Assembly (NCBI GenBank): GCA_944387035.1
Contig: CALXDJ010000064.1
Location: 1-39,319, forward strand
DNA: 39,319 nucleotides
Origin: an uncultured Oscillospiraceae bacterium
Lineage (GTDB): Bacteria; Bacillota; Clostridia; Oscillospirales; Oscillospiraceae
Direction of reading: 5' to 3'
Translations under genes and position numbers: made by a program
Part shown: piece after piece, positions 1 to 39,319 of the stretch
Numbering within the stretch: the stretch's first letter is position 1
How the letters are laid out: each line of letters opens with the position of its first letter
Notes under the pieces: model-generated
What the model saw: the letters and a program-made list of their open reading frames with translations, nothing else
Told to the model about the DNA's origin: nothing
Database searches by the model: none

Positions 1-1245
1 CAGCGCCGGCTCTCCGCCGCCGGGCTGGAGGTCCTCACGACGGACCGGAAGATCATCGATATCGCGCTGGAGTTCGGCTATGACTCGCCGGACAGCTTCA
101 CCAAGGCGTTTGCCCGCTTCCATGGCCTCACACCTGCCGCACTGCGAAAAAGCGGAGGCGCGGTCCGTTCCTTTGCTCCGCTTCGGATCAAAGTGACATT
201 GGAAGGTGGTCAAAACATGGATTGCAAGATTATGAAAAAAGAGGCGTTCACAGTACTCTGCCGGGCAAAGACCTTCAAGTATGAAGATGCTGCCGCACAG
301 GTTCCCAAGTTCTGGGCGGAGCATTTTGCCGCAGGCGGCGGCAAGGTGGTGTGCGGCATGTACGGCATCAACCTGGATGAGAGCATGGGCGGCAACGAGT
401 TTGAATATCTCATCGCCGACAACTACGATCCCGCCAGGGAGGTTCCTGCCGGCTTCACCACCCGTACCATCCCGGCCCACACCTGGGCGGTATTTCCCTG
501 CACCGGCCGGATGCCCCAGGCGCTCCAGGGCTTGAACCAGCAGATTTTCTCTCAATGGCTGCCCACGAACCCGGATTACAAGATTGCTGCCGGCATCAAT
601 GTGGAACTGTACAGCGATGCCAGCAAGTTTGAAAGCGGCACACAGGATCAGGACTACTACTACGGTACGATCATGCTGGTATCCGGAGGCGACCATTTGA
701 AGCGGACGCCTGCAGTCTGGTTCACGGACCGAGATGGCATCATTCCGCCCCAAAATGACCAGACGTCCCAAAGTCAGCCCACAATCATGGAGCATTGCAA
801 TCTTGCTTTCCCGCAAAAAAACGCGAAGATTGAAATCCGTTGTGGCAGGATCATGATTCCCAACAGCCAATACCACGCCGTCCGGTGCCTGAATGCGCCG
901 GAACTGTGCGGCTGCGGCTTTCTGATCAAAATAGGCTCCGGCCTGACTGCCGTCAAAGAGGTCTCCTGCAATCACCACCAGATCTGGCTGCGCAGCATTG
1001 ACAGCCTCCACGACTTTTGCCAGATGATTTGCCCCATTGTAGATGCCCAGATGGACATCGCTGAGCAAGACCACACGATAGGGCTGCCGGCCTTCCCCGA
1101 CTGCAACGGCATAACGGACAGGAACGACCGCGTGGGCATGTACAATCCCATAAAGAACAACCAGAAACGCGCAGACAAGAGCCAGCGAGAACCCAACCGT
1201 GTCCCACGGACCGGATGGTGCGATTTGCTCCATAGCAAGTGCTGA
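1..1245 (+). CDS. AraC-family regulator with GyrI-like effector domain, 5' cut by window edge, 3' end fused
   Basis: The frame is open from base 1. The first residues are the end of an AraC DNA-binding domain: the second helix-turn-helix reads IIDIALEFGYDSPDSFTKAF, followed by the usual HGLTPAALRK. A GyrI-like (AraC effector-binding) domain follows from about base 214 to 660, with INVELYSD and QDQDYYY near its end. Family members normally stop about eight residues after this DYY motif (…SE-W-PVK). Here the frame instead reads on for about 190 residues, antisense to a metallophosphoesterase gene, and stops at 1243-1245. The recognisable protein therefore ends near base 665, and the rest is read-through of foreign sequence. 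Such regulators usually respond to small cationic ligands. The family call is firm; whether it is still functional is unclear. Confidence 0.75.
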   Translation, partial: QRRLSAAGLEVLTTDRKIIDIALEFGYDSPDSFTKAFARFHGLTPAALRKSGGAVRSFAPLRIKVTLEGGQNMDCKIMKKEAFTVLCRAKTFKYEDAAAQVPKFWAEHFAAGGGKVVCGMYGINLDESMGGNEFEYLIADNYDPAREVPAGFTTRTIPAHTWAVFPCTGRMPQALQGLNQQIFSQWLPTNPDYKIAAGINVELYSDASKFESGTQDQDYYYGTIMLVSGGDHLKRTPAVWFTDRDGIIPPQNDQTSQSQPTIMEHCNLAFPQKNAKIEIRCGRIMIPNSQYHAVRCLNAPELCGCGFLIKIGSGLTAVKEVSCNHHQIWLRSIDSLHDFCQMICPIVDAQMDIAEQDHTIGLPAFPDCNGITDRNDRVGMYNPIKNNQKRADKSQREPNRVPRTGWCDLLHSKC

Positions 1246-1548
1246 AAGCTGAAATAGCAGCAGGCTCATAACCCAGTAAAGGAAAAAGGAGACATACAGG
1301 CTTCCTACATACAGAATCCACTTTTTCGCACGGGAAGTGGAAGCGGTGTTTCGAACCACTTCATACAAAGCAAGGACCCCCAGCATGAAAAGAAGCAGCC
1401 ACCTGCCGGGAACCTGGCACCCTGCGTTCTGCAGGGCGGAGCAGAGTTCCTGGTATGCAAACCAATTTGCAAAGAAAAGTGCAATGAAAAATAGAACGGC
1501 AGAGCACTTGCTGCGTACGAATTTTCCAAAGGAATTTGTTTGGTCCAC
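664..1548 (-). pseudogene. Metallophosphoesterase, membrane-anchored, C-terminal half lost
   Basis: Reading the minus strand from a GTG at 1548, with GGAGG seven to eleven bases upstream, gives an N-terminal region with several hydrophobic helices (about residues 15-130). A calcineurin-like phosphoesterase core follows: VVLLSDVHLG (metal ligands D and H), DLVVIAGDLFDGS (GD motif) and LAVGNHD (NHD motif). These are the first three family motifs, in order. The later histidine motifs (GHTH type) are absent, because sequence similarity ends near base 740-660, where the oppositely oriented AraC gene begins. The minus frame has no stop and stays open to the window edge, so the boundary given is where the recognisable protein ends. 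It would have been a membrane-tethered phosphoesterase of the YaeI/YkuE type; as it stands it is a truncated remnant. Confidence 0.7.
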
Positions 1549-1735
1549 AATGGTACCTCCATGGGGGCATGCTGCGTTTCAGCTAGCATCGGTCTCCATC
1601 CTTTTCAAGGATGTGCGGGGAGGAAAACAGATGGAGCTTTCGGATGATTCGCCGGTGTCCATATTGGATTCTGCCGTTCCGTATGTGTACCGGGGTGCGT
1701 ATAAAAGTTCCGTATTTACCAGATCTGGCCATATA

Positions 1736-1764
1736 TTGCGGAGCCAAATCCTTTGTGATAAAAT
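1736..1764 (+). promoter_or_regulatory. Sigma-A type promoter before tetR-like gene
   Basis: TTGCGG at 1736-1741 and TAAAAT at 1759-1764 are separated by 17 bases. The gene start (1793) follows 29 bases later with GGGAGAAG as ribosome binding site. This is a plausible core promoter; the -35 is imperfect. Confidence 0.5.
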
Positions 1765-1792
1765 ACAGAAAATCATTCCGGGAGAAGCAACA

Positions 1793-2386
1793 ATGTCAAA
1801 CTCTGACTTTACAAAGTTCATGATTGCCAGGGGGTTGAAGCAGCTGCTGGAGACGAAATCCTTCACCGATGTCACGGTGGGGGATATTGCACGGCACTGC
1901 AAGATGAGCCGCAATACTTTTTACTACCACTTCAAGGATAAATACGATGTTATCAACTGGATTTTTTATACAGAGATTACACCGCTGATTGGAGATACAG
2001 TATCCATTGACAAGTGGGGCAGCGGCATGCGTGCTCTTTGCCATTACATACAGGAGAACAAGACCTTTTACACCAATGTGGTTCAGTTCGAGGGACAAAA
2101 CAGTTTGTCCGACTGCCTCATGGAGTTTTATGAGAACTTGGTGCAAAACATCATTCTCAATGCCAGAGGAGAAAACGTGCTGCGGCCCCAGCAGATCAAA
2201 ATGATTTCCCGCTTCTATGCCCACGGGATGTCGGGTGTTTTGCTGGATTGGATTAAAAATGGCATGATCAAAGAGCCCGATGCCACAGTGACCATGCTGG
2301 AAGAATTGCTGTCGGGAGAAATTTTCCGTCAGATTATTTCCCAGCAGGACGATGGCGCGTTTGCAGAGGACCGGGGATCATGCTGA
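1793..2386 (+). CDS. TetR/AcrR-family transcriptional regulator (DhaS-like)
   Basis: A 197-aa protein. The ATG at 1793 has GGGAGAAG just upstream and begins directly before the DNA-binding domain; the longer frame upstream is not supported. The TetR helix-turn-helix covers about residues 5-55: VTVGDIARHCKMSRNTFYYH, then FKDKYDVINWIF. The C-terminal helical part, with YENLVQNII and FYAHGMSGVLLDWIKNGM, matches the TetR C-terminal domain seen in Firmicutes regulators of the dihydroxyacetone kinase (DhaS) type. No kinase genes are nearby, so the regulated target is unknown. A terminator follows about 70 bases downstream, so it is probably monocistronic. It sits divergent from the broken phosphoesterase gene. 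Confidence 0.85.
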   Translation: MSNSDFTKFMIARGLKQLLETKSFTDVTVGDIARHCKMSRNTFYYHFKDKYDVINWIFYTEITPLIGDTVSIDKWGSGMRALCHYIQENKTFYTNVVQFEGQNSLSDCLMEFYENLVQNIILNARGENVLRPQQIKMISRFYAHGMSGVLLDWIKNGMIKEPDATVTMLEELLSGEIFRQIISQQDDGAFAEDRGSC

Positions 2387-2455
2387 TCCAGACGTAGTTG
2401 GGCTGCTTTATGCACTGCTCCGCATTCTGCGCCAACTTGCATCATGATTGTTAGA

Positions 2456-2484
2456 ACCGCCAGATGTTTGATCTGGCGGTTTTT
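2456..2484 (+). terminator. Rho-independent terminator after tetR-like gene
   Basis: A perfect 10-bp stem, ACCGCCAGAT (2456-2465) with ATCTGGCGGT (2471-2480), has a 5-base loop and is followed by a T run. Confidence 0.85.
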
Positions 2485-2750
2485 GCTTGGCGGTTTTTGC
2501 TGCGGTATCACGAAGGATAACAGCCTTTGCGGGATATCGGTACGGACATTTTTAAGAAATTGTCCGAATTTCGTACAAGAAAAGAAAAACGGTGAAAATT
2601 CGTACAAAGCGGCGCGGTTGCTCCTGTACAAGGCCTTTTTTTCACGATAGGATGAAATCCAAATGTGTGCAATTCTATATTGATAACATCTTTCAGGCGA
2701 ACGCTGAGTGGAAACGTGCAACTATATTAACCGGGAATGAGGGTTCTTTT

Positions 2751-3335
2751 ATGAGAGAAAAAATAAAAAACCTGACCATCAGCTGGGTTGTTTTGTCCAT
2801 TCTTTATGTCCTGTTGGGAATCAGCCTGGCTGTCTGGCCCTCCTTTGTGATGGGTGTGATTTGCTATGTTTTCGGCGCCATCCTGCTTTTGTACGGAACG
2901 TTTGCCATCTATGGATTTTGCCGTGGAAAAGAGCATAAAATCGGTTCGTTTTTGACATTGTTTCTGGGAATTGTATCTGCTGCGTTAGGTGCCATGATGG
3001 TGGGATATCCTGCCAAGGTTCAAAGCGTGATTTTTGTCATTCTTGGACTGTACATTGCCGTCGATGCTGTTTTTAATATCCGGCGGGTTTTGCATCTGCG
3101 CCGGATGGATGATTCCAAGTGGAAGATTCATCTGATTCTTGCCGTAACCGCGGTGCTGCTGGGGATGTTTATTGCTTGCTATCCGTTGTTTGCAGAGGCC
3201 TTCCTGTTTAGAAGCATTGGTTTGATTTTAGTTTTTGCGGGCGGATCCGATTTGTGGACGCTGATTCAGCTTTCTTGTTTGACGCACAGAGATTCTGGAC
3301 TCCCTGATGTGAATGGTGATATAGTTGATAGGTAA
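2751..3335 (+). CDS. HdeD-like (DUF308) integral membrane protein
   Basis: A 194-aa protein made almost entirely of hydrophobic helices: about six membrane segments, the first at residues 10-30 (ISWVVLSILYVLLGISLAVW). Repeating helix pairs with G-rich turns (LLGISLAVWP, FLGIVSAALGAMMVGYPA, VLLGMFIACYP) are the pattern of the HdeD/DUF308 family. The E. coli HdeD protein is linked to acid resistance; the role in Firmicutes is not established. The ATG at 2751 is chosen because it begins just before the first membrane helix. A longer in-frame upstream extension starts at 2592 but is polar and has no convincing ribosome site. It stands alone, between a terminator and the nucleoside kinase gene 140 bases downstream. 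Confidence 0.75.
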   Translation: MREKIKNLTISWVVLSILYVLLGISLAVWPSFVMGVICYVFGAILLLYGTFAIYGFCRGKEHKIGSFLTLFLGIVSAALGAMMVGYPAKVQSVIFVILGLYIAVDAVFNIRRVLHLRRMDDSKWKIHLILAVTAVLLGMFIACYPLFAEAFLFRSIGLILVFAGGSDLWTLIQLSCLTHRDSGLPDVNGDIVDR

Positions 3336-3477
3336 TCAACACACAAAAGCGGGAGACGTGCGTTCTCAACGGGCCTTTAGCAGAGAAAACAAGCTCCGGG
3401 AAAATATCCCGGCCAAGACCCTTTTCCTGTAAGCAATGCAAAAAGACGGATGATCAACAGATAACGGAGGACGGCAT

Positions 3478-5142
3478 ATGAAAAAGATCTATACGGTAAC
3501 GGTGGACGGAGTCCAGCATCAATATCCGGAAGGGACACCCTATCAGGACATTGCCGGGGAGGTTCAATCGGCATATTCCAACGATATTCTTTTGGTGGAA
3601 CGAGACGGAAGACTGTGCGAACTGGGGAAGCAGCTGGATCGGGATTGTACGCTGAAGATGATAACCATTCAGGATAAACCCGGCATGCAGACCTATGAGC
3701 GCAGTGCAATCTTTTTAATGCTCAAGGCCTTTTATGATATCGTCGGCAGCGAACACATCGAGCGCATCTGCGTAGAATACTCCCTCAGTCATGCTCTGTT
3801 TATCACGGCGCAGGGGGCCTTCCTGCTGGACCAGTCGCTGCTGGAACAGGTAGAGTCCCGTATGAAGGAATTGGTATCGCAGGCACTTCCCATTCAGAAG
3901 CATTCCATCCCCACCGATGATGCGATTGCAATGTTTCAGAAGCGGAGACTTTACGATAAAGCAAAGCTCCTCAGCTGCCGGATCAGTTCCAAGGTCAATT
4001 ATTACTCTTTGGAGGACTTCTCCGACTACTTTTATGGGTATATGGTCCCGAATACCAAATACATAAAGTGCTTCCATCTGGAACTGTTCGACTGCGGTTT
4101 TATCCTGCGGCTGCCGGATTCTGACCATCCGGAACAACTGGCGCCCTTCCACCCGTCGATTAAGGTGTTCCAGACACTTTATGACGATACGAAAAAATCG
4201 GAAGCGCTGAAGATTTCCAATGTGGCAGACCTGAATGAGGCGATATGCAGGGGAGAGGCCACGCAAATTATTTTGGCGCATGAGGCTATGATGGAGAAGA
4301 AGATCGGGGATATTGCAGGAAGCATCGCACAGCGCAAAGATGTTCGTTTTGTCATGATCGCCGGTCCATCCTCCTCCGGAAAGACGACGTTTTCTCACCG
4401 CCTGTCCACACAGCTGATGGCATGCGGACTGCATGCCCACGCCATTGCGACGGATAACTACTTCGTCAACCGGGATAAAACGCCCCGTGATGAAAAAGGA
4501 CAGTACGACTTTGAAAGTTTGGCGGCCATGGACGTGGAACAGTTTAATCTGGATATGTCCAGACTGCTGCGCGGGGAGACTGTCGAACTGCCCCGGTTCA
4601 ATTTCAAGAAGGGAATCCGGGAGTACAATGGAGATACGCTGACGTTAGGTCCAAAGGATGTTTTGGTCATTGAGGGGATTCATTGCCTGAATGATGTGTT
4701 TTCTTACTCCCTGCCCAAGGAGAGTAAATTCAAGATCTACATCAGCTGTCTGACCACATTGAATGTGGATGACCATAACCGGATTCCCACCACCGATGCA
4801 AGACTGCTGCGCAGAATTGAACGGGATGCCAGAACCCGCGGATACAGTGCCAGTGCCACCATTCGAATGTGGCCTTCCGTGCGGCAGGGAGAGGAAGCCA
4901 ATATTTTCCCGTTCCAGGACAGCGCAGATGTGGTGTTCAACTCGGCCCTGATCTATGAAATTGCTCTGCTCAAGCCCTATATTGAGCCATTGCTGTTCGC
5001 GGTACCGAAGGATTCTCCGGAGTATTTGGAAACAAAGCGGCTTTTGAAATTCCTGAGCTATTTCCTGCCGCTGCCGGCTGATCATGTGCCTGCCACCTCC
5101 CTGACAAGGGAATTTATTGGCGGCGGCTGCTACCAGATATAA
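3478..5142 (+). CDS. Nucleoside (uridine-type) kinase with N-terminal TGS domain
   Basis: A 554-aa protein of the usual length for the Firmicutes fusion family annotated as nucleoside kinase. An N-terminal TGS/ubiquitin-like domain covers residues 1-60. A threonyl-tRNA-synthetase second-domain-like region runs to about 250 (HALFITAQGAF is part of it). From about 290 comes a phosphoribulokinase/uridine kinase domain with a Walker A motif GPSSSGKTT at residues 296-304 and the DNYF motif typical of uridine kinases (ATDNYFVNRD). It should phosphorylate a nucleoside such as uridine or cytidine in the cytoplasm, using a nucleotide donor. The exact substrate cannot be read from the sequence. AACGGAGGACGGCAT precedes the ATG, a good ribosome site. 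No partner genes flank it. Confidence 0.85.
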   Translation: MKKIYTVTVDGVQHQYPEGTPYQDIAGEVQSAYSNDILLVERDGRLCELGKQLDRDCTLKMITIQDKPGMQTYERSAIFLMLKAFYDIVGSEHIERICVEYSLSHALFITAQGAFLLDQSLLEQVESRMKELVSQALPIQKHSIPTDDAIAMFQKRRLYDKAKLLSCRISSKVNYYSLEDFSDYFYGYMVPNTKYIKCFHLELFDCGFILRLPDSDHPEQLAPFHPSIKVFQTLYDDTKKSEALKISNVADLNEAICRGEATQIILAHEAMMEKKIGDIAGSIAQRKDVRFVMIAGPSSSGKTTFSHRLSTQLMACGLHAHAIATDNYFVNRDKTPRDEKGQYDFESLAAMDVEQFNLDMSRLLRGETVELPRFNFKKGIREYNGDTLTLGPKDVLVIEGIHCLNDVFSYSLPKESKFKIYISCLTTLNVDDHNRIPTTDARLLRRIERDARTRGYSASATIRMWPSVRQGEEANIFPFQDSADVVFNSALIYEIALLKPYIEPLLFAVPKDSPEYLETKRLLKFLSYFLPLPADHVPATSLTREFIGGGCYQI

Positions 5143-5335
5143 TACGATTTTGCTTGACGCAGGAGAGATTCACCCTGCACTGCTCGTTGAAACGGAACAG
5201 ATCCGGCGCGGCTGTGGAAGAACTGCATGCTCGTTTTAGAGGATGTGAATGGAGAAGACACGTATGAAAAACGACCATACCATGCTGTGAACCCACTGTG
5301 GATCTTGCTAAAGCGCAGCTCGAGAGGAGAGGCTC

Positions 5336-6160
5336 ATGAAAACTGCAATCGTAACGGACAGCAACAGCGGCATTTTTGAAACGGAAGGAATCCGATTAGG
5401 AGTCCACGTTCTCCCAATGCCGGTTTTGATTGACAACCAAGTGTATTTTGAGGGGCAGAATCTCTCCAGCAAGCAGTTTTATCAGTATCTGCAGGAGGGG
5501 AAGGATGTGACGACTTCCCAACCGTCTCCCGGTGATTTGACAGCTCTTTGGGAGCGGGTCCTGGAGGCCGGCTATGATGAGCTCGTCTATATCCCCATGT
5601 CCAGCGGCTTGAGCAGCTCCTGTGCCACAGCTAAAATGCTGGCAGAGGATTACGAGGGAACGGTTTTCGTAGTGGACAACCACCGTATATCTGTTACACA
5701 GAGGTATTCTGCTTTGGATGCGCTTGCCTTGACCCGTGCAGGCTGTACCGGGCGAGAGATCCAGCAGGAACTGGAGCGTACCGGCCTGGATTCCATCATT
5801 TATATTGGAGTAGAAACCCTTCAATATCTTAAACGCGGGGGCCGGATCACGCCTGCGGCGGCAGCAATGGGGACCGTAATGGGAATCAAGCCGCTTTTGA
5901 TGATTCAGGGGGATAATCCGCTTCCCCTGCAATACGCAAACACCCGCATTGAGGAACTGGATGCGGAGCGGCAGAAACAGCTCCGGCTGGTCGCAGACCT
6001 CACCGCTAATTCTGTTTCCGCTTCACAGATTGACAGCATTACGGGCTATCTTGATGATTGGGAGTCCGTGAGCTTTGACGATAAGCGCAAGGTGGTTGAT
6101 ATACTCATATCACAAATTGACGCTACCAGTGAGAGTGTTACAATCCACTGGAAAATCTAA
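5336..6160 (+). pseudogene. DegV-family protein whose C-terminal third is replaced by a serine-recombinase tail
   Basis: The ATG at 5336 follows GAGAGGAGGCTC. Residues 1 to about 192 are a normal DegV (fatty-acid-binding) N-terminal part: IVTDSNSG, DVTTSQPSPGDL, IPMSSGLSSSCATAKMLAE and GRITPAAAAMGTVMGIKPLL. DegV proteins would then continue into a second domain of about 90 residues carrying the rest of the fatty-acid pocket. Instead, after the …MIQGD motif near base 5910, the frame changes to NTRIEELDAERQKQL … YLDDWESVSFDDKRKVVDIL … TIHWKI. This is the coiled-coil and C-terminal tail of large serine recombinases found on conjugative and mobilisable elements. The fusion is in frame, giving 274 aa. 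It is unlikely to bind a fatty acid normally and probably marks an old excision or deletion. Confidence 0.75.
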
Positions 6161-6682
6161 AACCTTTTCACTTGGCATTATGCCCTTGTAAAAAATAGTT
6201 TCCTGTATGCAGCAATGTTTTGCCATCCAAGCCGCCGTTGATATAGCCGATGTGAGGAGCATAGTGAAGGTGCTGGATGAGGAACAGCAACCGATCGGAG
6301 TGCTTGGCATGCTGATGGCGGCGATATTGCCTTCCGCGATGATTCTTTGAAGGCTTTGCGGGGCCGTCAATCATAGATGAAGTCTCGCCTGCATAAAATT
6401 TTTGCTTTGTTTCGGTCATAGGCTTTTTGATTGGGCACCGTACGGGTAACCGGGTTCAGGCCATACCAGGATCCTCTCTGTTTGGCGTGATAGGCTCTCT
6501 GGCTTTTTTTGCTTCGCTTGTTCAGCGGTACGCTCTGCGTCATAGCGGTTCACCAACTTCCTTTCCATTGCTTTTTTATGACAAGTTTATTACATTTTTC
6601 CTGTAAATCTTGCGATTTCTGGATAAATCCGTTATTGTCTACTCCAATACACCGTTTGGCTGTAAGAATGGAGGCGGTTTTG
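6161..6682. other. Gene-poor relic region downstream of the recombinase tail
   Basis: About 520 bases between the DegV/recombinase chimera and the XRE regulator. Short frames exist on both strands (for example minus 6168-6419, 83 codons), but none shows a recognisable domain, a good ribosome site or a convincing composition. Given the recombinase tail at its left border, this is probably decayed mobile-element sequence. No hairpin terminator was recognised after the chimera. Confidence 0.4.
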
Positions 6683-7114
6683 ATGAGGGCTGTCCGGTTT
6701 CCGGTGATTGATCCCATTGCAACAGGTGCGAATATCGCTCGGCTGCGTCAAGAGCGGGGACTTACGGTACGGGATCTTCAGCTGTTTTTTGGCTTTGAAG
6801 AACCCCAGGCGATCTATAAGTGGCAAAGAGGACAGAGTTTGCCGAGTGTTGATAACCTTTATGCACTCAGCCGATTGTTCCAGATTTCCATGAATGAGAT
6901 CCTGGTGCCCGCTTCTTGCTATACGGATCCTTCTGAGCAGCAGGCTGCGGTCTGCTGCTCAAACCATAGAGCGGGGGATGTGCTCCTGAAACGAAGGCTG
7001 CGGCGCGCTTCAAAACTGCCTGGGTCCGGTCCGTTCAAACGCCTGAAACGTTTGCCATGCTTTTCCCGAAGAATGATCAGATTGAACGAGCAGCTTGCCG
7101 CAATACCGGGATGA
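6683..7114 (+). CDS. XRE-family helix-turn-helix regulator
   Basis: A 143-aa protein. The ATG at 6683 is chosen because GGAGG lies eight bases upstream; another in-frame ATG at 6668 overlaps that site. Residues about 12-70 form a Cro/C1-type helix-turn-helix: GANIARLRQERGLTVRDL, then AIYKWQRGQSLPSVDNLYAL and a closing MNEILV. The remaining 70 residues are basic (KRRLRRASK, RRMIRLNEQL) and have no known domain. This is the general layout of small phage- or element-associated regulators in Clostridia. Its target is unknown. Confidence 0.7.
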   Translation: MRAVRFPVIDPIATGANIARLRQERGLTVRDLQLFFGFEEPQAIYKWQRGQSLPSVDNLYALSRLFQISMNEILVPASCYTDPSEQQAAVCCSNHRAGDVLLKRRLRRASKLPGSGPFKRLKRLPCFSRRMIRLNEQLAAIPG

Positions 7115-7539
7115 GCGGAGAATCAGATCCGACCGAACGAAGGAACATGGGGTTATTGTAGTCTGGAATCTCCTGTTTGTCATGGAACTGCTGGTTGAAT
7201 GAGGATGGATCCGCTGTGGGAGAGGTATGGAATCTCTGATGTAACGAAAGAAATCGGCGTCGGGACGGTCCGCTGCGGGAATACTCTGATGGTGGCTGTT
7301 CCGGCGGACTGCTATGGCCATCTGGGACTGCTGTAAGGGGGGCGGTGGTACCATGCAGGGACAGAATGGTTCGAAGCTGGCCGCTGAGATCGCCCTGGAC
7401 CGGAATCTGCCGGCCGAGGCGGTACAAAGAGAGCATGAAGTGCTTCTGCCCCATTTGAAATGGAGGCAGGATTGCCGCTTTGCGGTGAGAGATGATTTGA
7501 CAGGGTAAGCAATGCCCTATGGAATATAGAAAGGACATT
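7115..7539. other. Intergenic stretch before rtcB, no convincing gene
   Basis: Small frames occur here (for example plus 7199-7336, 45 codons, and plus 7314-7508), but they lack ribosome sites and recognisable domains. Nothing else was seen apart from the ribosome site of the next gene. Confidence 0.4.
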
Positions 7540-8748
7540 ATGATCGAAATCAAAGGAAAATATAACGAGGCCCGGGTCTTTACCGATGTGGTGGACGGGA
7601 CCTCAATCGCACAGATTCAGGAACTGTGCAATCAGGAATTTACAGCAGGCAGCCGCATCCGGCTGATGCCGGATGTTCATGCGGGGAAAGGCTGCACCAT
7701 CGGCACCACCATGACCATCACGGATAAAGTGGTGCCAAATCTGGTGGGGGTGGATATCGGATGCGGCATGGAGACGACCCGCATCCGGGAAGACCGATTG
7801 GAGCTGCAAAAGCTGGACAAGCTGATTTATGAGAAAATCCCTTCCGGCTTCTCCATTCGGGACAAGGCCCATCGCTATCTCAGCCAGATCGACCTGTCGG
7901 AGCTGTACTGTGCCCCGCATGTGAATTTGCTGCGGGCAGAAAAGAGCATCGGCACCCTGGGCGGCGGCAATCACTTCATTGAGGTGGATAAAGATGAAGA
8001 GGGGAATCTCTACATTGTGGTCCACTCCGGCAGCCGTCACCTGGGAGTGGAGGTGGCCAGCTATTACCAGGAAGCCGGGTATCAAGTCCTCAATCACACA
8101 GATGCCGCTTCCATTGCGGCCCTGGTTGCCCGGATGAAAGCAGAGGGCCGGGAGAAAGAGATCCAGAAAGCGCTGAAGAAGCTGAAAAACCTTAAGCAAA
8201 CCAGCATTCCCAAAGACCTGGCCTATGTGTCCGGAGAACTGTTTGAGCAGTATCTCCATGATATGAAGATTGTCCAGAAGTTTGCCATGCTCAATCGGCA
8301 GGCCATGATGGATGAGATCGTCAAGGGGATGAAGCTTCATGTGGAGGAGCAGTTTACGACCATCCACAACTATATTGATACCGACGCCATGATTCTGCGC
8401 AAAGGCGCCGTATCTGCCAAAGCGGGTGAGCAGCTGCTCATCCCCATCAATATGCGGGACGGGAGCCTTCTTTGTGTGGGAAAAGGCAATGAGGACTGGA
8501 ATTGCTCGGCGCCCCATGGCGCGGGGCGTCTCATGAGCCGGGCAGATGCCAAGCAGTCTTTTACCGTGTCTGAGTTCAAAAAGCAGATGGCAGAGGTTTA
8601 TACCACCTCGGTGAGCAAAGCCACTCTGGATGAATGCCCCATGGCCTATAAGGGAATGCAGGACATCCTGGACAACATCGGGCCTACGGCAGAGGTGGTG
8701 AAGATCATCCGTCCCATCTACAATTTCAAGGCGGGAGATGAGGACTGA
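7540..8748 (+). CDS. rtcB: RtcB-family RNA ligase
   Basis: A 402-aa protein. RtcB joins RNA 2',3'-cyclic phosphate or 3'-phosphate ends to 5'-hydroxyl ends, using GTP and Mn2+, in RNA repair. Family signatures are in order: LMPDVHAGKGCTIGTT (43-57), GVDIGCGM with the metal-binding Cys75, GGGNHFIEV with His145, HSGSRHLG with His162, HNYID with His276 and HGAGRLMSRADA with His326, the residue that becomes guanylylated. All expected catalytic residues are therefore present. The start at 7540 (MIEIKGKYNEA) has GAAAGGA five bases upstream and matches the usual family N-terminus; the ATG at 7519 is in frame but has no ribosome site. No RtcA or archease gene is adjacent. A strong terminator follows. 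Confidence 0.93.
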   Translation: MIEIKGKYNEARVFTDVVDGTSIAQIQELCNQEFTAGSRIRLMPDVHAGKGCTIGTTMTITDKVVPNLVGVDIGCGMETTRIREDRLELQKLDKLIYEKIPSGFSIRDKAHRYLSQIDLSELYCAPHVNLLRAEKSIGTLGGGNHFIEVDKDEEGNLYIVVHSGSRHLGVEVASYYQEAGYQVLNHTDAASIAALVARMKAEGREKEIQKALKKLKNLKQTSIPKDLAYVSGELFEQYLHDMKIVQKFAMLNRQAMMDEIVKGMKLHVEEQFTTIHNYIDTDAMILRKGAVSAKAGEQLLIPINMRDGSLLCVGKGNEDWNCSAPHGAGRLMSRADAKQSFTVSEFKKQMAEVYTTSVSKATLDECPMAYKGMQDILDNIGPTAEVVKIIRPIYNFKAGDED

Positions 8749-8813
8749 CATACGCCGCCGGAAGAAAGCGGAGCTGTGTGCCTGACAGACCCGGTGACGG
8801 TGGTGCTGCAGAA

Positions 8814-8861
8814 AACCCCCTCTTCATATCGGATGGTATCATCTGATACGAAGAGGGGGTT
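8814..8861 (+). terminator. Terminator hairpin after rtcB
   Basis: AACCCCCTCTTC (from 8814) pairs perfectly with GAAGAGGGGGTT (ending 8861), with additional TATC/GATA pairing inside the loop. The T run is short. An A run precedes it, so it may also work on the minus strand. Confidence 0.7.
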
Positions 8862-8919
8862 CAAACCATATTTCGCATGGAAACCATGAAAGCAGAGTGT
8901 AATGGTAGGAATTCATCGC

Positions 8920-9489
8920 TCAAAATTGCTCAAATTGTTCTTTTTTCCAATGCACCTGTGCTTCTTCACGGGTGGGAGTGCGGGCGATCGCGGTGGAAAA
9001 TGTGCTGCCAAACAGTGCTCCGGAAAGACGGTTCATCCATGTGGTCAACACTTCCGGAATCAGAGGGCGTACCTCCGACAAAAAGAGCACAGCGTAGTTT
9101 GGAGAAACGGCCGGCGCCCGTAAATCCAAGAGCGTATGCGTTGCGGACAGAGACTGATTACAAAAGTCCAGATCCGGAGTGAAGTTCCGGTAATATAGTC
9201 CGCCGATAAAGTAGGGGATTTTACCCAATTGCAGATCTTCTGCTTTGCGAAGAAATGCAGGGTAATCAGGGTCCTCGGGCGTCAAGAAGGAACCCTCGCG
9301 AAGAATTTCCCAGAGACCGGGGAGCGTGTAGAAATCAAAGTGAAAAAAGGGGACAGAGCCCGCCCTGTCATCCGTTAGGGCAAATTCCACCGCATTGGGA
9401 CAGGCGGGGATGGAGGTTCCGCATTGGTAGACGTTTCACCAGTAGTTCCAGTGGCGGATCTGGAGATATTTAAGTGCCTGTTGTTCCAT
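8920..9489 (-). pseudogene. Hypothetical protein gene interrupted by an in-frame TGA at codon 18
   Basis: The reading frame starts at an ATG (9489) with AGGAGG nearby (AAAAAAGGAGGGCTCCCT). It runs 189 codons to the stop at 8920, except for a single TGA at 9438-9436 (codon 18, after HWNYW). After the TGA the frame continues with protein-like sequence: NVYQCGTSIPACPNAVEFAL, FHFDFYTLPGLWEIL, KIPYFIGGLYYRNF. No known domain was recognised; the protein is soluble, with many aromatic residues. A single base change would restore the frame. Downstream re-initiation is possible but no ribosome site was seen. It is most simply a recently inactivated gene or a sequence error. Confidence 0.5.
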
Positions 9490-9834
9490 AGGGAGCCCTC
9501 CTTTTTTGGAATGGACGGAGCGGATACGGGTGATTGCGGAGGCGACTATATCATATCGTCTCACAGATTCCATGAAGTTTTTTTGAACTTTTTACGGAGA
9601 TAATTAGTTTTATTTGGGAATATTTAAATAAAATTGCAATTATTGCTATATAAATCGGAAAAATTGCACGGATTTCGCCCTGAAAAATAAAAAAGAGCCA
9701 ACTCTGCAGTTGACTCATTTTTTTGCTCGTTCAGCTGAAAAAAGCTGAAGATATGGGCATATTCATGGACTTGCAAGCCGGGAGTATTTGCGCGGGGAAC
9801 ATGCAGGGGTATGCTGGTGCAGCAGTACACGGGC
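9490..9834. other. AT-rich intergenic region between two minus-strand genes
   Basis: About 345 bases, very AT-rich from 9560 to 9690. It contains the leader of the interrupted gene and a hairpin TTTTATTT (9608-9615)/AAATAAAA (9626-9633), and the terminator of the next gene upstream at 9695-9716. No coding sequence is supported. Confidence 0.5.
9686..9728 (-). terminator. Terminator after the 170-aa hypothetical gene
   Basis: On the minus strand GAGTCAACT (9716-9708) pairs with AGTTGGCTC (9703-9695), with one G-U pair and a GCAG loop, followed by a T run. A T run also lies on the plus side, so it could work both ways. Confidence 0.75.
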
Positions 9835-10347
9835 TTAGACCAGGCGGGTATGGAGTCCTTCCTGTTCCCAAATTGTGTGAGTATGAATCAACTTATGGAT
9901 CAGTGTTTCCAAATCATTTAGTTTTCTCTCATCCATGGGAAGAGAAAGGTCTGTGATCATCAGCTTCTGCAGAGCTTCTGCCCGGGTCTTCTTCTCGGCG
10001 GGATGGACGTAGATGCCGATACGGTCATATAGCACATGCAGATTCCCGCTGGACGGATCGATATCAAAGGGCTGTAAGGATAAAAAAATGATCAGCTTGC
10101 TGGGAACATGTGTGATTTCGAGCCAGCGCCAGTTGCTTAGATCATACGGTGGAATGAGACGATCGCCGGAACCGTAGGTGCGCTTGCCGCGTCCGGCGGC
10201 AGTGCCGCAGGATACTTGAAAATCGGATTTGGCCTGAAAATAGTCCCGCAGCAGCTGCCACTGCTCCTCTCTGGCTGCATAATAGGAATCCCGGCTTTTT
10301 TCAAAGCGTGCTGCGGATTCGGCATATGGATGAATGACATTGCCCAT
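9835..10347 (-). CDS. Unrecognised soluble protein, 170 aa
   Basis: The ATG at 10347 has GGAGG seven bases upstream and fits better than the longer frame. The N-terminal 45 residues are polar and helical with many charged residues (ESAARFEKSRDSYYAAREEQ). The middle part has predicted strands (WRWLEITHVPSKLIIFLSLQPF, then IGIYVHPAEKKTR), and the C-terminus is helical (ERKLNDLETLIHKLIHTHTI). No signal peptide, membrane helix or known catalytic motif is seen and no family was recognised. It ends at a clear terminator and has its own ribosome site, so it is likely expressed. It is separated from the next minus-strand gene upstream by about 380 bases. Confidence 0.55.
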   Translation of the reverse strand: MGNVIHPYAESAARFEKSRDSYYAAREEQWQLLRDYFQAKSDFQVSCGTAAGRGKRTYGSGDRLIPPYDLSNWRWLEITHVPSKLIIFLSLQPFDIDPSSGNLHVLYDRIGIYVHPAEKKTRAEALQKLMITDLSLPMDERKLNDLETLIHKLIHTHTIWEQEGLHTRLV

Positions 10348-10379
10348 GATGATACCTCCATGCATCCGATCAAGAACGG

Positions 10380-10727
10380 TGCTTACGGTACATTGCCGGA
10401 GAACACCGTAGGAGAGATTCGCAGTACAGCGTTCCGCCCGGCAAAGTCCTGCTTTTTTTCCCCAGTATACGGCTGAAACGACAGTTGCACAACATTTTTA
10501 TGCCAGAAAACCGGAGACACGGAGGTTCTGGACAACGGTGCGGAAAGACCATGCCGGAGGAAATACCTGGCCCTGTGAAAGGACGAGCAGGAAAGTTGCT
10601 GGCAGCCAAAGCCGCTTTGCCTGCTGGGCATAAAAAGCAAACGCCCCCGCCCAATTCGAGTTGCAGCGAGTCGGGCGAGGACGTTGCAGAGCGTGCGAAG
10701 ACACGAAGCGCGGGTTTGGATGGGGGA
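10380..10727. other. GC-rich block without a convincing gene
   Basis: About 350 bases in which several frames on both strands stay open for 85-155 codons, but none has a ribosome site or a recognisable domain. The best guess is non-coding sequence or a degenerate repeat unit rather than a gene. Confidence 0.35.
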
Positions 10728-10910
10728 TCAGGGATCGTCGTCTGATTCTGAATCGGAAGGGAAGGGGTGCCAAGCCGGCGGTTCTTTATGCCGGGTGAAT
10801 ACGGCTTTGATTCGCTCCAGTATGGAATCCACAAAATGGAACCACAGATTACCGAATATCACAATACCGGTTAAGATCAGAAGGCCTGTACCAATTTCAG
10901 CCAAGGGCAT
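10728..10910 (-). CDS. Small single-pass membrane protein, 60 aa, unknown function
   Basis: The ATG at 10910 is preceded by GAGGTG. One hydrophobic helix lies at about residues 6-28 (IGTGLLILTGIVIFGNLWFHF), followed by a basic/amphipathic stretch and an acidic serine-aspartate tail ending SDSESDDDP. It starts ten bases after the end of the 161-aa gene, so the two are surely co-transcribed. No family was recognised. The tail and anchor suggest a small inner-membrane partner of the soluble protein encoded upstream; that is inference. Confidence 0.6.
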   Translation of the reverse strand: MPLAEIGTGLLILTGIVIFGNLWFHFVDSILERIKAVFTRHKEPPAWHPFPSDSESDDDP

Positions 10911-10920
10911 GAAGGGCACC

Positions 10921-11406
10921 TCACTTCGTGGCAAACTGGTTCAGGAAAAAGTCGGTAAAGGCAGCCAGCTCCGCTTCCTGGGAAACGTAGACGTAGAGGT
11001 TTTCATCATCCAGCCAGTCATAGGCGTTGATGCCAATATAGCCCTTTTTGTCCGGATAAATAATAAAGGCATCCGTCGGATACTTGTTTCGGTAGGCTTT
11101 GAGAATTTCACCGCGGCGGTAGTAGGTAGGATCCCCGCAGCCGGACAGGTCGGGAACTGTGGGAACGACCACAATGGTTTCCTGCGGTGCATTCCAACCG
11201 ACAATCAGATTGCCGATTTTCGTCTTGCTGCCGTGAACGAACCCATAGTTAAAGCGCGCTACATCCTCCGTATAACCGAAGATCAGCTGGTAGTCATCTC
11301 CGTTTTCGACGACCTGGTTAAACAGAATCCGCATTTTATTTGCATTTGCGCGGCTTTTCTCCATGTCTACTTCCGGTCCCTTGAAGAGTTTGCTGAAAAA
11401 TCCCAT
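10921..11406 (-). CDS. Unrecognised soluble protein, 161 aa, with putative TetR operator upstream
   Basis: The ATG at 11406 has AGGAGG eight bases upstream; the in-frame ATG two codons earlier would leave only two bases. The protein begins with an amphipathic MGFFSKLFKGPEVDM, then an alpha/beta-looking body (GYTEDVARFNYGFVHGSKTK, YRNKYPTDAFIIYPDKKGYI) and a C-terminal helix (AELAAFTDFFLNQF). It has no signal peptide or known motif. It is followed at ten bases by the 60-aa membrane protein gene. Seventy-nine bases upstream lies a near-exact copy of the sequence found at the tetR promoter (see 11485-11516), which suggests control by that TetR protein. Function unknown. Confidence 0.6.
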   Translation of the reverse strand: MGFFSKLFKGPEVDMEKSRANANKMRILFNQVVENGDDYQLIFGYTEDVARFNYGFVHGSKTKIGNLIVGWNAPQETIVVVPTVPDLSGCGDPTYYRRGEILKAYRNKYPTDAFIIYPDKKGYIGINAYDWLDDENLYVYVSQEAELAAFTDFFLNQFATK

Positions 11407-11484
11407 GTTCATTTCCTCCTGTGCGGTATTTTATTGGCGGGCTGCAAAGATGCGAGTTGATGCGGCTTTACAGCCTGACCTTTT

Positions 11485-11516
11485 AAATAAAGATAAATAT
11501 TTTGAATTGTATTTAT
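11485..11516. promoter_or_regulatory. Putative TetR operator, copy 2
   Basis: AAATAAAGATAAA (11485-11497), six variable bases, GAATTGT, one base and TTTAT. All fixed positions match those of copy 1 at the tetR promoter. It lies 79 bases upstream of the 161-aa gene, in the same orientation as copy 1. On the minus strand a possible -10 element, TACAAT, falls inside it. Confidence 0.55.
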
Positions 11517-11586
11517 TTCGAGGAAGAGAATGCCGCCCAAATATCACGACAAGACACGATATTCAGACGGCACTTCACGCGGTTCT

Positions 11587-12213
11587 TTAAGACGATGCGG
11601 GATAGCGAGTTTTCCACTGTTCCATACAGGCGACAATGGCATCGATTTGAAAGGTCAGAGTTTCGTCGGCTGCCTCGGAAACGAACAGAGGCAGAGTTTG
11701 GGGAATGGCACGGCGGATCACCATGGCGGTCAGGCTCAGATTCGTGAAAAGATGAATGCGTGCAGAATCAGGCTGTATCCCGAAGCATTCCAGCAGACTG
11801 CCGAACAAGCGGAACTGTTTTTGGCGGAATACCTGATAGCTTTCCGGTGATAAACGGCAAAAAATCTTTTGCTGCTCTTCGATGGTCAAAACCGCAATTC
11901 CGTGCTGTTCTCCATAGCAGCATGCGTACAGAAACTGCCGGACCGCCTCCCGCCAGCCCAGAGTAGAATCCGCCATCAGGCGTTTGGCGTAAGCGAGAAT
12001 GCGGGGCTGCTGAAGATAGAGGGTTTCCACAATCAGATCTTCTTTGGAAGGAAAGAAGGTATAGAAAAAGGTACGGGAGATCCCGACAGAGCGATAAATT
12101 TGTTCCACAGTCGTGTGCTGAATCCCCTGGTGGGCCATAAGGTCCAGTGCTGTGGTAATCAAGGCACTGCGAATCCGGTCTCGTTCTTCCTCAGAATAGG
12201 CGACCTTGGGCAT
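11587..12213 (-). CDS. TetR/AcrR-family transcriptional regulator
   Basis: A 208-aa protein of typical TetR length. The ATG at 12213 follows ACGGAGGAACGGT. The DNA-binding domain covers about residues 8-60: DRIRSALITTALDLMAHQGI, TTVEQIYRSVGISRTFFYTF, FPSKEDLIVE. The rest is a helical ligand-binding domain with no assignable ligand. It is divergent from the large dehydratase activase gene, with 363 bases between the two starts. Its promoter and a putative operator overlap (12228-12286), so autoregulation is likely. A second copy of the operator precedes the 161-aa gene downstream. Confidence 0.85.
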   Translation of the reverse strand: MPKVAYSEEERDRIRSALITTALDLMAHQGIQHTTVEQIYRSVGISRTFFYTFFPSKEDLIVETLYLQQPRILAYAKRLMADSTLGWREAVRQFLYACCYGEQHGIAVLTIEEQQKIFCRLSPESYQVFRQKQFRLFGSLLECFGIQPDSARIHLFTNLSLTAMVIRRAIPQTLPLFVSEAADETLTFQIDAIVACMEQWKTRYPASS

Positions 12214-12227
12214 ACCGTTCCTCCGTA

Positions 12228-12262
12228 AAATAAAGATAAAAGCGATGAATTGTTTTTATCTT
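12228..12262. promoter_or_regulatory. Putative TetR operator, copy 1 (inverted repeat)
   Basis: AAGATAAAA (12233-12241) and TTTTATCTT (12254-12262) are perfect inverted arms with 12 bases between them. The repeated block shared with 11485-11516 begins at 12228. It overlaps the -10 and the likely start site of the tetR promoter. Confidence 0.6.
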
Positions 12263-12286
12263 AGCATATCTGCATAAACAAGGCAA
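12258..12286 (-). promoter_or_regulatory. Promoter of the tetR gene
   Basis: On the minus strand TTGCCT (12286-12281), a 17-base spacer and TAAGAT (12263-12258). The gene starts 45 bases downstream. Confidence 0.6.
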
Positions 12287-12576
12287 GAGAGAATTACACA
12301 GTCGCAGTCACAGATGAGCGATGTGCCAAAATCACGGCGGCAAAAGGGATAATGCAGCATTTTGACGAAAAAAGCCTGGAAAATCTCAGAGTGATTTTGG
12401 AATAAAATCCAACCAAAAACGCGGTTTTTTTACAAAAAATATACAGTATCCCGAGAGGATTTGTGTTAAAATATTTCCAAATAATGAGTTGTACGGGAAC
12501 GTCTTCCGACACTGGACTCCACGATCAAGAAAGTGGCATTCCGGCCCGCCGCGCGTTCCCCGGAAGGAGTGTGGAT

Positions 12577-15500
12577 ATGGCACAGACAGGTTCAAATCTT
12601 TTGCGGCTGGGCGTGGATGTTGGCTCTACCACAGTGAAAACAGTGGTGCTGGACCCCACAACCAACGATGTGTTGTTTACCCGCTATCAGCGGCACAATG
12701 CGCACCAGGCAGACACCGTCCGGCAGCTTTTGGAGGAAGCTGCCGGGCGGTTTCCCGATGCGCGGTTTCGGGTAGGTGTCTGCGGTTCCGGCGGCCGTCC
12801 CATTGCCACGGTTCTGGGAGCACATTACGTGCAGGAAGTTGTGGCCAATGCTGCGGCAATCCGGGCCGTATATCCGCAGGTCCGCACAGCTGTAGAGTTG
12901 GGCGGCCAGGATGCCAAGGTAATCTTTTTCCATTATGATGAGTCTACGGGTAAGCTCCAGACTTCTGATATGCGGATGAACGGCAGCTGCGCCGGCGGTA
13001 CCGGCGCCTTTATTGATGAGATCGCCGCGCTTTTGAGCGTGCCGGCTGATGAATTTGAACAGCTGGCTGCGCAGGGAAAGACTGTTTACAGCATCTCCGG
13101 CCGGTGCGGCGTGTTTGCCAAGACGGATATTCAGCCGCTTTTGATTCAAGGTGCGGAACGGGCGGACATTGCCCTGTCGACCTTCCATGCCATTGCCAAG
13201 CAGACCATCGGCGGATTGTCCCAGGGATTGGAGCTGACGGCTCCCATTATTTTTGAGGGCGGTCCCCTGACCTTTAACCCCACATTGGTAAAGGTGTTTG
13301 CCCAGCGGCTGGGACTGCGGGAAGAGGAGATTATCCGTCCGGAGCATCCCGAGACCATTGTGGCCCGGGGAACTGCGATTGCCCTGGATGAGCTGTTCCC
13401 TGGTGAGAAGGATAGCATGACGCTGTCTCAGGCGCTGGAGCGGCTGGCGGCTGCGCCGGCGCAGCCGCAGGAGTCCGCAGGAACCGGAAAACCCTACTTT
13501 TCCAGTGCGGAGGAGCGGGATGCGTTTTTACGGCGCCATCAATCGCAGCTGCGCAGCCCGGTGGATGCCACAGACCGGAAGGTGCTGCGGGGATATCTGG
13601 GCATTGATTCCGGGTCCACGACCTCCAAGTTCGTCTTCATGGATGAGCAGGAGCAGGTGACGGATACCTTCTATGCCAACAACCAGGGCGAGCCGCTGCG
13701 GGTGGTGCGCCAGGGCCTTCTGGCCCTGGCGGAGAAATACCGCAAGCTGGGAATCCAGCTGGAAGTGCTGGGACTGGGGACCACCGGCTACGGAGAACAA
13801 ATGCTCTCCCAGGCATTCCACGCGGATTATCACACCGTGGAGACCGTCGCCCATGCGCGGGGCTGCCGCCGGTTCTTCCCCGATGCGACCTTCCTGCTGG
13901 ATATCGGCGGACAGGATATGAAAGCCATCTGGCTCAAGGACGGCGTGGTCACCAATATCATGCTCAATGAAGCGTGCTCTTCCGGCTGCGGCTCTTTCCT
14001 GGAGAATTTTGCTTCTACTTTGGGAATGCCGGTGGATCAGGTGGCAGATGCCGCATTCCGGTCCCAGGCTCCTGCGGAGCTGGGCAGCCGGTGCACGGTG
14101 TTTATGAACAGCACCATCATCAACGAACAGCGCAACGGCAAGCAGCCCGATGACCTCATGGCGGGACTGTGCCGGTCCATCATCGAAAATGTCTTTACCA
14201 AGGTGGTGCGCATTGCCAATGTCTCCGAGCTGGGAGATACCGTGGTGGTCCAGGGCGGCACGTTCCGGAATTTTGCCGTGCTGCGTGCCCTGGAGGAGTA
14301 TCTGGGCCGGGAAGTGACCCTGGCTCCCTATCCCGGCGAGATGGGCGCCCTGGGGGCGGCTCTGGCAGTCAAGCAGGAGGTGGAGGCCCACGGCTATGCC
14401 AACGGCCGCTGCTCGTCCTTCATCGGCTTTGACGCTGTGGAGCAGTTCCGGTATGTCCGGGAGAGCGGCGTGGTGTGTCCTCACTGCGCCAACCATTGCA
14501 GCCGCACGATTCTGCGCTTCCCGGACGGGGGATGCTATGTAACCGGAAACCGCTGTGACCGGGGAGCCGTGGTGACGGAGGATGCTGCCGCAGCGGTCAA
14601 GCCCGCTCCGGTACCGGATCTGTTCCACCTGCGTCAGGAGCTGCTGTTTAAGAAGTATCCGGTCTCCCCGGTGCGGGAGAATCAGAAACAGACGGTGGGC
14701 CTTCCCCGGGTGCTGGAATTTTGGGACAGCATGCCGTTCTGGAGCACCTTCTTCCGGGCCCTGGGCTATGAGGTGTGCTACTCCCATCCCAGCAGCCGCA
14801 AGCAGTATGAAAGCGGATTGCAATATGTGGCGTCGGATACCATCTGTTTCCCGGCCAAGCTGGTCCACGGCCATGTGCTGGACCTTGCCAAGCAGGGGGT
14901 AGACCGGATCTTCCTGCCCTACATCCTTCATATGCCTACGGAAAACCAAAAGGAGAAGAGTCCTTACGTTTGCCCGGTCATCATGGGCTATTCCATGGTG
15001 GTGCGGAACTTCCAGGACCCGGAGGAGCATTTTTCCGTGGCGTTTGAGACGCCGGTGTTCCACTGGTTTACGGAGCAGGACCGCAAGCGGCAGATCTGCC
15101 AGTACGCCATGGAGCACTGCGGCGCCACCAAGCGCCAGGCTGAAGAGGCCTTCCGCCAGGGAGCGGCGGTGATCGAGGCCTTCCGCCGCCGTCTGGTGGA
15201 GGAGGGAACGCAGGTCATTGCCCAGACGCACAAGAACGGCGGCTTTGCCGTGGTGCTGGCTGGACGGCCGTACCATACCGATCCCCTTATCAACCATGAC
15301 CTGTCCCGCATGTTCACCCGCCGGGGCATCCCGGTTTTGACGGTGGACAGTCTGCCGGGACTTCCGGAGGCGGATCTGCATCAGTCCCGGGTGGAGATCA
15401 CCAACGACTTCCATGCCCGGATGCTCTCCGGCGCTATGGTGACGGCGCAGCAGCCCGCTTTGGAGTATGTGCAGATTGTGAGCTTTGGCTGCGGCCATGA

Positions 15501-16995
15501 CGCCATTTTGTCCGATGAGATCATCCGCCTGCTGGGCGAGGGCAGCGGAAAGCCGCCTCTGATTTTGAAGATGGACGAGAGTGAGGCGGCGGGATCCCTG
15601 GGCATCCGGGTGCAGTCCTTCATCGAGACGGTGGAGCTGCGCCGGGCCGCACAGGCGGAGAAGGCCGCCCAGCCGGACCATCTGCCGGAGCCCTATCCCG
15701 TCAAATACCGGAAGGCGGACCGAAAGCTGCGGACCGTGCTGGTACCCAATATCTCCGCGCCGGTATCCACCTTGCTCTCGGCCCTGCTGGACCGGGAGGG
15801 AATCCGGGCCCAGGCGCTGCCGGTAGGCGGTCCTGAGCAGATCCGGGTGGGCAAGAAGTATACCCATAACGACATCTGCTTTCCCTGCCAGATGGTCATT
15901 GGTGAATTGATCGACGCATTGCAGAAGGGGCATTACCCCGAGGGCTCCGTGGCCGTGGGCATGGCCAAGCTCAGCTGCGACTGCCGCATGGCCAATTATA
16001 CGGCGATCCTCCGCAAAGCGCTGGACAGCGCAGGGTTTGCCGATGTCCCCATTCTCACCACGGATCCCGGAGACACCAAGGGGATTCACCCCGGAGTCTC
16101 CATGCTGGGGGCCCGGTCTGTGCTGCTGGCGGCATGGGCGTTTTCCATGCTGGATATTTTGGAGGATCTGTGCCGGAAAATCCGTCCCTACGAGACGGTG
16201 GCGGGAGAGACGAACCGGGTCTTCCAAGCCTGCATCGAGGATATTGCCGCAGGCTCCAAGGAAGGCCTGCGGAAGATGATTGCGGCGTTCCGCCGCTCCA
16301 TCAATGCCTTCCGGGAGCTCCACTGGGACCGCTCAGTCCGCAAGCCCCGGGTATTGGTGACGGGCGAGCTGCTGGTGACCTATCATCCCGGTACCAACTT
16401 CCATGTGGAAGAGTATCTGGAGCGCAACGGTATGGAGACGGTTCTGCCCCGGATTACTTATCAGTTCCGCAAGGACTTCCAGGCGGCCATCAGTGAAATC
16501 CGGGACTTTGGGGCCCATCTGGCGCCTTATCCCTTTGCACTGGACAGCGCAGTGGAGGGAATCCAGCGCTATCTGGAGCGGATTGCCCAGGCCCACCCGC
16601 TTTATCAAAAAGCGGCGCGGCCCCAGGAGCTGTATGATACGGTACGTACCATCATTCCCAAGACGCTGACCTGCGGTGAGGGCTGGCTGATGGCCGGTGA
16701 AATTGCCCATTATGCCGCCCAGGGAGTTCGGTCGTTCATCATTCTTCAGCCCTTTGGATGCCTGCCCAACCATGTGTGCGGCCGGGGCGTAACCAAGCGT
16801 TTGAAGGAATGGTTCCCCGGGGTACAGATTCTGCCCCTGGACCTGGACCCTGACACCAGCTATGCCAACGTGGAAAACCGGCTGCAAATGCTGATTATGA
16901 ATCAGACGGCCGAGGCCATGCCTGCCCAGACGGAGGAGTCGGCTTATCGCAAGCCCCGCAGCAGTTATCAGCATCCGGCACTGTCTTCTACATAA
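12577..16995 (+). CDS. Two-lobed 2-hydroxyacyl-CoA dehydratase activase (BcrAD/BadFG ATPase fusion with DUF2229), 1472 aa
   Basis: Activases of this family use ATP to push a low-potential electron into 2-hydroxyacyl-CoA dehydratases or benzoyl-CoA-reductase-like enzymes. Two ASKHA ATPase copies are seen: one starting GVDVGSTT (12-19), one starting near LGIDSGSTT (about 341-349). Each has GGQD and a pair of conserved cysteines spaced 39 residues apart: C138 (NGSCAGGTG) and C177 (GRCGVF); C467 (NEACSSGCG) and C506 (SRCTVF). From about residue 650 follows a DUF2229 region with CPHCANHC, then HgdB-like domains to the end. The ATG at 12577 has GGAAGGAGT upstream. The gene stands alone with no dehydratase subunits adjacent. 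The very long antisense frames here are shadows. Family certain; the reaction it supports is unknown. Confidence 0.9.
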   Translation: MAQTGSNLLRLGVDVGSTTVKTVVLDPTTNDVLFTRYQRHNAHQADTVRQLLEEAAGRFPDARFRVGVCGSGGRPIATVLGAHYVQEVVANAAAIRAVYPQVRTAVELGGQDAKVIFFHYDESTGKLQTSDMRMNGSCAGGTGAFIDEIAALLSVPADEFEQLAAQGKTVYSISGRCGVFAKTDIQPLLIQGAERADIALSTFHAIAKQTIGGLSQGLELTAPIIFEGGPLTFNPTLVKVFAQRLGLREEEIIRPEHPETIVARGTAIALDELFPGEKDSMTLSQALERLAAAPAQPQESAGTGKPYFSSAEERDAFLRRHQSQLRSPVDATDRKVLRGYLGIDSGSTTSKFVFMDEQEQVTDTFYANNQGEPLRVVRQGLLALAEKYRKLGIQLEVLGLGTTGYGEQMLSQAFHADYHTVETVAHARGCRRFFPDATFLLDIGGQDMKAIWLKDGVVTNIMLNEACSSGCGSFLENFASTLGMPVDQVADAAFRSQAPAELGSRCTVFMNSTIINEQRNGKQPDDLMAGLCRSIIENVFTKVVRIANVSELGDTVVVQGGTFRNFAVLRALEEYLGREVTLAPYPGEMGALGAALAVKQEVEAHGYANGRCSSFIGFDAVEQFRYVRESGVVCPHCANHCSRTILRFPDGGCYVTGNRCDRGAVVTEDAAAAVKPAPVPDLFHLRQELLFKKYPVSPVRENQKQTVGLPRVLEFWDSMPFWSTFFRALGYEVCYSHPSSRKQYESGLQYVASDTICFPAKLVHGHVLDLAKQGVDRIFLPYILHMPTENQKEKSPYVCPVIMGYSMVVRNFQDPEEHFSVAFETPVFHWFTEQDRKRQICQYAMEHCGATKRQAEEAFRQGAAVIEAFRRRLVEEGTQVIAQTHKNGGFAVVLAGRPYHTDPLINHDLSRMFTRRGIPVLTVDSLPGLPEADLHQSRVEITNDFHARMLSGAMVTAQQPALEYVQIVSFGCGHDAILSDEIIRLLGEGSGKPPLILKMDESEAAGSLGIRVQSFIETVELRRAAQAEKAAQPDHLPEPYPVKYRKADRKLRTVLVPNISAPVSTLLSALLDREGIRAQALPVGGPEQIRVGKKYTHNDICFPCQMVIGELIDALQKGHYPEGSVAVGMAKLSCDCRMANYTAILRKALDSAGFADVPILTTDPGDTKGIHPGVSMLGARSVLLAAWAFSMLDILEDLCRKIRPYETVAGETNRVFQACIEDIAAGSKEGLRKMIAAFRRSINAFRELHWDRSVRKPRVLVTGELLVTYHPGTNFHVEEYLERNGMETVLPRITYQFRKDFQAAISEIRDFGAHLAPYPFALDSAVEGIQRYLERIAQAHPLYQKAARPQELYDTVRTIIPKTLTCGEGWLMAGEIAHYAAQGVRSFIILQPFGCLPNHVCGRGVTKRLKEWFPGVQILPLDLDPDTSYANVENRLQMLIMNQTAEAMPAQTEESAYRKPRSSYQHPALSST

Positions 16996-17044
16996 CCAGC
17001 ATGCTGCGATATCCCACTGGATCAGAAACGTAAATAGCAAAAAG

Positions 17045-17082
17045 CCAGGCGGCGCACCATTTTGTGGTGCGCCGCCTGGTTT
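17045..17082. terminator. Bidirectional terminator between convergent genes
   Basis: A perfect 15-bp stem, CCAGGCGGCGCACCA (17045-17059) with its complement at 17065-17079, and a TTTTG loop. It lies between the ends of the activase gene and the FUSC gene. Confidence 0.85.
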
Positions 17083-17108
17083 ATATCCGGGAAATCCGGG
17101 ATGATTTG

Positions 17109-19046
17109 TTAGACTGCCACAGGAACCGGAGGCGGTGCCTGGCCGCTCAAGGTTCGGGCATTCTCCAAATAACGGTTGATGACATAGTACAGCTCGTCCC
17201 GGGGAAGCGCGTCCGAATTGATGGACTCCAGTTCCCGGGGCGGGGAGATCCGGACTTCCAGCTGTGATGCCAAGACGTCCAGGGCTGGAATTTCCTCCGT
17301 GCTGACGGCACCGGACTGAATAAGGCCTTCCGTCTGTTCCAGCTCGGAGAACATGTTCCAAAGTACCACCAGACGGACCCGATGATAGGCGGCCTGCTCC
17401 GCGGGAAGCCGGTCGGCATACTGAATGGCTTCGTGATAGACCATATGGAACTGGGAGAGCAGCTCGCTGAACAATCCTGGATCCACCGGCTGGCGCAGAC
17501 TGCGGCGAATAACGGCCCAGTAGGTGGACTGCAGCCGGAAGAGCTCCTGCAGGTTCCGGCGGAACTGGGGCTCCCGCCGGTTGGGCAGCAGGAAACGGTT
17601 GACCACCAGGACCAGCACCACTGCCATAGCCAGGTACAAAAGCCGCAGACCGATGGCGTCGGTTTCCTGTACGGTGAGGGTGGCCATGGTCAAGGCAAAC
17701 GCGGTGGAGAAGATGGGATGGACCCAGGTGCCGGGGGTGCAGCAGTACATCAGGGAGATCATGACGGAAGAGAAAAGGAATACTCCCGGCAGACCCGGCA
17801 GATACGGATAGACCAGATGGACCAGCAGGCAGCCGATGGCGGTACCCACAGGGCGGGTGACCATGCGGTGTGCACTTTCCTCATAGCTGGGCTGGAGGAG
17901 CAAAAAGGCGTGGAGTGGGAACCAGTACGTATGCTCAAATTCCCAAAGGTAGCTGATGGTGCAGCTGATGGTCATGATCACGGCCAGCCGGAGGGCGAAG
18001 CGCAGCTCAAAGCGGCTTAGAGAGAGCCGCTGGCGCAGATTTTCCCGGATGCTGGACCAGGAAACCTGACGCAGCAGCACTCCCAGATGGGGATTGAAGT
18101 CTTCCCGGCATAACAGCAGCAGGGTATGCAGGACGCTGCGGTAGAAAATGCGCAGCCGCCCCTGAGGCAGCTCCGTGTGCTGGAGCAGGGACTGGATTTC
18201 CTGGGCGAGGTGCTGGCGGGCCTCAGGCGTATGGGCCTGCTCCAGCTGACGCACCAGCTGGGCCAAGGTGTGCATGGTGGCAGAAAAATCCGGCGTTTTT
18301 TGGGCATACTGCCATGCCTCCTGATCAGTGACCAGATAGGATGCCCGCTGGAACAGCAAGGCAAAGAGGTGGTAAAACCGCTTTTGACGGTCTGGAACCC
18401 CAATGAGGTGCCGCCGGTCATATCCCATCCGGTGGAAGCTGCGGGAGAGGTCGTAGAGCTCTTTTCCGGCGGCTTTGCCGTCTCCTCCGTCGGCCAGATC
18501 GTCCAGCAGCTGGGAAAGGCGCAGCAGGCTGCGGGAGATCTGCCCCACCGGATCGGCAGAAATGTGGCTGATTTTGGCCTGGATGGCCAAGGCCGCTACC
18601 AGCAGCACACAGCAGCAGGCCACGGCGGTCAGCTGCGTCGGGAGCTGCTCCAATGTGGGAGGGCGCAGTTCCAGGAAGACGAATGTCATGGCGTACCCCA
18701 GGTGCCCCTTGGGCGTGAACTGGCTGCACCGCCAGAGAACCAGGAAAAACGGCACGGCAAAGTTCAGCAGGGCGCACAGCCAGACATTCAATCCTGCCGC
18801 AAAGGCCAGCAGGCACAGCAGCAGGGAGATCAGGTACATGGACAGGTAGTCGCCAAGGCGATTGGGTTCCTTGCGGCGCAGCTGGAATAAGGTGGTGGAG
18901 CCGGAGACCACCATGGCATACTCGCTGCCGAACAGGAAGATGACCAGCAGGAACTGGATCATGTAGAATAAAATGGTGGAAAAGGCGTTCCGCCACCGTT
19001 TTAAAAATAATTGGCCAAAGTCCCGGACTTTTTGAAGCCCTTTCAT
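17109..19046 (-). CDS. FUSC-family (fusaric acid resistance/aromatic acid exporter-like) membrane protein
   Basis: A 645-aa protein. The ATG at 19046 has GAGGTGG seven bases upstream; the in-frame TTG two codons earlier is too close to it. It has two blocks of transmembrane helices, about residues 15-170 and 350-480, separated by a long cytoplasmic helical region, with a further cytoplasmic helical domain at the end. This duplicated layout is that of YccS/YhcA-like FUSC proteins. The second block begins with FALRLAVIMTISCTISYLWE and contains VTRPVGTAIGCLLVHLVYPY, typical of the FUSC_2 domain. Members are thought to export aromatic acids or stabilise the envelope; the substrate here is not deducible. 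It is a single gene with its own promoter and a shared terminator. Confidence 0.8.
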   Translation of the reverse strand: MKGLQKVRDFGQLFLKRWRNAFSTILFYMIQFLLVIFLFGSEYAMVVSGSTTLFQLRRKEPNRLGDYLSMYLISLLLCLLAFAAGLNVWLCALLNFAVPFFLVLWRCSQFTPKGHLGYAMTFVFLELRPPTLEQLPTQLTAVACCCVLLVAALAIQAKISHISADPVGQISRSLLRLSQLLDDLADGGDGKAAGKELYDLSRSFHRMGYDRRHLIGVPDRQKRFYHLFALLFQRASYLVTDQEAWQYAQKTPDFSATMHTLAQLVRQLEQAHTPEARQHLAQEIQSLLQHTELPQGRLRIFYRSVLHTLLLLCREDFNPHLGVLLRQVSWSSIRENLRQRLSLSRFELRFALRLAVIMTISCTISYLWEFEHTYWFPLHAFLLLQPSYEESAHRMVTRPVGTAIGCLLVHLVYPYLPGLPGVFLFSSVMISLMYCCTPGTWVHPIFSTAFALTMATLTVQETDAIGLRLLYLAMAVVLVLVVNRFLLPNRREPQFRRNLQELFRLQSTYWAVIRRSLRQPVDPGLFSELLSQFHMVYHEAIQYADRLPAEQAAYHRVRLVVLWNMFSELEQTEGLIQSGAVSTEEIPALDVLASQLEVRISPPRELESINSDALPRDELYYVINRYLENARTLSGQAPPPVPVAV

Positions 19047-19107
19047 ACCCAATCCACCTCACTGCAAGGACCATTCCGGTTCGCGCCGGAAGGAAATTCT
19101 TTTTCCT

Positions 19108-19137
19108 ATTGTAGCGGTAAACTGCGCTTGGACGCAA
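19108..19137 (-). promoter_or_regulatory. Promoter of the FUSC gene
   Basis: On the minus strand TTGCGT (19137-19132), an 18-base spacer and TACAAT (19113-19108), 62 bases before the ATG. Confidence 0.45.
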
Positions 19138-19254
19138 GGGACAAAACTGGGGGAGGGGAAAACGGACGCAAATTCCGCATGTGGATGGTGGACAATACAT
19201 GCTTGACCGGGGCGGATTTGATTGCCGCAGGCCCGGCTGTTGTGTGCAACGATT

Positions 19255-19303
19255 GAAAAAAGACCGCCCCCGTCCCCGGAACTGGGGGACGGGGACGGGG
19301 GCG
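19255..19303 (-). terminator. Terminator after the exonuclease operon
   Basis: A perfect 13-bp GC stem (19265-19277 with 19291-19303) is followed on the minus strand by a run of six T residues at 19261-19256. It lies immediately after the exonuclease stop. Confidence 0.9.
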
Positions 19304-19307
19304 CCAA

Positions 19308-19880
19308 TCAGCGGTTTCGGGAGGGCCGGACCGTGCCGATTCGGATGAAATCGTAAGTTCTCATGAAGGGAGAGAGGGAGGCACCCGTGTCCATCAGGTG
19401 CAGCAGGATCTGACCGCATGCCCGGCTGTCGCTTCCAGCCTGGTGGTGGTCCAGCTCCAGATGGAGATACTGGCAGAGGGTGTCCAGCCGGTGATTGGGA
19501 AGCTGCGGCAGCAGGCGGCGGCTCATCTGGCAGGTGCAGGCATAGGGCACCTGACGATGGAAGAAGATGCCGTAATCCCGCAGGCAGCGCCCCAGCACGG
19601 AAAGATCAAAGGGAGCATTATGGGCCACCAGCAGGCCGCTGTCCAGAATGGGACCAATGGTTTCCCAAAGCACCGGAAAGGTGGGGGATTGGGCGACCAT
19701 TTCCGCAGTAATGCCGGTGAGGGCTGTGTGAAAGGGGGCAAACTCCGTCTCGGGATTGACAAGAAAGGCATATTCCTCGGCAATGGCACCGGATTCGATG
19801 ACGGTAATGCCGATGGCGCTGATCCGGTCATTGGCGTAATTGGGTGTTTCTACGTCGAAGGCGATGTACCTCTGGCTCAT
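19308..19880 (-). CDS. DnaQ-like (DEDDh) 3'-5' exonuclease
   Basis: A 190-aa protein of the DNA polymerase III epsilon/exonuclease family, cytoplasmic, expected to remove nucleotides from 3' ends of DNA or RNA with two metal ions. ExoI: YIAFDVETPN, with D and E near residues 9-11. ExoII: LVAHNAPFD. ExoIII: HQAGSDSRAC, giving the catalytic H and D. All four acidic residues and the histidine are therefore present. The ATG at 19880 is used; a TTG one codon earlier is possible. It follows the NIF3-insert-like gene by 14 bases, with AGGAGG in the gap, so the two form an operon that ends at a strong terminator. It lacks polymerase or helicase domains, so a stand-alone repair or RNA-processing role is more likely than replication proofreading. 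Confidence 0.88.
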   Translation of the reverse strand: MSQRYIAFDVETPNYANDRISAIGITVIESGAIAEEYAFLVNPETEFAPFHTALTGITAEMVAQSPTFPVLWETIGPILDSGLLVAHNAPFDLSVLGRCLRDYGIFFHRQVPYACTCQMSRRLLPQLPNHRLDTLCQYLHLELDHHQAGSDSRACGQILLHLMDTGASLSPFMRTYDFIRIGTVRPSRNR

Positions 19881-19894
19881 CAATCTGTGGCCTC

Positions 19895-20251
19895 CTAAAA
19901 GACTTCTGCGGCAGGGATATCCGTGCCCACAGCCAGCAGGGGAATGACGTGAATGACCGGTTCCTCATAGGGATGTACCCGCCGGATGGCGCCTAGAGTT
20001 TCCTCCAGGCGCGAGGACTGGCAGGTGACTTCCACCTTCAGTTCCGGTGCCGTGCAAAGCTGGTTGACCTGACCAAGATACGGGGCAGCTTCCGGCAGCG
20101 GCCTCCAGCAGCCGGTAACGGGGGAGTAGGACAGGCAGTGATCATAATTGCCGATATGACCGGCATCCACCTGGGCCAGAGCTTCCTGCAAGGCGGACAG
20201 GTGGGATGCAGGGAGAAAGATTTCCAGCTTGCAGTAGGGAAAATTCAGCAT
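19895..20251 (-). CDS. Stand-alone NIF3 insert-like (PII/CutA-fold) protein
   Basis: A 118-aa protein. It matches the small domain inserted in YqfO/NIF3 proteins, which also occurs alone: YCKLEIFLPASHLSALQEAL, DAGHIGNYDHCLSYSPVTGC, and the end IRRVHPYEEPVIHVIPL. The HIGNYDHC and HPYEEP motifs are the signature of this group. The fold resembles PII and CutA; the function is not established, although a regulatory ligand- or metal-binding role is often assumed. The ATG at 20251 has AAAGGAG nine bases upstream. It is the first gene of a two-gene operon with the exonuclease. Confidence 0.8.
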   Translation of the reverse strand: MLNFPYCKLEIFLPASHLSALQEALAQVDAGHIGNYDHCLSYSPVTGCWRPLPEAAPYLGQVNQLCTAPELKVEVTCQSSRLEETLGAIRRVHPYEEPVIHVIPLLAVGTDIPAAEVF

Positions 20252-20375
20252 GGGCGGGGACTCCTTTCTGCCGGTGCGGTCTGAATGGCAGTATATGAGA
20301 ACAGGGGGAAGCGAAGGGATATGTTGTCATTTTACCATATTGAGCATAGCTGGGAAAGAGCGGCTGGCTGCGGGG

Positions 20376-21026
20376 TCAGGCAAAGTACCGCTCAGCAAAG
20401 CGCTTGAGGGGGCGGTTGACCTGTCTGGCAGTCAACCCTACGAAGATAGCGGCAGCGACCGTGCCTTCCCGCACGCCGACCAGTGTTCCAAGGAACAACA
20501 GCGACAGTACCGCGGCGGTGGTGACCAATGTGAGATCCATGCCCACCTTGGCATTGGCAAATTTTACGGGAAATACCTTGCAGATGGCCAGGACCATTCC
20601 CTCACCGGCCAGGGTGACCACATTGGCTGTGACTTCAAAACTCACGCCGATTCCCACCAGCAAAATGCCGCACACGCACAGCATCCACTGAGTGAGATAG
20701 GAGGAACAGGTGATGTCCTGCAGGACCCAGACGCTGAAATCGGTAAGAAAACCGAAAGCCAGGGCCACGGGCAGCTGGATGAGCTGGATGGGATCGTACT
20801 GGCGGCGCAGAAGCAGAATCTGCAGTAAAATCAGGGTGGAGTTTAGCAGGACTGAGGCAATCCCCACGCTTAAAGGTGTAAATTGGCTGAGCACAAAGGG
20901 CAGACTGGAAACCGGAGAGGTTCCCAGTTCCGCCTTAATGGAACAGGCAATGCCGAAGGACATGATGAGCAGTCCCACACAGAGCATTCCATAACGCTTG
21001 AGCTGTGTATGGAGCGTGGTTTCCAT
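20376..21026 (-). CDS. YczE/YitT-like membrane protein (DUF6198 type)
   Basis: A 216-aa protein with about five to six membrane helices, starting with MLCVGLLIMSFGIACSIKAE followed by LGTSPVSSLPF. This LGTSP motif after the first helix is typical of the YczE/YyaS family. Function is unknown; some members sit next to regulators and are thought to be transporters or channels. The ATG at 21026 overlaps the marR stop by one base (TAATG) and AAAGGAGG precedes it, so both are translated from one message. This is a MarR-controlled membrane protein pair, a common arrangement for efflux or stress proteins. The longer frame upstream is not needed. Confidence 0.8.
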   Translation of the reverse strand: METTLHTQLKRYGMLCVGLLIMSFGIACSIKAELGTSPVSSLPFVLSQFTPLSVGIASVLLNSTLILLQILLLRRQYDPIQLIQLPVALAFGFLTDFSVWVLQDITCSSYLTQWMLCVCGILLVGIGVSFEVTANVVTLAGEGMVLAICKVFPVKFANAKVGMDLTLVTTAAVLSLLFLGTLVGVREGTVAAAIFVGLTARQVNRPLKRFAERYFA

Positions 21027-21457
21027 TACTCCGCCTCCTTTCCGGTGGGGGCGAGGGAAGCACACACCGTTTCCAGCAAGGCGGTCAGCTGTGCCAGTTC
21101 CTGAGGCGTCAGCTGTCCAGCTGCCTGGGCATCCGCCTGGCGGAAGATTTCTTCCATCTGTTGCGCCAGATCCCGACCCTGGGGCGTCAGGGAGACATAG
21201 AGAGAGCGGCGGTTCCCGTCCCGCTGGGACCGGCAGACCAGCCCGTCCCGCTCCATCCGGGAGAGAATACTGCCTACAGTAGCCTGCTCAATTTCACAAT
21301 TTTCCGCGATTGCCTTTTGGTTGCACTCCCCGTGCAGCAGCAGGCACTCTAAAATTTTCGGCTGCCCCGGGGAAAGTCCAATCGCGGCGGCCTGACTCAA
21401 AATCAGACGATTGATATGGGCGTGGGTTTTCATCAGCAGGTAGTGCAGGGACTCCAT
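21026..21457 (-). CDS. MarR-family transcriptional regulator
   Basis: A 143-aa protein. The ATG at 21457 has TTGGAGG upstream; the longer frame would run through the promoter. A winged helix-turn-helix is clear: LSPGQPKILECLLLHGECNQ, KAIAENCEIEQATVGSILSR, then the wing RMERDGLVCRSQRDGNRRS and LTPQGRDL. These are the standard MarR elements. A long inverted repeat overlaps its promoter (21471-21505), so it probably represses its own operon, which includes the downstream membrane protein. Ligand unknown. One cysteine (C in NCEIE) lies in the recognition region, and redox sensing cannot be judged. Confidence 0.9.
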   Translation of the reverse strand: MESLHYLLMKTHAHINRLILSQAAAIGLSPGQPKILECLLLHGECNQKAIAENCEIEQATVGSILSRMERDGLVCRSQRDGNRRSLYVSLTPQGRDLAQQMEEIFRQADAQAAGQLTPQELAQLTALLETVCASLAPTGKEAE

Positions 21458-21470
21458 GTTGCATCCTCCA

Positions 21471-21505
21471 ATAATAAGCATTCTTATTGTACAAATGCTT
21501 ATTAT
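21471..21505. promoter_or_regulatory. MarR operator, perfect 12-bp inverted repeat
   Basis: ATAATAAGCATT (21471-21482) and AATGCTTATTAT (21494-21505) are perfect inverted arms with 11 bases between. It overlaps the -10 and start region of the marR promoter. Confidence 0.8.
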
Positions 21506-21528
21506 ACGGAAACGCCGGGACAAGTCAA
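21501..21528 (-). promoter_or_regulatory. marR promoter
   Basis: On the minus strand TTGACT (21528-21523), a 16-base spacer and a consensus TATAAT (21506-21501). Confidence 0.8.
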
Positions 21529-21586
21529 GAAAAAGTTTCCAGGTATTTGCTGCGGCCCAATGAAAAAGGGGGCGGGCTCAAAATGG

Positions 21587-21624
21587 GAAAAGCGACGCCG
21601 TCTTATAAAACGGCGTCGCTTTTA
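21587..21624. terminator. Terminator between the NifX-like operon and the marR promoter
   Basis: AGCGACGCCGT (21591-21601) pairs perfectly with ACGGCGTCGCT (21610-21620), with an 8-base loop and T runs on both strands. It ends the five-gene operon on the minus strand. Confidence 0.85.
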
Positions 21625-21642
21625 CGGCGGTGGAACGGGAAG

Positions 21643-21999
21643 TTATTCTCCGCACTCCCCGGCGTGCTGATGCTCATGGCAGATGGAGCCGGTGGACTCC
21701 AGTTCGCCCCGCAGATAGGCTTCCACGGCGGCACGGGCGTCGCCCTGAGCGCCTACGATGACCTCTACATTGCGCTCGTTGAAGATCTCCACAGCGCCGC
21801 CGCCCATTCCGCCGGCGATGATGGCCTCCACGCCGCGGTCGGCCAGGAAGTTGGGCAGGAAGCCGGGACGGTGACCGGGATTGGGAACCCGCTCCTCACC
21901 AGTGACGGCACCGTCGGCGGTGTCAAAAATCAGAAAGTCCTCACAATGGCCGAAATGGCCGGAAACCGTGTTTCCCATAGCAGCAACAGCAATTTTCAT
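21643..21999 (-). CDS. NifX/NifB-like dinitrogenase iron-molybdenum cofactor family protein with Cys/His tail
   Basis: A 118-aa protein. The ATG at 21999 has AAAAAGGAGTG upstream. It begins MKIAVAAMGNTVSGHFGHCE, the GHFGHC motif of the dinitrogenase iron-molybdenum cofactor (NifX/NafY/orange-protein) family, continues with HRPGFLPNFL and ends in IIAGGMGGGAVEIFNERNVE and a glycine-rich core. Family members bind iron-sulfur or molybdenum-containing clusters. After the domain there is a short tail with CHEHQHAGEC, which looks able to bind metal. It is the last gene of the operon, 60 bases after the second MinD-type ATPase gene. No nitrogenase genes are present, so the cluster it carries is likely not for nitrogenase. 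Confidence 0.88.
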   Translation of the reverse strand: MKIAVAAMGNTVSGHFGHCEDFLIFDTADGAVTGEERVPNPGHRPGFLPNFLADRGVEAIIAGGMGGGAVEIFNERNVEVIVGAQGDARAAVEAYLRGELESTGSICHEHQHAGECGE

Positions 22000-22059
22000 G
22001 ATCGTACACTCCTTTTTATGTTGCACCGGCGGAATCGGCCGCCGGTATGAATGGACAGG

Positions 22060-22926
22060 TTATGGGGATGCAAGCAGACGCATGGTGGACGCATAGACCT
22101 GGCGCAGGGCGCAGGAAGCCGGGCAGTCCACTTCTGCCAGAGAGCGGCCCTGGTTGATGGCCTCTCCTGCGGCGGGATCGTAGGGGATCCGGCCGGTAAA
22201 GGGAATTTCCCGGGCGTGACAAAATGCTTCAATGGCGGCGGTGTTTTCCGGGCTGGTGTCCCACTTGTTGACGCACACGGCCAGCTGGGTCTGAAGCGTG
22301 GAGGCGGTGGTCACCAGCCGCTCCAGGTCATGCAGGCCGGATACTGAGGGTTCCGCTACCACCAGAACCAGGTCCATGCCGCTGACGGAGGAGATAACGG
22401 GGCAGCCAATGCCGGGAGAACCGTCAATGATGGCGACGTCCGTCTCCGGCGCATGCTGGAACAGCGCCAGCTTTACCGCGGTGACCAGCTTGCCGGAATT
22501 GCCACGGCCCATACGCAGCTCCGCGGTGGAGAACACCCGATCCCCGGAATAGAGCCGCTGCTGGCCTGCCTCGTCTGCTGTCAAAGTCACCGCCCCGGCA
22601 GGGCAGGTCAGGGCGCATACGCCGCAGCCTTCACAGGCATAGTCCACGACCTGGAAGGCATTGGCTTCCTGCGTGATGGCGTGAAACCGGCAGGCCTGGG
22701 CACAAGCGCCGCAGCGGGTACACAGGGCCGGATCAATCTGCGCTTTCTCACCGCCCCAAAAGGTTGTGGACTGCGGCGGAGTATCCGGCTGGAGAATCAG
22801 ATGCAGATTGGGGGCGTCCACATCGCAGTCCGCTGCGGCCCGGGTGTTGGAGAATGCGGCAAAAGCCGCTGCGGTGGTGGTTTTTCCTGTACCGCCCTTG
22901 CCGCTTAAAATCAACAGACGCTTCAT
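22060..22926 (-). CDS. MinD-type P-loop ATPase with inserted double [4Fe-4S] ferredoxin domain (second copy)
   Basis: A 288-aa protein. The deviant Walker A motif is KGGTGKTT (residues 9-16), then DCDVDAPN. Between about residues 60 and 115 there is a ferredoxin insert with two clusters: CTRCGACAQACRFHAI and CEGCGVCALTCPAGAV. The Walker-B-like region is IIDGSPGIGCPVISS, followed by VLVVAEPSVSGLHDLERL. This is COG1149-type architecture. Such ATPases are found in gene clusters for NifX-like metal-cluster proteins and probably help insert or transfer clusters. The ATG overlaps the stop of the previous gene (ATGA), so translation is coupled. It shares the same architecture with its neighbour but is clearly diverged, so the two may form a heterodimer. 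Confidence 0.9.
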   Translation of the reverse strand: MKRLLILSGKGGTGKTTTAAAFAAFSNTRAAADCDVDAPNLHLILQPDTPPQSTTFWGGEKAQIDPALCTRCGACAQACRFHAITQEANAFQVVDYACEGCGVCALTCPAGAVTLTADEAGQQRLYSGDRVFSTAELRMGRGNSGKLVTAVKLALFQHAPETDVAIIDGSPGIGCPVISSVSGMDLVLVVAEPSVSGLHDLERLVTTASTLQTQLAVCVNKWDTSPENTAAIEAFCHAREIPFTGRIPYDPAAGEAINQGRSLAEVDCPASCALRQVYASTMRLLASP

Positions 22927-23759
22927 GTGTACCACCCCGCAATTCGATTCAACAGTGTGGAAAATAGCTGGGAAGCTGCCGGAACGGTTTCACAGGCGAC
23001 TTCCCCCCGGGCGGTTTGCTGCGCCAGCTGCGGCTGATAGGGGATCCGGCCCAGGATGGGCAAATTCCGGTCACGGCAGAAGGCTTCCAACGGTGCATAT
23101 GGCTCCGTTTCCTTATTGATGACCACGCCGCAGGGTTTGCCCAGCAGGGTGACCAGCCGGTAGACCATGTCCAGATTGTGCAGGCCGAAGGCAGTGGGTT
23201 CCGCCACCAGCAGGCAGCGGTCGGCTGCTGCCGCACTCTCCAGAACCGGACAGGCGCTGCCGGGCGGGCAGTCGATCACAGTGAGGGGAGCGTCATTCCC
23301 GCCTTGCGCCAAGGCGGCCCGGATCACCGGAACGCCGGAGGCCTCGCCGGGATTGAGAATCCCGGTAATCACCCGGACGCCGCCCCGGCGCCCTTGCTCC
23401 AGGGTTCCGATGGGATGGGGGACCTCCCGGACGGCATCATGGGGACAGACCATGGAGCAGGCGCCGCAGGCGTGACAGACCTCGGGAAAGACCATGGGGC
23501 GTTCCTTGAGATAGACCAGTGCGTGGAACCGGCAGGCGTTGATACATGCCCGGCAGCCATTGCACCGGGATGTGTCAAATTCCGGCAGAAGGGTGGAAAC
23601 AGGGGTGACGGTTTCTATTTCCGGTTTGAGAAACAGCTGCCCGTTGGGCTCCTCCACATCGCAGTCGATGTAAACCGCCTGCTTGGCGGTGACCGCCAGA
23701 TTGACTGCCACCAAGGTTTTTCCGGCACCGCCCTTGCCGCTTAAAACTGCCAGCTTCAT
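22923..23759 (-). CDS. MinD-type P-loop ATPase with inserted double [4Fe-4S] ferredoxin domain (first copy)
   Basis: A 278-aa protein beginning MKLAVLSGKGGAGKTLVAVN, with Walker A KGGAGKT at residues 9-15, then IDCDVEEPNG. The ferredoxin insert carries CNGCRACINACRFHAL and CHACGACSMVCPHDAV (two [4Fe-4S] sites). The nucleotide-binding end includes VIDCPPGSACPVLES and LLVAEPTAFGLHNLDMV. It is homologous to the next gene and to the paired MinD-like ATPases of orange-protein clusters in sulfate reducers. Its start overlaps the upstream NifX-like stop by four bases and its stop overlaps the next start by four bases. An upstream extension of the frame (to 23912) is antisense-like and rejected. Confidence 0.9.
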   Translation of the reverse strand: MKLAVLSGKGGAGKTLVAVNLAVTAKQAVYIDCDVEEPNGQLFLKPEIETVTPVSTLLPEFDTSRCNGCRACINACRFHALVYLKERPMVFPEVCHACGACSMVCPHDAVREVPHPIGTLEQGRRGGVRVITGILNPGEASGVPVIRAALAQGGNDAPLTVIDCPPGSACPVLESAAAADRCLLVAEPTAFGLHNLDMVYRLVTLLGKPCGVVINKETEPYAPLEAFCRDRNLPILGRIPYQPQLAQQTARGEVACETVPAASQLFSTLLNRIAGWYT

Positions 23760-24115
23760 CCCGAAATCCCGTGAAAGCCCGCGTGGAAGTGGGTCAGCTC
23801 CGGCAGCTTGTCCATTGCCAGAGCAGCGAGATTTGCCGCGGCGTCGCCTTCCAGCGCCTTGCGGATGGAGATTCCGGCTGCCTGGAATACCTTGGCGGCG
23901 TTCTCCCCACAACGGACCGTGATGAGCACCTCGGCGCCGCTGTCTACCACAAACTGGGCGGCCTGGAGGCCTGCGCCGCTGTCTGCCTGGGCGGCGGGAT
24001 TCTCCAGACTGCGGCTTTCACCGGTCACGGTATCATGCAGCAGAAAAAACGGCGCCCGGGCAAAGGACGGGCAGACGCTGCGCTGGTCTTCATCCAGCGG
24101 AAGCATGATTTTCAT
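23756..24115 (-). CDS. NifX-like dinitrogenase iron-molybdenum cofactor family protein
   Basis: A 119-aa protein, the first of two NifX-like members of the operon. It begins MKIMLPLDEDQRSVCPSFAR, then FFLLHDTVTGESRSLENPA and AAQFVVDSGAEVLITVRCGE with NAAKVFQAAGI. This is the usual fold of the iron-molybdenum cofactor-binding family, but the GHFGHC motif of the last gene is replaced by CPSFARAPFF, so its cluster may be ligated differently. It ends with a His-containing tail (HFHAGFHG). Overlaps of four bases (ATGA) occur at both ends, with the DUF134 gene and with the MinD-type gene. Confidence 0.85.
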   Translation of the reverse strand: MKIMLPLDEDQRSVCPSFARAPFFLLHDTVTGESRSLENPAAQADSGAGLQAAQFVVDSGAEVLITVRCGENAAKVFQAAGISIRKALEGDAAANLAALAMDKLPELTHFHAGFHGISG

Positions 24116-24495
24116 ATGGCATGTTCCTCCTCTTGTTGTTGTGTATCAGGACGGCACCGGTGACGGCGGCAGCCGCCGCATCCGCAGGTGGATTCCTGCC
24201 CGTCGCACAGGCGGTAATCCCCGCCTTCAATCCGCAGGGGGCGGCCGTCCACCAGGACCAGGGCCAGCTTTTTCCGTGCGGAGGTGTAGATCTGCTGCAC
24301 TGTGGTGCGTGCCACATGCATGTATGCGCTGCACTCCTCCTGGGAGAAGCCTTCTTTGTCAATCAGGCGGATGGATTCGTATTCATCCACCGTCAGGACC
24401 ACCGCCTGGGCTGCCGGCTGGATTCCGCAGGCCGGGACAAACTCGCTGATCTTGGGAAGACAGCAGACCTTTCGGCATTTTCTGGGACGGGGCAT
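24112..24495 (-). CDS. DUF134-family DNA-binding protein
   Basis: A 127-aa protein starting MPRPRKCRKVCCLPKISEFV, the signature start of DUF134, followed by a helix-turn-helix of sigma-70 region-4 style: LTVDEYESIRLIDKEGFSQE, ECSAYMHVARTTVQQIYTSA, RKKLALVLVDGRPLRI. The C-terminus is cysteine-rich (STCGCGGCRRHRC), suggesting metal or cluster binding. DUF134 proteins are poorly studied but occur with NifX/MinD operons. The ATG at 24495 has GGAGG upstream; the longer frame would run through the promoter. It is the first gene of the five-gene operon, and two palindromic sites flank its promoter, so it is a candidate autoregulator. Confidence 0.88.
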   Translation of the reverse strand: MPRPRKCRKVCCLPKISEFVPACGIQPAAQAVVLTVDEYESIRLIDKEGFSQEECSAYMHVARTTVQQIYTSARKKLALVLVDGRPLRIEGGDYRLCDGQESTCGCGGCRRHRCRPDTQQQEEEHAI

Positions 24496-24528
24496 GGGCG
24501 GGCCTCCTTGTGTGGAATCAAGTGATTT

Positions 24529-24581
24529 TTGACATATGCCAGATTCAGGTTCAGCATACACCTGTTTTTGGCATATGTCAA
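24529..24581 (-). promoter_or_regulatory. Promoter of the DUF134/NifX/MinD operon with two palindromic operator sites
   Basis: On the minus strand TTGACA (24581-24576), a 17-base spacer and TATGCT (24558-24553). TTGACATATGCCA (24529-24541) and TGGCATATGTCAA (24569-24581) are perfect inverted repeats 27 bases apart. Each is itself nearly palindromic around CATATG. One site covers the -35; the other lies just past the start site, before the ATG at 24495. Confidence 0.8.
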
Positions 24582-24612
24582 GAACTGGTGAAAAAACTTC
24601 CCGGGCGGGGCG

Positions 24613-24641
24613 TTGTACCGGGGGGAAAAATACGGTATAAT
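24613..24641 (+). promoter_or_regulatory. Promoter of the RNA methyltransferase gene
   Basis: TTGTAC (24613-24618), a 17-base spacer and a consensus TATAAT (24636-24641), 55 bases before the ATG. Confidence 0.75.
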
Positions 24642-24695
24642 GAATGCAATTCGCCCCGCGGACGATCCGGGCGGCGACGGACGAGAGGTTACAGT

Positions 24696-25523
24696 ATGGC
24701 GAGAATTGTGGAAGTGACAGACCTGACGGCACCGGGGCCGGATGTATTTGCGGGACTGACGGAAGGACAGCTGCGCAGCCGCCGGGACGCGGAGCTGGGG
24801 CTGTTTATTGCGGAAAGTCCCAAAGTGATTGCCCGGGCGTTGGATGCGGGCTATGAGCCGATTTCCCTGCTGATGGAGCCCCGGCAGATCGAGGGACAGG
24901 GACGCGAAATTTTGGAGCGGTGTCCGGATGTTCCGGTCTATACGGCACAGCGGGAGGTCCTGGCGGAACTGACGGGATACCCGCTGACGCGGGGCGTGCT
25001 GTGCGCCATGCGGCGCAGGCCGCTGCCGGAGGTGGAGACCCTGTGCCGGTCCGCCCGGCGCATCGCGGTACTGGAAGGGATCGTGGACTCTACCAACCTG
25101 GGGGCGATTTTCCGATCCGCTGCGGCGTTGGGGATTGATGCGGTCCTGGTCACGCCGACCTGTACGGACCCGCTGTACCGCCGGGCGGTGCGGGTGAGCA
25201 TGGGAACGGTGTTCCAGGTGCCCTGGACCCGGATCGGCACCGAGCCGGGAGACTGGCCGGATGATGGACTGGCCCGGCTGCGGGCCATGGGCTTTGCCAG
25301 CGCAGCCATGGCGCTGCGGGAGGAATCCCTGAGCATGGAGGATCCCCGTCTGCGGGCAGTGGACAAGCTGGCCGTTGTGCTGGGAACAGAAGGAGACGGG
25401 TTATCCGATGGAACCATTGCCCGGTGTGATTATACGGTGCGGATCCCCATGGCCCGGGGTGCGGACTCTTTGAATGTGGCGGCGGCCAGCGCGGTGGCAT
25501 TCTGGGAGCTGCGGGCCCGGTGA
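24696..25523 (+). CDS. TrmH/SpoU-family RNA 2'-O-methyltransferase
   Basis: A 275-aa protein with an N-terminal substrate-binding domain (FIAESPKVIARALDAG near residue 35) and a SPOUT methyltransferase domain. The three SPOUT motifs are visible: motif 1 STNLGAIFRSAAALGIDAVL, motif 2 VLGTEGDGLS and motif 3 IPMARGADSLNVAAASAVAF. The last contains the S-L-N-V-A core that binds S-adenosylmethionine in the trefoil knot. It should methylate a ribose in rRNA or tRNA; the position cannot be told. The ATG at 24696 has a weak AGAGG site and fits the family N-terminus; the frame upstream runs through the promoter. It is divergent from the DUF134 operon and 27 bases before the next gene, so the two may be co-transcribed. 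Confidence 0.9.
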   Translation: MARIVEVTDLTAPGPDVFAGLTEGQLRSRRDAELGLFIAESPKVIARALDAGYEPISLLMEPRQIEGQGREILERCPDVPVYTAQREVLAELTGYPLTRGVLCAMRRRPLPEVETLCRSARRIAVLEGIVDSTNLGAIFRSAAALGIDAVLVTPTCTDPLYRRAVRVSMGTVFQVPWTRIGTEPGDWPDDGLARLRAMGFASAAMALREESLSMEDPRLRAVDKLAVVLGTEGDGLSDGTIARCDYTVRIPMARGADSLNVAAASAVAFWELRAR

Positions 25524-25550
25524 GCAGGGACAGACGGCAGGGAGGCGGCT

Positions 25551-25946
25551 ATGAACTATCCGGCCTATTATGAAACGGATGTATTGAGGTATTTTTCGGC
25601 CAACCCCATGGAGCAGACGTTTTATGAGGTGCTGGTCCGTCAGATGGATGCCTGCATGCCGGAGGCGTCGGTGAAGGTTCAAAAGAGCCAGATCAGCTTT
25701 TATGACCGGCATCTGTTTGCGGCGGCATCGATTCCCCTACGGCGTAAGAAGAATTGGCCGAACACATGCCTTTTGGTGACATTCGGCCTTTCCCACCGGG
25801 TGGAGGATCCCCGGATTTCCGTGGCGGTGGAGCCGTATCCCAACCGCTGGACCCATCATGTGCTGATCTCGGAGTCTGATCAGATCGATGCGCAGCTGAT
25901 GGCATGGTTGGAGGAGGCCCGGACATTTGCCCGAAGCAAACGGTAA
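25551..25946 (+). CDS. DUF5655-like small protein
   Basis: A 131-aa protein with GGAGGCGGCT just before the ATG. It has no signal peptide or membrane segment. The pattern VKVQKSQISFYDRHLFAAAS, then basic RRKKNWPN, VTFGLSHRV and WTHHVLISESDQID resembles the DUF5655 or related small domain found in Firmicutes, which lacks an established function. The family assignment is from memory and moderate. It lies 27 bases after the methyltransferase and 61 bases before csoR, on the same strand, and could belong to either transcription unit. Confidence 0.6.
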   Translation: MNYPAYYETDVLRYFSANPMEQTFYEVLVRQMDACMPEASVKVQKSQISFYDRHLFAAASIPLRRKKNWPNTCLLVTFGLSHRVEDPRISVAVEPYPNRWTHHVLISESDQIDAQLMAWLEEARTFARSKR

Positions 25947-26007
25947 GTGGTTTGTAGTGCTTGCCGTATGAGAATTTTTGTTGGACGAGATGGAGGCGTG
26001 AGAAGAG

Positions 26008-26283
26008 ATGAAGCAGTGTATGGATGCAGAGAATCTGCATCGGCGGCTCAAGAAGATCATCGGACAGATCCAGGCCATTGACCGGATGGTGGACGAGGAT
26101 GTGCCCTGTGAGGATATCCTTTCTCAGATCAATGCGGCCAAGTCCGCTCTGCACCGGTGCGGCCAGGTGGTGCTGGAGGGACATATCCGGCACTGTGTCC
26201 GGGATGGGATTGAGCACGGAGACGCAGAACAGACCATTGCCAATTTCACCAAAGCGGTAGAACGCTTTGCGAATATGAAGTAA
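26008..26283 (+). CDS. CsoR/FrmR-family metal-sensing repressor
   Basis: A 91-aa protein, an all-helical DUF156 (CsoR/RcnR/FrmR) repressor. The metal site residues are C34, H59 and C63, with the C-x24-H-x3-C spacing of copper-sensing CsoR. However, the residue before the first cysteine is Pro (VPCEDIL) instead of the Tyr (second-shell ligand) found in the other CsoR of this window. It could therefore sense Cu(I) less typically, another metal, or a reactive small molecule. A terminator follows, then a promoter and operator before a P-type ATPase gene, so it very likely controls that ATPase. The ATG is preceded by GGCGTGAGAAGAG. Confidence 0.9.
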   Translation: MKQCMDAENLHRRLKKIIGQIQAIDRMVDEDVPCEDILSQINAAKSALHRCGQVVLEGHIRHCVRDGIEHGDAEQTIANFTKAVERFANMK

Positions 26284-26286
26284 CTC

Positions 26287-26320
26287 ATACCGGCTGCCGG
26301 AAGGCGGCCGGTATTTTTTC
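26287..26320 (+). terminator. Terminator after the first csoR gene
   Basis: ATACCGGC (26287-26294) pairs with GCCGGTAT (26307-26314), followed by TTTTTT. It immediately precedes the ATPase promoter. Confidence 0.8.
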
Positions 26321-26349
26321 TTGACAGGAGACAGGTGTGACGATATAGT
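26321..26349 (+). promoter_or_regulatory. Promoter of the HMA-less P-type ATPase gene
   Basis: Consensus TTGACA (26321-26326), a 17-base spacer and TATAGT (26344-26349). Confidence 0.85.
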
Positions 26350-26354
26350 ATACA

Positions 26355-26372
26355 TATACCCCTATGGGTATA
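26355..26372. promoter_or_regulatory. CsoR-type operator at the ATPase start site
   Basis: TATACCCCTATGGGTATA has 7-bp perfect inverted arms (TATACCC/GGGTATA) and sits directly after the -10. It matches the GC-tract plus flanking AT-half style of CsoR-type operators. Confidence 0.8.
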
Positions 26373-26384
26373 AAGGAGGGCGTT

Positions 26385-28286
26385 ATGGAGAAACTGGAAC
26401 GTGTGTTGGCGTGGGGAGGCATCCGGCGGGATGTGGCATTTCTGGTTATTTCGGGTGCGGCACTGCTGCTTAGTATTGTTCGGGTGGAGCTGCTGCCCTT
26501 TGATCCGGCATGGATTGCCATCGTTTTTTGCGGAATTCCCATTGTGCTGGAAGCAGTAATTGGTTTGGTGACGGCCTTTGACATCAAGGCGGATGTGCTG
26601 GTTTCCATCGCTTTGGTGGCTTCGGTGGTGATCGGGGAGACCTTTGCCGCCGGAGAGGTGGCCTTTATTATGCAGCTGGGCGCGCTGCTGGAGGAGCTGA
26701 CCGTGGCCCGTGCCCGGGCAGGAATTGAGCGGCTGGTACATCTGACACCACAGACAGCCCGGGTGCTTGCCGAAGGGGAGGAACGGGTGATCCCTGCTGA
26801 AAAGGTACAGGTGGGAGATCTGCTGCGGGTGCTGCCCGGTGAGACCGTACCGGTGGACGGGGTGATTCGGACCGGACAGACTTCCATCAATCAGGCGGTG
26901 ATGACCGGGGAGTCCATGCCGGTGGACAAAGGACCGGGGGATCCGGTGTCCAGCGGAACGGTGAACCAATTTGGTTCCTTTGACATGGAAGCAGTGAAGG
27001 TGGGAGAGGACAGCTCTATCCAGAGGATGATCCGGCTGGTGCAGTCGGCAGACGCCGGGAAGGCCCGGATTGTCGGAATTGCGGACCGGTGGGCCACCTG
27101 GATCGTGGTGATCGCCCTGAGTGCGGCGGCTTTGACATGGCTGGTGACGGGACAGATCATTCGGGCAGTGACCATCCTGGTGGTGTTTTGCCCCTGTGCG
27201 CTGGTGCTGGCCACGCCAACGGCCATTATGGCTGCCATCGGAAACGCAACCCATCACGGATTTCTGGTCCGGGAGGGGGATGCCCTGGAGCGGCTGGCGG
27301 ATGTCGCCCGGGTGACCTTTGATAAAACCGGAACCCTGACCCAGGGGACGCCACGGGTGACGGCAGTGGAAAGCGGACTGCCCCAAGTGGATGCGCAGAC
27401 GCTGTACGGTTGGACTGCCGCGGCGGAAGGCCGTTCGGAGCATCCTGTCGGGCGGGCCATTGCTGCCTGCTACCGGGAGAGTACCGGAGAGACGCTGAAA
27501 AAAGCAGAGAACTTTACTATGCTGCCGGGCAGGGGCGTACAGGCCCAGGTGGAGGGGCGGCAGATTACGGCCGGGAATGCAGCCTTGCTTCAGGATTTGG
27601 GGATTCCCCTGCCGGAGTGGATGCGCCAAAAGGCACAGTACCATCTGGAGCGGGGATGTACAGTCATCTATCTGGCGGTGGATGGGCAGGCCGCCGGGAT
27701 TGCGGCGCTTTCCGATACCCCGCGTCCGGAGGCGGCCGAAACGGTGCAGGCGCTGCGCCTGTCCGGCGTGGAACCGGTGCTGCTGACTGGAGATCATGAG
27801 CGGGCGGCCTTGCAGGTGGCGGAGCAGATGGGGATTCAAGAGGTGCGGGCAGGCTGTCTGCCGGAGGATAAGCTTGCGTATATCCGGAGCTGTGAACAGG
27901 CAGGGCAATCGGTGTGTATGATTGGGGACGGGATTAACGATGCACCGGCATTAAAGACCGCCCATGTGGGGATTGCCATGGGCGGCGTGGGCAGTGACAT
28001 TGCGGTGGACGCGGCGGATATTGTGCTCATCAACGATGAGATTCGGGAGCTGCCGCATTTGTTCCGGATCTCCCGGCGGATGATGCGGACGATCCGGTAT
28101 AACCTGACCTTCTCCATGGGACTGAATGCTGTGGCCATTGTGCTGGCTATGACCGGCATTTTAAATCCGGTAGTCGGTGCTTTGGTCCATAATGCGGGGT
28201 CGGTGTTTGTCATCGCCAATTCCGCCCTTTTGTTGCGCTGGGGCGGGAAAAACCGAGCGGGCGGTGCGCCGACGGAACACAGGTGA
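26385..28286 (+). CDS. Heavy-metal P-type ATPase without N-terminal metal-binding domain
   Basis: A 633-aa P1B-ATPase that should export a metal ion across the membrane, using ATP. AAAGGAGG precedes the ATG at 26385. The protein starts directly with membrane helices; no CxxC heavy-metal-associated domain is present. Visible motifs: TGES in the actuator domain (MTGESMPVDK), CPC at residues 269-271 in the transport helix, phosphorylated D313 in DKTGTLT, SEHPVG and GDGINDAP near 514. The last membrane helices read NPVVGALVHNAGSVFVIANS. That HN-plus-N arrangement differs from the K/D pattern of Zn/Cd pumps and from the CopA pattern, and recalls CtpC-like pumps. Specificity is therefore open. It is controlled by CsoR through the operator upstream; a terminator follows. 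Confidence 0.9.
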   Translation: MEKLERVLAWGGIRRDVAFLVISGAALLLSIVRVELLPFDPAWIAIVFCGIPIVLEAVIGLVTAFDIKADVLVSIALVASVVIGETFAAGEVAFIMQLGALLEELTVARARAGIERLVHLTPQTARVLAEGEERVIPAEKVQVGDLLRVLPGETVPVDGVIRTGQTSINQAVMTGESMPVDKGPGDPVSSGTVNQFGSFDMEAVKVGEDSSIQRMIRLVQSADAGKARIVGIADRWATWIVVIALSAAALTWLVTGQIIRAVTILVVFCPCALVLATPTAIMAAIGNATHHGFLVREGDALERLADVARVTFDKTGTLTQGTPRVTAVESGLPQVDAQTLYGWTAAAEGRSEHPVGRAIAACYRESTGETLKKAENFTMLPGRGVQAQVEGRQITAGNAALLQDLGIPLPEWMRQKAQYHLERGCTVIYLAVDGQAAGIAALSDTPRPEAAETVQALRLSGVEPVLLTGDHERAALQVAEQMGIQEVRAGCLPEDKLAYIRSCEQAGQSVCMIGDGINDAPALKTAHVGIAMGGVGSDIAVDAADIVLINDEIRELPHLFRISRRMMRTIRYNLTFSMGLNAVAIVLAMTGILNPVVGALVHNAGSVFVIANSALLLRWGGKNRAGGAPTEHR

Positions 28287-28312
28287 GAGTCCTGGAATCA
28301 AAATGATCGAGA

Positions 28313-28351
28313 AAAGCCAGACGGCACGGATTCGGTGCCGCCTGGCTTTTT
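28313..28351 (+). terminator. Terminator after the first P-type ATPase gene
   Basis: AAAGCCAG pairs with CTGGCTTT, with an inner stem (GGCAC/GTGCC) and a GATTC loop, ending in TTTTT. Confidence 0.85.
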
Positions 28352-28485
28352 GAGTGGGGCAATCCTCCGGGCGGCTGACAAAGGATTTGCTGCAGGAAAA
28401 TGCGATTGGAAGTGCTGACATGGGAAGCATATCCGTCTGTTTGTCATCATGGAAGAGGGAGCGAGTGAAAAATTTATCAAAAAGA

Positions 28486-28526
28486 TTGTTAAAAAAATTG
28501 ACAAGTATGGAGATTTGGTCTAAACT
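28486..28526 (+). promoter_or_regulatory. rex promoter with overlapping candidate Rex site
   Basis: TTGACA (28498-28503), a 17-base spacer and TAAACT (28521-28526). A 19-base site TTGTTAAAAAAATTGACAA (28486-28504) overlaps the -35. It resembles the Rex consensus TTGTTAA-N4-TTAACAA but has one extra spacer base and one mismatch. Confidence 0.6.
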
Positions 28527-28553
28527 AGATAAGAAAATAACTGGGAACCTTGG

Positions 28554-29198
28554 ATGGGAGTGACTGTTTTGAAGAAAGAGAACATTTCCGACGCCGTGAT
28601 CCGGCGCCTGCCCAGATATTACCGCCAGCTGACGGATCTTTGTGCCAGGGGGGTTGTGCGGATTTCATCGCATTCCCTGGGACAGGAAATGAATATTACG
28701 GCCTCGCAGATCCGGCAGGATTTCAGCTGCTTCGGGGAATTCGGACAGCAGGGATATGGTTATAACGTTGAGGAGCTGCGGGCGGAAATCGGCCATATTC
28801 TGGGTGTGGACAATGACCACCACCTGATTATGATCGGCGTAGGCAATCTGGGACATGCGCTGCTGCAAAACTTCCGCTTTTCTCAGACTGGCTTCTCCGT
28901 CGACGCTGCGTTTGATATTTCTCCCACGGTGGTGGGAACCACGGTCAATGGTGTGCCGATCTATGCCATGGCGGATTTGGATAGTTATATTCGGGAACAC
29001 AGCGTGGATGTGGTGGTGCTGACGGTGCCGCAGTCTGTGGCCCAGGAGACGGCTGACCGGATCATCCGGCTGGGCGTGCGGGGCTTCTGGAACTTTACCA
29101 ATGTGGAGCTGGTGAGCAGTGATCCCGATGTGAAGTTTGAGAACATTCATTTTGCCGACAGTTTGCTGACACTCAGTTATCGGATTGCCAATCGCTGA
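28554..29198 (+). CDS. rex: Redox-sensing transcriptional repressor Rex
   Basis: A 214-aa protein that senses the NADH/NAD+ ratio and represses fermentation or respiration genes. The N-terminal winged helix is seen (SDAVIRRLPRYYRQLTDLCA, then MNITASQIRQDFSCFGEFG), then a Rossmann domain with IMIGVGNLGHALLQNF near residue 92 (GxGxxG-type NADH-binding turn) and a C-terminal domain-swap helix (FADSLLTLSYRIANR). The start is uncertain: the ATG at 28554 has only a weak upstream site, while the TTG at 28569 (LKKENISDAV) matches the usual Rex start and has GGGAG upstream. It likely regulates itself through the overlapping site. Monocistronic, or co-transcribed with the following SLH gene 40 bases away. 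Confidence 0.93.
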   Translation: MGVTVLKKENISDAVIRRLPRYYRQLTDLCARGVVRISSHSLGQEMNITASQIRQDFSCFGEFGQQGYGYNVEELRAEIGHILGVDNDHHLIMIGVGNLGHALLQNFRFSQTGFSVDAAFDISPTVVGTTVNGVPIYAMADLDSYIREHSVDVVVLTVPQSVAQETADRIIRLGVRGFWNFTNVELVSSDPDVKFENIHFADSLLTLSYRIANR

Positions 29199-29238
29199 CT
29201 TGCTGCGGTTCCAGCGGAGACGACGAAAGGATTCACCA

Positions 29239-30318
29239 ATGAAGATCAAAAAAACCGTTTTGTGTTTGCTCTTGTGTGCCGCGCTGGGGGCTGCTGCGTT
29301 GGCCGCCGGTGGGACGGAGGACCCGTTGGTATCCCTTTCCTACCTGGCGGGGACCTTCAGCAATACCGTGGACCGGGAGATTGAGCAGCGTTTGGACGCT
29401 TCAGACGCCGCCATCAGTTCCGGATCCGGAAGCGGCAGCACAGCCAACATCGCCTCTTCCTGGACGGAGCAGCGGCTCAAGCGCGGCGACTGCCTGACGG
29501 GCAGTACCGGTACCAGCGTGCTGGTGCTGGCAGGCAATGTGCAGGTGAACGTTTCTTCCGGCACGGTGGTGGATGTTTCTGCGGGAACAACGGTTTCCAG
29601 CGGAGCAACGCTTTCAACCGGTCATCGCTACATGGCGGCGGAGGACACCATGGCCCAATTTGTGGTGACGGGAAAGACCGCAGTGGTGGATTATCAGGGA
29701 CCGTATGCCCTGAGCTACTCCGGTGAGACGGATTATAATGCCATGGCATCTGCGCTCAAGACCTTGCACCTGTTTCAGGGCAGCCTGACCGGCTACGGAC
29801 AGGGCTATGATCTGGAAGCCGCGCCGACCCGGCTGCAGGCACTGATCATGTTTATCCGGGTGCTGGGAGAGGAGGAGCAGGCGCTGGCCTGGAGTGGAAC
29901 GACTCCCTTTACGGATATTCAGCCGGGCTCCCAGGCGGAACGCTACGTGGGCTATGCGTACAGCAAGGGCTATACCAACGGATACAGCGCCACACAATTT
30001 AAGCCCGCCGGTGCGGTGAATGCGTACCAGTATACAGAGTTTGTCCTGCGTGCCATGGGATACAGCTCCGCTTCCAACACCAATCTCTCGGATACGCTGG
30101 AGCGGGCTGTGAGCTGCGGCGTGCTGACTGCGGGAGAGTCCGCCATGCTGCAAAGCGATCCGTTCCTGCGCGCGGAGCTGGTGTATATCTCCTACTATGC
30201 GCTGGATGCCATCACAGCCTCCGGCGTGACACTGGCTTCCGAGCTGGAGAGCAAGGGGGTGTTCACCAGCGGAGAGCTGGAGAGCGCCCGATCCATGGTC
30301 AGCAGCTGGAGACTTTAA
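29239..30318 (+). CDS. Secreted SLH-domain protein
   Basis: A 359-aa protein with a clear signal peptide: KIKK, then a hydrophobic stretch to about residue 23, ending in AALAAG. Residues about 55-75 are a low-complexity serine/glycine linker (SSGSGSGST). There follows a serine- and glycine-rich beta-looking region (VLVLAGNVQVNVSSGTVVDV, TTVSSGATLSTGHRYMAAED). The C-terminal half contains an S-layer homology unit: PFTDIQPGSQAERYVGYAYS, KGYTNGYSATQFKPAGAVNA and YQYTEFVLRAMGYS. SLH units bind secondary cell-wall polymers and hold proteins at the surface. Only one clear SLH unit is visible, where three are usual; a second degenerate one may lie on either side. Function unknown. The ATG at 29239 has AAAGGA upstream. 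Confidence 0.8.
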   Translation: MKIKKTVLCLLLCAALGAAALAAGGTEDPLVSLSYLAGTFSNTVDREIEQRLDASDAAISSGSGSGSTANIASSWTEQRLKRGDCLTGSTGTSVLVLAGNVQVNVSSGTVVDVSAGTTVSSGATLSTGHRYMAAEDTMAQFVVTGKTAVVDYQGPYALSYSGETDYNAMASALKTLHLFQGSLTGYGQGYDLEAAPTRLQALIMFIRVLGEEEQALAWSGTTPFTDIQPGSQAERYVGYAYSKGYTNGYSATQFKPAGAVNAYQYTEFVLRAMGYSSASNTNLSDTLERAVSCGVLTAGESAMLQSDPFLRAELVYISYYALDAITASGVTLASELESKGVFTSGELESARSMVSSWRL

Positions 30319-30402
30319 GAAAGATCGGAACATCCTGCACACCGGTGCATACGATGAAGTGAGACCGCTTCTCGCGGCCAACATTTCTTAGGAGGTCCCG
30401 AT

Positions 30403-30540
30403 ATGTGCAATAATGGTTTTGGTGGCGGAAACTGCTGCTGGATTATCATCCTGCTGATCATCATCTGGTGCTGCTGCGGCAATAGCAGCGGCTGCGGCTG
30501 TGGCTGCAACAGCGGCTGCAATTCCAACTCCTGCTGCTGA
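30403..30540 (+). CDS. Cysteine-rich membrane micro-protein, 45 aa
   Basis: A short gene with a strong AGGAGG eight bases before the ATG. The protein starts MCNNGFGGGNCCW, has a single very hydrophobic helix of about 10 residues (IIILLIIIW) and ends with a Cys/Gly/Ser/Asn-rich tail with motifs CCCG, CGCGC and CNSNSCC. About a quarter of the residues are cysteine. It resembles the small YjcZ-type sporulation or spore-coat proteins in general layout, but the cysteine density is unusual and no homologue is claimed. A stable hairpin follows 25 bases downstream. It lies 84 bases after the SLH gene. Confidence 0.65.
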   Translation: MCNNGFGGGNCCWIIILLIIIWCCCGNSSGCGCGCNSGCNSNSCC

Positions 30541-30565
30541 TTGATTCCCTGCCTTTCATAAGAAT

Positions 30566-30592
30566 GGGCCCCGGACCAATGGTCCGGGGCCC
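30566..30592 (+). terminator. Hairpin after the micro-protein gene
   Basis: A perfect 12-bp stem GGGCCCCGGACC/GGTCCGGGGCCC with an AAT loop. The T run is poor, so it may be a terminator or a 3' stabilising structure. Confidence 0.6.
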
Positions 30593-30653
30593 TGCGTTTA
30601 TCGTAAGAAGAACAGCCAAACGCTGCCGCTGGATTCCATTCGTGTGGAGAGCA

Positions 30654-31028
30654 TCAGGCCTCCGGTGCGGAATCGGAAGCAAAAAAGCCGAAGGCCTCAT
30701 CGAAACGCGCCTGTGCATAGGCAGTGACGTCGGCAGTGTAGGCCTCGTAGGCATCTACCAGACGTACAGCCTCCGGGGTCAGCACGGCGCCGCCGCCATG
30801 AACGCCGCCGGTAGAGGAGACCAACAGCTTGCAGCCAAAGACTTCTTCCGCTGTGCGGATGATCCGCCAGGCCTTGGAGTACGCCATTTCCATGGAGGCT
30901 GCGGCAGCCCGCAGAGAGCGGTGTTCCTGTACCCGGCGCAGGAGCGTGGCAACACCTGGGCCAAAACAGCGCAGATCTTCTCCAGCGTACAGGCGGATTG
31001 TCAGCTTCAAACGCAGTGCCCGGTTCAT
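30654..31028 (-). CDS. ModE-like N-terminal winged-helix regulator
   Basis: A 124-aa protein matching the DNA-binding domain of ModE/LysR-type regulators: a winged helix with FGPGVATLLRRVQEHRSLRA, AAASMEMAYSKAWRIIRTAE and a wing with GVHGGGAVLTPEAVRLVDAY. The molybdate-binding (MOP) domains of ModE are absent, which is common in short Clostridia homologues, so the signal is unknown. The ATG at 31028 has GAGGTG six bases upstream. It is divergent from the aldo/keto reductase and may regulate it; no operator was identified. Confidence 0.85.
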   Translation of the reverse strand: MNRALRLKLTIRLYAGEDLRCFGPGVATLLRRVQEHRSLRAAAASMEMAYSKAWRIIRTAEEVFGCKLLVSSTGGVHGGGAVLTPEAVRLVDAYEAYTADVTAYAQARFDEAFGFFASDSAPEA

Positions 31029-31089
31029 ATGCTTCACCTCTCAAACGGCCAGGGCCGGTCTTTTTTTATTTTATCATACCCCGGATAAT

Positions 31090-31117
31090 TTGCAAATGGG
31101 GAAAAGTGTGCTACAAT
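31090..31117 (+). promoter_or_regulatory. Promoter of the aldo/keto reductase gene
   Basis: TTGCAA (31090-31095), a 16-base spacer and TACAAT (31112-31117), 53 bases before the ATG. Confidence 0.55.
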
Positions 31118-31169
31118 ATTGGAAAATCATCCAGCTCCGCCGCCAAGGCGGCGGGCGGAAGGAGTGCTT

Positions 31170-32195
31170 ATGGAAAAAATCAGATTGGGCCGCACGGACC
31201 TGATGGTCTCCCGCACGGCTTTTGGTGCGCTGCCCATTCAGCGCATTTCCCAGGCTGAGGCCTGCGCTCTGGTCCGCCGGGCCTATGAGGCCGGGATCAA
31301 CTATTTTGATACCGCCAACGCCTATACAGACAGCGAGGAGAAGCTGGGCGAGGCGCTGCACGACGTGCGTCAGAACGTGGTCATCTCCACCAAGAGCGGC
31401 GGAAAGGATAAAAAGACCGTATTGGCCCATATTGAGCAGAGCCTGCGCAGTCTGCGCACGGATTACATCGATTTGTTCCAGTTCCATAATCCTGCGGTGC
31501 TTCCGGATCCCAATGACCCGGACGGCCCCTTTGCCGCTGCGCTGGAGATGCAGAAAAAAGGCTACATCCGCCATATCGGCATTACGAACCACCGGATGAA
31601 GGTGGCCCGGGAGGCCATTGACTCCGGACTGTATGAGACTCTGCAGTTCCCGTTTTGCTACTTGGCCTCTGAAGAGGAAGTGGAGCTGGTCCGGCTGTGT
31701 CAGGAGAAAGATCTGGGCTTTATTGCTATGAAGGGCCTCTCCGGCGGCTTGCTTAACAATGCTGAAGCCTGTTACGCCTTTATGCGCCAGTATCCCAATG
31801 TGGTGCCGATTTGGGGCATTCAGCACGAATGGGAACTGGATCAGTGGCTGGAGCTGTCCCGCCGGGATCCGGCCATGACGCCGGAGCTTCAGGCGGTGAT
31901 TGAGCATGACCGGAGTGAACTGGCGGGGAACTTCTGCCGCAGCTGCGGGTACTGTCTGCCCTGCACGGCGGGAATTGATATTCCCCAGGCAGCCCGGATG
32001 AGTGCACTGCTGCGCCGCTCGCCCTATCAGCCTTATATGAGCGATGAATGGCATGAGAAGATGCATCGGATTGAAGAGTGCGTCCACTGTGACGCCTGCA
32101 AGAGCCGCTGCCCGTACGGGTTGGACATTCCCAACCTGCTGGTGAAAATGCTGGCCGACTACGATGCGTTTTACGCTCAGCATCACGGTGAATGA
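31170..32195 (+). CDS. Aldo/keto reductase with C-terminal 4Fe-4S ferredoxin domain
   Basis: A 341-aa protein. The ATG at 31170 has GGAAGGAG upstream. The (beta/alpha)8 NAD(P)H-dependent reductase fold shows the catalytic tetrad: D47 (NYFDTANAY), Y52, K75 (ISTKSGG) and H106 (FQFHN). At the C-terminus two cysteine clusters, CRSCGYCLPC and CVHCDACKSRCPYG, are expected to bind two [4Fe-4S] clusters, as in the ferredoxin-containing subfamily of aldo/keto reductases from anaerobes. Electron transfer to or from ferredoxin is therefore likely; the substrate is unknown. It is followed 12 bases later by a small hypothetical gene and then a zinc-ribbon membrane protein, forming an operon. Confidence 0.9.
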   Translation: MEKIRLGRTDLMVSRTAFGALPIQRISQAEACALVRRAYEAGINYFDTANAYTDSEEKLGEALHDVRQNVVISTKSGGKDKKTVLAHIEQSLRSLRTDYIDLFQFHNPAVLPDPNDPDGPFAAALEMQKKGYIRHIGITNHRMKVAREAIDSGLYETLQFPFCYLASEEEVELVRLCQEKDLGFIAMKGLSGGLLNNAEACYAFMRQYPNVVPIWGIQHEWELDQWLELSRRDPAMTPELQAVIEHDRSELAGNFCRSCGYCLPCTAGIDIPQAARMSALLRRSPYQPYMSDEWHEKMHRIEECVHCDACKSRCPYGLDIPNLLVKMLADYDAFYAQHHGE

Positions 32196-32207
32196 GGAGA
32201 GAAAACC

Positions 32208-32645
32208 ATGTTGTTTCAAAATGAAAATGCCAGTTTGCAGCTGGATGTCGTCAACTACGAGCTTCCTGCCGGTGCATGGGCACCGGGCAGTGATGACTGC
32301 AATTGGCTGGTGCTGCGCTGCACCTGGCACAATGAGAATGGGGATCTTCTGAAAGATTCCAACAGCTGCCTGATGACCTATGAGCTTCAGGAGATGACTG
32401 CGGGACTGAAAGTGCTGCACGCCGGGATTCGGAACAGTTATGAGAGCAGTTTTCTGGAGCCGTACTTCCTTTTGGCGGCGGATGCCGAGGAAGATGGCTA
32501 CCGGGTGCAGGTGTCCTTCTTCCTGCCCAATACCATGGATGGAGACGATACCGCGGAGGTCAGCTGTCATATGAGCTCTCAGGAGATGGGAGATCTGATC
32601 GCGGAGCTGGACAAGCTGTGCGCCAAGTTCCCGGACCGGCAGTGA
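32208..32645 (+). CDS. Small soluble protein, WapI-like
   Basis: A 145-aa protein. It starts MLFQNENASLQLDVVNYELP, then DDCNWLVLRCTWHNENGDLL and TYELQEMTAGLKVLHAG, and ends with helix-forming SSQEMGDLIAELDKL. The layout of strands then a short helical end, with CNWLVL and a Trp-rich region, recalls the WapI immunity protein family and related small beta proteins; this is a weak resemblance. Spacing of 12 bases from the aldo/keto reductase, and AGGAGAGAAAACC before the ATG, support co-expression. No toxin gene is adjacent, so an immunity role is not supported by context. Confidence 0.5.
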   Translation: MLFQNENASLQLDVVNYELPAGAWAPGSDDCNWLVLRCTWHNENGDLLKDSNSCLMTYELQEMTAGLKVLHAGIRNSYESSFLEPYFLLAADAEEDGYRVQVSFFLPNTMDGDDTAEVSCHMSSQEMGDLIAELDKLCAKFPDRQ

Positions 32646-32655
32646 GGCGTGCGTG

Positions 32656-32892
32656 ATGAATTACCGAAAGAGCTTCTGGCTGATGTGGGCATTGTGCGTG
32701 GCGGGATTGCTGCTGCTGTATCTGTTTGTAGCAGTGGGGCATATTGCCATTGCCTATGCCGGCGTTTTATGCATGCTGGCCGGACTGGGCCAAACTGTGA
32801 AGTTTTTCCGCTGCCCTTATTGCGGCAAACTCTGGCGCCTGCGGGGCGGGATTCCCAAGGAGTGTCCGTATTGCGGGAAAGAAATCCGCTGA
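32656..32892 (+). CDS. Membrane protein with C-terminal zinc ribbon, 78 aa
   Basis: Two predicted membrane helices (about residues 8-28, WLMWALCVAGLLLLYLFVAV, and 30-47) are followed by a cytosolic zinc ribbon with two CxxC pairs: CPYCGK and CPYCGKE. Zinc ribbon plus two helices is a common small-protein layout in Clostridia, of unknown function. The ATG at 32656 is preferred over the GTG one codon earlier. It starts ten bases after the stop of the previous gene, so it is the last gene of this operon, and a strong terminator follows. Confidence 0.7.
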   Translation: MNYRKSFWLMWALCVAGLLLLYLFVAVGHIAIAYAGVLCMLAGLGQTVKFFRCPYCGKLWRLRGGIPKECPYCGKEIR

Positions 32893-32922
32893 CGGATACA
32901 GATCGGCCCGGCCAAATGGAAG

Positions 32923-32962
32923 AAAAAATCCCCGTCTGCTTCAAGCAGACGGGGATTTTTTT
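32923..32962. terminator. Terminator after the zinc-ribbon gene
   Basis: ATCCCCGTCTGC and GCAGACGGGGAT form a near-perfect stem, preceded by A's and followed by seven T's. It serves the plus-strand operon and probably also the convergent minus-strand gene. Confidence 0.9.
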
Positions 32963-32999
32963 GATGCTGGAAAAACGCGGTGATGCATGAGCTGGAGAA

Positions 33000-34025
33000 T
33001 TACTCCAGAATATAAACCGTGCAGCTGCGGCGTCCAAAGTTGATGCACTGCTGATAAGTGTCATAGTACAGGTCCACTTTGTTGCCGCGTACACCGGTAT
33101 CCTCGGCCACGGCCATGCCGTAAACGATGCCGTCGCTGGTGATGATGAACATCCGGGTGCCCAGAGGAATGACGTTCTTGTCGACTGCGACCGTGCCCAC
33201 ACGGACCGCAGTACCGGTGGCGGTATAGTTGTCTGCGCCGCCGTGACCGGCGGTATAGGCGGTTGCGGTCATGCTCTTGGCACTGGAGAAGTTCAGCGTC
33301 GCGCCGGAGGCAAAGACCAGGGTGCCGCTGCCGTCGGCATTCTGATTGACGCTGGTCAGCGTATCGGCGCTGGTGACAGTCTTGGCTGCTGTGCCGTATT
33401 CCACGATTTCATCAACAGCCGTGCTCTCCAGCTCCTCCACGAACTGGCGGGAAACCTGCTTGCCGTTGGACCAGACGACTTCGTAGACAGAGGTGCTTAC
33501 ACCGTCGCTGCCTTCCTGAACGACCCGCTCGGTACCCTGGGCCAGCTCGGGATTGGCGACCCGCACCGTCTCGGCGGCGTCAGGTTCACTGACCTTATCA
33601 TAATAGGTAATGTCGGATGCGACCGTGAGTACAGCGCCGTCTCCGCTCAGATCCACGCCCACCATGTCCAGCGGGCCGGGCTGGATATGCAGCCGGTCCA
33701 AAAGGGCGGAGATCGTCTCCTCCTTGGACTGGACGGAGATCACAGCACCTTCGTGATGAACGGTAACGGTCTGGCCGGCAGCCAGGGTCACGTCATGGCC
33801 GCTGGAGCCGGAGGTCACATAGACCAGCTGGGAGGAAAGGTCCGGCACATCGCTGGAGTCATCCAGAATGATGGCGGAGTCTTCCGCTCCGGTGAGGATA
33901 TACAGGGCGTTGGCCCAGTCTGTTGCCGCCGCACTGACGACGACCATAGCGGCCATCATAAAGACCGCGGTGGCGCGATGCGCCCAAAGCTCATGCAGTT
34001 TTTTCCGTAGGTTATGGTGTTTCAC
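33000..34025 (-). CDS. G5- and 3D-domain secreted protein (cell-wall hydrolase-like)
   Basis: A 341-aa protein. GTG at 34025 is preferred, with AGGAGGT seven bases upstream; the ATG at 34031 would overlap it. After a basic start (KHHNLRKKLHELWAHRAT), a membrane or signal helix lies at about 20-40. The middle region carries DUF348/G5-like sequence (VYEVVWSNGKQVSRQFVEEL and ESTAVDEIVEYGTA). The last 90 residues are a 3D domain with SMTATAYTAGHGG, GTVAVDKNVIPLGTRMFI, MAVAEDTGVRGNKVDLYYD and CTVYIL. The 3D domain has three conserved aspartates and is found in MltA/Rpf-like peptidoglycan enzymes and YuiC/YabE. A muralytic or germination role is likely. Confidence 0.88.
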   Translation of the reverse strand: MKHHNLRKKLHELWAHRATAVFMMAAMVVVSAAATDWANALYILTGAEDSAIILDDSSDVPDLSSQLVYVTSGSSGHDVTLAAGQTVTVHHEGAVISVQSKEETISALLDRLHIQPGPLDMVGVDLSGDGAVLTVASDITYYDKVSEPDAAETVRVANPELAQGTERVVQEGSDGVSTSVYEVVWSNGKQVSRQFVEELESTAVDEIVEYGTAAKTVTSADTLTSVNQNADGSGTLVFASGATLNFSSAKSMTATAYTAGHGGADNYTATGTAVRVGTVAVDKNVIPLGTRMFIITSDGIVYGMAVAEDTGVRGNKVDLYYDTYQQCINFGRRSCTVYILE

Positions 34026-34256
34026 AATCATACCTCCTGAAAAGTTTTTGCGGTGCCGGTTGCAAGCGAAAACAATTTGTAACTTTTGTTACCGGCCGAA
34101 AAACTGGTGTCAGTATACACCTTGTTCCCACTTTTGTCAAGTTTGACTGGGATTTTGAAGATCTCAAATCCCACTTTAGACAAAATGGAACGGATTGTGC
34201 ACGGAAAAAACGGGAAAGAAAAATCGAAAAATTACAAAATAGTAACATCCGGCGCG

Positions 34257-34301
34257 AACAAAAAATGTGCGTCATGTACCCCGGAGAGGCACATGACGCA
34301 C
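34257..34301 (-). terminator. Terminator after the copper operon
   Basis: GTGCGTCATGT (34267-34277) pairs perfectly with its inverted copy at 34291-34301. On the minus strand it is followed by a T run (34265-34261). It ends the copA-csoR-copZ operon. Confidence 0.85.
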
Positions 34302-34318
34302 GGGGGAAGATGGGCGTT

Positions 34319-34516
34319 TTATGCCCGGACTTCCGGCGTGAAGCCCAGATCTTCCAGCTCGCCCAGAGCAGTCTTGACGCAGTGTTCACATCCATCAATG
34401 GTGACGGTTTTGTCCTGCAGGCTTACCTGAAAGGTCAGATTGGCAGCGGTGAGAGCGGTGGTGATGCGCTTGACGCAGTTTTCACACATCATATCCGGGA
34501 CAGAAATGGTAGTCAT
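34319..34516 (-). CDS. copZ: Copper chaperone CopZ-like HMA protein
   Basis: A 65-aa heavy-metal-associated domain with MTTISVPDMMCENCVKRITT; the CENC pair is the Cu(I)-binding CxxC motif. It has a second cysteine pair in CEHC (residues 43-46), which is not universal and may help bind metal. It should carry Cu(I) in the cytoplasm to CopA. It is the third gene of the operon copA-csoR-copZ, 17 bases after csoR. The ribosome site AAGAAAGGAA precedes the ATG. Confidence 0.88.
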   Translation of the reverse strand: MTTISVPDMMCENCVKRITTALTAANLTFQVSLQDKTVTIDGCEHCVKTALGELEDLGFTPEVRA

Positions 34517-34533
34517 AGCAGTGAATTCCTTTC

Positions 34534-34854
34534 TTATTTCATCAGTTTTTGTATGGTGGACAGGAGGTCATCGATGACCTCCGTGTGCCCGTTTTGAATA
34601 TCCTGTACCACACAGGTACGGATGTGGTTGCCCAGCAGCTCCCGGGAAAAGGCGTTGAGGGCGGACTGGATGGCGGAGACCTGCACCAGAATGTCGGTGC
34701 AGTAGGCTTCCTTTTCCACCATGCCCCGCACTCCCCGCACCTGGCCTTCGATGCGGTTCAGGCGCTTGATCAGGGCGTCGTATTCCGGAGCCTCCCGGTG
34801 TTTATGGCGGCAGCATGCCTCTTGGCAGGGCGGGGTCATGTCAGATTCTTTCAT
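34534..34854 (-). CDS. csoR: Copper-sensing repressor CsoR
   Basis: A 106-aa protein of the CsoR/DUF156 family. Metal ligands C52, H77 and C81 keep the C-x24-H-x3-C spacing, and Tyr51 before the first cysteine matches the copper-sensing second-shell residue (contrast the Pro of the other CsoR at 26008-26283). The N-terminus carries extra cysteines and histidines (CQEACCRHKH), a feature that may tune metal binding. It lies 16 bases after copA and before copZ, so it is autoregulated by the copA promoter with its two candidate sites. Confidence 0.92.
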   Translation of the reverse strand: MKESDMTPPCQEACCRHKHREAPEYDALIKRLNRIEGQVRGVRGMVEKEAYCTDILVQVSAIQSALNAFSRELLGNHIRTCVVQDIQNGHTEVIDDLLSTIQKLMK

Positions 34855-34870
34855 AGCATGGTTCTTCCTT

Positions 34871-37117
34871 TCATAGTTTGGTCCGCCCCAGCCGCAGGGC
34901 GTTGCCCACCACGCACACGGAACTCAGCGACATGGCGGCACCGGCAAACATGGGGGAGAGCAGGGGACCGCCGAAGAGGTAAAGCGCGCCGGCGGCAATG
35001 GGAATGCCAATGGTGTTGTAGCAAAATGCCCAGAACAGATTTTCCTTAATGTTGCGCAGGGTTTTGGCAGACAGGCGCAGAGCCCGGGGAACGTCCTGCA
35101 GATCATCACGCATCAGCACAATGTCTGCGGATTCGATGGCAATGTCGCTGCCGCTGCCGATGGCGCAGCCCACTTCTGCCTGGGTCAGGGCGGGGGCATC
35201 GTTGATACCGTCCCCTACCATCATCACCTTGCGGCCCTGCGCCTGCAGCTTCTGGATGACACCGGCCTTCTCCTCCGGCAAGACCTGAGCAATGACCTCG
35301 TCCACCCCGACCAAAGCACCGATATGCTGCGCGGCTGCCTGAGAATCACCGGTGAGCAGGACTGTGCGGATACCCGCTGCCTTCATCTGCCGGATGGCTT
35401 CGGCGCTGGTGGCCTTGACCGGGTCCGCCACGGAGATCAGCCCCAGCAGCTGGCCATCCAGGGCGAAGAACATCGGGGTTTCGCCCTGCGCGGCCAGACG
35501 ATGTGCCTGCTCCAGCAGGGGAGAGGGGTCTACGCCGCCTTCTTCCAGCAGCCGCTGATTCCCGGCCAGGACCTCCCGGCCGTTCAATCGGGCCCGCAGT
35601 CCCCGTCCGGAGAGGGTTTCAAAGCTCTCGGGCCGGTGGGGGGCAGCGACGCCATGTTCAGCCGTGTAGGCGGTGATGGCTTTGGCCAGAGGATGGGCGG
35701 AGACGGATTCCACCGCAGCGGCGGTTTCCAGCAGGATTTGGGAATCGGCCAGGGCAGTGATCTCGGTTACGGCCGGTTCACCCTGCGTGACCGTGCCGGT
35801 TTTGTCCAGTACAACCGTATCCACACTATGGGTGATTTCCAGAATTTCTCCGGAGCGGATCAAAATACCGTGCCGGGCACCCAGACCGGTACCCACCATG
35901 ATGGCGGTGGGGGTAGCCAGCCCCAGTGCGCAGGGGCAGGCGATGACCAGGACGGAGGTAAACACCCGCAGTACGAAGGAGAAGGGCTGTCCGGCCAGGG
36001 CCCAGGCAATGGCGCACACCAGGGCAATGGTGATGACGGTGGGAACAAAGACACCGGCCACCTTATCCGCTGTTTTGGAGATGGGGGCCTTTTTCCCCTG
36101 GGCATCCTCCACGAAACGGATGATGCGGGAGAGGGTGGAGTCCGCTCCGGTGCGGGTGACTTCCACATACAGCACGCCGCTGAGGTTGACGCTGCCGCCG
36201 ATGACCTCGCTGCCGGCTTCTTTTTCCACCGGCAAACTCTCGCCGGTGAGCATGGCCTCGTTGACACTGCTTTCTCCGCCGGTTACGATGCCGTCGGCGG
36301 GAATCCGGGCGCCGGGTTTGACCAGAACGCGGTCTCCGGTTTTTAAATCTTTGGAGGGAATTTCCCGCCCGGAATCGGCCAGAATGGCGGTGTCCGGCGC
36401 CAGGCGCATCAGGGCGGTGATGGCGCCTTTGGTTTTCTGCATGTTCCGGCTCTCCAGGAACTTGCCCAGAGACACCAGGGTCAGCACCACGGCGGCAGAT
36501 TCATAATAAAGGTTATGCACATAGGTGTGGGGGTCGTCGGAGATCAGGAAGGTCATCACCACACTGTATGCAAAGGAACAGGCAGAGCCGATGGCCACCA
36601 GGGAATCCATGTTGGGATTGCCGTGAAAGAGTGCCTTGAAGCCGCCGGTAAAGAAGTGACGGCCGCAGTAGAGAACCGGAATGGCCAAGAGCAGCTGCAG
36701 CAGGGCGAAATTGACCGGGTGGGTGTGCATGGACACGATGTCCGGCAAGGGCAGGGCAGGCAGTCCAAAGGGCAGCATCTGCCCCATGGACACATACAGC
36801 AATGCCACGGAGAATACGGCGGCCGTGATCAGTTCCCGCTTTTTCTGCCGCAGCTCCTGTTCCGCAGTATCCGCGGCCTCCTGGGGGACAGCGGCCGGTT
36901 CGTCGCTTTGGAGTGTGGCTCCAAAGCCCGCCTTCTCCACTTTGGCCACAATTTGTTCCGGTGTGACCTGGGATTCATCATAGCAGATCGTCATCACACC
37001 GGTGGTGAGATTGACGTCGCTGCGCTCTACGCCCGGCAGACGCCGGGTGACTTTTTCCACCGACGCACTGCACGCTGCGCAGTGCATGCCGGAGATGTCA
37101 TATCGTTCTTCCCGCAT
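34871..37117 (-). CDS. copA: Copper-exporting P-type ATPase CopA
   Basis: A 748-aa protein. The ATG at 37117 has AGGAGG four bases before it; the longer upstream frame is not a real start. An N-terminal heavy-metal domain has the CxxC motif C13-A-A-C16 (GMHCAACSAS). Eight membrane helices follow, then the CPC motif at residues 394-396 (CPCALGLATPTAIM), the phosphorylated D438 in DKTGTVTQG, and GDGINDAPAL later. The last membrane segments, YNTIGIPIAAGALY and MFAGAAMSLSSVCVVGNALR, have the Y-N and M-x2-S-S pattern of Cu(I) pumps (P1B-1). It exports Cu(I). It is the first gene of the operon with csoR and copZ. Confidence 0.97.
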   Translation of the reverse strand: MREERYDISGMHCAACSASVEKVTRRLPGVERSDVNLTTGVMTICYDESQVTPEQIVAKVEKAGFGATLQSDEPAAVPQEAADTAEQELRQKKRELITAAVFSVALLYVSMGQMLPFGLPALPLPDIVSMHTHPVNFALLQLLLAIPVLYCGRHFFTGGFKALFHGNPNMDSLVAIGSACSFAYSVVMTFLISDDPHTYVHNLYYESAAVVLTLVSLGKFLESRNMQKTKGAITALMRLAPDTAILADSGREIPSKDLKTGDRVLVKPGARIPADGIVTGGESSVNEAMLTGESLPVEKEAGSEVIGGSVNLSGVLYVEVTRTGADSTLSRIIRFVEDAQGKKAPISKTADKVAGVFVPTVITIALVCAIAWALAGQPFSFVLRVFTSVLVIACPCALGLATPTAIMVGTGLGARHGILIRSGEILEITHSVDTVVLDKTGTVTQGEPAVTEITALADSQILLETAAAVESVSAHPLAKAITAYTAEHGVAAPHRPESFETLSGRGLRARLNGREVLAGNQRLLEEGGVDPSPLLEQAHRLAAQGETPMFFALDGQLLGLISVADPVKATSAEAIRQMKAAGIRTVLLTGDSQAAAQHIGALVGVDEVIAQVLPEEKAGVIQKLQAQGRKVMMVGDGINDAPALTQAEVGCAIGSGSDIAIESADIVLMRDDLQDVPRALRLSAKTLRNIKENLFWAFCYNTIGIPIAAGALYLFGGPLLSPMFAGAAMSLSSVCVVGNALRLGRTKL

Positions 37118-37138
37118 AATGCCTCCTGTTCTCCCAAG

Positions 37139-37155
37139 ATACCTTGGGGGGGTAT
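37139..37155. promoter_or_regulatory. Degenerate second CsoR-like site
   Basis: ATACCTTGGGGGGGTAT has the same 17-base length as the main site but only 5-bp arms. Its centre is 35 bases from the main operator's centre. Confidence 0.4.
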
Positions 37156-37168
37156 TGATCTGAGAGAC

Positions 37169-37197
37169 ACTATATACCCCTGTGGGGTATTTGTCAA
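37169..37197 (-). promoter_or_regulatory. copA promoter with CsoR operator inside the spacer
   Basis: On the minus strand TTGACA (37197-37192), a 17-base spacer and TATAGT (37174-37169). The operator ATACCCCTGTGGGGTAT (37174-37190), with perfect 7-bp arms, fills the spacer, so bound repressor would block the polymerase directly. Confidence 0.88.
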
Positions 37198-37257
37198 GGG
37201 GGAGCAGAAAGGGATTGCTTTCTGCCTCAAAGAGGTGAGAAAAATAAGGAAAATCCC

Positions 37258-37285
37258 TTGACTTCCAGGGGAAGTATGATATCAT
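37258..37285 (+). promoter_or_regulatory. Promoter of the ammonia-lyase gene
   Basis: TTGACT (37258-37263), a 16-base spacer and TATCAT (37280-37285), 56 bases before the ATG. It is divergent from the copA promoter. Confidence 0.65.
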
Positions 37286-37341
37286 GACAGTAGGCTAACA
37301 AAAATTTTTTCAAACTAAAAAATTTTGTGAGGTGTGAAGCG

Positions 37342-38556
37342 ATGAAGGAAACGATTCTCTGGACGGCGAACCATATGCCTCCCAGCGAGGACCGGCAGCT
37401 GTCCATCATGGCACTGGGCAATGTGGCCAAGGCACGCTTTTTCCATACCAGCTTCCCCCAGTATTCCATTACGCCTCTGGCACGGCTGGACGGGATGGCC
37501 AAGTATCTGGGAGTGGGCGGACTGTTTGTCAAGGATGAGTCTTACCGGTTTGGGCTCAATGCCTTTAAGGTGCTGGGCGGATCCTTTGCCATGGCCCGGT
37601 ATATTGCCCAGCAGATGGGCCGGGATGTCAGTGAGATGACATACGACTATCTGACCAGCGAGGAGTTCCGCCGGGAATTTGGACAGGCGACGTTTTTCAC
37701 CGCCACGGACGGCAACCATGGCCGGGGCGTGGCCTGGGCGGCCCATAAGCTGGGACAAAAGGCTGTGGTCCACATGCCCAAGGGCAGCAGCCAGGCCCGG
37801 TATGAGAATATTGCAAAAGAGGGCGCACAGGTGACCATTGAAGAGGTCAATTATGACGAGTGCGTCCGTCTGGCAGCGGCGGAAGCGGCGCAGACGACTC
37901 ATGGCGTAGTGGTGCAGGATACAGCCTGGGAGGGCTATGAGGAGATTCCCGCCTGGATCATGCAGGGATATGGCACCATGGCCAGTGAGGCAGCGGAGCA
38001 GCTGCGTCAAATGGAGATCAACCGTCCCACACATGTGTTTGTGCAGGCGGGCGTGGGAAGCCTGGCCGGTGCCGTGGTGGGATATTTCACCAATCTCTTC
38101 CCCAATAATCCCCCCAAGTTTGTGGTGATGGAGGCCCGTGCGGCGGACTGCCTGTACCGCGGTGCCTTGGCTGGAGACGGACAGCCCCGGATTGTGGAAG
38201 GAGATCTCAAGACCATTATGGCGGGTCTTGCCTGCGGCGAGCCCAACATTCTCTCCTGGGATATTCTGCGCAATCATGTGGCGGCCTTTGTCTCCTGCCC
38301 GGACTGGGTCAGCGCCCGCGGTATGCGGATGCTGGGCGTTCCGGTGAAAGGCGATCCCACAGTGATTTCTGGTGAGTCTGGCGCTGTGGGTATGGGCCTG
38401 ATCGCGGCGCTGATGGAGACGGACGAGTATCGGGATCTGCGCGAGGCACTGGAGCTGGACCGTTTCAGCCAGGTGCTGCTGTTCTCCACGGAGGGCAATA
38501 CGGATCCCATGAAATTCCGTAAGGTGCTTTGGGACGGGGAATATCCCACGGTGTAA
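37342..38556 (+). CDS. dpaL: Diaminopropionate ammonia-lyase
   Basis: A 404-aa PLP-dependent enzyme that converts 2,3-diaminopropionate (and D-serine in some cases) to pyruvate and ammonia. PLP-binding lysine: K76 in FGLNAFKVLGG. Catalytic acid positions: Asp123 in TDGNHG and Asp193 in VQDTAWEGY, matching Asp120 and Asp189 of the E. coli enzyme YgeX. The glycine-rich phosphate loop is QAGVGSLAGAVVGY. Length and motif order are standard for this family. The ATG at 37342 has GAGGTG eight to nine bases upstream. The gene stands alone, and a strong hairpin follows about 120 bases downstream. It likely helps use diaminopropionate as a nitrogen and carbon source. Confidence 0.94.
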   Translation: MKETILWTANHMPPSEDRQLSIMALGNVAKARFFHTSFPQYSITPLARLDGMAKYLGVGGLFVKDESYRFGLNAFKVLGGSFAMARYIAQQMGRDVSEMTYDYLTSEEFRREFGQATFFTATDGNHGRGVAWAAHKLGQKAVVHMPKGSSQARYENIAKEGAQVTIEEVNYDECVRLAAAEAAQTTHGVVVQDTAWEGYEEIPAWIMQGYGTMASEAAEQLRQMEINRPTHVFVQAGVGSLAGAVVGYFTNLFPNNPPKFVVMEARAADCLYRGALAGDGQPRIVEGDLKTIMAGLACGEPNILSWDILRNHVAAFVSCPDWVSARGMRMLGVPVKGDPTVISGESGAVGMGLIAALMETDEYRDLREALELDRFSQVLLFSTEGNTDPMKFRKVLWDGEYPTV

Positions 38557-38675
38557 TGATGAAAGAGAGAAAACCGGCGGAGCAAAGGGCTACTCCTCAT
38601 AAGGACATCTTGAGATGAACCCAAGAATGACCGATTGAGAGAGGCCCTGGGGTGTCGCCCCAGACAAAAATGGGG

Positions 38676-38717
38676 AAATAGCCGCAAGCCACTTTGCGTG
38701 GCTTACGGCTATTTTTA
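38676..38717 (+). terminator. Terminator after the ammonia-lyase gene
   Basis: A 17-bp imperfect stem (AAATAGCCG-AAGCCAC paired with GTGGCTT-CGGCTATTT), followed by TTTTA. Confidence 0.75.
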
Positions 38718-38824
38718 TGCCTATACTTCAAAGCGTCCAAACGATTAGGAACCATTCAAATATTTTAGTGGCTTTTTCAACAGACCTGTGGTATGGTGTC
38801 TTGCTATAAAAGGAGGCAGGACAT

Positions 38825-39115
38825 ATGAACGACACTTTGAAACAGCTCTACAACAGATTTTACACGCCACTTTCCATGACAGAGACTGAGCAGGAAATTG
38901 AAGATTGTCACAAGCAGCTCATCGAACGGTTGGAAAAGCCAGAGAGAAAACTGGTGCTGCGGATCATGGATAATCAGGGCCTGATTGCGGAAGGACGCTC
39001 CATGGACAGTTTCTACTGCGGGTTTAAATTGGCGTGGGAACTGGCATACGAATTGAATCACTTTGAAACGGACAGGCATCCCTTTCCAGCGGAAGAAGCG
39101 GAGAGAGATGCCTGA
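38825..39115 (+). CDS. DUF6809-like small protein of mobile-element type
   Basis: A 96-aa protein. AAAAGGAGG precedes the ATG at 38825 by nine to ten bases. The N-terminal part is helical and charged (MNDTLKQLYNRFYTPLSMTE, IEDCHKQLIERLEKPERKLV). The middle carries the FYCGFKLAWELAYEL pattern (aromatic-GFKL-hydrophobic) that recalls DUF6809 proteins, which occur on conjugative and mobilisable elements. Function unknown. It is soluble. It is the first gene after a gene-poor stretch that follows the ammonia-lyase terminator, at the start of an apparently different, mobile-type segment. Confidence 0.6.
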   Translation: MNDTLKQLYNRFYTPLSMTETEQEIEDCHKQLIERLEKPERKLVLRIMDNQGLIAEGRSMDSFYCGFKLAWELAYELNHFETDRHPFPAEEAERDA

Positions 39116-39269
39116 TTTTTATGCTGTCAGGCGCACAATGCTTTTAGGTATATTGCAATTTCATCATCTCTGAACTTCTCCATTTCGAGCAGCAACATTC
39201 TCTGGACTTCTGAATCGTCTCTCGGTATTGTGTGTTTGCAGTCAACAACACAGAGAGGAGAAAAATGCT

Positions 39270-39319
39270 ATGACACAAGTTCCCGTTACAAGATGCCAGT
39301 ACTGCGGCTCACAAGACAT
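39270..39319 (+). CDS. Start of a small zinc-ribbon protein, cut by window edge
   Basis: The ATG at 39270 has GAGAGGAG nine bases upstream. The first residues are MTQVPVTRCQYCGSQD. CxxC early in the protein indicates a zinc ribbon. Only 16 residues are visible, so the family cannot be named. Confidence 0.5.
   Translation, partial: MTQVPVTRCQYCGSQD

What the first reader, a model, noticed from the sequence alone, without database searches (positions are those of the whole stretch)
21643..24495. Five-gene DUF134 / NifX / MinD-ferredoxin ×2 / NifX operon, an orange-protein-like metal-cluster system
Four-base ATGA overlaps link the first four genes. The set matches the kind of neighbourhood known for the orange-protein (ORP) clusters in sulfate reducers: two MinD-like ATPases with ferredoxin inserts plus NifX-like cluster carriers. 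Here the first gene is a Cys-rich DUF134 regulator with its own two-site promoter, one NifX-like protein lacks the GHFGHC motif, and the last NifX-like protein carries an extra CHEHQHAGEC tail. No nitrogenase genes are present. Inference: the two ATPases form a heterodimer that loads an unusual Fe/Mo/Cu-type cluster onto one or both NifX proteins, and DUF134 senses a metal or cluster state.
Basis: partly seen in the sequence, partly recalled or inferred. Interest (0 to 1): 0.75.

Follow-up and report, generated by a model that had tools for sequence, protein, structure and literature searches.

The report
Metal-cluster operon with its own switch
A five-gene bacterial operon resembling the sulfate reducers' "orange protein" metal-cluster system is preceded by a conserved paired DNA site that its first gene, from a family of unknown function, very probably binds to switch the operon off.

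Summary
In detail: DUF134 / NifXa / MinD-ferredoxin x2 / NifXb lie on the minus strand, ATGA overlaps at the first three junctions, a sigma-70 promoter before, a terminator after. NifXa-MinD1-MinD2-NifXb stand in this order in 72 of 80 fetched relatives.

New: the palindrome TGRCATATGYCA occurs exactly only twice in the 2.26 Mb genome, both in this promoter. It lies upstream of the operon in 70 of 80 relatives, 128 sites in 60 kb against 12 in 786 kb elsewhere. In 65 of these 70 one copy coincides with the -35 box, which is repressor geometry. In a class sample the paired site tracks DUF134 genes (40 of 47 genomes; 35 of 54 sites within 1.5 kb), also outside this operon. DUF134's recognition helix differs between genes with and without the site (Tyr70 96/97 versus 22/41).

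NifXa, not NifXb, is the ORP-like protein and is fused to DUF134 in 13 of 80 loci; no other junction of the five genes is. I infer a DUF134-NifXa autorepressor of an ORP-type operon, NifXa being the sensor. Ligand unknown.

The parts
24569..24580 (-). operator copy M (TGACATATGCCA on the minus strand), overlapping the -35 box
   Evidence: conserved in relatives
24553..24581 (-). sigma-70 promoter TTGACA-17-TATGCT; start of transcription expected near 24546 (inference)
   Evidence: 10 of 12 matches
24530..24541 (-). operator copy D (TGGCATATGTCA on the minus strand), 39 bp downstream of copy M, near +11
24112..24495 (-). DUF134 (UPF0251) DNA-binding regulator, 127 aa
   Evidence: 78.9 bits; sigma-70 region-4-like HTH, weak matches; conserved Cys 11, 55, 97, 104, 109
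23756..24115 (-). NifXa, ORP-like NifX-fold protein, 119 aa; fused to DUF134 in 13 of 80 relatives
22923..23759 (-). MinD1, MinD-type ATPase with inserted 2x[4Fe-4S] ferredoxin domain, 278 aa
22060..22926 (-). MinD2, second MinD-type ATPase with inserted 2x[4Fe-4S] ferredoxin domain, 288 aa, 37% identical to MinD1
21643..21999 (-). NifXb, NifX-like protein with HFGHCE motif and CHxHxHxxxC tail, 118 aa
21588..21623 (-). intrinsic-terminator-like hairpin closing the operon (-25.4 kcal/mol, z -6.0); only four T follow, so the consensus scan did not list it

Best explanation
This is an ORP-type iron-sulfur or heterometal cluster operon that carries its own repressor. DUF134 is a sigma-region-4-like helix-turn-helix protein that binds the palindrome TGRCATATGYCA. 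Two copies of this site cover the -35 box and the start of transcription, so a bound regulator would block RNA polymerase. NifXa, which is fused to DUF134 in many relatives and is nearest to the ORP fold, most likely acts as the regulator's sensing half: its conserved C15/C69/H111/H115, perhaps with DUF134's own cysteines, would bind the cluster or metal that the operon handles and change DNA binding. MinD1/MinD2 (counterparts of Orp3/Orp4) and NifXb (counterpart of the NifX-like domain of MrpORP) would make or use the cluster. Shown computationally: gene content, conserved operator and its promoter geometry, association of operator with DUF134, recurrent fusion. Inferred: DUF134 is the binder, repression, NifXa as sensor, the products' function. 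Unknown: the ligand.
For: Operator: exact copies in G000 only at this promoter, 2 of 2; 70 of 80 relatives have at least 1 site (one mismatch allowed) and 54 at least 2; 128 sites in 60,285 bp upstream against 12 in 786,207 bp elsewhere; permuted palindromes hit 0.2 of 80 loci on average, at most 3. In 65 of the 70 one copy gives a -35 box with a -10 box 16-19 bp on (9 or more of 12). Part of TTGACA is in the motif itself, but the -10 is independent: 5 of 6 or better in 58 of 70, against 0-25 of 70 at 14 shifted positions, the highest being shifts that fall on the true -10 as seen from a downstream copy. DUF134 as binder: paired site in 47 of 291 class genomes (reversed pattern 6); 40 of the 47 have DUF134 against 86 of the other 244 (Fisher p 3e-10); 35 of 54 paired sites lie within 1.5 kb of a DUF134 gene, including stand-alone DUF134-NifX units; helix residues Tyr70 96/97 v 22/41, Thr64 82/97 v 14/41, Arg68 5/97 v 21/41; in rows fetched neither by MinD1 nor by the motif Tyr70 16/16 v 14/30. 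Of the 23 loci without DUF134 just upstream, 19 genomes were searched and 17 have DUF134 elsewhere, 16 over the cut-off. Sensor: 15 DUF134-NifX fusions in the 80 loci (13 with NifXa), none at other junctions of the five genes; at least 5 changes of the fused state on the tree; AF2 model HTH + low-confidence linker + NifX fold.
Against: No binding, expression or metal data. The operator could belong to another factor: its TGA-N6-TCA core geometry resembles CRP/FNR sites (recalled), and a CRP-type gene (Pfam HTH_Crp_2 in 4 of 4 scanned) is found in 8 of 80 loci, divergent and just upstream of the operon in 7. 10 of 80 loci have no site, several of them with DUF134. L062 has a good site pair but only a sub-threshold DUF134 match in its genome (21.9 bits), and L058 has one site and no DUF134. 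14 DUF134 rows have Tyr70 and Thr64 but no site in the stretch searched; for L120, L128 and L129 the site lies further upstream, for others it was not found. The helix statistics ignore relatedness. 19 of 54 paired sites have no DUF134 within 1.5 kb. The fused state is no more clustered on the tree than in 78 of 500 shuffles, and that tree's bootstrap had not settled. NifXa might be a carrier fused for stoichiometry only.
Confidence: 0.62

Rival explanations
1. One reading: both NifX proteins are cluster carriers loaded by a MinD1-MinD2 heterodimer, and DUF134 alone is the sensor.
For: MrpORP work (PMC6345978, passages, Discussion) reports that Orp3 co-purifies with Orp4 and Orp8 and that the apo-complex receives Fe-S clusters. 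DUF134 itself has conserved Cys 11, 55, 97, 104, 109. NifXb keeps HFGHCE and the Cys/His tail.
Against: NifXa is repeatedly fused to DUF134, and stand-alone DUF134-NifX units with the same operator exist with no ATPase match in the stretch held.
Confidence: 0.25
2. The conserved palindrome is the site of a CRP/FNR-family or other global regulator, and DUF134 has another role.
For: TGA-N6-TCA core like CRP/FNR sites (recalled). A CRP-type gene in 8 of 80 loci, divergent and just upstream in 7.
Against: In the 30 fetched paired-site loci (about 3 kb each) no match to this CRP-type protein appears, and only 2 weak ones (28 bits) in L174-L185, while DUF134 lies within 1.5 kb of 35 of 54 sites. The exact site is confined to one promoter in G000. 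The DUF134 recognition helix differs with presence of the site. Other CRP/FNR families were not searched for.
Confidence: 0.06
3. DUF134 activates rather than represses this promoter.
For: The upstream copy 21-23 bp before the -35 copy in 19 of 65 loci could be an activator position.
Against: 65 of 70 loci have a copy over a near-consensus -35 box, and 38 of these 65 have a copy 30-45 bp further down, near the start of transcription. Strong consensus promoters rarely need activators (general knowledge).
Confidence: 0.1
4. The MinD pair positions cell structures (septum or poles) as proposed for the Desulfovibrio ORP complex, and cluster handling is secondary.
For: ORP proteins are described as putatively involved in septum positioning (PMC3897727, passages). 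MinD-type ATPases.
Against: Two complete 4Fe-4S motifs are conserved in each ATPase. Patchy presence, 4 of 60 relatives including the own genome, fits an accessory rather than a core cell-division role.
Confidence: 0.1

Closest known systems
ORP (orange protein) complex of Desulfovibrio (Orp3, Orp4, Orp8, Orp9/MrpORP, Orp5)
   Same: Two MinD-like ATPases with ferredoxin domains (as Orp3/Orp4), an ORP-like NifX-fold protein (NifXa; 2wfb E 4.6e-10), and a MrpORP-type NifX-like domain (NifXb, 106 bits). Mrp, in L079 and L080 fused to NifXb, is in the operon in some relatives.
   Different: The Mrp ATPase is not in this operon (a Mrp gene is elsewhere, G000:C55). None of the five genes is an Orp5 counterpart (not searched for elsewhere). 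NifXa has conserved Cys that the aligned ORP stretch lacks. The promoter is sigma-70 type with the proposed DUF134 operator, instead of sigma-54 with DVU2106 (PMC3897727, passages). No Desulfovibrio Orp3/Orp4 sequence was compared directly.
MrpORP (NCBIfam NF041136)
   Same: NifXb matches its C-terminal NifX-like domain (model positions 265-365). Relatives L079 and L080 carry Mrp-NifXb fusions.
   Different: The P-loop domain is absent here. Score 106 bits against a 450-bit cut-off for the whole protein.
DUF134 / UPF0251 (PF02001)
   Same: Full-domain match, 78.9 bits.
   Different: A family without described function; no paper describing an operator or a sensing role was seen in the listings.
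NifX/NafY nitrogenase cofactor carriers
   Same: Same fold: the NifXa half of the L024 model matches NifX in the NifEN complex (9ian) and NafY (1p90).
   Different: No PF00148 nitrogenase-type protein found in the genome.

Membership tests
ORP complex | Two MinD-like ATPases, each with two [4Fe-4S] ferredoxin motifs | tested here: met
ORP complex | Single-domain ORP (Orp8) NifX-fold protein | tested here: met
   NifXa to 2wfb E 4.6e-10; Foldseek E 4.2e-7, TM 0.83 to the target for the fused relative L024
ORP complex | Mrp/NBP35 ATPase (Orp9) encoded in the cluster | tested here: not met
   Not in the window operon; one strong Mrp gene elsewhere; present in the operon in relatives such as L080, L082
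ORP complex | sigma-54 promoter and DVU2106-type activator | tested here: not met
   sigma-70-type promoter with the proposed DUF134 operator instead; presence of sigma-54 in the genome not tested
ORP complex | Proteins co-purify; Mo-Cu cluster on ORP | not testable with these tools
   needs protein chemistry
MrpORP | P-loop NTPase fused to a NifX-like domain | tested here: not met
   NifXb has the second domain only
DUF134 (PF02001) | Profile match over the curated cut-off | tested here: met
   78.9 against 27 bits
DUF134 repressor with TGRCATATGYCA operator (proposed here) | Paired operator over the promoter of its own operon | tested here: met
DUF134 repressor with TGRCATATGYCA operator (proposed here) | Direct DNA binding and repression | not testable with these tools
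   gel shift and reporter needed
CRP/FNR regulon | CRP/FNR gene linked to the operator | tested here: not met
   the one CRP-type protein tested: 0 of 30 paired-site loci, 8 of 80 operon loci, against DUF134 at 35 of 54 sites
Nitrogenase cofactor pathway | Nitrogenase or NifEN genes in the genome | tested here: not met
   PF00148: no match

The most novel reading that the evidence does not exclude
DUF134 is a new class of transcription factor that senses a metal cluster through a NifX-fold domain, fused in cis or encoded next to it, and represses ORP-type operons at a TGRCATATGYCA palindrome. To my knowledge it would be the first regulator to use the nitrogenase-cofactor-carrier fold as its sensor, and would give a direct handle on which cluster the ORP system makes.
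Probability: 0.45. Interest if true: 0.85.

Novelty: new variant of a known kind. Interest (0 to 1): 0.72.

Why it matters
What the cluster of ORP-type systems is for is unsettled. This work gives DUF134, a family without described function in the papers searched and present in 126 of 291 genomes of the window's class, a concrete operator, a likely mode of action and a probable sensor partner. An operator-reporter could then show which metal, redox state or cluster the system responds to, which has been hard to approach from the purified proteins.

Tried and rejected
MoeA_N (PF03453) as a marker of molybdenum use: not found in G000 and found in 48 of 291 class genomes. I first took this to argue against Mo; contig C22 then showed MoaA, MoaC-MOSC, a MoaB/MogA-like protein, a further MoCF_biosynth protein, YqeB and ModABC-like genes (ModC under its cut-off), so the marker misled. 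The tables (32 of 48 MoeA_N genomes have DUF134; paired site with MoeA_N not associated, p 0.39) are not used.

CRP/FNR as reader of the palindrome: considered because of site geometry and a neighbouring gene, set aside on linkage.

Wider regulon in the own genome: besides the 2 exact sites one search lists 21 sites with one mismatch, against 12 for the reversed pattern, so no other target is claimed.

19 of 54 paired sites have no DUF134 gene within 1.5 kb (the list of DUF134 matches was cut off). One (G168, L133) stands before DUF5320 and one (G052, L182) before a NifXb-like gene; the others, judged by eye, mostly lack a -10-like spacer and may be chance.

In the Foldseek list retroviral integrase chains (E 0.025 and weaker, most at rmsd over 12) rank above the sigma region 4 chains (E 0.1-0.2); I take the former as a poor whole-length overlay of the NifX half and draw nothing from them. 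MinD2 against solved chains gave only ferredoxin-domain and MinD/ParA-type matches.

Full-text searches for DUF134, UPF0251, COG1342, PF02001, IPR002852, PRK04217 and three spellings of the palindrome listed 22, 2 and 1 papers and no description of an operator. Only listings and single passages were seen; subscription papers are mostly not held. on ORP and NifX/MinD likewise: listings, with PMC6345978 and PMC3897727 opened in part.
Full report
What is there. On the minus strand at 24495-21643 lie DUF134, NifXa, MinD1, MinD2 and NifXb. DUF134/NifXa, NifXa/MinD1 and MinD1/MinD2 overlap by ATGA; NifXb follows after 60 bp and is closed by a strong hairpin at 21623-21588 (z -6.0). The next gene, a MarR-type regulator, has a promoter-like sequence of its own (TTGACT-16-TATAAT). 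The genome G000 (2.26 Mb, 96% complete) has one DUF134 gene, two PF02579 proteins and one MinD-ferredoxin pair, all here; other matches to MinD2 are weak and ferredoxin-sized.

Conservation of the set. A scan with MinD1 found 494 relatives, of which the best 80 were kept. MinD2 follows MinD1 in 80 of 80, NifXa precedes in 79 and NifXb follows in 72; all four in 72. Of the eight others, L014, L049, L064, L066, L077 and L083 have little sequence held downstream; in L035 and L065 NifXb was simply not found. DUF134 is a gene of its own within 1.4 kb upstream in 44 loci (in L038 joined to a NifXb-like domain), fused to NifXa in 13, and absent from that stretch in 23. Some operons, mostly more distant ones, add a metallo-beta-lactamase-fold gene (13 of 80 loci), Mrp (10) or DUF5320 (9) by BLAST clusters, families named from scanned members. 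In L079 and L080 Mrp is fused to NifXb, the MrpORP arrangement. Among 60 relatives of the window's genome, G000 included, 4 have a MinD1 at E 1e-30 or better: the operon is patchy.

The operator. The promoter lies inside an inverted repeat made of two copies of the near-palindrome TGRCATATGYCA. Exact copies in G000: only these two. In the 80 relatives, allowing one mismatch, 70 have at least one copy and 54 at least two in the region from 550 bp before to 240 bp after the start of the first core frame: 128 copies in 60,285 bp, against 12 in 786,207 bp of the rest. Permuted palindromes of the same make-up hit 0.2 loci on average, at most 3. Flanking positions are also conserved, giving about RTWAWTGRCATATGYCRWWWAY. 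In 65 of the 70 loci one copy gives a -35 box whose -10 box lies 16-19 bp on, 9 or more of 12 matching; a second copy lies 30-45 bp downstream in 34, about 22 bp upstream in 15, both in 4, none in 12. TGACA is part of the motif, so the -35 match is partly built in. The -10 box is not: 5 of 6 or better in 58 of 70, against 0-25 of 70 when the scan is shifted; the highest shifted counts, at -30 and -40, are where the true -10 falls as seen from a downstream copy. Such placement blocks polymerase, so I infer repression. Ten loci have no copy: L016, L028, L038, L043, L060, L078, L079, L084, L086, L087 (L038 holds under 60 bp upstream, and L016 has two copies with two mismatches).

DUF134 as the reader of the site. 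Of the 23 loci without DUF134 just upstream, 19 genomes were searched (not those of L076-L079): 17 have DUF134 elsewhere, 16 over the cut-off. The exceptions are L058 (one site) and L084 (no site). L062 has a site pair but only a sub-threshold DUF134 (21.9 bits), which counts against. In 291 class genomes the paired site occurs in 47 (reversed pattern: 6); 40 of the 47 have DUF134, against 86 of the other 244. Of 54 paired sites 35 have a DUF134 gene within 1.5 kb. Several are DUF134-NifX units with no ATPase match in the stretch held (L142, L177, L178, L180, L183, L184). Of 139 distinct DUF134 proteins 97 have a site (one mismatch) within 600 bp upstream or 240 bp into the frame, 41 do not and 1 could not be classed. 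The recognition helix differs: Tyr70 96/97 v 22/41, Thr64 82/97 v 14/41, Arg68 5/97 v 21/41. In rows fetched neither by MinD1 nor by the motif, Tyr70 is 16/16 v 14/30. These counts are not corrected for relatedness. A CRP-type gene (Pfam) found in 8 of 80 operon loci has no match in the 30 fetched paired-site loci.

NifXa as sensing partner. In the 80 loci 15 open frames combine DUF134 with a NifX domain (13 with NifXa), and no frame joins NifX to MinD; for MinD1-MinD2 only frame length was tested, and the one frame over 450 aa (L063, 480 aa) is an extended MinD2. NifXa/MinD1 and MinD1/MinD2 are just as tightly overlapped (62 of 79 and 61 of 80 end in a four-base overlap). On a MinD1 tree the fused state needs 11 changes, at least 5 by well-supported branches; gains and losses cannot be told apart, and the bootstrap had not settled. 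An AlphaFold2 model of the L024 fusion (16 sequences, mean pLDDT 77.5, pTM 0.50) shows a helix-turn-helix domain, a linker under pLDDT 50 (97-124) and a NifX fold. Foldseek matches the second half to solved NifX-fold proteins including ORP 2wfb, and the first to sigma region 4 domains only at E 0.1-0.2. NifXa's nearest solved relatives by sequence are 1rdu, 1eo1 and 2wfb; NifXb's are 1t3v, 1o13 and 2yx6, and 2wfb is not listed for it at E up to 1. NifXa has conserved C15, C69, H111, H115; NifXb has HFGHCE and a conserved CHxHxH...C tail. DUF134 has conserved C11, C55, C97, C104, C109 (tail alignment less sure).

Comparison with the literature. The ORP complex and MrpORP are described in PMC6345978 (passages, Discussion) and the sigma-54/DVU2106 control of orp in PMC3897727 (passages). 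The window operon works like an ORP system in its core parts but lacks Mrp in cis and sigma-54-type control; it is best called an ORP-type operon with a different regulator. Searches for DUF134 under its various names listed no paper that describes an operator or a sensing role; most listed papers were not opened.

Molybdenum. The MoeA_N family was not found in G000, but MoaA, MoaC, other cofactor genes and a ModABC-like transporter are present, so a Mo-containing cluster remains possible. No PF00148 nitrogenase-type protein was found.

Verdict. The gene set is a real, conserved ORP-type operon; the operator and its link to DUF134 are the strongest new result. Approximate confidence by step (judgement): DUF134 binds the site 0.88; repression 0.8; ORP-type function of the products 0.7; NifXa as sensor 0.55; cluster identity open.

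Noticed in passing
window 34871-37285 (-) and 26364-28286 (+): Two heavy-metal P-type ATPases lie on the upstream side of the operon, about 10 and 2 kb away. The first has an HMA domain and scores 597.7 bits on the copper-translocating model (cut-off 397); the second passes both the cadmium-family (473.4) and copper (441.5) models.
   Followed up: partly
window 28554-29198 (+): Redox-sensing repressor Rex, 268.7 bits, about 4 kb from the operon.
   Followed up: no
window 12463-16995 (+): 1510-aa frame with BadF/BcrA-type activase domains and DUF2229, likely a 2-hydroxyacyl-CoA dehydratase activator (name recalled); a weak IS110 transposase match at its start may be chance.
   Followed up: no
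L202 (G000:C22): Molybdenum cofactor genes (MoaA, MoaC-MOSC, MoaB/MogA-like, YqeB, XdhC-like) with a ModABC-like transporter, although no MoeA_N domain was found in the genome.
   Followed up: partly
L026, L034, L046, L053, L088 and others: Rubredoxin/rubrerythrin-type genes occur in 8 of 80 operon loci, in several beside the operon (cluster 6); families confirmed by Pfam in L034, L046 and L053 only. A link to oxygen stress is possible.
   Followed up: no
L061 and L088: One chromosome (Anaerotignum sp. MB30-C6) carries two different copies of the operon, one with DUF134 beside it and one without, both with operator copies.
   Followed up: no
L204 and L206 (G328): A genome of the window's own genus carries two forms of the operon, a short one and a long one with DUF5320, MBL and Mrp, both with operator copies. 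Its contig has the same length (959,256) as that of Oscillibacter ruminantium GH1, so it is probably that species (inference).
   Followed up: partly
L142, L177, L178, L180, L183, L184: DUF134-NifX units, fused or adjacent, with the same paired operator and no ATPase match in the stretch held.
   Followed up: partly
upstream regions of L014-L093: Partner copies of the operator fall in two positions relative to the -35 copy, about 22 bp upstream or about 39 bp downstream; why lineages differ is unexplained.
   Followed up: no
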